From: an uncultured Lachnospiraceae bacterium
GTDB lineage: Bacteria > Bacillota > Clostridia > Lachnospirales > Lachnospiraceae
Length of the DNA stretch: 64,000 nt
Direction of reading: 5' to 3'
Assembly: GCA_946558465.1 (NCBI GenBank)
Contig: CAMNTM010000008.1
Coordinates: 62,001 to 126,000 of the forward strand
Of this stretch, positions 1-64,000 are shown one piece after another (the first letter of the stretch is position 1; the number at the start of each line of letters is the position of its first letter). The notes under the pieces were generated by a model, which was not told the DNA's origin, made no database searches, and worked only from the letters and a program-made list of their open reading frames with translations. Made by a program: the position numbers and the translations under genes.

Positions 1-31
1 CCCCCCCCGGCAGGCTCCGGCTGCATCGCGC

Positions 32-69
32 AAAAACCGCCGCTTTGAGTTTTCCCCAATAGCGGCGGT
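32..69 (-). terminator. Rho-independent terminator downstream of the minus-strand ABC exporter
   Basis: ACCGCCGCT/AGCGGCGGT inverted repeat; on the minus strand the stem is followed by TTTTT. Confidence 0.6.
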
Positions 70-235
70 CTGGTGCAGGCTGGCTCCATTCTTTAGGTGC
101 CGTGTTATTATTCCCTTGTCAGATACGCTAAATCATCTTATAAAACCGTATAATTCATGCGAGCAGCCCGTAATGTATGCCGCCGGCAGGGCAGGTGCGC
201 GGCCGGACGGCAAGCTATGAGCAGCGGCAGTTTTG

Positions 236-1081
236 TCAGCGGATGTCCCGCCTGCAGAAGTCGTGCATGCCGATAAGTGTGGCAGCGGCAAAAAAGACGA
301 TACCTACGCACAGACTTCGAATTACAATTGTTTTGTCAAGCCCTGACATTATGGCATTCATATTTGTGTCAATCAGGTAATTCGATAAGGTTACAGTTTT
401 ATCCAGCACCTTTTTTATAATTACTTCTCCGAGCATGACAGCTAAGGAAATAAATTCCAGAAAGCAGATATTGGCAGCTAAGGAGCCTCCATTCTGCCTC
501 ACCAGCATGCTGAACATGACAAAGACAGAGACATATGCACTACAGAGCAGAAGCTCCAGTCCGATAGAAGCGAAAGCCTCTCCCCAAAATCCGGAGGATA
601 CATCGCCGAAGCCCCACAATGCGGCGGCAGTTAAAGTGGCAGTCAGGGCAAATAAAAGCGTAAAGCAGATTGCTGTGACGACACCGGCAATCAGCTTGGA
701 CAAGTAGATTTTATTCCGGCTGTAATTTTTGGAGGCAATGTTTTTCATCGTGCCGTAATTAAATTCGCTCCCGACAAATAGGGATATTAGAACAGCGATG
801 ATGAGCGTCGTGTTGCCGGTAAAAAATGAAATCAGCTGATTGGAGGCGGACAGCTCTTCGTAGCTTGCGGGAATTCCGTCCATGGAAATATTCACACCGG
901 TTTCTTCCATATTATGCTGTTGTTCCTCCATTTGCGCAGCAAGAGTATCTCCGTTCATCTTATATGTGAAATCAAGAAGAAATACAGTACCGGCGGCAAG
1001 AACAAGATTAAGTACCAGACACACCCAGAAATATCTTGCCTTGCGCAGCTTGTAAAAATCACTTTTTAGTAAATGCTTCAT
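236..1081 (-). CDS. ABC-2 type transporter permease (bacitracin/lantibiotic exporter-like)
   Basis: 281 aa, multiple hydrophobic segments, directly downstream of a BcrA-like ATPase. Confidence 0.8.
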   Translation of the reverse strand: MKHLLKSDFYKLRKARYFWVCLVLNLVLAAGTVFLLDFTYKMNGDTLAAQMEEQQHNMEETGVNISMDGIPASYEELSASNQLISFFTGNTTLIIAVLISLFVGSEFNYGTMKNIASKNYSRNKIYLSKLIAGVVTAICFTLLFALTATLTAAALWGFGDVSSGFWGEAFASIGLELLLCSAYVSVFVMFSMLVRQNGGSLAANICFLEFISLAVMLGEVIIKKVLDKTVTLSNYLIDTNMNAIMSGLDKTIVIRSLCVGIVFFAAATLIGMHDFCRRDIR

Positions 1082-1082
1082 G

Positions 1083-1808
1083 TTAATTTCCTCCTATTTT
1101 CTGTAAAAAGTATTCTTCTAAATCCATATCATGATCTTCGGCTTTGCTGCAGCGTTCCCACAGCTCGTTCTCTGTAAATTCCTCCAGAAGGACTCCGTGG
1201 TGGAGAATGCCGTAGCGGGTTGCAAGCTTAGAAAGTTCTCCCAATATATGACTTGAAATCAGGACGGTAATATGTCTTTCCTTGTTGAGCTTTAGTATCA
1301 GATTACGTATTTCCCGGATTCCTTCGGGGTCCAGACCGTTCGTCGGCTCATCAAGAAGGAGAAGCCTGGGGTTTCCGATGAGAGATACAGCAATTGCCAG
1401 ACGCTGCCGCATGCCCAGTGAAAAATGCTTCGCTTTCTTTGCGCCGGTATCGCCAAGTCCTACAAGGCTTAAGATAGATTCAATCTGAGCAGGGTCTGCA
1501 TCCTGCAGCTTACATTGTGTTATAAGATTTTCTCTGGCAGTCATGCCCGGGTAAAGAGCCGGAGATTCAATAACGGTTCCAATTTCTTTCCGGCCCTGGA
1601 GAAGGTCGGGTTTCCCGAAGAGCAGGATGCTGCCGTCGCTTGGAGACGCCAGTCCGGCTGCCATCCGAATCAGTGTTGTCTTCCCCGCACCATTTTTCCC
1701 GATAAGCCCATATATATCGCCTTCGTAGATGGTCATAGATAAATCACTCAGTACGGTGCGGTGCCCGTAACGTTTTGTCAGATGATTGGTTCTTAGAATC
1801 ACGCTCAT
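1083..1808 (-). CDS. ABC transporter ATP-binding protein (BcrA-like)
   Basis: Walker A GKNGAGKTTL, signature FSLGMRQRLAIA, Walker B LLLDEPTNGLD. Confidence 0.92.
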   Translation of the reverse strand: MSVILRTNHLTKRYGHRTVLSDLSMTIYEGDIYGLIGKNGAGKTTLIRMAAGLASPSDGSILLFGKPDLLQGRKEIGTVIESPALYPGMTARENLITQCKLQDADPAQIESILSLVGLGDTGAKKAKHFSLGMRQRLAIAVSLIGNPRLLLLDEPTNGLDPEGIREIRNLILKLNKERHITVLISSHILGELSKLATRYGILHHGVLLEEFTENELWERCSKAEDHDMDLEEYFLQKIGGN

Positions 1809-2026
1809 AGTAGTCCTCCTGTCATGTGTATTAATGTATTATTGTATTAACTGACTAGTACAATAATATAATAGATGCAGGTTATTTGTCAAGTAGAATT
1901 TGGAAGGAAGCCGTAATTTTTAAAACGATGGAAGAAAAGGAGATTTTTAAGCATAAAAGCAGTAGTTGTGTTTTTTAATTATAGATTGTATAATAGAGAC
2001 ATAGCTTTATGGTGGAGGGAAAAAAG

Positions 2027-2965
2027 ATGGATGTACAAATTGAAAATGTTATGCCGGATGGTTTTCGTCTGGAAAGACAGTTGAATGTAATGCATGGGAT
2101 GTACAATGGAATCGTGGTTCTGGTAATACCTGAAAGGGAGAGAAATCAGTACCAGGTACAGCTTCATGTAAAAGTGGAAAACAGTCTGGCAAAACAGCAG
2201 TTTCTGGACTATCTCGGGGCGCTGAGACAGATCTATTCCTGTGTCGTCTATGCCGGCTATAATGGAATGGATACCGTTTCTCTGAGCATACAGTCCGAGG
2301 AGCAGAAAGATAAGGATAATCTGGATGAAGTTATATCTTCCGTTACTGCAAAATGTACGCAGTACGGATTGCATAGCTGCTGTACTTACTGTAAAAGTGT
2401 GGAGACCTTAAATACGGCTTCAGTAGACGGTGTTCCGGTGCTGCTTTGTCAGAATTGTCTGACACGTACGATGAGTGAGGCGAATGAACAGGCACATAAA
2501 AAGGAAAATATTCCGCTTGGTATACTGGGCGCGGCAATAGGAGTTCTGCTGGGAGCAGTGCTGTGGGTGATTATCGGACAAGTCGGCTTTATTGCCGGAA
2601 TTGCGGGCTACGTTATTGTCCTGTGCGGGATGAAGGGGTATCAGATGCTTGGAAAGGGCATGTCAAAGGCTGGGGTTGTCATTTGCGTGTTTCTCTCTGC
2701 ACTTGTGATCATAGGAGCAGAGTATGTATCATTGGGATTGATTGTATATAAGGAGCTGAAAGATGTCTCTTTGTATTCTGTGTCTATGGGGGATGCATTC
2801 GGCATGGTCCCGATGCTGCTTGAAGAGCCGGAGGTTATCGGAGGTGTAGTGAAGGATTTGGCTGTAGGCTATATTCTGGCGGTGTGGGCAAGCTTTTCCC
2901 TGGTGAGAAGCCAGTGGAAGCTGGCCGGGCAGGAGGCAAAGACAAAAACGGTTGTAAGATTTTGA
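2027..2965 (+). CDS. hypothetical membrane protein with CxxC zinc-ribbon-like segment
   Basis: ORF with CTYC...CQNC followed by several TM segments; RBS-like GGAGGG before ATG 2027. Confidence 0.6.
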   Translation: MDVQIENVMPDGFRLERQLNVMHGMYNGIVVLVIPERERNQYQVQLHVKVENSLAKQQFLDYLGALRQIYSCVVYAGYNGMDTVSLSIQSEEQKDKDNLDEVISSVTAKCTQYGLHSCCTYCKSVETLNTASVDGVPVLLCQNCLTRTMSEANEQAHKKENIPLGILGAAIGVLLGAVLWVIIGQVGFIAGIAGYVIVLCGMKGYQMLGKGMSKAGVVICVFLSALVIIGAEYVSLGLIVYKELKDVSLYSVSMGDAFGMVPMLLEEPEVIGGVVKDLAVGYILAVWASFSLVRSQWKLAGQEAKTKTVVRF

Positions 2966-3006
2966 AAAGTATAGAAAAAGTATGATAAAGCAGGAGGGAA
3001 CGTACA

Positions 3007-3300
3007 ATGAAGGTTTATGATTCAGTAAAAAAGGAAGAGCTGGAGGTTGACGGAACAAAGGGATTGATTGAGCTCATGAGAAACGGACGTCAGGTTGATT
3101 TATACCTTAAGGAAAAGAAATCCGATGCAGACGGATATATGAGCTGGGATGTAGAGCACTGGTCCAGCATTGATGTAAAGAGATTCATCCGCTGTTATTC
3201 ACTGGAAGGAAGAGTATTGGGAGAATCTACAGGACATAATATTTATGATCTGGAAAATGAGTTCAAGCCTGAGGAGGCAGAAAAGGTTGAACTGAGCTGA
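3007..3300 (+). CDS. conserved hypothetical protein (97 aa)
   Basis: ORF with upstream RBS (aggaggg). Confidence 0.5.
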   Translation: MKVYDSVKKEELEVDGTKGLIELMRNGRQVDLYLKEKKSDADGYMSWDVEHWSSIDVKRFIRCYSLEGRVLGESTGHNIYDLENEFKPEEAEKVELS

Positions 3301-3373
3301 TGTGTTAATTTTTTTGGAAATCCTCCGATATAAAAGTTAAGAATAAAAACAGAAGGAAAACGGCGGTATCATT

Positions 3374-4333
3374 ATGAAGATATATGGGGATTACACATTT
3401 TTGCTTGACAGGCTGAATATTAAAAATTGTTCTCAGATCGAGAGCTTTAAAAATGGTACAAAGATTGTACAGTTTGCCGATGAATTTATAGAGAAGCAGA
3501 AGACGATCTCGAAGGATGAGGTTACGATCTCAAAAGACGGACTGAACTACATGAAAGATGCGCTGTCAGACATAAGTTTTCAGACAGGAATTGAGCATGG
3601 AGAGGAAAGAGCAGTACTGATGACAGGCAAAAGCATGTCACTTATGGATGGGATATGCAGAAGTTACATACTTGACCGGCTTGATGACAGCAATGCCGAC
3701 GGAATAAGCAGAAAACTTTATAATGAGCTGAGGAGCCGGTATCAGGCGGAGCTGGCGGGAAAAGAAAAGCAGGATATGACAGATCACGCTGAAAGTCTGG
3801 TAAGTGCGTTTGGTTCTATATATAAAAGTATTATTGACGGGCATGCAGACGGTTCAAGGGAGGTTTGGACTTTCGATGACAGCATCGGAGGAGATTTTGC
3901 CGGTGTAGAGTTTGAGATAGACGGTCAGCCTGTACGCTATCGGAGACTTTCAGCAGAGGAAGAGCTGGAGCATCTGAAAAAAACCTTTGACCGGCTTTCG
4001 GAGGATATCGGAAAGGAGCTTGCCGCCGCGTCCGATGCGGATACTGCGGCAGCGGCACAGGATTCTCTTAAGGAGGAAGACTTCTGGAAGGATGTAGATA
4101 CATTTCTAAAGGAGGTACGTGTATTTTTGGATAGGCTTGAGGCTGAGCTGAATAAGCTGAACAAAAAGGACGAAAAAAAGATTGATATCGGGGGGCGTAT
4201 AGCGGCGGAGTCTGAGATGCACGGCATACAGACGGCAGCCAGAGGAAAACGGGAGGCACAGTATGCGAATTACAGGAAGATGAGCAATATGATGTCAGAT
4301 GTACAGACGCTTCTGGGAAGTATCAGAGCATGA
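3374..4333 (+). CDS. hypothetical protein, coiled-coil rich
   Basis: 319 aa ORF with RBS (aaggaaaacgg); charged helical C-terminus. Confidence 0.55.
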   Translation: MKIYGDYTFLLDRLNIKNCSQIESFKNGTKIVQFADEFIEKQKTISKDEVTISKDGLNYMKDALSDISFQTGIEHGEERAVLMTGKSMSLMDGICRSYILDRLDDSNADGISRKLYNELRSRYQAELAGKEKQDMTDHAESLVSAFGSIYKSIIDGHADGSREVWTFDDSIGGDFAGVEFEIDGQPVRYRRLSAEEELEHLKKTFDRLSEDIGKELAAASDADTAAAAQDSLKEEDFWKDVDTFLKEVRVFLDRLEAELNKLNKKDEKKIDIGGRIAAESEMHGIQTAARGKREAQYANYRKMSNMMSDVQTLLGSIRA

Positions 4334-4347
4334 TTTAAGGTTAAAGG

Positions 4348-4390
4348 GCCGGAGATACAGGGCGGATTGCCGCATGTATTTCCGGCTTTT
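4348..4390 (+). terminator. Rho-independent terminator
   Basis: GCCGGAGATACA...TGTATTTCCGGC stem followed by TTTT. Confidence 0.65.
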
Positions 4391-4445
4391 GCAGTATAGG
4401 CCGAAAACATCTGAAAAAACGTTCATAAAAAAAGTATAAACTATG

Positions 4446-4474
4446 TTGACAAAAGCAAATCATAGTGTTAAATT
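4446..4474 (+). promoter_or_regulatory. sigma-A promoter of hrcA operon
   Basis: TTGACA, 17 nt spacer, TAAATT, immediately upstream of CIRCE. Confidence 0.7.
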
Positions 4475-4488
4475 AGTATTCGAAGATG

Positions 4489-4515
4489 TTAGCACTCGAA
4501 TATAAAGAGTGCTAA
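4489..4515 (+). promoter_or_regulatory. CIRCE operator (HrcA binding site)
   Basis: TTAGCACTC-N9-GAGTGCTAA, exact consensus inverted repeat. Confidence 0.97.
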
Positions 4516-4541
4516 CAGACAAATCCGAAAGGAGGAGGCAG

Positions 4542-5582
4542 ATGGTATCAGAGCATGGTCTTAATGACAGGAAGCTGAAGATTCTTCACGCGATTATCCG
4601 AACCTATCTTGAGACAGGCGAGCCGGTGGGTTCAAGGACGATTTCCAAGTACACGGACTTGAATCTGAGTTCAGCAACAATCCGAAATGAGATGTCTGAT
4701 TTAGAGGAGCTGGGCTATATCATGCAGCCTCATACGTCGGCAGGACGTATCCCTTCGGATAAAGGTTACCGGCTTTATGTCGATATGCTGATGGAGGAGA
4801 AAGAGCAGGAATTGACTGAGCGTCAGGAACAGATGCTTGAGAAAGCGGATAAGATGGAGCATCTTCTGAAGCAGGTGGCAAAGGTGCTGGCAAGCAGCAC
4901 AAATTATGCGACGATGGTTTCTACGCCTGTGAATAATGCAAATAAATTGAAATTCATTCAGCTGTCTATGGTGGATGATGAGCAGGTTATTGCCGTGATT
5001 GTGCTTGGAGGCAATGTAATCAAAAATAAGATTATCCGTATAGATGAGCCTCTCAGCAATGAAAATCTTTTAAAGCTTAATATGCTTCTTAATACGACTC
5101 TGAACGGCATGTCGATTGAAGAGATTAATCTGGGTTTGATTGCAAGACTCAAGGAGCAGGCAGGTATACACAGTGAGGTGATTGGAAATGTGCTGGATGC
5201 AGTAGCCGATGTGATACAGGTAGATGAGGATATGCAGATATACACAAGCGGTACGACGAATATCTTCAAATATCCGGAGCTGTCTGATAAGCAGAGTGCA
5301 CAGGAGATTATCAGTGCATTTGAAGAAAAGCAGCAGCTTACCGAGCTTGTGACGCAGACATTGTCACAGGAGGATAATACCGGGATTCAAGTATATATCG
5401 GAGACGAGACGCCGGTTCAGAATATGAAGGACTGCAGCGTTGTTACGGCAACCTATGAATTGGGCGACGGCATGAAGGGAACGATAGGTATTGTAGGACC
5501 AAAAAGAATGGATTATGAGCATGTGCTGAAGTCGATGAAGCGGCTGCAAAATGAGCTGGATCAGATGTTTCATAAGAATTAA
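4542..5582 (+). CDS. hrcA: heat-inducible transcription repressor HrcA
   Basis: LNDRKLKILHAIIRTYLETGEPVGSRTISKY; CIRCE upstream; followed by grpE-dnaK-dnaJ; ATG 4542 has RBS ggaggagg (track GTG 4509 lies inside CIRCE). Confidence 0.97.
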   Translation: MVSEHGLNDRKLKILHAIIRTYLETGEPVGSRTISKYTDLNLSSATIRNEMSDLEELGYIMQPHTSAGRIPSDKGYRLYVDMLMEEKEQELTERQEQMLEKADKMEHLLKQVAKVLASSTNYATMVSTPVNNANKLKFIQLSMVDDEQVIAVIVLGGNVIKNKIIRIDEPLSNENLLKLNMLLNTTLNGMSIEEINLGLIARLKEQAGIHSEVIGNVLDAVADVIQVDEDMQIYTSGTTNIFKYPELSDKQSAQEIISAFEEKQQLTELVTQTLSQEDNTGIQVYIGDETPVQNMKDCSVVTATYELGDGMKGTIGIVGPKRMDYEHVLKSMKRLQNELDQMFHKN

Positions 5583-5607
5583 TGAAAGAGGAAAGGTGGC
5601 ATAACTC

Positions 5608-8222
<2,615 letters not shown>

Positions 8223-8247
8223 GTCTTAAAAGATATTAGGGACTGTT

Positions 8248-8306
8248 CCGCGGAATCCGGCGGCCGGAAAACCTTAAACGGTGTTTCCAGAGGCCGGGTC
8301 CCGCGG
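8248..8306 (+). other. large nested stem-loop in the dnaK-dnaJ intergenic region
   Basis: CCGCGG/CCGCGG, CCGGC and GGAAA/TTTCC arms nested over 59 nt. Confidence 0.6.
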
Positions 8307-8371
8307 TGCTTTCATGCCCTGATGGTGTGCCGAGAGGTACATGTGGGTTTTGGAAAGGAAAGGGATAAATT

Positions 8372-9568
8372 ATGGCAGAATCAAAACGCGATTATTATGA
8401 GGTTCTCGGCGTCGGTAAGGATGCCGATGACGCTGCTTTAAAAAAAGCATACAGACAGGTTGCCAAAAAATATCATCCTGACATGAATCCGGGAGATGCA
8501 GAGGCCGAGAAAAAATTTAAGGAGGCCTCTGAAGCATATGCGGTGCTCAGTGATCCGGAAAAACGCCGCCAGTATGACCAATTTGGCCACGCCGCGTTTG
8601 AAGGCGGTGCCGGCGGTGCGGGAGGATTCGGAGGCTTTGATTTCAGCGGAGCGGATTTCAGCGATATTTTCGGTGATATTTTCGGTGATTTGTTCGGAGG
8701 CGGAAGAAGAGGCCGTGCAAGCCAGGGACCGATGAAGGGCATGAATATCCGGAAGAGCGTAAGAATTACGTTTGAGGAGGCTGTGTTCGGCTGTGAGAAA
8801 GAACTGGATGTTGTGCTGAAGGATTCCTGCCCGAAATGCGGCGGCACAGGAGCAAAGCCGGGGACCTCACCGGAAACCTGCCCGAAATGCGGCGGCAAGG
8901 GCCAGGTTGTGTATACGCAGCAGTCCTTTTTCGGCACGGTACAGAACGTACAGACCTGTCCGGATTGTCATGGGACTGGTAAAATTGTTCGTGAGAAATG
9001 CTCAGACTGCGGCGGAACCGGCTATGTCTCCAACAGAAAAAAGATATCTGTATCAATTCCGGCAGGAATTGACAACGGGCAGAGTGTGCGGATCCGGGAA
9101 AAGGGCGAGCCGGGAGTAAACGGAGGACCGAGAGGAGACCTTCTGGTGGAGGTTGTGGTTTCCCGTCATCCGATTTTCCAGCGCCAGGATATGCATATTT
9201 TCTCGACGGTGCCGATTTCATTTGCTCAGGCAGCTCTGGGAGCGGACATCCGAATCAAGACGGTTGACGGAGAGGTAATCTATAATGTGAAGGCAGGTAC
9301 CAAGACGGATACGAAGGTACGGCTGAAGGGAAAGGGAGTTCCTTCCGTGCGGAATTCGCAGGTACGCGGGGACCATTATGTAACGCTTGTAATCCAGACG
9401 CCGGAACGTCTGAGTGCGGATGCGAAAGAAGCTTTGAGGCGGTTCGACGAGCTGACAGGGAATACATTAAATGCCGCTTCAGGCAGCGGAAACAGTGGAG
9501 GCAGCGAGAAAAGCGGAAAAAAGAAAAAGGGATTTATGGATAAGATGAAAGAGGCCTTTGATGATTAA
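8372..9568 (+). CDS. dnaJ: molecular chaperone DnaJ
   Basis: J domain with HPD, G/F region, four CxxCxGxG-type zinc repeats. Confidence 0.99.
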
Positions 9569-9587
9569 TCATCAGAGGTCTTTTTTT
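9551..9587 (+). terminator. Rho-independent terminator overlapping the dnaJ stop
   Basis: GAGGCCTTTGATGAT-TA-ATCATCAGAGGTC followed by T7. Confidence 0.85.
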
Positions 9588-9667
9588 CCCTTGTCACTTT
9601 TCATAGTTAAATGTATAATGTAATTGTAGAAAGATTTTGAAATTTTGAGGAAGGGGAGGTGAAAAGT

Positions 9668-11500
9668 ATGAAATTTAAAAATCAGATTTTAAATCGTTTA
9701 TTCGGAGACAGACCGGAGGAAGCGGATAAAGAGAATGTGCAGCAGGCGGAAGAAGAGAAGATAAAAGAGGCTTCGGAGCCGGCAGAGGAAGTAAGTAAGC
9801 CAGAGCTGCCGCCGCTTATACCGGGAGAGATGGAATTTACAGATGAAGAGGCGGTTAATCAGCTGTATGCTGCGTGGACCGGAGCGCTGGAGGCGCCGGC
9901 AGTATTTCGTCTGAAGCTGGAGGGAGCCGGAGAACTGGGGTTTATCAGCCCGGATCAGGAGTCGGCACGGATAAAGAGGGAAATCAGTATAACAGCCAAA
10001 GCCCGTTTAAAGGAAGCTGTACCGGATGAGCCGAAGCTCATTGCGGGTGAGGAGCATCCGGAGCCTGTCAAAAATCAGGAGGACGGTGGAAATACGGAAT
10101 ATATGGAGAGCAGTGAAGCTGTTGAGAATGAAGAAACGGAAGAAATTCCACCAGTAAGTATCGATGCGCTGCCGATGGTATTTGTGTCATCGAATAAGCT
10201 GGCGGCGTGGATACTCGTATTTCCTCCGGTCGGTGAAGGGAAACCGGCGGACGGAGAGCTTCTTGAGAGAGCGCTTAAGGAAAAAGGAGTTTCTTTTGGT
10301 ACAGATGAGGAGCTTTTAAAGAAGCTTCCAGAAGAGGGCGACTGTTATTTTCGTCTGATTCTGGCAGCGAAAGGACAGCCGGCAGCAGATGGAAAGGACG
10401 GCTATGTTGAGGATTTCTTTTCACGAGCGGAGAGACGGGAGCTTGCAATGGATGAGTCGGGCCGGATAGATTATACTTCTCTGAATATTATACAGAGTGC
10501 AGAAGAGGGGCAGGTAATCTGTCAGGCTATTCCGCCGGGCGAAGGAGTGCCGGGAAGAAATGTTTTGAATCAGGAGCTTCCGGCGAAGGCCGGGAAGGCG
10601 GCGGTGCTGCCCAAAGGCCGTAACACGGAGATCAGTGAAGATGGAAGTAAGCTTCTGGCATCCCGGGCCGGCAGGGTAGAGTTCAGCGGCCGGAGTTTTA
10701 ATGTAAAATATTCGATGGATATTTCGGGAGATGTGGATTATTCTACCGGAAATATTAATTTTCTGGGAGACGTGCATATCAGCGGTGATGTCAGGAGCGG
10801 TTTTAGTGTAAGGTCCGTAGGGGATATTACTGTGGAAGGTGTAGTGGAGGCCAGCAATGTTGAGGCCGGAGGCGACTTAAGGGTAGCGAACGGTGTCCTG
10901 GGGGATACGGAGACGATTATTCGGTCGCATCATAATATTTATGCAAAATTCCTTGAAAACAGCATTATCCATGTAAGGGGAAACCTATATGCGGACAGCC
11001 TTGTCAATTGTGAGGTATATTGTGACGGAGAGGTTCATATCTGTTCCGGCAGAGGTACAATTATAGGCGGAGAGATTCGTGCCGCGCACAGTGTTAATGC
11101 CAAGATTATCGGTTCTAAATCCGAAAGCCCTACGGCAGTCTTTTTAGGAAGTCATCCGTTTATTGATTTCGAGAAGGATTTTATTCTGCGGAAGATAGAA
11201 GATATGGAAAATGAGCTGGAGCAGCTTGAACGTCAGCCGGACAGTCCGGCCAGAACACAACGGCTGGGAAAGCTTAAGCTGGATTTGTCTGTGGGCAGGA
11301 TGAAGCTGGGACAGTTTGACAAGGATTTGGAAAAAGAGAAGAAAAAAATGGAAGACGAGGGAGTAGAAAAATGCAGGTTGAAGTGTGATCTTGCATATCC
11401 CGGATTGGCGCTGACCATTGGTAAGGAGACACTTCAGCTGACACAGGAGACCAGTATGTGTAATGGACGACTGGCAGCCGGAGAGATTTATCTGCTGTAG
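9668..11500 (+). CDS. FapA/DUF342 family polymer-forming protein
   Basis: DUF342-like repeats (ISGDVDYSTGNINFLGDVHISGDVRSGFSVRSVGDITVEGVVEAS); RBS ggggaggtg. Confidence 0.8.
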   Translation: MKFKNQILNRLFGDRPEEADKENVQQAEEEKIKEASEPAEEVSKPELPPLIPGEMEFTDEEAVNQLYAAWTGALEAPAVFRLKLEGAGELGFISPDQESARIKREISITAKARLKEAVPDEPKLIAGEEHPEPVKNQEDGGNTEYMESSEAVENEETEEIPPVSIDALPMVFVSSNKLAAWILVFPPVGEGKPADGELLERALKEKGVSFGTDEELLKKLPEEGDCYFRLILAAKGQPAADGKDGYVEDFFSRAERRELAMDESGRIDYTSLNIIQSAEEGQVICQAIPPGEGVPGRNVLNQELPAKAGKAAVLPKGRNTEISEDGSKLLASRAGRVEFSGRSFNVKYSMDISGDVDYSTGNINFLGDVHISGDVRSGFSVRSVGDITVEGVVEASNVEAGGDLRVANGVLGDTETIIRSHHNIYAKFLENSIIHVRGNLYADSLVNCEVYCDGEVHICSGRGTIIGGEIRAAHSVNAKIIGSKSESPTAVFLGSHPFIDFEKDFILRKIEDMENELEQLERQPDSPARTQRLGKLKLDLSVGRMKLGQFDKDLEKEKKKMEDEGVEKCRLKCDLAYPGLALTIGKETLQLTQETSMCNGRLAAGEIYLL

Positions 11501-11525
11501 CCGGTAAGTTTATGGGGGAATCTGT

Positions 11526-11990
11526 ATGGATGTAGTAATGCACAGTAAGGGTATGGAGGATATATTTGATCAGGTAATCCGAAGAGTGACAAAGCAGACA
11601 GGCGGTATTTCTCTGTATCGGAGAGAGCTTTTACCTGCGGAAAGGGTATGTACGGTTTTTGTTGTTTTTGATAAGGGTTTTCGGATGGGTATATCACTTT
11701 GTGCAGAGGAGATTTTTTTTACCAGGCTTACACAGTATATGATGCAGGAAGATACAGCTGTCCCTCAGGACATAGAGGACTTTACTAAGGAATATTTTAA
11801 TGTATTGTGCGGAGAGATTTCCTATCGGCTGTTTCAAGCGGCTGATATAGCATCGCGTTTTAAAATACCAGAATTTCGGTACGGATTTTATAAGCCGGAA
11901 AATTATAGGGAATATTTTGCCGTCAGTTATATTAGTGACGAAAATGAACATGTACGTCTTACAATGATGCGTCATGAAAATTTGGAATGA
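11526..11990 (+). CDS. CheX/CheC-like chemotaxis phosphatase family protein
   Basis: 154 aa with a KEYFN (ExxN) motif and CheX-like hydrophobic pattern; followed by a CheY-like gene. Confidence 0.6.
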   Translation: MDVVMHSKGMEDIFDQVIRRVTKQTGGISLYRRELLPAERVCTVFVVFDKGFRMGISLCAEEIFFTRLTQYMMQEDTAVPQDIEDFTKEYFNVLCGEISYRLFQAADIASRFKIPEFRYGFYKPENYREYFAVSYISDENEHVRLTMMRHENLE

Positions 11991-12062
11991 GCCGGCAGAG
12001 GAAGGTCTGCCGGTCTCATAAACAGTGAAGATACAGCTACATTGTGGAAAGGAGGGATTCTT

Positions 12063-12431
12063 ATGGGAAAACGGCTTATGGTGGTAGATGATTCCCGGGT
12101 AGTGCTGCTCCAGATGCAGAAGCTTTTGGAGGGCACGGAATTTGAAGTGGCAGGCTACTGCCGGGATGGGGAAGAAGCACTTGACCTGTATGGTAAGATT
12201 CAGCCGGATATCGTGACGATGGATATCATTATGCCCGGAATGGACGGGCTGGAGACTGCTGAGGCAATTTTAGAGGATGACCCGGAAGCAAAAATTGTCA
12301 TGGTATCTTCTCTGGCCTATGACGGTACGATCCGCGAGGCTGAGGGGCTTGGAGTTAAGGCCTTTGTCTACAAGCCAATTGAAAAATCGGATTTGCTTGA
12401 CGCACTGGAAAAAGCGTCTGAAGAGTCATAG
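12063..12431 (+). CDS. CheY-like single-domain response regulator
   Basis: VVDDSRVV, TMDIIMPGMDG, MVSSLA, VYKPI receiver motifs; ATG with RBS ggaggg. Confidence 0.9.
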   Translation: MGKRLMVVDDSRVVLLQMQKLLEGTEFEVAGYCRDGEEALDLYGKIQPDIVTMDIIMPGMDGLETAEAILEDDPEAKIVMVSSLAYDGTIREAEGLGVKAFVYKPIEKSDLLDALEKASEES

Positions 12432-12479
12432 CTTCCACAAAAGAGATGACGGAAGAAAAGACTGTCACAATGTAAAAAT

Positions 12480-12532
12480 AAAGGATATTGTAAAGGGTTC
12501 TGTACATATCGGTCAGCTTTACAATATCCTTT
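12480..12532. terminator. long stem-loop, probable bidirectional terminator between cheY-like and ABC permease genes
   Basis: 16 bp perfect inverted repeat AAAGGATATTGTAAAG/CTTTACAATATCCTTT, 21 nt loop. Confidence 0.55.
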
Positions 12533-12600
12533 GTTATCTCCTGTTATTTTTGTGCAGGTGCCGAGTCAGACGGACATGCCAGTACATTTGAGCGGATGTT

Positions 12601-13761
12601 TCAGCTGTCAGCCTGCCGCCGGGTGTGACGTATTACAAGTGTTATACCGATAAATGCTGCTGCAAAAAGCAGCTGGATGGCATATCCGGTGTAAAGACCA
12701 GTAAGCTGTGACGGTGAGAAGCTGCGGTTTCCCGATATTAAGGTGTTGTTGATTTCATACCAGTAAACCGGAAGAAAATGCGCTATGGCTTTCAATCCTT
12801 TTCCGATAATGTCCAGAGGTACAAATACGCCGCAGGAAAATGACATTCCGAGGGTAATTACATTTACTACTGCGCTGACTACTTCTGCACTATGGACTAG
12901 AGTTCCGATAAGGAAGGCTATCGAAAGACCGACAAGCGTCAGAAGGAGGCTGTTTACCAGATAATACGGAAGATGCGGGTCGGATAAAAAGCTTTTGTGG
13001 TACAAAAGAACCGGCATGAGTGAGCAGATTCCCCATACGGCGAGGCCGATAACGCCATAGCCGAGTATCAGCTGCAGATTCATACTGCGGGCAGATACGG
13101 AAGAAATAAGCATCCGTTTGCGTACTTCCGGATTCCCGAAGGCGATCATAATGTAGCTCAGTGTATAGCACAAAATGGAAAGAATGATATAAGGCATATA
13201 CTGATACATAAAGGCGTGCTCTGGTGTCTGGCTTCCATATCCGTTTTTATCAAAAAGTGTAACCTCGGAGGAGGCTTCTGTGTTTTCCTGTACATATGCT
13301 ATCGCCTCTGGAAGTGAGAAGCCGCCGGCAGTCATGACTCTTACATTTGATAAGAAGGTGTTAATCTGCTGGTCTACATAGTAGCCGCTTGTACTTCCGG
13401 GAACCTTTGTGACGGAAAGAGATGCATCTTCGGTAAGGTACTTTTCCTCAAAATCATCAGGAATGGTTACAATATAGTAGATCTCCCGATAGAAGAGACG
13501 GTCCTGAAGGATACTTTTGTCATCGGGAATATCCTTAATTGTATGCCAGGTTTTGAGATAATCTGCAAGGCCGCGGGCGAGCTGTCCTCCATCCCGGTCT
13601 ATTACTGCAATATTCAGACTTTGCTGTTCAAATGCTTCGTCAGTTTCCGGAAGCAGCATTTTCTGAATGATCAGGCATATGGACAGGAAAATAACAAGAT
13701 ACATAATCATCGTATTCAAGTTCCGCTTGGTAATAGTCAAAAATCCTCTAAATACTGTCAT
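12601..13761 (-). CDS. ABC-2 type transporter permease (YhgE/Pip-like extracellular loop)
   Basis: N-terminal TM, large extracytoplasmic loop, five-TM C-terminus; partners follow. Confidence 0.85.
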   Translation of the reverse strand: MTVFRGFLTITKRNLNTMIMYLVIFLSICLIIQKMLLPETDEAFEQQSLNIAVIDRDGGQLARGLADYLKTWHTIKDIPDDKSILQDRLFYREIYYIVTIPDDFEEKYLTEDASLSVTKVPGSTSGYYVDQQINTFLSNVRVMTAGGFSLPEAIAYVQENTEASSEVTLFDKNGYGSQTPEHAFMYQYMPYIILSILCYTLSYIMIAFGNPEVRKRMLISSVSARSMNLQLILGYGVIGLAVWGICSLMPVLLYHKSFLSDPHLPYYLVNSLLLTLVGLSIAFLIGTLVHSAEVVSAVVNVITLGMSFSCGVFVPLDIIGKGLKAIAHFLPVYWYEINNTLISGNRSFSPSQLTGLYTGYAIQLLFAAAFIGITLVIRHTRRQADS

Positions 13762-14890
13762 AACAATCCCTCCTTATACCTAAAAATGCAAGAAAAACAA
13801 GCAGAATACTCATAGCAGCCAGTATAATGATACACCGGACGAATCTTTCCATATCGTTGTAGATGCTCATGCAGTAGAAGGCGTCGCTTAGTACGGCGGC
13901 CGGATTAATCCGATTGATAATCGGGCAGTGCAGCTCGATAATATTTTTCATATTTCCAAACATGAGTCCGGCAAGGAATCCAGGAACCAGCGTGATTGCC
14001 ACAGTTGCATTAAGCTTTGTTCCGAGGGAAAATTTGCTGATGCAGCCAAGCGCAAGTCCGATGGCGATACCGATAGTGCTGCCCATAAAATCAACGAGAA
14101 GGAGGGAGCTGATATCGCTGCCGAGACTGATCCCGAGAGCCTGTGTAATATAAAGATTAAGAATCAGAATATTGATAAAATGTATTGTAACAAGTACAGT
14201 CATATCAACAAGCACCAGTTTAAGCTTATGGGTAGGAGTGATGCTCCGTCTTGCGCCCAGAGAGGATAGGTTTGCCTGGCTGTCAAAGCTTGAATGGACG
14301 CCAAGGAAAGCCCCGGAGAGGCAGGCATAGGCAATAAGTGCGAAAAAATACTGTACATTTGGATCCAGAGAATTTCCGCCGAGTGACTCCTCGCGCAGCA
14401 GTGTACGATAGTTTTCCAAGGCCGATGAGGCCTCTTTAAGCTTCTCCGGATGTGTTTCGGCAATCTCCCGGAACATAGCGGTATTCTGGTTGTAATTATC
14501 CAGAAGTGAGGTGAGAATACTTTCCGGAATTCCATTTTCGGCAACTGTGAGGGACGGTGTTTCTTTTACATAGAAGATTCCCCGCACTTTTTCGTTTGTC
14601 AGAGCTTTAAGCGCCTCTGATTCGGAGGAAACCCTTTTAAGATCGAGGATGTCGCCGTCAAGACGATTCAGGAACTCAAGAAATATCTGAGCGTTTTCTG
14701 AGGCCGAATCTTCTTCAATAACAGCTGTCTTTACAGATTCCCATTCTGTCTCGCCCCATCCTTCGGCCCCGGAGGTGCCGAAGGAAAAATAGAAAAATGT
14801 CCCAAGTATAATGGGAAAAACCAGAGCCCAGAACATCATAGAATAGTTCCGCAGTGTCTGTAGAAAACGGTATTTAAGTAAATGCAGCAT
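13748..14890 (-). CDS. ABC-2 type transporter permease
   Basis: Same topology; overlaps the start of the next permease. Confidence 0.85.
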   Translation of the reverse strand: MLHLLKYRFLQTLRNYSMMFWALVFPIILGTFFYFSFGTSGAEGWGETEWESVKTAVIEEDSASENAQIFLEFLNRLDGDILDLKRVSSESEALKALTNEKVRGIFYVKETPSLTVAENGIPESILTSLLDNYNQNTAMFREIAETHPEKLKEASSALENYRTLLREESLGGNSLDPNVQYFFALIAYACLSGAFLGVHSSFDSQANLSSLGARRSITPTHKLKLVLVDMTVLVTIHFINILILNLYITQALGISLGSDISSLLLVDFMGSTIGIAIGLALGCISKFSLGTKLNATVAITLVPGFLAGLMFGNMKNIIELHCPIINRINPAAVLSDAFYCMSIYNDMERFVRCIIILAAMSILLVFLAFLGIRRDCYDSI

Positions 14891-14904
14891 AATTGTGCCT
14901 CCTG

Positions 14905-15834
14905 TCAGTCTCTTAATTCTTTTCCGGTAATTTCAAGGAATACGTCATTTAATGTGGGAAGCTCGGAAAATACCCGTCCGAAGGAAATGTCATGTTCCTG
15001 AAGATAATTCAGGATACGCACCAGATTATGCCTGGCTCCGTTCAGACGGATTTTCAGTACCTGTTCCTCATAATTTATGTCGAATACATGAGGAAGAGCC
15101 AATATATCCTTCAGTGCGCCTTCGTCGAGAGCAATTGCCTCTATGGTTATAGTTTCACCGGTCTTAATCATTTTTTTCAATTCCTCCGTTGTTCCGGTTG
15201 CGAGTACATGACCATGGTCAATAATAGCGATGCGGGAACAAATCTGCTCTACCTCCTCCATATAGTGGGAGGTGTAGATAATGGTTGAACCCTGGCGGTT
15301 CAACTCCAAAATTCCTTCTAGAATTCGGTTCCGGCTCTGGGGATCAACAGCGACAGTAGGTTCATCCAGAATAATAAGCTTAGGTTTATGGACGATTCCG
15401 CAGGCAATATTGAGTCTTCTTAAGAGTCCTCCGGACAGCTTTTTCGGCCGCATCTTTCGGAAATCCTCCAGGCCGGAAAAGATGATTGCATCTTCCACAA
15501 GGGCTCTGCGCTCGGCTTTATTTTTTACATACAAGCCACAGAAATAATCAATATTTTCATATACAGACATCTGATCAAAGACAGCTACATTCTGCATGAC
15601 AACGCCAATATCCCGCTTGATGTCATAGCTGTCCGGGCGCATAGGCTTTCCGAAAATGGTAATGGTTCCCTTTTCGTATTTTAAGAGTGCCAGCAGACAG
15701 TTGATGGCAGTAGTTTTACCTGACCCGTTAGGTCCCAGCAGGCCGAAAACTTCACCCTTTTGTATGTCGAGATTCAGATGGTCCAAAGCTGTCAGATTCC
15801 CGTAGCGTTTGACCAGATTTTCAATGTGTATCAT
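14905..15834 (-). CDS. ABC transporter ATP-binding protein
   Basis: GPNGSGKTTA, LSGGLLRRLNIA, LIILDEPTVAVDP. Confidence 0.95.
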   Translation of the reverse strand: MIHIENLVKRYGNLTALDHLNLDIQKGEVFGLLGPNGSGKTTAINCLLALLKYEKGTITIFGKPMRPDSYDIKRDIGVVMQNVAVFDQMSVYENIDYFCGLYVKNKAERRALVEDAIIFSGLEDFRKMRPKKLSGGLLRRLNIACGIVHKPKLIILDEPTVAVDPQSRNRILEGILELNRQGSTIIYTSHYMEEVEQICSRIAIIDHGHVLATGTTEELKKMIKTGETITIEAIALDEGALKDILALPHVFDINYEEQVLKIRLNGARHNLVRILNYLQEHDISFGRVFSELPTLNDVFLEITGKELRD

Positions 15835-15996
15835 ATGAGTCCTCCATTTCCAGTTGATTTAAAATTTATAAGCTCAATATTTATAAACAGTTTTTAAACT
15901 GCTGCTTGTAGTATAAAGCCTGCGCATTTATAATAGTAGTGTCAGGTGTCACAAGGTCAGGGTGATAAATGTCATATTTTTCAGGAGAGAGGATTT

Positions 15997-17100
15997 ATGA
16001 GATCGGTTGCAGGTCAATGTATTGTGCTTTTATATTGTCTTTTAGCAGTGCTTTTAGTTCCCGTGGATACGTGGCTTGTTATTGCTTTTTTAAGTGTGAT
16101 AGTTTATGTCTCGTCAATAGAATTAAGGCAGTCTGAGAAAATGTATTTTACTTTCACAATTTTTTATCTTATACTGTCACTTATCAGACCGCAGTTTCTT
16201 TTGTTCTCTCCTCTGGTGTTTTATCATGTGCTGGAGTACGGCAGATATCTGCCGGGGTTTTTTCTGGGAGGTATGTGCGTGTTTTTTTATCTTAAGGAGA
16301 ATCCGCGGCTTTTTGTGGTGCTGGCCTTGGGATATTTATTTTCCGGATTCATCTGGTATGAGACAAGCTCCTACAGAGGGCTTTGGGAGCAGTTCTGGAA
16401 GATGCGTGATGCAGGGACAGAGCTGAATTTGCTTCTTGAGGAAAAAAACCGGGCATTGTTAAAGAAACAGGATGACGATATATATACAGCGACATTAAAG
16501 GAGAGGAACCGGATTGCAAGAGAAATCCACGATAACGTAGGACATATGCTGTCACGCTCCATTTTGATGGTAGGAGCTATGAGGGCAGTAGATTCTGAGA
16601 AAAATTTCGGGGAGGCGCTGGGCCAGCTTGAGGATACATTGAATCTGGCGATGACAAATGTACGTGAAAGCGTTCATGACCTCTATGACGATTCGGTAAA
16701 TCTTAGAGAGGTTTTGGAAACGCTGGCCAGAGAATATGTTTTTTGTGAAGTACAGCTTAAATTCGACATGAGCCGTCAGACGCCCCGCGAGATAAAATAC
16801 AGTTTTATTTCTATTGTAAAGGAAGCTTTGAATAATGCAGCAAAGCATAGTGACGCCACGAGAGTAAAGATTACAGCAAGAGAGCATCCGAAGCTGTATC
16901 AGCTGGTGATAGAGGATAACGGAAGCCAGAAGAGTGAGGAAAATACGGAAAGTCTGGAAAATATAATTTCTGTTTCCGGAGGGATCGGAATCTGCAATAT
17001 GAAGGACAGAGTACGCACGCTGGGCGGTACGATTCAGATACAGAAGAAACAGGGATTTCAAATCTATATTACGGTGCCGAAGAAGGAGGAGACAGCATGA
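15997..17100 (+). CDS. sensor histidine kinase (HisKA_3, NarL/DesK type)
   Basis: N-terminal TMs, ERNRIAREIHDNVGHMLSRSI, HATPase EALNNAAKHSDATRV; ATG with RBS aggagaga. Confidence 0.93.
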   Translation: MRSVAGQCIVLLYCLLAVLLVPVDTWLVIAFLSVIVYVSSIELRQSEKMYFTFTIFYLILSLIRPQFLLFSPLVFYHVLEYGRYLPGFFLGGMCVFFYLKENPRLFVVLALGYLFSGFIWYETSSYRGLWEQFWKMRDAGTELNLLLEEKNRALLKKQDDDIYTATLKERNRIAREIHDNVGHMLSRSILMVGAMRAVDSEKNFGEALGQLEDTLNLAMTNVRESVHDLYDDSVNLREVLETLAREYVFCEVQLKFDMSRQTPREIKYSFISIVKEALNNAAKHSDATRVKITAREHPKLYQLVIEDNGSQKSEENTESLENIISVSGGIGICNMKDRVRTLGGTIQIQKKQGFQIYITVPKKEETA

Positions 17101-17726
17101 GAATTGTAATTGTAGATGATGACGTGCTCGTGGCCAGTGCGCTTAAAACGATACTGGAGGCAGAAGGGGATGTTAAAGTGGCTGCTTCCGGGACAGACGG
17201 AAAAGAAGCGGTCAGGCTCTACCGGGAGCACCGGCCGGATGTGCTGCTGATGGATATTCGTATGAGGGAGGTAAGCGGTCTCGCTGCGGCAGAAGAAATT
17301 CTGAAAGAGGATCCGGAAGCGAGGATACTGTTTCTTACGACATTTTCGGACGATGAATATATCGTGAAGGCATTAAAATACGGGGTAAAGGGGTATCTTT
17401 TGAAGCAGGATTACAAAAGTATCCTTCCGGCTGTACGGGCCGTCTGTACCGGACAGACGGTATTTGGAACAGAGATTACTTCCAAACTGCCGGAGCTTCT
17501 TAAGGAAAAACAAAGCTTTGATTACAGGGCACATGGACTGAGCGAGAAGGAGTACCAGGTAGTTTCTCTCGTAGCAGAGGGATTGAGTAATAAAGAGATT
17601 GCCGGGGAGTTGTTTTTAAGCGAGGGAACGGTAAGAAATTATATCAGCGATATACTGGATAAGCTGAGGCTTAGAGACAGAACTCAGCTGGCGGTGTATT
17701 ATTTGACACATACGCAGAATATATAA
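17097..17726 (+). CDS. LuxR/NarL family response regulator
   Basis: Receiver IVDDDVLVASALK and LuxR HTH LSEKEYQVVSLVAEGLSNKEIAGELFLSEGTVRNYISDILDKL; ATGA overlap with the kinase. Confidence 0.96.
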   Translation: MRIVIVDDDVLVASALKTILEAEGDVKVAASGTDGKEAVRLYREHRPDVLLMDIRMREVSGLAAAEEILKEDPEARILFLTTFSDDEYIVKALKYGVKGYLLKQDYKSILPAVRAVCTGQTVFGTEITSKLPELLKEKQSFDYRAHGLSEKEYQVVSLVAEGLSNKEIAGELFLSEGTVRNYISDILDKLRLRDRTQLAVYYLTHTQNI

Positions 17727-17750
17727 AAAGAAGAAAAAGGAGAAAAAGAT

Positions 17751-18920
17751 ATGTACAGTTTTGATAAAGGAATTGAGAGGCGAAACACGAATTGTGAGAA
17801 GTGGGATGCGCCCTTTGTAGGAGAAAATGTACTTCCTATGTGGGTAGCCGACATGGATTTTGAGATTGCGCCTGCAATTACAAGGAGGCTTGTGAAGGCG
17901 GCGGGAAAAGGAGCATTCGGATATCAGTTTTTGTCTGATCAGTACTATGAGGCCGTGCAGAGCTTCATGAGTAAAAAGCATGATTATCCGGTGGAACGGG
18001 ATTGGATCTGTTATGTGGAAAATGTAGTTCAGGGTCTCTTTTTAGCATTGGAGGCCGTCTCGGAAAAAGGGGATGAAGTAATCATTCAGACACCGGTCTA
18101 CGGTCCGTTCTTCAGGGTAGCAAAGGAATCGGGGAGAAAGATAGTAGAGAGCAGGCTGAGAAATGAGGATGGATATTATACCATGGATTTTGAGGGGCTT
18201 GAAGCCTGTATTACAGACAGGACAAAAGCGCTTTTATTATGCAATCCGCATAATCCCTCCGGCCGGGTATGGACAAAAGAGGAGCTTACCAGGCTGGCGG
18301 GAATCTGTGCAGAGCATCATATCTGCATTATCTCAGATGACATACATAGCGATATCATAGGAAGAGAAAGCAGGCATACTGTAATCGCGCCGATATGCCG
18401 GGAGTTTGGAGGAAGCTGTATTGTCTGCACGTCTCCTTCTAAGCCGTTTAATATTGCCAGTGTTCATGTGGCAAATTGTCTCATTGAGGATGAGGTAATT
18501 CGGAAAGAATTTCAGAGACTTCAGGGCATTTACCATATGAAGGACTGTAATGCATTTGCCGAAGAAGCATTAATCGGGGCTTATGAAGAGTCGGATGAGT
18601 GGCTTAAGGAGGTAAATGAGTATATAGAAGGAAACATAGATGTTTTTGTAGACTATATTCAAAAAAATATTCCTGCTCTTAAGGTAAGGAAGCCGGAAGG
18701 AACCTATCTTGTGTGGGTAGATTTTTCACAGACAAATATTCCGGCAGAGGATATCAAGGAGGAGCTGAAGGAAAAATGCCGGATATTGGTTAATGAGGGA
18801 ACCTTTTTTGGAGAGGCGGGAAAGGGCTTTGCCAGGTTCAATCTTGCGTGTCCAAGAAGCTATGTGGAGCAGGCGTTTGAAAGATTAGGGGAATATTTTG
18901 CGCGGGCGGAACACTTTTAG
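17751..18920 (+). CDS. PatB/MalY-type PLP-dependent cystathionine beta-lyase/aminotransferase
   Basis: MWVADMDFEIAPAI, NPHNPSGRVW, SPSKPFNIAS. Confidence 0.92.
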   Translation: MYSFDKGIERRNTNCEKWDAPFVGENVLPMWVADMDFEIAPAITRRLVKAAGKGAFGYQFLSDQYYEAVQSFMSKKHDYPVERDWICYVENVVQGLFLALEAVSEKGDEVIIQTPVYGPFFRVAKESGRKIVESRLRNEDGYYTMDFEGLEACITDRTKALLLCNPHNPSGRVWTKEELTRLAGICAEHHICIISDDIHSDIIGRESRHTVIAPICREFGGSCIVCTSPSKPFNIASVHVANCLIEDEVIRKEFQRLQGIYHMKDCNAFAEEALIGAYEESDEWLKEVNEYIEGNIDVFVDYIQKNIPALKVRKPEGTYLVWVDFSQTNIPAEDIKEELKEKCRILVNEGTFFGEAGKGFARFNLACPRSYVEQAFERLGEYFARAEHF

Positions 18921-18940
18921 TATTGAAGGAGGAGATAGTT

Positions 18941-20125
18941 ATGCAGAGTTTTGAACAATATATGCCTACGAGAGTGGTATTTGGAAGGGATACGGAAAAG
19001 GAATGTGCAAGACTGGTTAAGAAATGCGGCGCTTCCAGAGTTATGCTGGTTTATGGAGGCGGGAGCGTCGTAAAAAGCGGACTTTTAAATACAATTAAAG
19101 AATCTCTTGAGGAAGAAGAAATTGCTTATACGGAGTTTGGAGGGGTAAAGCCGAATCCAAGGCTGTCTTTTGCAAGAGAGGGAGTGAAAAGGGCAGTTTC
19201 CTTTGACGCGGATATGATTCTGGGTGTGGGCGGCGGAAGTGTAATTGATACAGCGAAAGCAGTGGCCCTGGGGGCCGCCTCGCCGGAGACGGATATATGG
19301 GAATTCTGGAACGGAGACGAGAAGATTACAAAGGCACTGCCCGTAGGTGTGGTGCTGACTTTGGCGGCGGCCGGAAGTGAGATGAGCGATGCCGCGGTAC
19401 TGACGAATGAGGAGACTAAAGTAAAAGCAGGCGCTCACGACGACGTCCTGCGGCCCAGCTTTGCAGTTATGAATCCTAAGCTTGCTTATACACTGCCGAA
19501 ATATACGCTTGCCTGCGGAATTGTAGATATTCTTATGCATACACTGGAGCGGTATTTCACTCCGGTGAAGGGGAATGAGCTGACAGATGAGATTGCAGAA
19601 GGAGTGATGCGCACCATTATCCGAAACGGAAGAGCTGTCTATCAGAATCCGGCAGATTATGATGCTATGAGTGAGGTTATGTGGTGCGGAAGTGTGTCGC
19701 ATAATAATCTTACCGGATTGGGGCGGCCTAAAGATTTTGCGGCTCATAAGCTCGGACATGAGCTCGGCGGAATGTTTGACGAGGCTCACGGCGCTACTCT
19801 TTCGGCTGTCTGGGGAAGCTGGGCGAGGTATGTGTACCGGCTTGATATAGATAGATTTGCAGATTACGGGAAAAAAGTATGGGAAATTAATTTAGAGGAT
19901 AAGGAGGAAGCCGCGCTGGCTTCAATTGAAAGGACGGAAGCGTTCTTTCGTGAGCTTAACATGCCGACGTGTATCGGTGAGCTTGGCATCGGCGTACAGC
20001 CGGATGAGGTGCTTAAAAAGATGGCGTACAGTGCGACAAAGCAGGATACCGTGAGCGTAGCCTGCTTCAAGAAGCTGACAGCGCGTGATATGTATGAAAT
20101 ATATAAAGCAGCAAACCACAAATAA
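18941..20125 (+). CDS. iron-containing alcohol dehydrogenase (butanol dehydrogenase-like)
   Basis: GVGGGSVIDTAKAVALG and metal-site histidines; ATG 18941 with RBS ggaggag. Confidence 0.93.
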   Translation: MQSFEQYMPTRVVFGRDTEKECARLVKKCGASRVMLVYGGGSVVKSGLLNTIKESLEEEEIAYTEFGGVKPNPRLSFAREGVKRAVSFDADMILGVGGGSVIDTAKAVALGAASPETDIWEFWNGDEKITKALPVGVVLTLAAAGSEMSDAAVLTNEETKVKAGAHDDVLRPSFAVMNPKLAYTLPKYTLACGIVDILMHTLERYFTPVKGNELTDEIAEGVMRTIIRNGRAVYQNPADYDAMSEVMWCGSVSHNNLTGLGRPKDFAAHKLGHELGGMFDEAHGATLSAVWGSWARYVYRLDIDRFADYGKKVWEINLEDKEEAALASIERTEAFFRELNMPTCIGELGIGVQPDEVLKKMAYSATKQDTVSVACFKKLTARDMYEIYKAANHK

Positions 20126-21494
20126 TTTGAATATTGACTGGAAAAATTTTTACAGAAATGTATTTGCTCTTGTCATTCCGATGGCGATCCAGAATCTGAT
20201 TAACGTAGGTGTTACGGCGACCGATGTGTTCATGCTGGGGCGTGTAGGAGAGAAGGTTCTCTCAGGGGCTTCCCTTGCCGGGCAGATCCAGTTTATTATG
20301 ATGCTGATTTTTTTCGGCATTACGGCAGGAGCGACTGTACTTACCGCTCAGTACTGGGGAAAACGGGATACCGATACGATTGAAAAGATTCTTGGCATGG
20401 GACTGACAGCAGGAATTGTAGTTGCAGCGGTTTTTACGGTGCTTGCATATGTGATGCCGGAAGCTTTGATGCATATTTTCACCTCAGATGAAGAGGTGAT
20501 TAAAGAAGGGGCAAAATACCTTCGGATTGTGGGGATGTCCTATGTGTTTACGGCGGTTACGCAGGTATATCTTAATATTATGCGCAGTATTGAGCGGGTA
20601 GTAGTGGCGACGGTAGTATATTTTGTGTCGCTGATTGTCAATATCTGTATCAATGCAGTGCTGATTTTCGGACTTTTCGGGGCGCCGAGACTGGAGATTG
20701 CCGGCGCGGCTATAGGAACTCTCTGTGCGCGGATTGCAGAGACGGCTCTGGTGCTGTTATATGCAAGATTTCAGAACAAGCTGGTAAGCATTCGTCTCAC
20801 GTATTTAATCCGGATTGATAAAGTGTTATTCTCAGATTACATCCGGTATTCCATGCCGGTTGTGCTGAATGAGCTTATGTGGGGGCTTGGAGCGTCCTGC
20901 AATACAGCCATTATCGGTCATCTGGGAAGTGAGGCAGTAGCGGCAAACTCCGTGGCACAGGTAGCCAGACAGCTGGCGCAGGTAGTTGTATTCGGGATCT
21001 CCAATGCGACGGCAATCTGGCTTGGCAAGACACTGGGTGAACGAAAAAAGGAGCATGCAAAGGCTTATGCAAACCGGTTTGTAATACTGTCACTTCTGCT
21101 GGGTGCGCTCGGCGGAGGCTTGATCTTGATCGGAGGTCCGATTGTGAGCGGGATGCTGACATTGTCTGCGAAATCGCAGGAGTATCTGGGCTTTATGTTT
21201 TTTGTTATGTCTTATTTTGTTATCGGGCAGGCATTTAATACGACGATGGTGTGCGGAGTATTCCGTTCAGGAGGAGACACCAGATTCGGGCTTTTCATGG
21301 ATGTGCTTACGATGTGGGGTGGTTCGATTCTCCTGGGAGCAGTTGCGGCATTTGTATTTCATGCAGGCGTGCCGGTGGTTTATGCGATATTGATGAGTGA
21401 TGAGCTGATAAAGGTGCCTATCTGTATCTGGCGGTATAGAAAACAAAAATGGCTGAATGATGTGACAAGAGAAAAAGCAGAGCTGGAGGGATAA
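20094..21494 (+). CDS. MATE family efflux transporter
   Basis: 12-TM MATE pattern (PMAIQNLINVGVTATDVFMLGRVGE); start overlaps the ADH 3' end. Confidence 0.93.
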   Translation: MKYIKQQTTNNLNIDWKNFYRNVFALVIPMAIQNLINVGVTATDVFMLGRVGEKVLSGASLAGQIQFIMMLIFFGITAGATVLTAQYWGKRDTDTIEKILGMGLTAGIVVAAVFTVLAYVMPEALMHIFTSDEEVIKEGAKYLRIVGMSYVFTAVTQVYLNIMRSIERVVVATVVYFVSLIVNICINAVLIFGLFGAPRLEIAGAAIGTLCARIAETALVLLYARFQNKLVSIRLTYLIRIDKVLFSDYIRYSMPVVLNELMWGLGASCNTAIIGHLGSEAVAANSVAQVARQLAQVVVFGISNATAIWLGKTLGERKKEHAKAYANRFVILSLLLGALGGGLILIGGPIVSGMLTLSAKSQEYLGFMFFVMSYFVIGQAFNTTMVCGVFRSGGDTRFGLFMDVLTMWGGSILLGAVAAFVFHAGVPVVYAILMSDELIKVPICIWRYRKQKWLNDVTREKAELEG

Positions 21495-21499
21495 GAGGA

Positions 21500-22450
21500 A
21501 TGATTGTTTTAGGAAAGAAAGAGATTGAAGAGCTGGTGGATCTAAATGAAATGATGGATCAGATTGAGGAGGCCTATAGAATCTTTGGAGCAGGGGCGTA
21601 CTTTATGCCGCCGAGGCCGACAGTGGAGCATGAGAACAAGACATTAATGTACATGCCCTGCTATACAAAGGAGATAATCGGGACGAAGATTCTTACGATA
21701 TTTCCGGAAAATGCGAAGCTTGGTCTGCCGCCCATTGATGGGATTGTACTGCTGAATGATGCCGTAACGGGTGCTCCGAGGGCGGTGCTTGACGGACAGA
21801 GCGTGACAGCCTACCGGACCGGCGCAGTCGGAGGAGTTGCGGTTCGTCATCTGTCAAGAAAGGACTGTCATACGGCGGGTATTATAGGAGCGGGGACACA
21901 GGGATTTTATCTGGCGCTCTATGCCTGTGCAGCCAGGAAGATCCATACAGTGTATGTCTATAATCACGGCAGTCGGGACTTGACAGAATATTTGTCGAGG
22001 CTTGAAAAAACTATTGATAACCCTCATACAAAGGTAGTACAATGTAAAACAGTGGAAGAACTGGCAGGAAACAGTGAAATTATCTGTACTGCCACTCCTT
22101 CCGCAGAGCCTGTGCTTCCAAATGATAAGGAGCTTCTTCGCGGGAAATGCATCGTGGCAGTGGGATCCTATACTCCGCAGATGAGGGAGATCCCGGATGT
22201 AATCTGGGATTTGGTTAAGAATGTCTATATTGAGCTTCCCTATGCCTGTGAGGAGAGCGGGGATTTAAGCCAGCCGTTAGAGGAGGGGCGCATTACCAGA
22301 GAGAGAACGATTCTGATGAATGAATTTCTGGCATCGAGGGCTTCCTGTGAAGAATTACCGGAAGAGACTACATATTTTAAGTCTGTAGGAATGGGTCTCT
22401 TTGATGTATGTGCTGCACAGAAATTATTAGAAAAAGCAAAGGAGAGGTAA
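21500..22450 (+). CDS. ornithine cyclodeaminase/mu-crystallin family protein
   Basis: AYRTGAVGGVAVRHLSRKDCHTAGIIGAGTQG. Confidence 0.93.
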   Translation: MIVLGKKEIEELVDLNEMMDQIEEAYRIFGAGAYFMPPRPTVEHENKTLMYMPCYTKEIIGTKILTIFPENAKLGLPPIDGIVLLNDAVTGAPRAVLDGQSVTAYRTGAVGGVAVRHLSRKDCHTAGIIGAGTQGFYLALYACAARKIHTVYVYNHGSRDLTEYLSRLEKTIDNPHTKVVQCKTVEELAGNSEIICTATPSAEPVLPNDKELLRGKCIVAVGSYTPQMREIPDVIWDLVKNVYIELPYACEESGDLSQPLEEGRITRERTILMNEFLASRASCEELPEETTYFKSVGMGLFDVCAAQKLLEKAKER

Positions 22451-22457
22451 AAAAATT

Positions 22458-22832
22458 ATGAAAGTAGTAGCAACAGAGAAGGCACCGAAGGCACTGGGGC
22501 CATATTCACAAGGGTATGTACACGGCGGAGTTTTGTATTCTGCAGGACAGCTGGGAATCAATCCGGAGGTTAATGATATTGACTCCGATACGATTGAGGG
22601 GCAGACAGAGCAGGCATGTAAAAACATCGGAGAGGTATTAAGAGAAGCAGGAACAGATTTTGACCATGTATTAAAAACTACCTGTTTCCTGTCAGATATG
22701 GCGGATTTTGGGGCATTCAATGAAGTTTACGGCAGATACTTCACTTCAAAGCCGGCGAGAAGCTGCTTTGCAGTAAAAGAGCTTCCCAAAGGAGCTCTCT
22801 GCGAAATCGAGGTTGTCGCTGCCGTTGAGTAG
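22458..22832 (+). CDS. RidA family 2-iminobutanoate/2-iminopropanoate deaminase
   Basis: KAPKALGPYSQGYVHGG...RSCFAVKELPKGALCEIEVVA. Confidence 0.95.
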   Translation: MKVVATEKAPKALGPYSQGYVHGGVLYSAGQLGINPEVNDIDSDTIEGQTEQACKNIGEVLREAGTDFDHVLKTTCFLSDMADFGAFNEVYGRYFTSKPARSCFAVKELPKGALCEIEVVAAVE

Positions 22833-22937
22833 AGCACTTGGCGAGGTATTGTCGAGCCTAGAGCGAACCATATCGATGCCCTTGATAAGGTATTAAACGA
22901 ATCTAGTGCATCGATACGAGTAGAGTACTTGGCGGGC
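22827..22937. repeat. short direct/inverted repeat block between ridA and mrp
   Basis: gagtagagcacttggcgagg and gagtagagtacttggcgggc 91 nt apart; TATCGATGC/GCATCGATA inverted repeat between them. Confidence 0.6.
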
Positions 22938-22968
22938 AGAGCCTTTGGTATAGAAAGGAGTTGACAGT

Positions 22969-23799
22969 ATGACAGAGGAAAGGAATGGCTGCAGTCCTTC
23001 CGACTGCGCCGGCTGTGCACATGCAGATTCCTGCGGCAGTAAACCTCAGGATTTTAGAAAACCGGCGAATCCGCATTCGAAAATTAAACATGTATTTGCG
23101 GTAGTGAGCGGGAAGGGCGGCGTAGGGAAATCTATGGTGGCTGCATCACTTGCAAGGCTGATGCGTGAGCACGGCTTTTCGGCAGGCATCATGGATGCGG
23201 ATATAATAGGGCCTTCGATTCCCAAAATGTACGGAATCCACAGCCAGGCCGTAGGAAGCGAGAAAGGCATTCTTCCGTGCGAGGCAGAGGACGGGACGAA
23301 GATTATGTCTGTCAACCTGCTTCTGGAGAACGAGTCTGATCCGGTTATCTGGAGAGGACCGGTGATTGCAGGAGTGGTAACGCAGTTCTGGACGGATGTT
23401 ATCTGGGGAGAGCTGGATTATCTCTTTGTGGATATGCCTCCGGGAACCGGAGATGTACCTCTTACCGTGTTCCAGTCGCTTCCGGTGGATGGAGTCGTAA
23501 TTGTGACGTCTCCGCAGGATTTGGTGCAGATGATTGTGAAGAAGGCTTATCATATGGCGCGCCAGATGAATATACCGGTAGTCGGAATTGTGGAAAACTA
23601 CAGCTATCTGGTATGTCCGGACTGCGGGAAAAGGATTTCTGTATTTGGTGAAAGCCGCGTTGATGAGACGGCAGAGGAGCTGGGGGTTCCGGTGCTTGGA
23701 AAGATGCCTGTAGATACGGCGCTTGCAGAGGCTGTGGAAAAGGAAAGATTTTTTGAGGTCAGCAACGAGTATCTGGCGGGGGCTGTAAATAAGATATGA
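22969..23799 (+). CDS. Mrp/NBP35 family P-loop ATPase (Fe-S carrier)
   Basis: VSGKGGVGKSMVAASLA; N-terminal Cys cluster CSPSDCAGCAHADSC. Confidence 0.93.
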   Translation: MTEERNGCSPSDCAGCAHADSCGSKPQDFRKPANPHSKIKHVFAVVSGKGGVGKSMVAASLARLMREHGFSAGIMDADIIGPSIPKMYGIHSQAVGSEKGILPCEAEDGTKIMSVNLLLENESDPVIWRGPVIAGVVTQFWTDVIWGELDYLFVDMPPGTGDVPLTVFQSLPVDGVVIVTSPQDLVQMIVKKAYHMARQMNIPVVGIVENYSYLVCPDCGKRISVFGESRVDETAEELGVPVLGKMPVDTALAEAVEKERFFEVSNEYLAGAVNKI

Positions 23800-23844
23800 C
23801 CTTTGTGAGCTTGTAACCAGGAAAACATTAGGAGGATAAATAAG

Positions 23845-26100
23845 GTGACAGAGCGGATTCGTATATTATCGGAAAACAGAGCCAGGATGGTGAAGAAAGA
23901 AGAGATACCCGTCCTGGACAGGGCTTACCGGCGCGCGCAGGAGGTATATGCAGCTTGTCCGGTGAAGCTTCAGCGGGCATACGGGTTCGCCTGGACCTTG
24001 AAGGAAAAGTCGATTCTGATTCAAAAGGAGGATGTGCTGGCCGGCTTTTTGTACCAGTATTCCTATAATGTGAATTTTCCTATGTCTGTAGATGAGAAGT
24101 TTGACCCGGCGGGCCGGGCTTCTTTTCATATGGATGTGAGAAGAGAGGTAAGGGAGGCATTCTCCCTTTTTTCTATACCGCCGCAGTCTGAGGAAGCGAC
24201 ACAGCTTTTGGAGTTTGCAGACGGAGTGGAGAGCCGGCTTTATAAGCACTGGCATTCCGGCCACGTACTGGCGGGATACCCGATGCTTTTAAAAAAGGGA
24301 TTCGGCGGACTGCTGTCTGAGGCAGCCGAAGAAAGAAGAAGCTGCAGGACAGAACAGGAGAGTGTGACGTTGGAAGCATTTCAAATTGTGCTGGAGGCAT
24401 GCATAAGCTATATCGGACGTTATGAGCAGCTTGCCGGAACTCTGGAAGCGGCAGGGGAGACAGAGGATGAGAGAGAACGGATGAAAAGGATGCGAAAAGC
24501 GCTTGCCTGGATAAAGACGAAGCCGCCGGAAACTTTTTTTCAGGCCCTTCAGCTTGTGTGGCTTGCTCATGAGATGATGTACTGTGAAAATGTACCCTCG
24601 GCCATATCTATCGGACGTCTGGATTACTATCTGTACCCATACTATAAAAAGGATGTGGAACTGGGACAACTTACAGAGGAAGAGGCACAGGAGTATGTGG
24701 AGGCATTTTTTGTGAAATGCAGCTCACAGAGAAAAGCATATCAAAATCTTACGATCGGAGGCTGTGACGCGCAGGGGAAGTGTTCTGTAAATGCTCTTAC
24801 TTATATGTGTCTGAGAGCTTCTAAGGAGCTTAAATTTGATCAGCCTTCTCTGGTGTTCCGCTGGACAGACGACATGCCGGAACATGCATGGCGGGAGGTG
24901 TTAAGTCTTATCCGGGAAGGAATGGGATTTCCTGCACTTATGTATGATCCGTGCTGTATGAAGGCGAGAAGGCTCAGCGGGATTTTAGAGGAGGAATGCT
25001 TTAATTACAGTCTTCTTGGCTGTGTAGAATTCGCCGCGCAGGGCCAGGAGAACAGCTTAACCGAGCTGCTTCGGTTAAATCTCCCAAAGATTTTAAATCT
25101 GATACTTCACGGGGGAAGAGATGTAAAGAATCATAAAAGCTTTTCCATGAAGTATAAGAGAAATCTAAGCGAAATAAAAAGCTATGAGGAGCTGTCAGGA
25201 TGGTATCTTGAGGAGATTGAGCATTTTGTGGATGTCACAATTCGATGTATCCAGAGAATGGAGGAGCTGTATGAGAAGAAATATCCGCTGCCCTATCTGT
25301 CTGTGCTGACTGAGGATTGTATCCGAAAAAGGAAGGACGCGGCAGAGGGAGGGGCCAGATATAACAGCGCCGGCTATAATCTCTGCGGGATTGCGACGGC
25401 AGCAGATTCACTGGCAGCAATCAAAAAGCTGGTATTTGAGAAAAAGCTTCTGACACTTGATGCATATGCAGAAATCCTGAAATGTGACTTTGAGGGCGCA
25501 GATGCGGTACGGTCTAAGGCGCTGTATCACTGTCCGAAGTTCGGAAATGATCTGGAGGAGCCGGATCTTATTGCAAAGGAGCTGATTGACTGTGTCCGGA
25601 GACGGATAGACAGATACCGTACCCGGCATGGAGGCAGGTATCGTCTGGGACTTTATTCGGTAGAGGACCATGCAATTATGGGAGCTTTTACAGGAGCTAC
25701 GGCAGATGGCAGAAAAAGCGGCGAGGCATTGTCGAATTCTATGGGAGCGGTTCAGGGGATGGACCGGAAAGGGCCGACAGCGCTTCTGAATGCGGTAAAC
25801 CGTGTAGAGCTGTGTCATGCTGAAAACGGAATGGTATTAGATATTCGATTTATTCCCTCCTTTTTGGAGCAGGAGACCGGGCAGCGGGCACTTAAGAAAC
25901 TGATTCAGACGTATTTTCATCAGGGAGGAATGGAGCTTCAAGTCAGTGTTGTTTCAAGAGAAAAGCTTCTGGCTGCACAAAAGGAGCCGGAGAAATACCA
26001 GAATCTGATTGTAAGAGTATCCGGTTTCAGTGCTTATTTTGTAACCCTTGGCAAAGTGACACAGGACGAAATCATACAACGTACAGAATGTGGTCTGTAA
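23845..26100 (+). CDS. glycyl radical enzyme (PFL/dehydratase superfamily), substrate unknown
   Basis: Thiyl-Cys motif LLGCVEFAAQGQE and C-terminal glycyl loop LIVRVSGFSAYFVTL...DEIIQRTE. Confidence 0.93.
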   Translation: MTERIRILSENRARMVKKEEIPVLDRAYRRAQEVYAACPVKLQRAYGFAWTLKEKSILIQKEDVLAGFLYQYSYNVNFPMSVDEKFDPAGRASFHMDVRREVREAFSLFSIPPQSEEATQLLEFADGVESRLYKHWHSGHVLAGYPMLLKKGFGGLLSEAAEERRSCRTEQESVTLEAFQIVLEACISYIGRYEQLAGTLEAAGETEDERERMKRMRKALAWIKTKPPETFFQALQLVWLAHEMMYCENVPSAISIGRLDYYLYPYYKKDVELGQLTEEEAQEYVEAFFVKCSSQRKAYQNLTIGGCDAQGKCSVNALTYMCLRASKELKFDQPSLVFRWTDDMPEHAWREVLSLIREGMGFPALMYDPCCMKARRLSGILEEECFNYSLLGCVEFAAQGQENSLTELLRLNLPKILNLILHGGRDVKNHKSFSMKYKRNLSEIKSYEELSGWYLEEIEHFVDVTIRCIQRMEELYEKKYPLPYLSVLTEDCIRKRKDAAEGGARYNSAGYNLCGIATAADSLAAIKKLVFEKKLLTLDAYAEILKCDFEGADAVRSKALYHCPKFGNDLEEPDLIAKELIDCVRRRIDRYRTRHGGRYRLGLYSVEDHAIMGAFTGATADGRKSGEALSNSMGAVQGMDRKGPTALLNAVNRVELCHAENGMVLDIRFIPSFLEQETGQRALKKLIQTYFHQGGMELQVSVVSREKLLAAQKEPEKYQNLIVRVSGFSAYFVTLGKVTQDEIIQRTECGL

Positions 26101-26300
26101 AGCAGCCGGCAGGCAGCTTTACAGGCCGCATGTTTTTATGAAGAGCCGTAAGCCGGGTAAAGGCTGTAAGTTTTTAATTATAGATAAAATAAATAAACTT
26201 ATAATAATAATCAATTTTACTTGCGGTTTTTCCAGTGCTAACATGTCATATGTAGGAAATTATATACAGCACTAGAATGATATAGTTATGAGGAAGATAT

Positions 26301-27059
26301 ATGGGTGATGAGAAAGCTCCTTTTTTAGAAGTGGAAAATATAAAAAAAGTCTTCGGACATGTCCAGGCGCTGCGGGGAGTTTCCATGAATGCCTACGAGG
26401 GTGAGGTCTTGGCAATCGTGGGGGATAACGGAGCGGGAAAGTCTACGTTGATTAAGATTCTTTCCGGAGTTGTGCATCCTGACAGCGGGAGTATTCGAAT
26501 CAGCGGAAAAGAATACCGGGACTTAACGCCTAAGAAGGCGATCGAAGCCGGAGTATCTACAGTATATCAGGATCTGGCATTAGGGAATACAATGGATACC
26601 GCCTCGAATCTGTTTCTTGGGACAGAGCTTACTAAGGGAGGCTTCCTTAAGAAAAAGCAGATGCAGGAGGAGGCACGGAGACTGATAGACAGTCTGGATA
26701 TCCAGATTCCAGATGTAACGGTTCCGGCGGGCGACCTAAGCGGAGGACAGAGACAGGGCATTGCAGTGGCAAGACTGGTGCATAACGGCGGCCGGCTTCT
26801 GATTTTTGATGAGCCTACGGCAGCCATGGGGTTAAATGAATCTAATGCAGTTTTAAAGCTTATAAAAAAGCTTTCCGGCCAGGGCTATGCAGTAATTATC
26901 ATCAGTCATAACCTGCCGCATGTATTTCTTATCTCGGACAGAATCTGTGTGATGAGACAGGGACAGGTGATTCAGGAGCTTAAGACGCAGGAAACCAACA
27001 TGGACGAGATAGTATCTATGATAACCGGTGCGGTTACAGCGGATATAACGGGAGATTGA
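26301..27059 (+). CDS. sugar ABC transporter ATP-binding protein (single-domain, FrcA-like)
   Basis: GDNGAGKSTLIKILSG, LSGGQRQGIAVAR, LLIFDEPTAAMG. Confidence 0.95.
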   Translation: MGDEKAPFLEVENIKKVFGHVQALRGVSMNAYEGEVLAIVGDNGAGKSTLIKILSGVVHPDSGSIRISGKEYRDLTPKKAIEAGVSTVYQDLALGNTMDTASNLFLGTELTKGGFLKKKQMQEEARRLIDSLDIQIPDVTVPAGDLSGGQRQGIAVARLVHNGGRLLIFDEPTAAMGLNESNAVLKLIKKLSGQGYAVIIISHNLPHVFLISDRICVMRQGQVIQELKTQETNMDEIVSMITGAVTADITGD

Positions 27060-27060
27060 C

Positions 27061-28011
27061 GTGAAGAACAAAAGATTACATAATTATGCATATACGTTTA
27101 TACTGCTGGGAGTTTTGGTGCTTTTGACTGTCGTGATGGCAGCCGCCTCTCCCTATTTTTTTTCGTGGAAAAACTGCAGGAATATTTTGAACCAATCGGC
27201 GATATATCTGGTGCTTTCCATAGGAATGACCTTTGTTATCAGCGCAGGGCAGATTGATTTGTCTGTAGGTGCGTTGATCGGGTTTTCCGGTATGACAATG
27301 GGGCTTTTATGTCAGGCAGGAGCGTCGGCATTTACCGCCGTTTTTGCGGGACTGGCCGTGTCGGCGGTGATAGGAGCAGTAAATGGTCTTCTTATCGCAT
27401 ATGGCAGGATCAATTCCTTTATTGTTACATTAAGCGTGATGACAATACTTAGAGGAATTATATTAATACGAATGAAATCCAAGTCTATTTTCGGATTTGG
27501 ACCTGCATTTACCTTTATCGGGAGCGGGAAGGTGGGTCCGGTAAATATGCCGATTGTAATTTCTCTTGGTATAGCTGCTGTCGGGGCTGTGATACTGCAT
27601 ATGACGCGGTTTGGAAATTACTGTCTTTTTATCGGGGCAAATGAGGCGGCGCTGAACCGTTCCGGTGTGAATGTGAAAAAATATAAGGTGCTTTTGTTTT
27701 CCCTGTGCGGGCTGTGTGCCGGGGTTGCCGGTATGATTGTAACGGCAAGACTTAATTCGGCGGAGCCTCTGGCCGGCCAGGGCTATGAGATGGATGCCAT
27801 AGCAGCGACGATACTGGGCGGCACAAGCATGCAGGGCGGAAAGGGAAGTGTGATAGGGACGGTTATTGCCTGTTTTATCCTGAATGTTATGAAGAACGGA
27901 CTTACACTGCTTGCAATTTCCCCTCATTATCAGCAGATTTTGACGGGGCTTATATTGCTTTTATCTGTTCTTTTATCAGAAAGTAAGCAGAGAAAGAAAA
28001 GTGAGGTATAG
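27061..28011 (+). CDS. sugar ABC transporter permease (RbsC-like)
   Basis: VISAGQIDLSVGALIG, GRINSFIVTLSVMTILRG, ILGGTSMQGGKGSVIGT; GTG start. Confidence 0.94.
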   Translation: MKNKRLHNYAYTFILLGVLVLLTVVMAAASPYFFSWKNCRNILNQSAIYLVLSIGMTFVISAGQIDLSVGALIGFSGMTMGLLCQAGASAFTAVFAGLAVSAVIGAVNGLLIAYGRINSFIVTLSVMTILRGIILIRMKSKSIFGFGPAFTFIGSGKVGPVNMPIVISLGIAAVGAVILHMTRFGNYCLFIGANEAALNRSGVNVKKYKVLLFSLCGLCAGVAGMIVTARLNSAEPLAGQGYEMDAIAATILGGTSMQGGKGSVIGTVIACFILNVMKNGLTLLAISPHYQQILTGLILLLSVLLSESKQRKKSEV

Positions 28012-28013
28012 GT

Positions 28014-28949
28014 ATGAAGAGATTATTATCACTAGGAGCGGTTGCGATGGATATTGTGATTGACAGCCATGAGCTTCCAAAGGATGACGGATTTGCATTG
28101 ATTAATCGTGAGGAGATGCTTCCGGGAGGCAGCGCTTCCAATGTATCTGTGTCTGCGGCTCATCTGGGGCTTGAGGTGTACCAGACGGGAAAAATCGGAG
28201 ACGACAGTATTGGAGAAGAATTCAGGAGAACTCTGACAGCGGACGGGGTGGATGACAGGTATGTTGTTACGAAAAAACAAGGGACAACTCTCCATACCTA
28301 TATACTGACTGCACCAGGCGGGCGGCACTGTATTTTTGCCAATAAGGGAGATTCGGTGTGTACGCTGGCGCCGGAGGAGCTTCCGGAGAATCTTATGGAT
28401 TCGATGGATATATTTTATAATGATATGTTTTCTCCGAAGGCGGCGCTGTGGCTGGCAAAGAGGGCGGCGGCTCAAGGGAAACCGATTGTATATAATATGC
28501 AGTGTGTTCCGTCATTTATGGAGCTGTGCGGAACCTCCAGAGAGGAAATCGACGAGATGCTTGGCACCTGTACTTTATTTGTAAGCGGGAGAGACGGCTA
28601 TTATGAGCTGACCGGTGAAACAGATTACCGGAAGGCGATGAGAATCGTACAGGAACGTTATCAGGTAAAAGAAGGAGTGATCTGTACGGCCGGGGGGGAA
28701 GGAGCTTTCTGGTATGACGGACAGGAATATGCGGCTCCTGCCTGCAAGATAGAGCCGGTGGATACAACAGGAGCCGGAGACTGCTTTTTAGGCGGTCTGA
28801 TCTATGCTTATTTTACCGAAGGGCAGAGTAAGCCAGAGGCACTTGAATTTGCCAATGCTTCTGCAGCGGTAAAATGCCTGCAGGCAGGACCGAGGAGCAG
28901 GGCGGATGTGAAAAAGATTCAGGAGTTTAAGGATACTCATAAAGAGTAA
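28014..28949 (+). CDS. PfkB family carbohydrate kinase
   Basis: PGGSASNVSVSAAHLG and DTTGAGDCFLGGLIYA. Confidence 0.95.
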   Translation: MKRLLSLGAVAMDIVIDSHELPKDDGFALINREEMLPGGSASNVSVSAAHLGLEVYQTGKIGDDSIGEEFRRTLTADGVDDRYVVTKKQGTTLHTYILTAPGGRHCIFANKGDSVCTLAPEELPENLMDSMDIFYNDMFSPKAALWLAKRAAAQGKPIVYNMQCVPSFMELCGTSREEIDEMLGTCTLFVSGRDGYYELTGETDYRKAMRIVQERYQVKEGVICTAGGEGAFWYDGQEYAAPACKIEPVDTTGAGDCFLGGLIYAYFTEGQSKPEALEFANASAAVKCLQAGPRSRADVKKIQEFKDTHKE

Positions 28950-28989
28950 TCTTTAAATAAATACAAAAGTTTATTAAGGAGGCATTATT

Positions 28990-30081
28990 ATGAAAAAAAG
29001 ACTTGTAAGTGTGCTGCTGTGTGTGACTATGGCGGCAGCGATGGCAGCCGGATGCGGTTCATCCTCAGAGGAACCGAAGGAGGAGCCGAAGAAAGAGACC
29101 TCAGAGGAGCCGAAGGAAGAGACAGAGGAAGCAGGTGGAGATACTTTATTTCAGCAGGCTCTTGCACAGGTAGACGAAGACCTGGCACCGCTTCCGAAGA
29201 AGGATGCGGGGGTTGAGCTTGGGGCTATTGAGAGTACCTTGACAAATTCCTTCTGGGTAACAATGCAGGAAGGCTATGAGGATGCGGCAGAGGAGTACGG
29301 TGTGAAGATTGACGTACAGGCAACGGATTCAGATACAGACACGGCAGGACAGCTGGATATTCTGAATAACATGCTGGTTAAGAATTATTCCGCAATTGCG
29401 GTATCTCCTCTTACAGAGGACTGCCTGATCTCTGGTATTGTGACGGCAAATCAAAGTGATGTCAAGATTATCACAACAGGAAATCAGGTAAATGAGGATG
29501 CTCTTGCTCAGGCAGGAGGCAAAATAGATGCGAAGATTACGGTAGATTTTTACAATCAGGGAGTTCTCGGCGCGCAGTATATTATTGACAATACAGACGG
29601 CGGAAAGGTAGCTGTCATCGCCGGAAATGAAGGCGGAACGCAGGCAGATGCCCGCAGAGACGGTGCAAAGGAAACCTTTGAGAAGGCAGGAATGGAAGTT
29701 GTAGCAGTTGAGCAGTGTGATTTTGATGCACAGAAGGCATACGATGCGGCAGCAGCAATCGTAGAAGCAAATCCAGATCTGGTAGGTATTGCATGCGGCA
29801 ACGACGATATGGCACTTGGTGTTGTACGTGCTCTGCAGGAGAAGGAGATGAAGGACAAGGTAAAGGTTGTAGGTGTTGACTTTACCGAGGAAGCAAAGGC
29901 AGCTATCGAAGAGGGAACCTATGATGCAAGTGTTGCGATGTCTCCGTATCTGATGGGAAGAGAAGGCGTGATTATTATGCTGAAGGCTCTGGAAGGACAG
30001 GATGTGTCTGAGGTCGGTGACAGTACTCCGATGGCAGTTGTAGATGCATCTAATGTTGGACAGATGTCTGACTGGCATTAA
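28990..30081 (+). CDS. sugar ABC transporter substrate-binding lipoprotein (RbsB-like)
   Basis: Lipobox AMAAGC; periplasmic-binding protein fold sequence. Confidence 0.94.
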   Translation: MKKRLVSVLLCVTMAAAMAAGCGSSSEEPKEEPKKETSEEPKEETEEAGGDTLFQQALAQVDEDLAPLPKKDAGVELGAIESTLTNSFWVTMQEGYEDAAEEYGVKIDVQATDSDTDTAGQLDILNNMLVKNYSAIAVSPLTEDCLISGIVTANQSDVKIITTGNQVNEDALAQAGGKIDAKITVDFYNQGVLGAQYIIDNTDGGKVAVIAGNEGGTQADARRDGAKETFEKAGMEVVAVEQCDFDAQKAYDAAAAIVEANPDLVGIACGNDDMALGVVRALQEKEMKDKVKVVGVDFTEEAKAAIEEGTYDASVAMSPYLMGREGVIIMLKALEGQDVSEVGDSTPMAVVDASNVGQMSDWH

Positions 30082-30141
30082 TTTTTTAAATTGCTGCTGT
30101 GTGCGGCAAAAATGCCGGATTTTGATTTTAGGAAGAAACAG

Positions 30142-30174
30142 GGGAGATGCTCCGAGAGAGCGTTTCCCTTTTTT
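30142..30174 (+). terminator. Rho-independent terminator
   Basis: GGGAGATGCTC...GAGCGTTTCCC followed by T6. Confidence 0.7.
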
Positions 30175-30228
30175 GCAGAAAAATTCAGACAAAAGATGAA
30201 TGTCTGTATATTTGGAAAAGGAGGGTCT

Positions 30229-31278
30229 ATGTATAATAGGATTTTAGGAGGTCTCATCGGAGCCGGAGCCGGAGATGCGATGGGAGCGGCGACAGAGGCA
30301 AGGACGACAGAGCAGATTCTGGAAACTTTCGGACACGAGGTTACGGATTTTGAGATACCGCCGGCCGATACATTCGGAGCAGGAAATATTGCCGGTCAGC
30401 TTACAGATGATTTCAGCTCCGCTTATTTTGTGGCGAAGCATATTGTCGGAAACCAAGGTGAGGTTACAAGGAAGGCAGTGCAGGATGCCTTAATTGAGTG
30501 GTCGGAGCATCCGGAGTTTTTTGACCGGTTTGCAGGGCCGACCACAAGGCTTGCGATTCGAAGGTATAAGGGAGAAGAGATTGAGAAGCCGAAGGGAGTG
30601 AAGCTTTTGTCCAGACAGGCGACCAATGGAGCAGCTATGAAGATTTCTCCGGTGGGTTTGTTAAATGCCGGAAATGTGGACCAGGCGGTGCGGGATGCCG
30701 TGACGGTTACGATGGTGACTCATGATAACTATCTTGCCATATCAGGAGGCTGTGCCGTGGCGGCGGCAGTCAGCCGTGCGGTTATGCCGGATGCGGATGT
30801 ATACAATGTTCTTCAAGCCGGTTTATATGGCGCAAGGGAGGGCGAGCGTATCGGAAGAGAGGCAGGAAGAGACGTGGCGGGTCCTTCTGTGGTAAGGCGT
30901 ATGGAGATGGCCATTGATATCGGACTTGGGCGCGGGACGGCAAAAGAAAAGATGGCGGAGATCGGGCACCGCATCGGTGCGGGGCTTCACATATCCGAAG
31001 CAGTCCCCTGTGCTTTTGGATTTTTCGCGGCAAATGAGGGAGATGCCATGGGAAGCATCATAGGCGCAGTGAATGTGGGCTATGATACGGATACAATTGC
31101 GACGATGGCCGGAGCAATGGCCGGAGCGTTTCAGGGTGCGGAAAGCTTTCCGAAACATTTTCTTCCAATTTTGGAGCGGGTGAATCATCTGGAAATCGAA
31201 AAGCTTGCGCGAGATTTAACTATGCTTGCGAAGCAGAGGCTGACTGTCTGGAAGAGTCAGAACAAAGAAGATATATAA
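30229..31278 (+). CDS. ADP-ribosylglycohydrolase (DraG/ARH) family protein, canonical metal motifs
   Basis: GLIGAGAGDAMGAATE, QLTDDFS, GYDTDTIATMAGAMAGA; ATG 30229 has RBS ggaggg, track start 30091 spans the terminator. Confidence 0.93.
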   Translation: MYNRILGGLIGAGAGDAMGAATEARTTEQILETFGHEVTDFEIPPADTFGAGNIAGQLTDDFSSAYFVAKHIVGNQGEVTRKAVQDALIEWSEHPEFFDRFAGPTTRLAIRRYKGEEIEKPKGVKLLSRQATNGAAMKISPVGLLNAGNVDQAVRDAVTVTMVTHDNYLAISGGCAVAAAVSRAVMPDADVYNVLQAGLYGAREGERIGREAGRDVAGPSVVRRMEMAIDIGLGRGTAKEKMAEIGHRIGAGLHISEAVPCAFGFFAANEGDAMGSIIGAVNVGYDTDTIATMAGAMAGAFQGAESFPKHFLPILERVNHLEIEKLARDLTMLAKQRLTVWKSQNKEDI

Positions 31279-31296
31279 GGGAAGGAGGAAGACAGC

Positions 31297-32334
31297 ATGA
31301 ATCAGAAAATATTAGGATGTATTTTAGGAGCGGCAGCAGGAGATGCGATGGGAGCGGCGACAGAGACAAAATCTGCAAGACAGATTCAAGAAACTTTTGG
31401 CGGCAGAGTGGAAGAATTCAAGATACCTCCCGATGATGTGCTGGCGCATGGAAGGAAAGCAGGACAGGTGACAGATGCTTTCAGCATTCCCTATATTCTG
31501 ACGGAGTATTTGCTGAAGGAAGGGGGAAAAGCTTCAAAAGAGCTGGGAGAGCGTGCTTTGATGGAGTGGGGAAGGACAGAATATTTTGCTCCGTTTGCCG
31601 GTATGACTACCAGGAATGTGGTAAACCGCCTGAATCAGGAAGAGCATATGGATATGTGGTCCTATATCGGACATCTGGGAAATAAGCTGTATAAGGGCCA
31701 TTATTATGCGCTTTCTTCCAACGGAGCAGCAAGTAAGGCATACCCGGCAGGGCTTCTAAACGGTGGAGATATAGAGAAAGCAATTCAGGATGCGGTGGAG
31801 CTTACCATGACTTCCCACGATGATCCTTACAGCATATCCGGAGCCTGTGCAGTGGCGGCGGCGGTCAGTGAGGCGCTGAAGGAGAATACATCTGTCTATA
31901 AAATTATAAAGGCTGCACATTATGGGAGCATACAAGGAGAAAGGCTAGCGAGAGCCAGAGCAGATATCTGGACCTATCCGGGACCGTCGGTAACAAAACG
32001 AATAGAGATGGCCGAAGAGATAGCTGTGCAGAGTGGAAACAGAGAGGATATTATCACAGAGCTGAGTGAAAAAATCGGCTGTGGTCCTGCTGTTGCCGAG
32101 ACAGTGCCTGCAGCGCTTGGAATTCTGATTGTAAATCAGGGAAACACAATGGAGAGTATCTACGATGCGGTAAATATCGGCGACGAGACGGCTGCAGCAG
32201 CCTGTATCACGGGGGCTGTTGCAGGGGCATTTAACGGTGCGGACAGCATCACGGAAGGGTATCTGGAACTGCTGGAGGAGCAAAATCAGATGAAGCTTCG
32301 GAGACAGGCAGAAGAAATTGAGAGAATTTGCTGA
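31297..32334 (+). CDS. ADP-ribosylglycohydrolase family protein with degenerate metal motifs
   Basis: CILGAAAGDAMGAATE retained, but TDD is TDA and DTDT is ETAA. Confidence 0.88.
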   Translation: MNQKILGCILGAAAGDAMGAATETKSARQIQETFGGRVEEFKIPPDDVLAHGRKAGQVTDAFSIPYILTEYLLKEGGKASKELGERALMEWGRTEYFAPFAGMTTRNVVNRLNQEEHMDMWSYIGHLGNKLYKGHYYALSSNGAASKAYPAGLLNGGDIEKAIQDAVELTMTSHDDPYSISGACAVAAAVSEALKENTSVYKIIKAAHYGSIQGERLARARADIWTYPGPSVTKRIEMAEEIAVQSGNREDIITELSEKIGCGPAVAETVPAALGILIVNQGNTMESIYDAVNIGDETAAAACITGAVAGAFNGADSITEGYLELLEEQNQMKLRRQAEEIERIC

Positions 32335-32376
32335 TTTTATTTGACAGACTTTTTCAACGGACAGTCTTACCTTCAT

Positions 32377-32418
32377 AAGGAAGGATTCGAAAGCGTTTGC
32401 CTGGAATCCTTCCTTTTA
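32377..32418. terminator. hairpin terminator between convergent genes
   Basis: AAGGAAGGATTC...GAATCCTTCCTTTT. Confidence 0.75.
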
Positions 32419-32444
32419 CGAATTCTTTTAGGTATCTTTACTTT

Positions 32445-33208
32445 TTATAAAAACAATTCATTACTTTTACGCTTACTGCAGGCGTTTTTCAGCTTCAGGC
32501 TGCCTGCAGCCAGAAGTATCCTGCTGACTTTTCTTGCCCTTGACGGACATACGGCGATACAGCGCATGCAGGAAATGCACAGCCGTGCATCTGTTTTGGC
32601 CGGATTGGAGATGTGGATGGCTCCGGCAGGACATTGCTCTGCACAAAGACCGCATCTGGTACAGGCCTTTCCTGCCTGGGGTTTCATGGGAACACCGCCG
32701 TATTCCCGGTAGGGCTGGCTGCCGGGCAGATCTAGTTCTGCCGGAATCTTTCCGGACTGCAGCCGGGAGCGTATGGTTTCTGCGAAAGCAGCAAGTTCTT
32801 GCGCATCCTGTGCGTCAGGACGTCCTGCGGCAAACCGGCGCATAATAGAGTGCTCGGCGACAGCAGCAACGGCGGCTGTGCAGGAAAATCCGGCATCTGT
32901 TAAGGTATCCTTGAGTTCGGCTAATGTGTCTTCATAAGCCCGGTTTCCATACACTGTAATAAGGACTGCCTGCGCTTTGTTTCCTCTCATCTGGCGCAGT
33001 CTTACTGCAGCGGTATCCGGGACTCTTCCACCATAAGAAGGGACTGATATAATACAAATATCTTCCGAGTGAAAAGAATAGGCGGAAAATCGCTGGTGCG
33101 GCAGCACAGGTCAATATAAATGCTTTCCGTGCAGAATGTTTTTGTGAATAATTCAGATACTTTTTTTGTGCCTCCGGTGGGGCTGAATACGATTTGAAAT
33201 ACAGACAT
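32445..33208 (-). pseudogene. EFR1-like flavodoxin/ferredoxin fusion protein, apparent frameshift
   Basis: MSVFQIVFSPTGGTKKVSELF (ORF 33002..33214) continues in another frame as FSAYSFHSEDICIISVPSYGGRVP...CTRCGLCAEQCP...CISCMRCIAVCP (ORF 32445..33107); one extra base in the A-run at 33086-33089 rejoins them. Confidence 0.85.
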
Positions 33209-33570
33209 CGTCAAGCTCCTTCCTTCTGTTTGATATAGAAAATTATAGCATAAGGATTTTTTAACCTCAATTATTTATTTTATCTATATAAGTATATAAA
33301 TTATCGATTAGTAGTGCTTTTTTTTCTATGTTACTATGAATATACAACAGCAGATATAGCAGCGGTTCGTATGGATAAAGAAAGATGTTGTATATGGAAA
33401 ATATTTTCGGCGGGAAAGGACGGTGCGGCGCTGTCTTCTTCCTGTCTTTTTCATATTCATACGAGTATCCCGTAATACATGCTCTGTACGATGACGGCGG
33501 ACGGTTGTCTGATAATGCATGCGATGACGATAAAAAGATAAAGGACAATAAAAGAAAAGGAAGTTTTTCT

Positions 33571-34440
33571 ATGGCAGAGATAAAAGATTTTAACTGTACC
33601 TATGACAATTCGGTCGGGATAAGCAAAGAGGTGACGGCCGGACTTAGCCTTACATTTCCGGATGCCTATATGCATGCGGATACGATGGCGGTGCTTGCGA
33701 AGGCCTTAAAGGCGCATGACGGTGCGGATTTTTGCGGGCTTCCGTTCTGTCATACAGTGGAGGCAGAGGCGATGGGAGGCAGTATTAATTTTGGAAATGA
33801 TAAGGCTGGTCCCAGAGCGAAGGAGTATATCTATACCTCTCCAGAGGAGCTTTTAGAGCTTCCGGAGATTGACTTTACGAAAGGCCGGGTTTATGAGACG
33901 CTTTTGGCCTGCCAGATACTTAAGAAACAGGGGGAACAGGTAGTTTTGGAGGTGTCAGGCCCATTTACCATACTGAATGTGTTGATAGATGCAAGGCATG
34001 TGTTTAAGGCGGTGCGTAAGAAGCCGGAGCTTATGAAGGAGGTATTCTGGAAGCTTGGGAAAGAGCTTCAGCGCTACGTGAAGGAGGCAGAGAAATACGG
34101 AGTGGAGATGATAAGCTATGCAGATTCGTCAGGGGGTGTAAATATCCTGGGGCCGAAGACAGCGGAGCAGGTGGTCAGTGATTTTACATATGAATTTTTG
34201 AAAGAGCTGGAAGAGGCTGCAGGAGAAGGAACCCTGATTCTGCTCTGTCCGAAAACTACGTTTGCCCTGCTTGGTACGGGGAAGGCGGAGCTTAAGGAGA
34301 TAGAGCTTCCGGGGCCGATGCGTTATGGGGAGGCCTGTATCTACATGAAAGGAAGAATACACTTTGCAGGCCAGATGTGTATTAAGAATATTAATTACCG
34401 GCTGGAAAACGGAAGGTTTAAAGCGTTAGTTCTCAAATGA
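33571..34440 (+). CDS. UroD/MtaA-like methyltransferase family protein
   Basis: UroD-fold pattern (SFPDAYMHADTMAVLAKALKAHDGADFCGLPFCHTVEAEAMGGSINFG); start at MAEIKDFNC. Confidence 0.8.
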   Translation: MAEIKDFNCTYDNSVGISKEVTAGLSLTFPDAYMHADTMAVLAKALKAHDGADFCGLPFCHTVEAEAMGGSINFGNDKAGPRAKEYIYTSPEELLELPEIDFTKGRVYETLLACQILKKQGEQVVLEVSGPFTILNVLIDARHVFKAVRKKPELMKEVFWKLGKELQRYVKEAEKYGVEMISYADSSGGVNILGPKTAEQVVSDFTYEFLKELEEAAGEGTLILLCPKTTFALLGTGKAELKEIELPGPMRYGEACIYMKGRIHFAGQMCIKNINYRLENGRFKALVLK

Positions 34441-34559
34441 CAGAAAACGAGGAAGGATGGAAGCAGAAGTTTCCAAATGGCAGGAAATAGGAGGATTCAG
34501 AAAAGCAAGAAAATTAAATCAATGAAGTGTACAGAGATATAAAAAGGGAGGAGAAGCAT

Positions 34560-35210
34560 ATGAGCGTGAAGGAGGAATTATTGAAACGTTTGTCTGACGG
34601 TGTTGTGAATATGGAGGAGGACGACGTTGCAGAGGCGGCACAGGAATATCTAGAAGCAGGGTATCCGGCATTTGACGGGATTATGAAAGGACTTATAGAC
34701 GGCATGAACCGGGCAGGTCAGTTATATGAGGAGGAAGAGTATTTTGTAACAGATGTACTTCTCTGTTCGGATGCCATGTATGCGGGGCTGGATGTTCTGA
34801 GACCCTGTCTCCCGGATGAGGAAGACAAAGCAAAGAGAAAGGGTGTTATCGGCGTAGTGGAAGGAGATACCCACGACATCGGAAAGAATCTTGTGAAAAT
34901 TATGATGGAGACAGCGGGATTTGACATGATAGACTTAGGAAGAGATGTTCCGCTTCAGAAATTTGTGGATACAGCAAGGGAGGAAGGCGCAGAGCTTATC
35001 TGTATGTCCACCTTGATGACAACAACGATGGGCGGTATGGAAACGGTAATTCATCTGCTGGAGGAGAACGGGCTTCGGGATAAGGTTAAGGTTATGATAG
35101 GCGGAGGCCCCATTTCTCAAAGGTATGCAGATAAAATCGGGGCAGACGGCTATTCTCAGAATGCAGTAGAGGCTGTGAAGCTTGCGAAGCGCCTGCTGGA
35201 TATTGCATAG
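34560..35210 (+). CDS. corrinoid (B12)-binding methyltransferase protein, MtaC/MtbC-like
   Basis: EGDTHDIGKNLVKIMMETAGFDMIDLGRDVP and STLMTTTMGGMETVI. Confidence 0.95.
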   Translation: MSVKEELLKRLSDGVVNMEEDDVAEAAQEYLEAGYPAFDGIMKGLIDGMNRAGQLYEEEEYFVTDVLLCSDAMYAGLDVLRPCLPDEEDKAKRKGVIGVVEGDTHDIGKNLVKIMMETAGFDMIDLGRDVPLQKFVDTAREEGAELICMSTLMTTTMGGMETVIHLLEENGLRDKVKVMIGGGPISQRYADKIGADGYSQNAVEAVKLAKRLLDIA

Positions 35211-35308
35211 AGTCTTGACAGCGGTATGGCAGACAGAAATAATAATAATGTGGATGGTATTTAAGCTGCCGGAGATGAAAGTACAACAATGAGTAATGGA
35301 GAACAGGT

Positions 35309-36322
35309 ATGTTGACACCAAAGGAACGATTGAAAATGATAATGGAGGGGAAGACGGCAGACAGGCCGGCATGTATCTGTCCGGGCGGTATGATGAATAT
35401 GGTGACGGCGGATCTGATGAGGGAAGCAGATGTGTATCTGCCGGAGGCCCACACAGATGCCCGGAAGATGGCAGAGCTTGCGAAAGCAGTGTATGAAAGG
35501 GACTGTTTTGAGAATTACGGAGTTCCTTTTTGCATGACTGTGGAGGCGGAAAGTATGGGCGCCGGAATAGATATGGGCTCTGACATATATGAGCCGCATG
35601 TTGTCCGGTATGTGACAGACTCTGTCAGTAGATTTTCCGCCCTTTCTCCGATAGATGTATCGAAGGGAAGAGCAAGGGTTGTATTAGACGCCATAAGAAT
35701 TTTAAAGGAAGAGACAGAAGATGTCCCAATCGTAGGAAATCTTACAGGTCCAATTAGTACGGCAGGCTCTCTGATGGAGCCGGTTATTTTTTATAAGGAG
35801 CTTCGGAAGAAAAACCGTGAGGCTCACGCATATATGGAATTCATTACGGAGCAACTGATTCGTTTCGGCAGGGCGCAGATAGACGCAGGTGCAGATGTGA
35901 TTGCAATTTCTGATCCGAGCGGCACGGGAGAGATACTGGGCCCAAAATATTTTAAGGAATTTGTAGTTATGTATATCAATAAGCTTTTAGATGGACTTCA
36001 AGCGGAAAAGATGGGAACGATTGTACATATCTGCGGGCAGATGAGTCCGGTCTACCGGGAGGTGGACGAGCTTCACAGCAGCGTGCTGAGCTTTGATTCT
36101 GTCGTTCCTATGAAGGAGGCCAGGGAGCACTTAAAGGAGCGTGTGCTTATGGGAAATGTGAGTACCTATGTGCTGGAGTTCGGAAGTCCTGAGAGGGTGG
36201 GCTCTTTGACAAAGAGCTGTGTAAAAAACGGCTCGGATATTATCTCTCCTGCATGCGGTCTGGGGATGAAATCGCCTCTTGTGAATATACAGGCGGTTCT
36301 TTCGAGTCTTAAGGAGGCATAA
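35309..36322 (+). CDS. MtaA/CmuA-type methylcobamide methyltransferase (UroD family)
   Basis: Zn motif HIC...C (GTIVHICGQMSP ... IISPACGLGMKSPLVNI). Confidence 0.9.
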   Translation: MLTPKERLKMIMEGKTADRPACICPGGMMNMVTADLMREADVYLPEAHTDARKMAELAKAVYERDCFENYGVPFCMTVEAESMGAGIDMGSDIYEPHVVRYVTDSVSRFSALSPIDVSKGRARVVLDAIRILKEETEDVPIVGNLTGPISTAGSLMEPVIFYKELRKKNREAHAYMEFITEQLIRFGRAQIDAGADVIAISDPSGTGEILGPKYFKEFVVMYINKLLDGLQAEKMGTIVHICGQMSPVYREVDELHSSVLSFDSVVPMKEAREHLKERVLMGNVSTYVLEFGSPERVGSLTKSCVKNGSDIISPACGLGMKSPLVNIQAVLSSLKEA

Positions 36323-36323
36323 G

Positions 36324-37901
36324 ATGAAAGGGTATGGTAAAATCTCCTGTAAAAAAGGAAATCTCTTAAGTGTGCTTCTCAAGGAAGGCATCTATGTAGA
36401 GAATCCCTGCAGCGGGACAGGAATATGCGGGAAATGTAAAGTACGCATCTTAGCTGGAGAATGCTCCCCCGTGACCGAAACAGAGCGGCGTCTGTTAAAG
36501 CCGGAGGAAATCAGGGCGGGGATTCGTCTGTCCTGTATGACCGAAATAGACGGAGATATAGAATATGAGACGCTTCAGAGGGAACGCAGGGCAAGGGTGT
36601 TGACAAGGGGATATATGCCGGAATTCGAGAGAGATGTATTTCAAGGCGGTTATGGAGTTGTCATTGATATCGGGACGACGACGGTAGTCATGGCATTGAT
36701 TGAGCTGGCTTCGGGGGAAGAGCGCGGGGCCGTATCTATGATAAATGCCCAGAAGTATTTTGGCCTGGATGTACTGACGAGAATCACCTATGAATATGAG
36801 CATCCGGAGACTGGCATGCGCAGACTCCAGGAGGCAGTCGTACAGTCTGTCAATGCTATGATGAGAGAGGTCTGCAGGGAGGCAGGCTGCGAAAGGGCAG
36901 GTATCAGGCAGATTACTGTTGCGGCAAACTGTACGATGATGCATATGCTTCTTGGAGTGGATGCCCGGTCTATCGGCCGTTCTCCTTATAACCCCGCATT
37001 TCTGGAGGCGAAGAGTATTCCGGCAGGAGAGATTGGCATAGAGGCGGGAAAGGATACTATGCTTTATTGTCTGCCTCAGGTGTCCGCCTATATCGGGGCG
37101 GATATTGTGGCGGGAGCTTATGTATGTGAGCTTCAGAGGACGAAGGGAAATATTCTTTTTATTGATATCGGCACCAACGGTGAGATTGTACTGGCATGCG
37201 GCGGCAGGCTTCTGTGCTGCTCCTGTGCGGCAGGTCCGGCTCTGGAAGGAATGAATATCAGCTCCGGGATGCGGGCGGAAGAGGGTGCTGTCGAGGATGT
37301 GAGAATCACGGAGCAGGGGATAGAGCTTACAACGATTGATGATAAGGAGCCTGCGGGAATCTGCGGAAGTGGAATTCTGGCGGTTGTAAAGGAGCTTCTT
37401 CGTACCGGTATAGTGAAGAAAACAGGAGTATTTATAAAGAAGGAAAAGCTGGCAGAGACGGACTACCGCTGTCCGATGATACGACTGAACGGTTCAAAGC
37501 GTGAATTCCTTCTGCATGAAGATCCGCCGCTTGTCGTCACTCAGGGAGATGTCCGGCAGGTGCAGCTTGCGAAGGGGGCACTTCTGTCCGGGTTCACCGT
37601 GCTTCTTGAAAAAGCAGGCATCACAACGAATGATCTTGATAAGGTAATGATTGCAGGACAGTTCGGCGCACATCTTCCGGCAGATTCATTGACAGGAACA
37701 GGAATTCTGCCGGAAGATGTGAAGGAGAAGCTGGTATATGTAGGAAATTCCTCTAAAACCGGAGCCTATATGGCGCTGATGTCAAAGGCGGTCAGACATG
37801 AGATGGAAGAGCTGGCGGATAAAATGGAATATGTGGAGCTGGCAGAGACAGACAATTATGAAAGGATATTTACAGAGAGTATGATATTTCCGGAATTTTA
37901 A
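36324..37901 (+). CDS. RACE-type reductive activator of corrinoid proteins (2Fe-2S ferredoxin + ASKHA, DUF4445)
   Basis: NPCSGTGICGKCKVRILAGEC and GVVIDIGTTTVVMALIELASGE. Confidence 0.93.
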   Translation: MKGYGKISCKKGNLLSVLLKEGIYVENPCSGTGICGKCKVRILAGECSPVTETERRLLKPEEIRAGIRLSCMTEIDGDIEYETLQRERRARVLTRGYMPEFERDVFQGGYGVVIDIGTTTVVMALIELASGEERGAVSMINAQKYFGLDVLTRITYEYEHPETGMRRLQEAVVQSVNAMMREVCREAGCERAGIRQITVAANCTMMHMLLGVDARSIGRSPYNPAFLEAKSIPAGEIGIEAGKDTMLYCLPQVSAYIGADIVAGAYVCELQRTKGNILFIDIGTNGEIVLACGGRLLCCSCAAGPALEGMNISSGMRAEEGAVEDVRITEQGIELTTIDDKEPAGICGSGILAVVKELLRTGIVKKTGVFIKKEKLAETDYRCPMIRLNGSKREFLLHEDPPLVVTQGDVRQVQLAKGALLSGFTVLLEKAGITTNDLDKVMIAGQFGAHLPADSLTGTGILPEDVKEKLVYVGNSSKTGAYMALMSKAVRHEMEELADKMEYVELAETDNYERIFTESMIFPEF

Positions 37902-38097
37902 CTGTTGTCATCCGAAAGAAGCTGCCGGCAGCAGATCCTCTGGATGTCTTGCAGCGGTATGTAGTTAAGAAAAATTATATGGAAGAATAAATTGAAATGA
38001 CTGATATAATACGATATAATACAATGATGACGGTTGTCCGTACATGTATTTCAAAATTTGTGCGGGAGAAAAAGAGATTTGGATAATAACATGAGTT

Positions 38098-38616
38098 ATG
38101 AAGCTTACGAGTAGAGAAATTGTCATATTTGGAATGCTGGGCGGTATTATGTATGTTTCCAAGATTATTATGGAAGCGGCGCCCAACATTCATCTTTTAG
38201 GTACGTTTATCGTTGCTTTTACAGTAGTTTACCGAAAAAAGGCATTGTACCCTATCTATATATATGTGCTGCTGAATGGGATGTTCAGCGGTTTTTCCGT
38301 GTGGTGGATTCCCTATCTTTATGTGTGGACCGTGCTGTGGGGGGCGGTGATGCTTCTTCCGCAGAAGCTGCCCAAGAAGCTGCAGCCACTTGTGTATATG
38401 TCGGTGTGTTCGGCACATGGATTTTTATTTGGTACATTATATGCTCCGGCCCAGGCCCTTTTATTTGGACTGAATTTTAAGGGGATGCTTGCGTGGATTA
38501 TCGCAGGCTTTCCTTTTGACTGTATTCATGGCGTCAGTAATTTTTTCTGCGGAATTCTGATTGTTCCGCTTATCTCTCTTCTTAGACTTGCAGAAAGGGC
38601 CGCCGGTGAAATATAA
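38098..38616 (+). CDS. membrane protein resembling ECF transporter S component
   Basis: 172 aa, about 5-6 TMs, S-component-like AHGFLFGTLYAPAQALLFG. Confidence 0.55.
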   Translation: MKLTSREIVIFGMLGGIMYVSKIIMEAAPNIHLLGTFIVAFTVVYRKKALYPIYIYVLLNGMFSGFSVWWIPYLYVWTVLWGAVMLLPQKLPKKLQPLVYMSVCSAHGFLFGTLYAPAQALLFGLNFKGMLAWIIAGFPFDCIHGVSNFFCGILIVPLISLLRLAERAAGEI

Positions 38617-38623
38617 GCTTTAG

Positions 38624-40426
38624 TTATTCAATCAGATAGTATACTGCTGAGTATGGTGCAAGTGTGATATCTGCAGAGTGGGTTTCGGGGTTCAGCGTGA
38701 TGACCGTATCCTTGTTATAATGTGTTTTTCCGGCATATTTATCCATATCGCTGGAAATCAGAACCTCCAGTGAGCCGGCTTCCCTGATCGTGAGGGTGTA
38801 ATTTTTCTGTACCTCATTCGAGAAATTGAAGACTGCGGCGATTCTTTCAGACCTGCACCGCCTTTCGAAGGCATAGATGCAGCGGGTTTCCTGATGGCAG
38901 TCTATCCACTCGAAGCCGTCACGGGAATAGTCCCTTTGGAAAAACGCCGGGTGATTCAAATAAAGGTGGTTTAAATCCTTCATAAACCGGTGAAAGGCAT
39001 CGTGGAGAGGGTATTTCAGAATATCCCAGTCCTGGCCGCGTTTCTCATCCCATTCCCGCAGCTGTCCCAGCTCATTTCCCATAAAGTTAAGTTTTTTGCC
39101 GGGATGGGCATACATATACATATAGAGCGCCCGTGCCTGCGGGAACTTTTCTTCATATTCACCGCTCATTTTCTGAAGAATGGATGCCTTGCCATGTACG
39201 GTTTCGTCATGGGAGAAGGGCAGAAGATAGGCATCGTTATAATAGTACATCATAGAAAAGGTAAGTTTGTGGTAATCCTTGCTTCGATACTGCGGCCCGG
39301 TGCGGAAATAATCCAGTGTATCGTTCATCCATCCCATATCCCATTTGTAGTCAAAACCAAGTCCGTTTTCCCATACGGGACGTGTAACACCGGGGTAGGA
39401 GGTAGAATCCTCTGCCGAGAGTATGGCATAAGGATGCAACTCCTTAAGCCCGCGGTTCATGTCGCGTATGAAGGCAACAGCGTTGTTGTTGACGCCTCTT
39501 GCCGGATCGCCCTGCCAGTAGATGATGCGGCTGATGGCATCCATGCGCAGGCCGTCTATGTGATATTCGCTGAGCCAGTAGCTGGCGGCAGACTGCAGGA
39601 AGCTTCGCACCTCACCGCGGGAATGCATGAAGTTGCAGCTGCCCCATTCACTTACTCCCACATCTGAATGGGGATATTCATAAAGAGGTGTCCCGTCGTA
39701 ATTGGCCAGTGCATAGCCGTCTACTGCAAAGTGCACAGGAACAAAATCTAAGATGACGCCGATATCATTTTGATGACAGATATCAACAAATTCCATCAGT
39801 TCACGTGCGGTACCGTAGCGGGAGGTAGGACTGAAAAAGCCGGTATTCTGATATCCCCAGGATTCGTCACAAGGGTGTTCAGAGAGCGGCATCAGCTCAA
39901 GATAATTGTAGCCGTATTCCTTCAGATAAGGAATCAGGATATCAGAAAGCTCCGTATAGCTGTACCAGTCGTCTGCTTTATCTGAGGGTTTCTTAAAAGA
40001 GCCGAAATGAAGCTCATAGATGTTAAGCGGCCGGACTTTGCTGTCTGAACGGTTTTTCATCCACTTTTTGTCTTGAAAGGTGTATTCGGATAAATCTCGT
40101 ATGATAGATGCGGTGTTGGGACGCAGCTCCATCCCAAAGCCATAAGGGTCGCAGTGGTCCGTAAAAGAACCGTCTCGTTTATAGATGCGGTATTTGTACA
40201 TTTGTCCGGGCTCTGCATTTTCTGCGGAGCATTCCCAGAAGTTTCTGTCATATACTCGGTTCATAGTCTGTTCCTGCCAGCTGTTAAATTCTCCGATCAG
40301 TGAAATCCGGGAAGCTCCGGGTGCAAAAGTGCGGAAAATAACTCCTGGCTGCTCTTTATCCAGGTGTGCTCCCAGAAATTGATGCGCGTCAAATACTTTT
40401 CCTGTATAAAATCCATAAAAATCCAT
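38624..40426 (-). CDS. glgB: 1,4-alpha-glucan branching enzyme (GH13)
   Basis: FAPGASRISLIGEFNSW, YHIDGLRMDAISRIIYW, LPFSHDETVHGKASIL. Confidence 0.95.
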   Translation of the reverse strand: MDFYGFYTGKVFDAHQFLGAHLDKEQPGVIFRTFAPGASRISLIGEFNSWQEQTMNRVYDRNFWECSAENAEPGQMYKYRIYKRDGSFTDHCDPYGFGMELRPNTASIIRDLSEYTFQDKKWMKNRSDSKVRPLNIYELHFGSFKKPSDKADDWYSYTELSDILIPYLKEYGYNYLELMPLSEHPCDESWGYQNTGFFSPTSRYGTARELMEFVDICHQNDIGVILDFVPVHFAVDGYALANYDGTPLYEYPHSDVGVSEWGSCNFMHSRGEVRSFLQSAASYWLSEYHIDGLRMDAISRIIYWQGDPARGVNNNAVAFIRDMNRGLKELHPYAILSAEDSTSYPGVTRPVWENGLGFDYKWDMGWMNDTLDYFRTGPQYRSKDYHKLTFSMMYYYNDAYLLPFSHDETVHGKASILQKMSGEYEEKFPQARALYMYMYAHPGKKLNFMGNELGQLREWDEKRGQDWDILKYPLHDAFHRFMKDLNHLYLNHPAFFQRDYSRDGFEWIDCHQETRCIYAFERRCRSERIAAVFNFSNEVQKNYTLTIREAGSLEVLISSDMDKYAGKTHYNKDTVITLNPETHSADITLAPYSAVYYLIE

Positions 40427-40953
40427 AAAGACCTCCTAATATATTACAGAGCCGTTTTAAGACTGGTGATACAGATGATTATATAGATGAATATAGGGCC
40501 GTGTCTACCGACAATCTAGGTAAAAGGAGGTTTAAACAACGATATAAAAAATATGTCTGGAAAACATATATAATTTACTATATTTAAAATTATTCTGAAA
40601 ATATTATGAGAGGCGCAAAAAAAATAAAATATTGAAAATAATTATAAATATATAGTAAAAATGAATAAAAAACAAAGAGCAATACAGATAAAATTATTCA
40701 ATACGTTGTAAAATATAAATGAAAATACCTATAAATAGTGTTTTATTATTGACAATCAAAATAAATAGGTCTAATATTTAGATATAAAAATATTCTATAT
40801 ATAGAATTTTAATAAGAAAAGGAGTGGTATAAAACCACCGGAAGGCCGATAAAAATTTTCATTATTTATTTACTTTTATACAGATAATCGGTTATGATTA
40901 AATGGTAAGAGTTTACAGAAGTTTGCTGAAATGAAAACAGGGAGTGGCCAAAG

Positions 40954-41544
40954 ATGGAAAAAGAAAATAACGGTATTGAATTTAATATTGGAGAGAAGAT
41001 ACGTAAGCTGCGGAAAATCCGAGGTATTACTCTTAAGAAAATGGCAGAAGATACAGGGATGAGTTATTCTTATCTGTCAGAGCTTGAGAATAATAAGCAT
41101 TCGGTTACTATTGATAATCTGCAGAAGCTTGCGTTGTATTTTCAGATTGACATGATTCATTTTCTGGAGAAGACAGAGAGAAAGAGTGTTCTGATTCGAA
41201 AGGAGAGCAGAAACAGCCTGACGACGGATGACGGAATTATATTTCAGGCAATTTCAACAGAGGATTCAAAAAGTATGCAGATAACCTTTGTTGTTCTTCC
41301 TCCGAATTCCCCTGAAAAGGAACAGAGAATCATACATAAGCACCCTCAGGGTGAGGAATTTATTACTGTTACGAAGGGTGAAGTGACTGTAGCAATTGAA
41401 GAAGAGAAGTATCTCCTTAAGGAAGGGGATTCCGTTATCTTTCCTTCCAGCAGGGAGCATGTGATATACAGCGGGGATAAGGGCGGTGAATTTATTATTG
41501 TCGGTGCACCGCCATACGGGCGTGAATATTTGAAACGGCTGTGA
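40954..41544 (+). CDS. XRE family transcriptional regulator with C-terminal cupin
   Basis: HTH KIRKLRKIRGITLKKMAEDTGMSYSYLSELENNKHS; cupin HKHPQGEEFITVTKGEVTV. Confidence 0.93.
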   Translation: MEKENNGIEFNIGEKIRKLRKIRGITLKKMAEDTGMSYSYLSELENNKHSVTIDNLQKLALYFQIDMIHFLEKTERKSVLIRKESRNSLTTDDGIIFQAISTEDSKSMQITFVVLPPNSPEKEQRIIHKHPQGEEFITVTKGEVTVAIEEEKYLLKEGDSVIFPSSREHVIYSGDKGGEFIIVGAPPYGREYLKRL

Positions 41545-41749
41545 CGTATATGATGCCGGGAGTATGAAATGCGGAGTAATCCGCGGCATCCTATATTATG
41601 AATCCCTTTTGTAAGCTTCCCTCTGCCTGGAGACACAGCTTTTGTGTGCGGTATGTGCGGCGCGGTGTATGATTTAGTTCCTGTATCATGTGATGTAATG
41701 TAATTGTAGTGTCAGCGCAGAACTAAAATGAATGGGTAGGAGGTTTTTT

Positions 41750-43108
41750 ATGAGCGGCAGCAATAACACAAAAGGGTTATCACCAAAAGCCTGTATTATG
41801 ATGGCGATTGGCGGTATGGTAGGAAGTTCTATATTTACGCTTTCCGGAGTGACATACAGTATGGCAGGGCCGGCGGCTATTGTTACCTGGTTTCTGGCAG
41901 GTGTGATTCTGCTTCTTTACGCACTGAATATTGCAGAGCTGGCGACGACATTTCCAAAGTCGGGCGGTGTCTATGTATATCCGCATGCAGTTCTTGGATC
42001 TACTGAGAAAGGGAAGAATTTTGCAGGCTGGATTGCAGCCTGGTCATGGCTGAACGTAAGTGTTTTTGGTACAACGTTTTCCGCTATCTGCGTAAGTACT
42101 TATCTGGGAAGCTTTTTCCCGGCTGTAGCAAGCAGCAGGGCGCTGCAGGTTGTTATTCCGATTGCATGGATTTTACTTACCTGGTTTTTGAATGCCAGAA
42201 GTGCCAATGCGTTTGGAAAGATTCATAATAAAATTACATTTGCGTTGTTATTTGTGCTGTGTGTATATATTGTACTTGGTCTTATCAACGGCGACAGTGC
42301 GAATATGCAGCCCTTTGTATCCGGCGGAATGGGATCTACAGGCATTGTTGCAGGAATTCCGATTGCGATGCTTGGCTATGGCTCCATTATCGCGGTTGCA
42401 TCCTTCGGAGGTGAGATTGAGAATCCGAAGAAGAATATTCCGAAGATTATTTTTACGGCGGTTGCAGGTACCGTTGTTGTGTACTGTATGATTTTGTTCT
42501 CAACCTTCCGCATGGCTCCGGTGGATGAGCTGGTGGCGGCAAATGCACAATATTATCCGCTGGCCTTTGCCCTGGGACGGGTTATGACCGGAAAAGCCGG
42601 CTGGATTGTATCAATTGTTCCGCTGGCAGCGCTTCTGGCCCTTACGACGAACATGAGTATTATGATTATGGATGCAAGCCGTACCGTTATGGCAACTGCG
42701 CAGTCAGGCTTTCTTCCTAAGAAATTAGGAGAGATTCATCCGGAAAAACGTACGCCGATATGGGCGTTGTCTACTGTTGCAGTCATCTGTATCTTAATGT
42801 CTTTAAGACCGGACTGGATAAATGTAATTATTAATGCAGGTTCTATCTGCTCTGCAATCACGGTGGCAATCATCTCGATTACCCTGATGACGCTGCGCAA
42901 AAAGCAGAAATCCGGCGTGATTACCGAAAAGGGAGAATTCAACGTTCCGGGCGGAAGTCTGATGCCGATTATAACACTTGTGGTGATTGTAATTACATTA
43001 GTACTTTTGTACTTTGGAGACGGCGGAACGACTGCTTATGTCGTGGCAGGGGTATGGTATATTATTGGTATCGTATTGTTCTTTATTAAGGAAATGACGA
43101 AGAAATAG
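41750..43108 (+). CDS. APC family amino acid permease
   Basis: 12-TM APC pattern ACIMMAIGGMVGSSIFTLSGVTYSMAGPAAI. Confidence 0.92.
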   Translation: MSGSNNTKGLSPKACIMMAIGGMVGSSIFTLSGVTYSMAGPAAIVTWFLAGVILLLYALNIAELATTFPKSGGVYVYPHAVLGSTEKGKNFAGWIAAWSWLNVSVFGTTFSAICVSTYLGSFFPAVASSRALQVVIPIAWILLTWFLNARSANAFGKIHNKITFALLFVLCVYIVLGLINGDSANMQPFVSGGMGSTGIVAGIPIAMLGYGSIIAVASFGGEIENPKKNIPKIIFTAVAGTVVVYCMILFSTFRMAPVDELVAANAQYYPLAFALGRVMTGKAGWIVSIVPLAALLALTTNMSIMIMDASRTVMATAQSGFLPKKLGEIHPEKRTPIWALSTVAVICILMSLRPDWINVIINAGSICSAITVAIISITLMTLRKKQKSGVITEKGEFNVPGGSLMPIITLVVIVITLVLLYFGDGGTTAYVVAGVWYIIGIVLFFIKEMTKK

Positions 43109-43161
43109 GGTGGAAGCTGTTGTTTCATAGAAACGGCAGGAAACTGAAATATTAGGGTAAA

Positions 43162-43200
43162 AAGCTGCGGTTTTATTTGTAAGAACCGCAGCTTCTTTTT
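43162..43200 (+). terminator. Rho-independent terminator
   Basis: AAGCTGCGGTT...AACCGCAGCTT followed by CTTTTT. Confidence 0.85.
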
Positions 43201-43277
43201 ATGCAGCTATGCATTCGAAAGATAAAAATGTTTTTTCCGCGGGAAACAGGCCAAGCAGCCGTGTCTGTACGGATATT

Positions 43278-44333
43278 TCACTTTGAATATGGGATACAGC
43301 TTTCGCGTTTTACGAGATCATAGGGTACCTTTATTGAAGGAATTTCTGTGATGCCGTTTATAATAGAAAGAAGTACTTGAATAATATATTTACCGAATAA
43401 TCCTGTATGACGGTCTATGCTGGTAAGACGGGGGGTTAAATAATCTGCGGTATGAAACTGGTCACAGCTGATTAGAGAAATATCGCCGGGAACTTTTATT
43501 TTTCTGTCGGCAAAAGCTCTGAGAACACCGATTGCCACATTGTCATTTGCTGTAAGAGCAGCGCTGAAAGGAATGTTTTTATCTAACAGATTCATGGCAG
43601 CGGAATAACCGTCAGGGGTATAATAATCGGAAAGCTCTATAAGCTCAGAATGGAAGGGCAGCCCCAGTTTCAACAAAGTTTCTTTATACATTTGAATTCT
43701 TTCCTGCGTGATGACGACTCCGTCCTCCCCGCCGATAAAAGCGATGTTCTTATGCCCCAGCGATGCAAGGTAATTAAGTGCGGTGGCAATGCCGCCCGTG
43801 TCTTCTCTGTTGAGGTAAAAGCAGTCAATACCGTCAATCGGTTTACCTATGATGACCAGGGGGAGCGCCTGAGAGAGATGCTTTAATGCGTTAAGGTAGG
43901 ATTGACTGAGATGAACCAGGTCCAGTTGCCCGCCGGCAATTAAAACGCCGTCTACTTTTTTATCTATCATCATCTGAAAATAGGTTTCCTCATTATGCAG
44001 GTTCTGTTTTGCATGTGATGAAGCACTGAAAAGTGTATTGCATAGAAACACAGAATAATTTGCTTCATGAGCGGCCTGCTCGATTTCATTAAAAATAGTG
44101 TAAAAATACGGGTTTGAAATGTCGGGCACAATCATTCCTATTGTCATGGACTGTTTTGATATCAGTCCGCGTGCCAATGCATTCGGGGAATAATTATATT
44201 TTTTTATGACTTTTTCCACGCGGCGTTTGGTATCTTCGGTGACGTGAGGATTATGATTGATAACTCGTGAGACTGTCGAGATGGAAACGCCGCATTCCTT
44301 TGCGATATCAGTAATGGTCTTTACAGATTTCAT
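43278..44333 (-). CDS. LacI family transcriptional regulator
   Basis: MKSVKTITDIAKECGVSISTVSRVINHNPHVTEDTKRRV. Confidence 0.95.
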   Translation of the reverse strand: MKSVKTITDIAKECGVSISTVSRVINHNPHVTEDTKRRVEKVIKKYNYSPNALARGLISKQSMTIGMIVPDISNPYFYTIFNEIEQAAHEANYSVFLCNTLFSASSHAKQNLHNEETYFQMMIDKKVDGVLIAGGQLDLVHLSQSYLNALKHLSQALPLVIIGKPIDGIDCFYLNREDTGGIATALNYLASLGHKNIAFIGGEDGVVITQERIQMYKETLLKLGLPFHSELIELSDYYTPDGYSAAMNLLDKNIPFSAALTANDNVAIGVLRAFADRKIKVPGDISLISCDQFHTADYLTPRLTSIDRHTGLFGKYIIQVLLSIINGITEIPSIKVPYDLVKRESCIPYSK

Positions 44334-44457
44334 GATAACCCTCCTTATATTAATTATTATATCCGAATAAAAAAATACCTTCAAGTATTATCCGGGGAAA
44401 GATGCTTTGTGTATAAAGTTGGGATAGATAAATAGGAGCCTCAGCGGATAGAAAGGC

Positions 44458-44928
44458 TCAATTTTCAATTTCAAGCAAGACCTCTATCTCGCAGGCAATG
44501 CCGCCCGGCAGAGAATTTGTGCCGATGGCAGAGCGTGCCGGGCAGCCGGTTTCATTTCCGAAAAGTTCCAGCAGAAGGCTTGAGCCGCCGTTTATTACCT
44601 GAGGCTGCTGATTAAAATCATCGGTGCTGTTCACAAATGCCAGTATTTTTATAAACCGTTTGATTTTGTTCAAATCGCCGATGGAAGCCTCGATGTTGGC
44701 AAGAAGATTTAAAATACAGTTAAAAGCTGCCTTTTGTCCCTCTTCCAGCGATAAGTCGCGGCCTAATTTACCAATTACGGTATTGCCGTTTCCCAGGTCA
44801 GGGCCGCAGCCGGAGCAATAGAGCAGACTCGAAGAGAATGCCTGAACCGGAGTGTATATCCCGCCCTTAGGCGGCGGTGCGGGAAGAGTAATTCCTTTTT
44901 CTGATAGTTTTTCATATACATTTGCCAT
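44458..44928 (-). CDS. RidA/YjgF family protein
   Basis: PAPPPKGGIYTPVQAFSSSLLYCSGCGP...GCPARSAIGTNSLPGGIACEIEVLLEI. Confidence 0.88.
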   Translation of the reverse strand: MANVYEKLSEKGITLPAPPPKGGIYTPVQAFSSSLLYCSGCGPDLGNGNTVIGKLGRDLSLEEGQKAAFNCILNLLANIEASIGDLNKIKRFIKILAFVNSTDDFNQQPQVINGGSSLLLELFGNETGCPARSAIGTNSLPGGIACEIEVLLEIEN

Positions 44929-44996
44929 AGTTTTTATTCCTCCTTTGTATTTATTAAAAATAGCAGTATATGTATTCGTTCCTGCAGGCAGTGTTA

Positions 44997-46133
44997 CTAA
45001 TAGGTAATCTTCCGGTTTCTGGCGGTTACGTGCCAGGTATCACAGAGTCTTTTATTCGACACAACAGGGACAAAAGGGTATAAAGCGCTGGTTGGACAGA
45101 TGTGGGCGGGTATCACGAAAAGCGTGTCACCAATTTGAGGACACAGATGCTCATAGCCTTCTTCCATGACAAAGGTCCAATGTTCCTCATTTTGAAAAAG
45201 CTCCCTTGCGTGAGGAAGAGAGACAATCACTCCGCGCGCTCCGGGAGGGTCGGCGGCGACAGCCTTATATCCCAAATCCAATGTGAAATATCCTTTTGCA
45301 GGACGGCTGATTACCCGCGTAAGAATCGCTGCGCCGGGTCTAAAATCTAAATCCGGATATTTGTGGGAGTATCCATAATCATTGATTAGTATCGTGCCGG
45401 GGGAAAGATAGATGGATATCCCTGGAAGGGCATAATCTGTATAGCAGGGCATTGACGGAGAACCGCCTAATATTAGTGTTTTAAAGCAGAATTTATCTTT
45501 ACCTAGAAGAGCGGCAAGCCTGGAAATCTGATATTTTACATCTTCGGTTTGTCTGCAGCGCTCAGAGAAATCCTGTTCCGTCCTGTGACCGTCATAGCAG
45601 TGCAGACCCTCCATAGAAATGCCGGGCATAGCATGGCAGTCCTTAAAAAAGTGTGCGGTTTCTTCGAATGATATACCGGTCCGGTTCATTCCGGGATTTA
45701 TATCTGCCAATATCCTTGCTTTGAGATTATTTTTGTAAAAAAGTTCTCCGAGTCTGTGGATTTGTTCTCTATTATCACCGATTGTCAGGAAATCTACGGT
45801 TGGAAAGGCTGTAACGAGCCGGAAATAACGTATCATATTAGGTCCCACTGGCGGGTAGGCAAGAAGTACGGAAGCTGCGCCGCTTGCAGCGGCCATTTCG
45901 GCTTCTGCAATTGTTGAACATTTGAAACGGGTAATACCGGCTTTTAACTGAAGACGGACTACCTGTTCCATCTTATGAGATTTCACATGGGGCCAAAGCC
46001 TGCCGGGAGTACCAGCCATTGCAATTGTTTTACGGATATTTTCCTGTATGATGTCTTTGTAATAAATCAGAGAGGGTGAAATTAAGTCATTGGCCCCTTC
46101 AAATTCATAAGTAGTATCATAAATATTTATCAT
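44997..46133 (-). CDS. D-threonine aldolase/D-serine dehydratase-like PLP enzyme (DSD1, alanine racemase N fold)
   Basis: PSLIYYKDIIQENI...WPHVKSHKMEQVVRLQLKAGI; C-terminal H...C metal-site region PAHICPT; RBS ggaggag before ATG 46133. Confidence 0.88.
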   Translation of the reverse strand: MINIYDTTYEFEGANDLISPSLIYYKDIIQENIRKTIAMAGTPGRLWPHVKSHKMEQVVRLQLKAGITRFKCSTIAEAEMAAASGAASVLLAYPPVGPNMIRYFRLVTAFPTVDFLTIGDNREQIHRLGELFYKNNLKARILADINPGMNRTGISFEETAHFFKDCHAMPGISMEGLHCYDGHRTEQDFSERCRQTEDVKYQISRLAALLGKDKFCFKTLILGGSPSMPCYTDYALPGISIYLSPGTILINDYGYSHKYPDLDFRPGAAILTRVISRPAKGYFTLDLGYKAVAADPPGARGVIVSLPHARELFQNEEHWTFVMEEGYEHLCPQIGDTLFVIPAHICPTSALYPFVPVVSNKRLCDTWHVTARNRKITY

Positions 46134-46228
46134 GGTCTCCTCCTTGTATCTGTAATGAGAATTTAAGTCAGTGTATTTGCGAGTATTAAAGATAAAATAT
46201 AAAAATATTAATGAATTTATATAAAATG

Positions 46229-46286
46229 ATTGACATGAAAACCTTTTCATAGTATTATCATATCATGAAAAGGTTTTCATGTCAAT
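46229..46286. promoter_or_regulatory. divergent promoters with embedded LacI-type operators
   Basis: 22 bp perfect inverted repeat (46229-46250/46265-46286); plus strand TTGACA-17-TATTAT, minus strand TTGACA-17-TATGAT, each spacer carrying ATGAAAACCTTTTCAT. Confidence 0.9.
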
Positions 46287-46308
46287 AAAGCTTGAAAGGA
46301 AAATATCC

Positions 46309-47253
46309 ATGAGGACATATTTAGGAATGGATTTCGGAGGAACGAAACTATTAATTGGAGAGGTTGCAATTGATGGAAAAATTTTACGCAGCAAAAGCTA
46401 TAGAACCAACTGCAGAACACAGGATGAGGCAGTCAGAAAACTTATAGAAAGTCTTGAAGATTATAAACATACAGTGAGTTTTGTGGGAGATATTACTGCA
46501 GGAGGAGTTGGAATTGTGGGGGTGACAGATCATGAAAAGGGTCTGTGGATTTCAATGAATCATGAAATTCAGGGGCCTCCGATTCCATTAGGAAAGTTAT
46601 TGACAGAACAGATGGGGGTTGGCGTAGCTGTTGATAACGATGTCAGAAGCGCTACTACAGCAGAATGGCTCTGGGGTCATGGGAGGATGTCGGATAATTT
46701 TGTATATATAAATATCGGGACCGGACTGGCGGCAGGATTTGTGACAGGAGGCAGGCTGATAAGAGGAGCTAATAATAATTCTGGCGAGATAGGACATATG
46801 GTAGTCAATCTTACAGACGAGGATGAATGCATATGTGGGAGAAAAGGCTGTGCGGAAAATATTATTTCGGGAAGCGGCTTCTTAAGACAGGCGTTAAAGC
46901 ATGATCTGCAGGAAATAATTGTAAGTAACGGCGCGCAGGCAGCAGACGTGCCAAGATTGATAAGACTTGTAGAAGAAGGGAATCCTGTAAGCAGGCAGAT
47001 TGTTGACTATGCAGTAGACACGCTGGCATGCATTATTATGAATCTGGTGAGAGTGACAGATCCGGATACTATAATATTAGGCGGCGGAGTTGTCAGCGAC
47101 GGATGGCTGCTGCATAAGGTAAAGGGTAAATTGAATGCGAATACGATGAGAGGTGTTGTAAACGGCGTTGTGTTGTCCCAGCTTGATCCTCAGAGTATCG
47201 GGTTGTTGGGGGCAGCTGCAGTAGGTTTGGTTTCAGTAGAAAAAAGAGAGTGA
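46309..47253 (+). CDS. ROK family sugar kinase
   Basis: YLGMDFGGTKLLIGEV, INIGTGLAAGFV, CICGRKGCAENIISG. Confidence 0.95.
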   Translation: MRTYLGMDFGGTKLLIGEVAIDGKILRSKSYRTNCRTQDEAVRKLIESLEDYKHTVSFVGDITAGGVGIVGVTDHEKGLWISMNHEIQGPPIPLGKLLTEQMGVGVAVDNDVRSATTAEWLWGHGRMSDNFVYINIGTGLAAGFVTGGRLIRGANNNSGEIGHMVVNLTDEDECICGRKGCAENIISGSGFLRQALKHDLQEIIVSNGAQAADVPRLIRLVEEGNPVSRQIVDYAVDTLACIIMNLVRVTDPDTIILGGGVVSDGWLLHKVKGKLNANTMRGVVNGVVLSQLDPQSIGLLGAAAVGLVSVEKRE

Positions 47254-47265
47254 GGAAGAAGCAGG

Positions 47266-49638
47266 ATGAGACAAAAATTCCAGAATGAACTGGTAAACAC
47301 ACTTTATATTCATAAGCCTTTAGCCGTTCACAGAGAAAGTGAATTAGAAGCAGAGGCAGGAATGAAAGAAGTACAAAGGAAAAAAGTTATATGGGATGGT
47401 GAAAGTAAAGATTATACGCCGGAAATGACAGGTACAGGTGTTATGTCTGTAGATTACGAGAGCAGGGTTATCCGGCTGGAGGCTCCGAGCCGGACTGACA
47501 AGTGGCCTAAAGGGGCACCGGAAGACGGTGATTACAGTGCTTTTGGGATTACAGGAGTCAGGTTTGTATTTCAGAATGAAGATTGGAGGAGGTATAACCG
47601 CCTTCATTTCAGATGGAAGCCTATGGTGGATGGCGGCCGGATTATATATGGAAGAACTGCTGTTGAGAATGTGGGCGAGGTTAGAGTTCCGGATAAATAT
47701 CTCAGAGAAGGACATACAACGTTTGATTTAAAGAATTATGAATGGAACGAATGTTACTGGGAATTTCCGTCAATGGGCCGGGATTCTGTAAGAGAACTGA
47801 AAATATATTTTGATATTTCCGGACAGGACATACCGCAGAATGATGTCATCCGATATGAATTGTCTGATATACGGATAGAAACGATAGCAGAACCGGAATT
47901 GGAGAAAGGCTGGGAATGCCGGAAGAATAAGATTGTATTTTCTACACAGGGATATTTTGTGAAAGGAAAGAAAACAGCATTGGCAAATGTATCGGCAGAT
48001 ACTTTTTCTGTATTCAATTCAGAGACAAACGAGAAGGTATTTGACGGAGACATTCAGTGTGTAGTAAACGAGAATGGAAGCTTTCAGGTGCTGGATTTTA
48101 CGGAGCTTAAAAAAGAAGGCCGGTATTATCTTCAGGCGGAAGGTATAAAAAGTGAGTCCTTTGAAATTTCATCAGTCTTATTAGAAGAGCCGGTGTGGAA
48201 GATTATTAACTTTTTGTACTGTCAGCGCTGCGGAATGCCGATAGCAAAGAGGCATGGGACATGTCATGAAGATATATATGCCGAGCATAATGGAGTTATT
48301 ATATCCTATTCAGGCGGATGGCATGATGCCGGAGATCTGTCGCAGCAGACACTCCAGACAGGAGAAATTGTACATGCGCTGCTGGAGACAGCGGAACAAT
48401 ATAAAGACAACAGAGTATTGTATGAAAGGCTTTTGGAGGAAGCACAGTGGGGGCTTGATTTTATACTGAAAACCAGATTCGGCGACGGCTACCGTGCCAC
48501 GAGTGCACCGTGCGTACGTGTTACCAATAATAAGCTTGGCGATATGGATGACATTAAAGCCAGAGTGCATAATCATTCTTTTGAAAATTTTACCTTTGCC
48601 GGTATAGAAGCATATGCGGCATATGTACTGAAAGAAGAGGACCCGGCATATGCTTTTGGCTGTCTGAAGGCTGCCAGAGAGGATTTCGCATTTGCAGAGG
48701 AAAAATTCGCAGAAACAAAGGTAGATCCATTTTTTCTGTATGAGCATACCTTTAATTGCGGCCTGTCCCAGTACTATGCAGCAATCGTATGGGCAGCGTC
48801 TAATCTTTATATGGCGTCAGGGAAAGAGGAGTACGCTGAGAAAGCAAGACAATGGGGAGATATGCTGTTAAAGTGTCAGGAAGAGGGAGGAAGCAGCGTA
48901 CCGCTTCGGGGCTTTTTCTATCGGGACGAGTCGCATAAAAGTATCGTTCATTTTAATCATCAGTCAAGAGAGCAGCAGTTTATACAGGCGTTGGAGCTTT
49001 TGTGCCGTACACAGCACGATTCTCCTGACAGATTAAAATGGGAGGAAGGACTGAGAGGCTATGGGGAGTATCTTAAAGCAATTGCGCCATATACGGCTCC
49101 GTACGGTATGATTCCGGCAGGAATCCATCACTTTGACGAGACAGAGGACGAAGAGCTGTTTCCGTATATGCATCTTCTGGCAGATTATCATGAGCAGAAG
49201 AAGGATTACAAAAAACAATTAGAGTCCGGAGTATTGCTTGGTAATGGGTATGCAATCCGAAAGTTTCCTGTATGGTTTTCATTCCGCGGAAATAATGCGG
49301 TGCTTTTGTCTATGGGAAAAGCAGCCTCCTTAATCGGAAAATATTTTAAAGACGATACATTGATTCAGATTGCAAAAGAGCAGCTTTACTGGATATGGGG
49401 AAAGAATCCCTTTGGGCAGTCTATGCAGTATGGAGCGGGAACAAGGTATTGCCGTCAATTTGCCGCACTGTGCGGAGAAAGTACAGGCGAAATACCGGTC
49501 GGCATAGAGACCTATGAAAATGAGGATGTGCCGTATTGGCCTCAGAATAACAATGCAACCTATAAAGAGATATGGACAACCTCAGCAGGAAGGTGGCTGT
49601 GGGTGGCAGCGGACATAGAAGAAACGGAAAGATTATAA
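47266..49638 (+). CDS. glycoside hydrolase family 9 protein with N-terminal Ig-like/CelD_N domain
   Basis: SGGWHDAGDLSQQT catalytic Asp motif, C-terminal WIWGKNPFGQSMQYGAG; true start may be at an internal ATG. Confidence 0.87.
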   Translation: MRQKFQNELVNTLYIHKPLAVHRESELEAEAGMKEVQRKKVIWDGESKDYTPEMTGTGVMSVDYESRVIRLEAPSRTDKWPKGAPEDGDYSAFGITGVRFVFQNEDWRRYNRLHFRWKPMVDGGRIIYGRTAVENVGEVRVPDKYLREGHTTFDLKNYEWNECYWEFPSMGRDSVRELKIYFDISGQDIPQNDVIRYELSDIRIETIAEPELEKGWECRKNKIVFSTQGYFVKGKKTALANVSADTFSVFNSETNEKVFDGDIQCVVNENGSFQVLDFTELKKEGRYYLQAEGIKSESFEISSVLLEEPVWKIINFLYCQRCGMPIAKRHGTCHEDIYAEHNGVIISYSGGWHDAGDLSQQTLQTGEIVHALLETAEQYKDNRVLYERLLEEAQWGLDFILKTRFGDGYRATSAPCVRVTNNKLGDMDDIKARVHNHSFENFTFAGIEAYAAYVLKEEDPAYAFGCLKAAREDFAFAEEKFAETKVDPFFLYEHTFNCGLSQYYAAIVWAASNLYMASGKEEYAEKARQWGDMLLKCQEEGGSSVPLRGFFYRDESHKSIVHFNHQSREQQFIQALELLCRTQHDSPDRLKWEEGLRGYGEYLKAIAPYTAPYGMIPAGIHHFDETEDEELFPYMHLLADYHEQKKDYKKQLESGVLLGNGYAIRKFPVWFSFRGNNAVLLSMGKAASLIGKYFKDDTLIQIAKEQLYWIWGKNPFGQSMQYGAGTRYCRQFAALCGESTGEIPVGIETYENEDVPYWPQNNNATYKEIWTTSAGRWLWVAADIEETERL

Positions 49639-49698
49639 TCCGGCACGTGACGGATTTTAATAGAGTAACTCATTTAATACAATAACAGGAGGAAGAAT

Positions 49699-50990
49699 AT
49701 GAGAAAAAAGTAAAACAAGGTATGAGCGTACTGCTGGCGGCATTTCTGGTAACCGGCCTCGCAGCATGCAGTGGAAGTGATTCAAAAAGCGGCAAGTCAA
49801 AAGAGGGGGTAACAATTTCTGTAGTAAGCTGTATCGGAGCTGAAAATGGAAGTCGTCAGACATATTTGGAGTATATTGATAAGTATGAAGAGGAGACGGG
49901 AAATGAGGTAAAAGAATCTGCAGGAGTAGCAGACGAGACATGGAAAGCGCAGGTGCTGGCGGATTTTGAGGCAGGAGCAGAGCCGGATGTACTTTATTAT
50001 TTTAAGGGAGTTGATGCAAATCCTTTGATTGAAGGAGAAAAGGTTGTATCGATTGATGAGATACGAGAAGAGTATCCGGAGTATGCAGATAATATGAAAG
50101 AGGAACTTATAGGAGCCTCTCCGTATGATAATAAGAACTATGCGATACCTGTAGTCGGTTACTGGGAGGCAATGTTTTGTAATAAAACAGTACTTGCCGA
50201 AGCCGGTGTAGAAGTACCGGGAGAGGACTATACGTGGGAACAGTTCATGGAAGACTGCAAAAAAATTAAAGAGGCAGGATATACGCCGGTGGCAATGTCA
50301 CTGCAGCAGACCCCGCATTACTGGTTCGAATTTTTAGTTTTAAATCAGGGAGGCCCCAAGCTTCACGCAGAGCTTCCGGAATCGGCAGACGACGGGGCAA
50401 GCCAGAGATGGCAGGCGGCGCTGAATGATTTTAAGGAGATGTATGAGGCGGGACTGCTGCCGGAAAATACGCTGACCTGTACGGACGAAGAGGCATTTCA
50501 ATTGTTATTTAATGACGAGGCGGCTTTTGCGATTGACGGCTCCTGGAAGGTAGGAACCTTTGAAGATATGGCAGACCCGGATAATTTTGCAGTTGCGTTC
50601 CCGCCGGCAAAAGGAGACCGGCTCACCACGGATTATATCGGAGGTATTTCAGACGGATATTATATTACACGGAAAGCATGGGAAGACCCGGAGAAGAGAG
50701 AGGCGTGTGTTAAGTTTGTAGAGATGCTTACCGGCGATGATGTGGTGGCCGAATTTGCGAATACCAGCTTTGGAATTACAGCGCTTAAGGAGGCAGTGCC
50801 GCCGGTGGAGGATGCGAATCAGTTAGAAGTATCTGTGCTGGAAATGAATGCAAAGGTCACGAGTTTTTCACCGGCAGTGCAGGATTCCCTTACCGGCGCC
50901 AGACGCGACAACTTATTCAGTAATGTCAAGAATGTAGCAGACGGACAGATGAGTGCGAAAGAAGCACTCGAAGAAATGCTGAAAAAGTAA
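49699..50990 (+). pseudogene. sugar ABC transporter substrate-binding lipoprotein, apparent frameshift in signal peptide
   Basis: RBS aggaggaag then ATGAGAAAAAAGTAA; one extra A in 49704-49709 gives MRKKVKQGMSVLLAAFLVTGLAACSG joined to ORF 49722..50990. Confidence 0.88.
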
Positions 50991-51003
50991 GCGCTGATGG
51001 ATG

Positions 51004-51035
51004 TTACAGAGAACAGGGCATTCTGTTCTCTGTAA
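51004..51035 (+). other. intercistronic stem-loop without U-tract
   Basis: TTACAGAGAACAG-ggcatt-CTGTTCTCTGTAA, 13 bp perfect stem. Confidence 0.7.
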
Positions 51036-51051
51036 TACAGGAGGTAGGACA

Positions 51052-51938
51052 ATGTCATCAATGTTTAGAAAAAAGAAGCCGCTGCTCTTATTTTTACTCC
51101 CGACGTTAATCTATATGGGATTGTTTTTATATTATCCGTTTGTGATGAATATCAGCAACAGTATCCATGAGATTAAGGGGCTGGGCCAGGCGGCGGAAGC
51201 AGTAAATTCCCCGTGGTTTCTGAATTACAGGCAGATATTTGAGGACCCAAAGATATGGACTGCGTTGAGGAATACCTTAATCTTTACCGTCTGTACGGTA
51301 GTATTTCAGGTGGGAATCGGATTGGTTCTGGCTTTAATCGTGGATAATATAAGGAGAGGAGCAAAATTTTTTCAGACGGTTTATTTTTCCCAATTGTTAT
51401 CAGCGCCACAGCTTTGGGATTGATGTTTAATCTGATCTTTCTTTATAAGGGAGGCATGATAAATCATATCCTGCTGAATGTATTTCATCAAAAGGAGCTG
51501 ATTGACTGGAAGGGAGATAAATATTGGCTGGTTACCATGCTGATTCCGACTATGTGGCAGTATGTCGGGTATTATTTTGTTATTTTAATGACAGGACTTA
51601 ATAATATTTCGTCAGATATTTATGAGGCTGCAGTCATTGACGGGGTAACAAAGTGGCAGAAAATCAGATATATCTCCTGGCCGTTATTGCATAACACACT
51701 TTGTACGTGTGTTATACTTGCCATTACTGGTTCATTAAAAATATTTGACCTTCCGTGGACAATGTTTCCAAATGGGCTGCCGATGGAGAAATCATGGCTG
51801 TTAAGCACCTATATGTATAAACAGACATTTATAGCAAGTGATGTTGATTACGGCTCGACAATTGCAATCTTAATTGTTGTTATCGGCATTATTATGGCTC
51901 AGATTGCAAATAAAGTCTTTAAAGAAAAGGATTATTAG
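51052..51938 (+). pseudogene. sugar ABC transporter permease (MalF/UgpA-like), apparent frameshift
   Basis: ORF 51001..51423 and ORF 51414..51938 join with one extra T in 51384-51388: FFQTVYFFPIVISATALGLMFNLIFLYKGG. Confidence 0.92.
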
Positions 51939-51949
51939 GAGGGCGGCGT

Positions 51950-52828
51950 ATGAAAAGGGAACAAGAGCTTAGAGGAAAAAAGAAATATTCTCCTGGCACA
52001 ATATGCTTTTATATCGTGCTGTGCGGCTGGGCCGTTACTACAATTTATCCCTTTTTGTGGGTATTTATGAATTCTTTTAAACCTCGGGGAGAGATTCGGA
52101 ATAATTCCTTTTCACTTCCCGTAGGTGATTTGTTTACGACAGAAAATTATGCGGAAGTATTTAATCGTATGAAGATGGGAAATGCGTATATAAACAGTAT
52201 TGTCATTTCAGCAGCTGTGACAGTAATTGTACTCCTGCTGGCAGGATTTACTGCATATGGACTGAGCAGATACCGTTTTAAAGGAAGAGGGTTAGTCCGC
52301 TATCTGATTATCGGAAGCATGATGTTTCCAATGTTTGCAGTTGTCATTCCTGTGTTCCGCATGGAACATGCCTGGGGAATTGTTAATACGGATAATCTGC
52401 TGTTAAACTGGATAAGTGTTATATTTCCGCAGGCAGCAGGGAATATTGCGTTTGGTATTATCGTACTGATGGGATTTATCAACAGCATTCCCCTTGATTT
52501 AGAGGAAGCAGCGTATATAGAGGGGTATAATGTATATCAGATTTACTGGAAGGTTGTCATGCCGCTTATTAAGCCAAGTCTTGCCACGGTAGGAATTTTT
52601 TCTTTTCTGTGGAGTTATAATGATTTGTTTACACAGATGTTTTTCCTGCGTTATGAAGAGTATCAGACGGTTACTCTTGTTCTGAATAAGGTTACCAGTA
52701 AGGCAGGGACGAATTACGGAGTGATGGCCGCGGCTGTCGTATTAGTAGTTATACCGGTATTTATCATGTATCTGCTGATGCAGAAAAATATAGTGAAGGG
52801 CCTTACAGCAGGAGCGGTTAAAGGATAG
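51950..52828 (+). CDS. sugar ABC transporter permease (MalG/UgpE-like)
   Basis: Six-TM pattern with EAAYIEGYNVYQIYWKVVMPLIKP EAA loop. Confidence 0.94.
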   Translation: MKREQELRGKKKYSPGTICFYIVLCGWAVTTIYPFLWVFMNSFKPRGEIRNNSFSLPVGDLFTTENYAEVFNRMKMGNAYINSIVISAAVTVIVLLLAGFTAYGLSRYRFKGRGLVRYLIIGSMMFPMFAVVIPVFRMEHAWGIVNTDNLLLNWISVIFPQAAGNIAFGIIVLMGFINSIPLDLEEAAYIEGYNVYQIYWKVVMPLIKPSLATVGIFSFLWSYNDLFTQMFFLRYEEYQTVTLVLNKVTSKAGTNYGVMAAAVVLVVIPVFIMYLLMQKNIVKGLTAGAVKG

Positions 52829-52843
52829 AGGAGGGGGAAAGCA

Positions 52844-53581
52844 GTGAAGATAACAATAGAAAATACGGAACATGATTTTGACGTGGCGGCGGCATGGCGC
52901 ATTATTGGACAGATACTGGCAAAGAAGGATTCGGTTATCGGTCTTTCAACGGGGAAGACGACAGGAAATATGCATAAGATAGTGAGTGATATTTACCAAA
53001 AATATCCCTTTGATACGTCGAAAGTCACAATATTTAATGTAGATGAGCTGACAAATCTGGACAGAAGCTATTCCGGAAGCTGCTATAGTATGATTTATAA
53101 CGAGCTGATTAAAAATATCCATATTCCGGAGAAAAATTTTATTATGCCGCAGACATTTGCAGAAGATTTTACAGAAGAGTGCAGAAAATTTGAAGCAGAG
53201 CTGGAAAAAAGAGGAGGGGCGGACCTTCAGATGCTTGGGATTGGCTGGAACGGGCATATCGGCATTAACCAGCCCGGAACGCCGTTTGAAAAAACGACCT
53301 GGGTATCTCCGATGGATCCGGTTTTTGAAAAAAAAGTCCGGCAGGAGACGAATGTATCGGATGATTATGAGCTGGGCGGCCTGACAAGAGGTATTGTGAA
53401 TATTATGCATACCCGGAAAATTGTGCTGATTGCAAAAGGGAAAGAAAAGGCCTCTATTATCAGACAGGCTTTACTGGGGCCTGTTACGACAGACATACCG
53501 GCATCGGTTGTGCAGCTTCATCCGGATTGTGAGGTTCTTCTGGATTCTGATGCGGCTGGAGAAATCCGGCCATATCTTTAG
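52844..53581 (+). CDS. glucosamine-6-phosphate deaminase (NagB family)
   Basis: IGLSTGKTTGNMH, NVDELTNL, LGIGWNGHIGINQPGTPF. Confidence 0.92.
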   Translation: MKITIENTEHDFDVAAAWRIIGQILAKKDSVIGLSTGKTTGNMHKIVSDIYQKYPFDTSKVTIFNVDELTNLDRSYSGSCYSMIYNELIKNIHIPEKNFIMPQTFAEDFTEECRKFEAELEKRGGADLQMLGIGWNGHIGINQPGTPFEKTTWVSPMDPVFEKKVRQETNVSDDYELGGLTRGIVNIMHTRKIVLIAKGKEKASIIRQALLGPVTTDIPASVVQLHPDCEVLLDSDAAGEIRPYL

Positions 53582-53593
53582 TGAGGACGGAAC

Positions 53594-54523
53594 ATGGGAT
53601 ACATATTATCGGTAGACGGAGGTGGAACAAAAACAGAGTTTCTTTTATGCCGTTCAGAAGGAGAGGTTATTACGTCCTTTAAGGCAGGCGCCGGTAACTA
53701 TAGGAATATAGGCAGAAAAAAAGCGTTTGACAATTTCCGTGAAGGACTTGACAGAGTCTTAAAGGAAGCGGACATAACAAAAGAGGAAATAGACTACAGC
53801 GTATGGGGAATTTCAGGCTGTGATACAAAAAAGGATTATGCTATTCTCTGTCACATGATACAGGAATTAGGGATTCCGTATGGCAGATATGAGGTTTGTA
53901 ATGACGCTGTTCTGGGATATTATGCGCAGGCGGACGGGTCGGGCATGGCGGTAGTGGCAGGAACAGGCTCTATCGTCTGGGGAATTGGCAGAAAGGGTGA
54001 ATACTGCAGAAAAGGAGGCTGGGGGCATCTGCTTAGTGACGGCGGCTCCGGATATTGGATTGGCAGTATGGCGCTGCAAAAAACAATTTTGTATTGCGAG
54101 GGCTGTTATCCCCATTCTCAATTGTTCGACTCTGTTCAGGCACAGTTTCAGGCCGGGTCTGTGGAAGAATTACTTGCATCGCTTGCCGGGCTCAGGGACA
54201 TTCAAAGAATCGCGTCTGTCGCAAGGATTGTAACCGAACTTGGCCGGCAGGGGGATAAGGAATCCCGGAAAATTCTGGAAAAAGGAGCAGAATTGCTGAC
54301 GGATATGCTTCAGGCAGTATATGAAACCTTAGATTTCAGGCGGGAAAGCCGGATAAATCTTGTAATGTCAGGCGGTGTACTAAAAAGCGAAGAATATATC
54401 CGGGTATTAAAGAAGGAAATCGCATGCAGAAATTTCCGGAAAAATATAAAGTACGTAGAACAAATAAATGCACCTGTTCAGGGAGGAATTTGTCTTGCAG
54501 AAAAACGAATCACGAAAGCATAA
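53594..54523 (+). CDS. BadF/BadG/BcrA/BcrD ATPase family, N-acetylglucosamine/glucosamine kinase-like
   Basis: YILSVDGGGTKTEFLLC, VVAGTGSIVWGIG, GDGGSGYWIG-like LLSDGGSGYWIG. Confidence 0.92.
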   Translation: MGYILSVDGGGTKTEFLLCRSEGEVITSFKAGAGNYRNIGRKKAFDNFREGLDRVLKEADITKEEIDYSVWGISGCDTKKDYAILCHMIQELGIPYGRYEVCNDAVLGYYAQADGSGMAVVAGTGSIVWGIGRKGEYCRKGGWGHLLSDGGSGYWIGSMALQKTILYCEGCYPHSQLFDSVQAQFQAGSVEELLASLAGLRDIQRIASVARIVTELGRQGDKESRKILEKGAELLTDMLQAVYETLDFRRESRINLVMSGGVLKSEEYIRVLKKEIACRNFRKNIKYVEQINAPVQGGICLAEKRITKA

Positions 54524-55709
54524 GATAATAGTCCAGATATTTACCGGCGGCTATCTAGAGGAGAAAGATGTTTATCCTCAGATAGAGAGTGTTTTGACTC
54601 CATTATTGCAGGAAAATAAAATCGACAAAATTATTATTGGATGATCGCTTGAAAAAAATGTGTATGTTCGAACATTGGATTTAGCTAAGGAATATCATGT
54701 AGAATGTTATTTGTGGCTTCCCGTTTTTTCCGAAACAGGAATTTTAAAGCCTGTATTCCCGGTAAAAAATCGAAATGGAAGAAGTGAGAAAAAATATCAT
54801 CTGCAGGAAGGAGAAAATTTTGAGTTTTACTGTCCCTCTGATACAGAGAATTTAGAAAAATTTATACAAATATATGAAGAGTATTATAAGGACCTGCCTT
54901 TTCAGGGAGTATTTCTTGACAAAATACGCTATGGTTCATTTGCAAATGGGATAGAAAGTATCTGCACATGTTTTTGTGACAAATGTAGAGACACATATAT
55001 AAAAAATCAAATCAATGTAAAAGAGCTGGCAGAAGAAATAAGTAGACTGATTGACGGAGACATAGAGTATAAGAGAAGTCCGTTTACAGTAAAATCATAT
55101 AAAAATGGAGGGTATGAATTTCAGCGCTCGATATGGAAGGATTTTTTTCATATAAAACAAATAATAGTGAAAGATGCAGTCACGCGTCTGGCAGATTATT
55201 TTCACAAAATGGGACTGAAAGTAGGACTTGATGTTTTTGCACCGTTTCTGGCATATTTTGTTGGACAGGAAATAAAAGGGTTAAGTAAATCGGCAGATTT
55301 TATAAAGCCTATGATGTATCGAATCACCCAGGCTCCAGGCGGACTTCCTTTTGAAACAGACTGTATGTTGAGAGAGACGGCAGGTGAGAATATAAAGTTA
55401 TCCCGGAAAGCTTTCCGTGAGATTTTAGGATGCAGGAGCTGGACAGACACAGGCTTTGACGTGGAGTTTGTAAAAAAGGAATTGGAATATTTGTGTGGTT
55501 TTGGCGCGCCTGTATATTGCGGTATTGAAGTAAATCGAATCGATTCCGTGGCGGCGTCGGCGCCAGAATATATCAGGGAAAATATAAAGATATTAGGAGA
55601 AACCGGGATTGAGGGATTTGTATTGTCCTGGAATCTTCTCTCGGCGCCGAAAGAAAATATTCAGACGGTGTTTGAAGAAGATTCCAGGTACAATAACATG
55701 ATATTATGA
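54495..55709 (+). pseudogene. TIM-barrel glycosidase-like protein interrupted by in-frame TGA at 54642-54644
   Basis: TTG 54495 with RBS gggagga reads QKNESRKHKIIVQIFTGGYLEEKDVYPQIESVLTPLLQENKIDKIIIG-TGA-SLEKNVYVRTLDLAKEYHVE in frame with ORF 54660..55709. Confidence 0.7.
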
Positions 55710-55711
55710 TG

Positions 55712-56185
55712 TTAGACTACATTGATTTCCCGAATCAGATTGACCATTTCTATGGCGCCGATTGCGCAGTCATATCCTTTGTTTCCGGCCTTTGTGCCTG
55801 CTCTTTCAATTGCCTGCTCGATATTTTCCGTGGTGAGAACTCCGAACATAACCGGAATCCCGCTGTCCAGCGACACGGAAGCAATTCCCTTTGATACTTC
55901 ATTGCAGACATAGTCGTAGTGGGTAGTTGAGCCTCGTATTACGGCTCCCAGGCAGATGACAGCGTCGTATTTGCCGCTTTTGGCCATCTTAGAGGCAATG
56001 AGAGGTATTTCAAAAGCTCCCGGAACCCAGGCTACATGGATGTCTTCTTCAGGTATATCATGTCGAAGCAGGCCGTCCATTGCGCCGCTTAGAAGCTTTG
56101 AGGTAATGAATTCATTGAACCGGGCGGCTACAATGCCGATTCTAATTTTGTCTGCCGTTAATTTTCCTTCAAATGTTTTCATCAT
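55712..56185 (-). CDS. ribH: 6,7-dimethyl-8-ribityllumazine synthase
   Basis: [40 protein letters not shown]. Confidence 0.98.
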
Positions 56186-56245
56186 ATTTTTGTTTCCTTT
56201 CTTTTATAAATGTATAGTTCAGAATCTCTGCATCAGGTTTATATT

Positions 56246-57442
56246 TTAATATTGCAGAATATGCCCCATGCGTTTCTGTTTTGTTTTCAAATAGAACAAG
56301 TCATGCAGGGTAGCCTCCATTTGAATCGGTACACGCTCTGTAATTTTCAGGTTGAATTCTGACAGCTGGTATACCTTGTCCGGATTATTGGTTAAAAGGC
56401 GCATACTTTTCACCCCTAATTCGCGCAAAATCTGTGCGCCAATGTAGTATTCGCGCTGGTCGCCCTCAAAGCCGAGCGCCAGATTTGCTTCCAGCGTATC
56501 CATGCCCTGTTCCTGCAGTTCGTAAGCCTTAAGCTTATTAATCAGGCCGATTCCTCTTCCTTCCTGGCGCATATAGAGCAGAATTCCCCGTCCCTCTTCT
56601 TCAATCTGAGTCATGGCGGCGGCAAACTGCTGGCCGCAGTCGCACCTGAGAGAGCCGAAGGTATCGCCTGTCAGGCATTCGGAATGGACGCGGCACAGGA
56701 CATTTTCCCCGTTGCCGATTTCACCTTTCACCAGTGCGACATGATGCTCGCCGTTTAGTCTGTTGACGAAGCCATATGCCGTGAATTCTCCGTATTTTGT
56801 AGGCATATCTGTAACAGTCACCTGGTCCACCAGCTTTTCATGATGCTTGCGGTAATTCTGCAGATCCCGGATAGTGATGAATTTTATGTTCCAGCGTCTG
56901 GCAAGCTCCATAAGCTCCGGGGTGCGCATCATGGTTCCGTCCTCCCGCATGATTTCACAGCACAGACCGCACTCTTTAAGTCCGGCCAGGCGGCACAGAT
57001 CTACGGTCGCCTCCGTGTGGCCGTTCCTTTCTAACACTCCGTGTGGCTTCGGAAGAAGCGGAAACATGTGTCCCGGACGGCGGAAATCCTCCGGCCTGGC
57101 ATCCTCTGACACGCAGGCAAGCGCTGTGACGGAGCGTTCGGCGGCAGAGATGCCGGTGGTGGTTGCTATATGGTCCACGGAGACGGTAAATGCAGTCTCA
57201 TGATTGTCGGTATTTTGTTGTACCATCTGAGGAAATTTAAGCCTTTTGATATATTCCTCTGACATAGGCATACAGATTAAGCCTTTTCCATAAGTTGCCA
57301 TAAAATTAATATTTTTTGTAGTGGCAAATTCTGCCGCACAGATAAAATCGCCTTCATTTTCACGCTCCGGGTCGTCTGTAACCAGAATGATTTTTCCGTT
57401 TTTTAAGTCCTCAAGAGCTTCTTCTATTGTGTTAAACTGCAT
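56246..57442 (-). CDS. ribBA: bifunctional DHBP synthase/GTP cyclohydrolase II
   Basis: [18 protein letters not shown] and [30 protein letters not shown]. Confidence 0.98.
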
Positions 57443-57456
57443 ATGATCATTCCTCC

Positions 57457-58116
57457 TTAAAATTCATAGCGGGATAAAAATTCTTTTGTTATCTGACTTT
57501 TCGTCTGGTTCTCCTTTTGCCGGAGCGAGACGGGAAGCAGAAGTTTTTCTACATATTTTCCTACGATGTCTGTCTCCAGATTGATAAGGTCCCCTTTCGT
57601 CCGCTCCTTTAATATCGTATGGCTTACTGTATGGGGGATGGCTGAGACAGAGAAATGCGTCTGAGAAACGGCTGCCACGGTCAGACTGATGCCGTCTACA
57701 GTAACGGAACCCTTCTCTACAATATAGCGCATAACCTCCGGTTTTGCCTCTATGGTATACCAGACTGCTGTGTCATCGCGTCGGATACGGATAATTTTTC
57801 CTACATCGTCCACATGTCCGGCTACAATATGTCCTCCAAAACGCCCGTCTGCCGGCATGGCCCGTTCCAGATTGACGTATGCCCCGCGGGACAGTGATGT
57901 AAGAGAGGAGCGGTTCAGCGTTTCATGCATGACATCCGCTGTAAAGCTGCCGGAGGTAAGGGCAGTGACGGTCAGACAAATGCCGTTTACCGCGATGCTG
58001 TCGCCGGTCTTTGTACCCTTAAGTACTTTGTCTGCGCGGATTGTGAGCACTGCAGAATGCTGTCCGCGCCGGATACTCTCAATGATTCCGAGCTCTTCAA
58101 CAATTCCTGTGAACAT
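57457..58116 (-). CDS. ribE: riboflavin synthase alpha subunit
   Basis: [10 protein letters not shown], duplicated lumazine-binding domains, GHIVAGHVD. Confidence 0.98.
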
Positions 58117-59233
58117 GATTTTCCACCTCGCTTTCTATCAGAAAATCTTCTCCCAGACGGATAATAGTACTGTTTTTCAGGCAAAATGCATCTGACGGGG
58201 AGAAGACACCGATTCCTTCTACGGGGGTTTTGGCATTTTGTCCGCCGAAGAGCTTTGGAGCGATGTAGGCCTGCACCTTCTGGACAATTCCGGCTTCCAG
58301 AGCGGCCCAGTTTAAGACGCCGCCTCCTTCCAGCAGGATGCTGTCAATCTGTTCTGCGCCGAGTTTCTCCATAAGCTGTGGAAGATTAATATGCCCGTTT
58401 TCTTCATCTACAGACAGAATACGGCAGCCGGACCTTTCATAGATACGGCAGCGCTCCGGGTCAGTATGGCAGGATGCGATAATGGTCGGTATCTGCCTGG
58501 CAGTCGTGACGATCTGTGAGGCGGGCGGGGTTCGAAGGTGCGTGTCGCATATAATGCGGACAGGCTGTTTTCCTTTCGGCATGCGGCAGGTTAAAAGAGG
58601 ATCGTCAGTCAGTACCGTACCGATTCCCGCCATGATTGCCGTATATCGGTGCCGCTGTGTCTGTACATGATTTCTTGCTTCCTTTCCGGTAATCCATTTG
58701 GAAGCTCCTGTGCGGGAAGCAATCTTTCCATCCATCGTCATGGCGTATTTCATAACGACAAAGGGACGCCTCGTTTGAATGTAATGGAAGAAGACCTCAT
58801 TCAGCTTTTCACAGTCTTTCTGCAAGACATTTTCCGTCACCTCGACGCCGTTATTTCTCAGGATTTGGATCCCTTTTCCGGCTACAAGCGGATTTGGGTC
58901 GCCAGAGCCTGTTACAACGCGCCTGATGCCGGCCTTAAGGACAGCGTCCACACAGGGCGGCTGTTTTCCGTGATGACAGCAGGGCTCTAATGTGACATAC
59001 ATTACCGCGCCCTTCGGTGATTCGCTGCAGGAAGCCAGGGCAGATCGTTCAGCGTGAGGCTGTCCGTATTTTTCGTGCCATCCCTGTCCGATGATGCGTC
59101 CATCTTTTACGATAACAGCGCCCACCATAGGATTCGGCGCTGTAAAGCCGCGGCCCCTTTCAGCGAGCTTGAGGGCAGTTTTCATATATTTGATGTCATA
59201 TTTCGTGATTTTATTTATAGCAGTGTTGTTCAT
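58097..59233 (-). CDS. ribD: bifunctional deaminase/reductase
   Basis: PNPMVGAVIVKDG, HAERSALASC, TLEPCCHHGKQPPC; start at MNNTAINK. Confidence 0.97.
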   Translation of the reverse strand: MNNTAINKITKYDIKYMKTALKLAERGRGFTAPNPMVGAVIVKDGRIIGQGWHEKYGQPHAERSALASCSESPKGAVMYVTLEPCCHHGKQPPCVDAVLKAGIRRVVTGSGDPNPLVAGKGIQILRNNGVEVTENVLQKDCEKLNEVFFHYIQTRRPFVVMKYAMTMDGKIASRTGASKWITGKEARNHVQTQRHRYTAIMAGIGTVLTDDPLLTCRMPKGKQPVRIICDTHLRTPPASQIVTTARQIPTIIASCHTDPERCRIYERSGCRILSVDEENGHINLPQLMEKLGAEQIDSILLEGGGVLNWAALEAGIVQKVQAYIAPKLFGGQNAKTPVEGIGVFSPSDAFCLKNSTIIRLGEDFLIESEVENHVHRNC

Positions 59234-59278
59234 AATGGCGCCTTTCTCAATGTTTATCTGCTGCATTTTTACTAATAG

Positions 59279-59308
59279 AAAATGCCCCGAACGGATAAGT
59301 CCGGGGCA
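59279..59308 (-). terminator. hairpin between FMN riboswitch and ribD
   Basis: Minus strand TGCCCCG...CGGGGCA followed by TTTT. Confidence 0.65.
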
Positions 59309-59383
59309 GAACAGGAGAAAGCATAGACCGGTGAATCCTCTGCCGAGTCGGTAGAAAAATGCGGGCTGTGCCGAAAATTTTGT

Positions 59384-59420
59384 AAAAAAAAACTCTGGAA
59401 TGTGTAAAAACAATCCAGAG
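59384..59420 (-). terminator. FMN riboswitch expression-platform terminator
   Basis: Minus strand CTCTGGA...TCCAGAG followed by T9, just downstream of the aptamer. Confidence 0.85.
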
Positions 59421-59439
59421 CAGTCAACCTGTATGCATT

Positions 59440-59553
59440 TTGCAATCTTCTTTCATCCAGACTGTACTGTCGGCTTCGGAATCACACCGAATCATGCCTT
59501 GCGGCTCGTGGGCTTTACCACCGGTAGGGAATTACACCCTGCCCTGAAGATAA
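59440..59553 (-). promoter_or_regulatory. FMN riboswitch (RFN element)
   Basis: Reverse complement contains CAGGGTGTAATTCCCTACCGGTGGTAAAGCCCACGAGC and GATTCGGTGTGATTCCGAAGCCGACAGTACAGTCTGGATGAAAGAAGAT; upstream of ribD. Confidence 0.97.
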
Positions 59554-59714
59554 TGTTCAATTTACAAAAAGAGTATACAGGATGAATAGAAATGTGTCAA
59601 GAATTTTGTGAAAGCAGTATTTGGCAATATTAATGGACAGTAGTCGATTTTTTGTTTTATAATAACATTAAGAAATATAATAGACGGCAGAAAAATTGGA
59701 AAGGACAAAGGAGT

Positions 59715-60248
59715 ATGGATCTTCGGACTTTTAAGACGGAACAGGCAATTAAAAATGCGTTTACACTGCTGCGTTCAAAAAAGGAATTGGAAAAGATAAC
59801 GGTAAAGGAGCTGTGCCAGTCTGCCTGCATCAACAAATCCACTTTTTATGCGCATTACAGAGATATCTATGAATTGTCGGATACATTGGAGGAAGAGGTG
59901 GTATCCTCCATTATAAAAAATATTCGGCATCCGGAGTATTTTACAGAAAATCCGGCAGAGTTTACACGGGAGCTTTTTCTGGCGTATTTTGCACAGAATT
60001 CCCTGATTATGATATTGTTTTCGGGAAAACAGAGAAATCATCTGGCGGAGCGTATTGAAAAGAGCCTGAAGGAACTGATTTTTGAAAAATATCCGGAATA
60101 TCGGAATGATGTGGAGAAAAATGTAGTTTTGTCCTACTGTATTCAGGGCGGATATCATGCTTATGCAGGGAATCCGCAATGTGATATGAACCAGCTGGTG
60201 GAGATTATCGGTAAGGTGACCAGACGGGCGGTTATGGAGCAGGAATAA
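59715..60248 (+). CDS. TetR/AcrR family transcriptional regulator
   Basis: TEQAIKNAFTLLRSKKELEKITVKELCQSACINKSTFYAHYRD. Confidence 0.93.
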   Translation: MDLRTFKTEQAIKNAFTLLRSKKELEKITVKELCQSACINKSTFYAHYRDIYELSDTLEEEVVSSIIKNIRHPEYFTENPAEFTRELFLAYFAQNSLIMILFSGKQRNHLAERIEKSLKELIFEKYPEYRNDVEKNVVLSYCIQGGYHAYAGNPQCDMNQLVEIIGKVTRRAVMEQE

Positions 60249-60300
60249 TGCAGGGCATATTTTACAGGAATTAAAAAGCTGCAGATTTTATGGAATCTAC

Positions 60301-60350
60301 TTGACAGAACAAATGTTTGCAGATATAATAAAACTATCGAACAAATGTTT
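60301..60350 (+). promoter_or_regulatory. sigma-A promoter with two LexA-like boxes
   Basis: TTGACA (60301-60306), 17 nt, TATAAT (60324-60329); GAACAAATGTTT at 60307-60318 and 60339-60350. Confidence 0.75.
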
Positions 60351-60371
60351 TTGGACTGTGAGGGGATACAG

Positions 60372-61706
60372 ATGGATATGCGGATAACAGAAGCTATGAC
60401 TGTGTATGATAAATTAAATATTCTGACAGATGCTGCCAAGTATGATGTCGCCTGTACTTCGAGCGGAACCTCTAGAAAAAGTGACGGTACGGGGATGGGC
60501 AGCTGTGAAAAGTCCGGGATATGTCACAGCTTTTCAGCAGACGGAAGGTGTATTTCTCTGCTTAAGATACTTTTTACGAATGAATGTATCTATGACTGTA
60601 AATATTGTATTAATCGAAGAAGCAACGATGTGGCAAGAGCCTCCTTTACTCCGGATGAGATATGTACGCTTACGATGGAATTTTACCGGAGGAATTACAT
60701 TGAGGGCTTGTTTTTAAGCTCCGGTATTCTGAAAAGCCCGGATTACACGATGGAGCTTATCTATGCAGCGCTCTATAAGCTGCGCATAGAGCATCATTTT
60801 CAAGGATATATCCATGTAAAGACGATTCCGGGAGCAAGTCCGGAGCTGGTGCACAAGACCGGATTTCTGGCGGATAGGATGAGTGTAAATCTGGAGCTTC
60901 CGACAGCAGAGAGTTTGAAGCTTCTGGCGCCCCACAAAACAAGAAAAAGTATTCTGGCTCCGATGCGTCTTGTACAGAACCGAAGAACTGAAAACCAGCA
61001 GGAGCTGGTATTGTACCGCAATGCGCCGAGGTTTGTCCCGGCGGGACAGAGCACGCAGATGATTATCGGGGCTACGCCGGAGACAGATTACCAGATTATA
61101 CAGGTGGCGGAGTCTCTCTATCAGAAGTTCGAACTAAAAAGAGTGTTTTATTCGGCATTTGTTCATGTCAATGAAGACAAGGCACTGCCGGCAAGAACAG
61201 ATGAGGGGCCGCCGCTTTTAAGGGAACACAGACTCTATCAGGCAGACTGGCTGCTCCGGTACTATCATTTTCAGGCGGACGAGCTTTTGTCGGAGGAGAA
61301 TCCTAATTTTAATGTTCTGCTGGACCCTAAATGTAACTGGGCGCTTAAGCATCTGGAGGAGTTTCCGGTGGAGATTAACCGGGCGGATTATAAGATGCTT
61401 CTTAGGGTTCCGGGGCTTGGCTATAAGTCGGCTGTCCGGATTGTAAAAGCGAGAAGGCTGGGCGTTTTGAATTTTGAGGATTTGAAAAAGATGGGAGTTG
61501 TATTGAAAAGGGCGATGTATTTTATCACCTGCAGCGGGAGGATGCTCTATCCGACAAAGATTGAGGAGGATTATATTACGAGAAATCTTTTGAATGTAAG
61601 AGAGAGGTTTCCGGAAGAGGTGCGGAATATGGGTTATAGGCAGCTGTCTCTTTTTGATGACGTAAGCTTTGGAGAAAATTTGAAAAAGGCTGTATCAGCA
61701 CACTAG
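60372..61706 (+). CDS. radical SAM protein with C-terminal HhH, putative DNA modification/repair (rSAM_link_UDG type)
   Basis: CIYDCKYC radical SAM motif; HhH LLRVPGLGYKSAVRIVKARR; next gene is the usual partner. Confidence 0.92.
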   Translation: MDMRITEAMTVYDKLNILTDAAKYDVACTSSGTSRKSDGTGMGSCEKSGICHSFSADGRCISLLKILFTNECIYDCKYCINRRSNDVARASFTPDEICTLTMEFYRRNYIEGLFLSSGILKSPDYTMELIYAALYKLRIEHHFQGYIHVKTIPGASPELVHKTGFLADRMSVNLELPTAESLKLLAPHKTRKSILAPMRLVQNRRTENQQELVLYRNAPRFVPAGQSTQMIIGATPETDYQIIQVAESLYQKFELKRVFYSAFVHVNEDKALPARTDEGPPLLREHRLYQADWLLRYYHFQADELLSEENPNFNVLLDPKCNWALKHLEEFPVEINRADYKMLLRVPGLGYKSAVRIVKARRLGVLNFEDLKKMGVVLKRAMYFITCSGRMLYPTKIEEDYITRNLLNVRERFPEEVRNMGYRQLSLFDDVSFGENLKKAVSAH

Positions 61707-61754
61707 CGTGGTGTACCAGATATTGGCTTCAAGATTGGAAACGGGAGGGAGCAT

Positions 61755-62543
61755 GTGAAGACGATTTATGTGTGCAGTGATACTATAACAGGTATTTTTT
61801 CGGCTGTGTATGATGCGTGGAGGCAGGAGAAAAGTGAAGAGGAATGCAAAATTGCGGTCAAAGGCATGTTGGAGCAGGAATTATTCTGTGAGTATGAGGA
61901 GGTGGAGGAGACACAGAAGAAGGCGCAGGCGGTGGAGGTCCTTATTAAAAAGCATTTAGGGCGGAAAGCATACTGGGATATCTATCATGCTGCGCTTTCA
62001 GAAGCGCCGGAAAAGGGAACGGTGATTCTCGGAACAATGCTTGCAGCGAAGCAGCTTTCGGACAGCACAAGGATTATGGAGCATTTGAGTCATAAAAAGG
62101 TGGAGAGGGTATTTGAGCTGAGCAGAAGCGTGGGAGGCGAGGCGCACAGCTACAAAGGCTTTTTAAGATTTCGGGAGCTTGTAAATGGAGTGCTGTATTC
62201 GGAGATCGCACCTAAAAATCAGATACTTACCTGCCTGGCGCCTCATTTTGCAGACAGACTCCCGCTTGAAAATTGGATGATTTATGACAGAACCCACGGT
62301 GCGTTTGTGGTACATGAGGCAGAAAAGAAATGGGTGCTGGTCTTAGACGAGGGCTTTGACCGGTCAATGTCGCAGAATGTGTCTTTTAAGGAGCCGGAAT
62401 ATGCAAGGCTGTGGAAGAGCTTCTGCAGAACGATTGCCATAGAATCCAGAAAGAATTCTGCTTGTCAGCTTCAGCATCTGCCGCTCAGATATCGGAAAGA
62501 TATGCTGGAGTTTGGGACGAAGGAGGATACAGGGCATTGGTAA
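61755..62543 (+). CDS. DNA metabolism protein partner of rSAM_link_UDG (SAM_7_link / DUF4130-like)
   Basis: TIYVCSDTITGIFSAVYDAW start, position directly after the radical SAM gene. Confidence 0.85.
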   Translation: MKTIYVCSDTITGIFSAVYDAWRQEKSEEECKIAVKGMLEQELFCEYEEVEETQKKAQAVEVLIKKHLGRKAYWDIYHAALSEAPEKGTVILGTMLAAKQLSDSTRIMEHLSHKKVERVFELSRSVGGEAHSYKGFLRFRELVNGVLYSEIAPKNQILTCLAPHFADRLPLENWMIYDRTHGAFVVHEAEKKWVLVLDEGFDRSMSQNVSFKEPEYARLWKSFCRTIAIESRKNSACQLQHLPLRYRKDMLEFGTKEDTGHW

Positions 62544-62640
62544 AGAGTCATCCTGTTCACAATTTTTATATATTTTATGTTATACTTGTATTGTGATTTG
62601 CCGGATTGAAGGACTGAAATTAACAGGAGATCATGATGAA

Positions 62641-62745
62641 ATGAATAACTGTAAAATAATACGGCTTACAGATAAGCCGGAGATAAAGGGGAAGGCAGTG
62701 CATTGGTTTCATGATTTGGGAATAAAAAATGTTGTGAAGGGATAA
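62641..62745 (+). pseudogene. N-terminal remnant of a GNAT acetyltransferase
   Basis: MNNCKIIRLTDKPEIKGKAVHWFHDLGIKNVVKG* resembles the start of GNAT proteins (DKPEIKEKAAxWFHxKWGIP); no downstream continuation. Confidence 0.4.
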
Positions 62746-62754
62746 AGCTGAGTA

Positions 62755-64000
62755 ATGAATATAGAACAGCCTGTAGTCAGGATATCTGTACGAACTCTTG
62801 TAGAATTTGTACTTCGTGAGGGTGATATTGACAACCGGACAGCGGGGGCAGATAAGGATGCCATGCAGCTTGGAAGCAGGATACATCGGAGAATTCAGCG
62901 GCAGATGGGCGCAGATTACCAGGCAGAGGTTCCTTTAGGATATGAGCTTTTCTGCCGGGGCTTTACTCTCAGACTGGAAGGACGTGCGGACGGTATTATC
63001 CATGCGCCGGAGGGGATTGTTATTGATGAGATTAAGGGAGTGTTTAAGGAGCTTGAGACGCTTAGAGAGCCGGCAGCCGTTCATCTTGCCCAGGCGAGGT
63101 GCTATGCTTATATGTATGCTTCTAAGGAGGCGCTTGAGGAAATCGGAGTTCAGATGACCTACTGTAATATGGAGACAGAGGAAATAAAGCGTTTTCAGAG
63201 TGTTTATACTTTTAAGGAGCTGGAAGCCTGGTTTCTTGAGCTGGCAGGAAGATATGAAAAATGGGCGAGATATCAAATTGAGTGGAAGAAAAAGCGCAAC
63301 ATCTCGATTAAGGGAGTTGAGTTTCCTTTTTCGTATCGCGAAGGGCAGAAAGAGCTGGCCGCCTCGGTTTACCGGACAATTCTCAGGAAGAAGAAGCTTT
63401 TTATCCAGGCTCCGACCGGAGTGGGAAAGACGATCGCGACACTGTTCCCGGCGGTAAAGGCAGTGGGAGAGGGGCTTGGAGATAAGATATTTTATTTGAC
63501 TGCGAAGACGATTACCCGGACTGCGGCTTGTCAGGCATTTGATATTTTAAGGAAGCAGGCTCTGCGTATGAAGGTAATTATGCTGACTGCAAAGGAAAAA
63601 ATCTGCTTTTGCGAGGAGACAAACTGTAATCCGGATTACTGTCCGTATGCGAAGGGACATTATGACAGAGTGAATGATGCAGTCTATGAGCTTCTCACGA
63701 CATCAGATGAGATGAGCCGGCAGATTTTGGAGGAGCAGGCAGAAAAGTGGAAGGTCTGTCCTCATGAAATGAGCTTAGATGTGTCTTCCTGGGTAGATGC
63801 GGTCATCTGTGATTATAATTATGTGTTTGATCCAAATGCGCATCTGCGGAGATTTTTTGGAGAAGGAATAAAAGGAGAATATTTGTTTCTAGTCGATGAG
63901 GCACATAATCTGGTGGAGCGGGGAAGAGAGATGTACAGTGCGGATATCTGCAAGGAGGATTTTTTGAAGCTGAAACGGCGTGTACAGACTGAGGACAGGA
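62755..64000 (+). CDS. PD-(D/E)XK nuclease-fused DinG/XPD-like helicase (partial, runs off window)
   Basis: ATG 62755 opens an ORF with no stop in the window (absent from the ORF track): nuclease-like GRADGII...VIDEIKG, Walker A APTGVGKTI, Cys cluster CFCEETNCNPDYC, DEAH box LFLVDEAHNL. Confidence 0.9.
   Translation, partial: MNIEQPVVRISVRTLVEFVLREGDIDNRTAGADKDAMQLGSRIHRRIQRQMGADYQAEVPLGYELFCRGFTLRLEGRADGIIHAPEGIVIDEIKGVFKELETLREPAAVHLAQARCYAYMYASKEALEEIGVQMTYCNMETEEIKRFQSVYTFKELEAWFLELAGRYEKWARYQIEWKKKRNISIKGVEFPFSYREGQKELAASVYRTILRKKKLFIQAPTGVGKTIATLFPAVKAVGEGLGDKIFYLTAKTITRTAACQAFDILRKQALRMKVIMLTAKEKICFCEETNCNPDYCPYAKGHYDRVNDAVYELLTTSDEMSRQILEEQAEKWKVCPHEMSLDVSSWVDAVICDYNYVFDPNAHLRRFFGEGIKGEYLFLVDEAHNLVERGREMYSADICKEDFLKLKRRVQTEDR

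Follow-up and report, generated by a model that had tools for sequence, protein, structure and literature searches.

The window, a stretch of 64,000 nucleotides from an uncultured Lachnospiraceae bacterium, contains two operons that appear to diverge from one short element at 46229-46286, which raises the question of how both are controlled from it and by which regulator. The element is a perfect inverted repeat with 22-bp arms separated by 14 nt (46229-46250 and 46265-46286), as the sequence-only reading of this locus had described; the arm at 46229-46250 reads ATTGACATGAAAACCTTTTCAT, and its reverse complement occupies 46265-46286. This repeat is the longest perfect one between positions 40001 and 52000, and the best inverted repeats in Markov controls of the same 12-kb length (n = 10, first-order) reached 9-11 bp compared with 22 bp in the real sequence, which excludes a chance origin. 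Each arm carries TTGACA followed by ATGAAAACCTTTTCAT, with one A common to both.

Two divergent promoters can be read from the repeat. The plus promoter, TTGACA-17-TATTAT (46230-46258), has its boxes at 46230-46235 and 46253-46258, while the minus promoter, TTGACA-17-TATGAT (46257-46285, minus strand), has them at 46285-46280 and 46262-46257, with a TG extending the -10 box. Both match the sigma-A consensus at 11 of 12 positions and were the two top promoter-like sites in a scan of 43000-46400. The -10 boxes overlap by 2 bp on opposite strands within TATTATCATA (46253-46262), so that this centre supplies both strands with a -10 box, each 17 bp from its -35 box, which is the optimal distance. 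The promoters, spacers and overlap proposed earlier were thereby confirmed, except that the label "back-to-back" was wrong: the -35 boxes lie on the outside, with the -10 boxes between them. With an assumed distance of 7 nt from the -10 box to +1, transcription is predicted to start at 46265 on the plus strand and at 46250 on the minus strand, both A and 15 bp apart. At the level of sequence, 46229-46286 is a real, well-formed regulatory element, a near-palindromic promoter-operator predicted to act as a symmetric bidirectional sigma-A promoter.

The minus operon runs in the order 46136-44997, 44928-44458 and 44333-43278. Its first gene encodes a D-threonine aldolase/D-serine dehydratase-like PLP enzyme with an H-x-C metal motif (PF01168, PF14031; alignment with 4v15), its second a Rid-family (YjgF/RidA-like) protein (PF14588/PF01042), and its third and last a LacI-family repressor of 351 amino acids (PF00356, PF13377, PF00532), the probable binder of the element. 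Pfam matches and alignments showed the LacI helix-turn-helix, the hinge leucine and the periplasmic-binding-like core of the family in this protein, and the LacI/CcpA pattern is retained in both its recognition helix, VSISTVSRVIN, and its hinge, NALARGLISK. The sequence-only reading had noted a LacI regulator 2 kb away; since lacI belongs to the minus operon as its third gene, it is not a mere neighbour, and the element probably autoregulates lacI as well. The first enzyme has His-x-Cys (PAHICPT) where AxDTA has His347-x-Asp349, and His/Cys is reported for the D-serine dehydratase (PMC4401734); given this motif and the adjoining RidA-like gene, a dehydratase role seems likelier than an aldolase role. 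Just past lacI, an XRE-cupin regulator gene is followed by an amino-acid permease gene (40954-43108, plus strand), for which a functional link to the dehydratase-RidA pair is possible. The predicted mRNAs starting at 46265 and 46250 share their first 22 nt, AUGAAAAGGUUUUCAUGUCAAU; on the minus strand, the AUG in this segment shares the reading frame of the dehydratase gene, giving a 417-aa ORF, although the start at 46136 has a good Shine-Dalgarno sequence of its own.

The plus operon begins with a ROK-family sugar kinase (46309-47253; PF00480) and continues with a GH9-type glycosidase (47266-49638; PF00759, PF02927), a sugar ABC transporter composed of a binding protein and two permeases (49722-52828), a glucosamine-6-phosphate deaminase-like (NagB) gene (52844-53581; PF01182) and a BadF-type, N-acetylglucosamine kinase-like gene (53594-54523; PF01869, with NF046058 below its cut-off). 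NagB and the kinases point to amino-sugar oligosaccharides as the likely substrate class. A frameshift near 51380-51420 divides the first permease (51001-51938) into two ORFs, reflecting either a broken gene or a sequencing error.

Two identical putative operators, ATGAAAACCTTTTCAT, lie in the repeat. Copy 1 (46235-46250, plus strand) extends over +1 to +16 of the minus promoter and falls in the spacer of the plus promoter; for copy 2 (46265-46280, minus strand) the roles are exchanged, with +1 to +16 in the plus promoter and the spacer in the minus promoter. These predicted sites are 16-bp even palindromes, within the 16-22 bp of LacI-type operators, and their conservation with orthologous LacI genes ties them to a local LacI regulator, the other mark of the class. 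Their centre is CC/GG instead of the CG that is usual, though not obligatory, in LacI-family operators. A scan of the 3.12-Mb genome for ATGAAAACSTTTTCAT, which had been suggested earlier, found no further copy with at most one mismatch, as fits a local regulator; with two mismatches and W ends, the genome count was not above that of a reversed-pattern control. The operator centres are 30 bp apart, and cooperativity between LacI dimers at this distance is possible; the Tn10 tet operators also have about 30 bp between their centres. For paired LacI-type sites, a spacing peak at 32 bp has been reported (PMC4052901), and the 30 bp of the window is near this peak but not on it.

Searches for orthologs of the window's LacI, which covered 85,488 species genomes along with family and order samples, yielded seven other loci (L005, L006, L032-L035 and L041) with a LacI 47-54% identical to it. 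L005 and L006 are Herbinix metagenome-assembled genomes and L041 comes from another family of the same order; the L033 protein is the reciprocal best match of the window LacI (390 bits versus 118 for the next). The operons next to the orthologous genes are related ones of the kinase/GH9/NagB or sugar-ABC type: six of the seven loci have a ROK gene beside lacI that shares 42-52% identity with that of the window, NagB (60-68%) is present in four, with a partial NagB in L005, and GH9 (40-43%) in L033, L034, L035 and L041. The second ABC permease of the window (within 49722-52828) is only 25-31% identical to permeases of the ortholog loci, compared with 40-68% for ROK, GH9 and NagB, and the transporter may have been exchanged. 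At L036 (9482-12426), a LacI 44-45% identical lies next to a gene for an N-acyl-D-amino-acid deacylase-like protein; no operator of this type was seen close by, and this LacI is probably a paralogous regulator.

The operator motif was found in all seven ortholog loci. Exact matches to TGAAAN-SS-NTTTCA numbered 12 in the 181 kb of ortholog loci and window, versus 0.15 expected from Markov sequences, and all 12 are located between a regulator and its neighbouring or target operon. In five loci (L005, L006, L033, L034 and L041), the catabolic promoter TTGACA-17-TATnnT is followed after exactly 6 nt by the operator, a layout identical to that of both window promoters; copy 2, on the catabolic side, thus has the same position relative to the -10 box as in five of seven loci. 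The distance is 7 nt in L035, and L032 has an overlapping site pair beginning at 11 nt. The conserved, ancestral operator position is therefore +1. The operators also lie in the spacers because the mirror-image overlap puts the partner's +1 operator there. The earlier reading of a LacI-type operator paired with this LacI is strongly supported by the ortholog loci, but the spacer is not its primary position. The L032 pair (8632-8658) consists of two overlapping operators of the same type offset by 13 bp, a distance at which a peak is also reported for pairs of LacI-family sites (PMC4052901).

The CC/GG centre noticed earlier proved real, being present in 13 of 15 sites when the two of the window are counted with those of the ortholog loci; the remaining two, the main sites of L005 and L006, have CG. 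In the close relatives L033 and L034, the coding strand shows CC at the centre of the kinase-side site at one locus and GG at the other, which is what a symmetric dimer accepting both orientations would predict. The CC/GG centre is a property of the window's LacI ortholog group. Among LacI-family even palindromes, 1173 of 1251 regulators have a CG centre, 49 a non-CG centre and 29 a degenerate one (PMC4052901), and this group is accordingly unusual, though not unique. The window otherwise resembles the RegPrecise LacI-family regulons (PMC4052901) in its 16-bp even palindrome, its local, probably autoregulated sugar regulator and its paired sites at near-helical spacing. The group offers a test case for LacI-type hinge recognition of a CC/GG rather than a CG centre. 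The idea that an isoleucine following the hinge leucine goes with this centre was rejected: most orthologs have GLIS, SLIR or GLIL, but L041 combines GLSL with a CC centre.

Since each operator lies at +1 of one promoter and in the spacer of the other, a single dimer on either of them should shut both promoters. Of the two options offered by the sequence-only reading, joint repression of both transcripts follows from this geometry, and mutually exclusive polymerase binding would be expected on steric grounds (PMC12825309). The element would drive two operons, ROK-GH9-ABC-NagB-kinase to the right and dehydratase-RidA-lacI to the left, and we infer that LacI made from the leftward operon binds the two identical 16-bp operators. 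Polymerase would then be blocked at both promoters by a dimer at either one, and the geometry suggests a redundancy in which leak would occur only when both operators are empty. By analogy with the family, an amino-sugar-type inducer would release LacI, after which polymerase would enter in one of two mutually exclusive orientations, and both operons and LacI synthesis would be co-induced at a ratio set by the -10 boxes. Operator-LacI pairing and joint repression, the first step, are well supported by the comparative data, and we hold it quite probable that the whole model applies, that is, a symmetric promoter at which the local LacI represses both operons from either operator, is released by inducer and gives way to exclusive polymerase orientations.

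The identity of the binder is the point at which another explanation would enter. The operator motif resembles catabolite-responsive elements, CcpA is the closest solved structure to the local LacI, and the genome encodes eight LacI-type DNA-binding domains, two of them with VSVATVSRV helices; a CcpA-like global regulator or a paralogue could hence occupy the sites, with the local LacI incidental. We regard this as improbable, because each orthologous LacI, across several genera and a second family, has the same motif at the same position next to it, and because an operator confined to a single locus at one mismatch or fewer is unlike a global regulon. Nor does any protein of the genome reach the 442 bits that TIGR01481 sets as its cut-off for CcpA (best score, 231 bits), and with neither such a protein nor other genomic sites at this stringency, the CcpA/cre explanation was set aside.

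With the local LacI retained as the binder, it could still be that the plus promoter alone works, the minus promoter being weak or silent and lacI being expressed mainly from an internal promoter. A possible site of this kind, TTGAAG-17-TATAAT at 44384-44356 on the minus strand, matches the consensus at 10 of 12 positions, in a scan that gave 13 sites versus 8 expected by chance, and the relatives do have a separate lacI promoter. The minus promoter nevertheless scores 11 of 12 with a TG-extended -10 box, the scan found no minus-strand terminator-like site between the RidA and lacI genes, and upstream of the first two minus genes nothing else promoter-like scores above 9 of 12, which makes a plus-only arrangement unlikely. 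Far less credible still is that the repeat is a structural or mobile element, such as a hairpin RNA, terminator or transposon end, and not a regulatory pair. Although a perfect 22-bp repeat with a 14-nt gap has the form of one, it lacks a T-run, neither predicted transcript spans both arms, and two near-consensus promoters and a conserved operator lie inside it; a structured RNA was ruled out by an Rfam search of 43000-47500 that gave no match, and a mobile repeat by finding no second copy in the genome.

The mirrored two-operator pattern with its spacing occurred in 1 of 397 family genomes, that of the window, and TTGACA-17-TATnATnATA-17-TGTCAA was found without mismatch in the same genome only and with one mismatch in 11 of the other 396; the LacI ortholog was not found in five other species of the genus. 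In L005, L006, L033 and L034, lacI has a promoter to itself, and a second operator, on the lacI side, stands directly upstream of that promoter, before its -35 box, so the mirror arrangement itself is not conserved. Judging from this comparison, an inverted copy of the catabolic module appears to have taken the place of a layout with two promoters, and the window presents a divergent promoter whose relatives reveal the ancestral half of the overlap. Tentatively, the complete module (-35, -10 and +1 operator) may have been copied inverted onto itself. The result would be a fully symmetric switch with two promoters to each operator, two redundant sites through which the operons are repressed together, induced output apportioned by polymerase orientation competition, and control by a LacI subgroup that prefers a CC/GG-centred operator.

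Bacterial bidirectional promoters, defined by opposite-strand starts 7-25 bp apart (PMC10268837), are comparable in their shared or overlapping -10 region and in the steric exclusion expected between orientations (Warman/Grainger; PMC12825309, PMC10268837). The starts predicted for the window, 15 bp from each other, would fall within that range. The window differs in its two full consensus -35 boxes within a perfect 22-bp repeat and in its mirrored operators. Five E. coli bidirectional promoters that were tested had a basal activity too low for polymerase competition, which appears only at high activity (PMC12825309). In contrast, competition for orientation would be expected at the window element once derepressed, as we infer from the steric argument and the E. 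coli work (PMC12825309), which makes the element well suited, as a compact natural case, for asking whether polymerases do so where a bidirectional promoter is strong. The Tn10 tetA/tetR region (cited in PMC11686294) shares overlapping divergent promoters, two similar palindromic operators (tetO1/tetO2) and a repressor gene on one arm. The likeness is one of layout only, since the Tn10 repressor belongs to the TetR family and that of the window to the LacI family. Moreover, tetR is the first gene of its arm whereas lacI is the third, and only in the window are the promoters and operators mirror images of each other.
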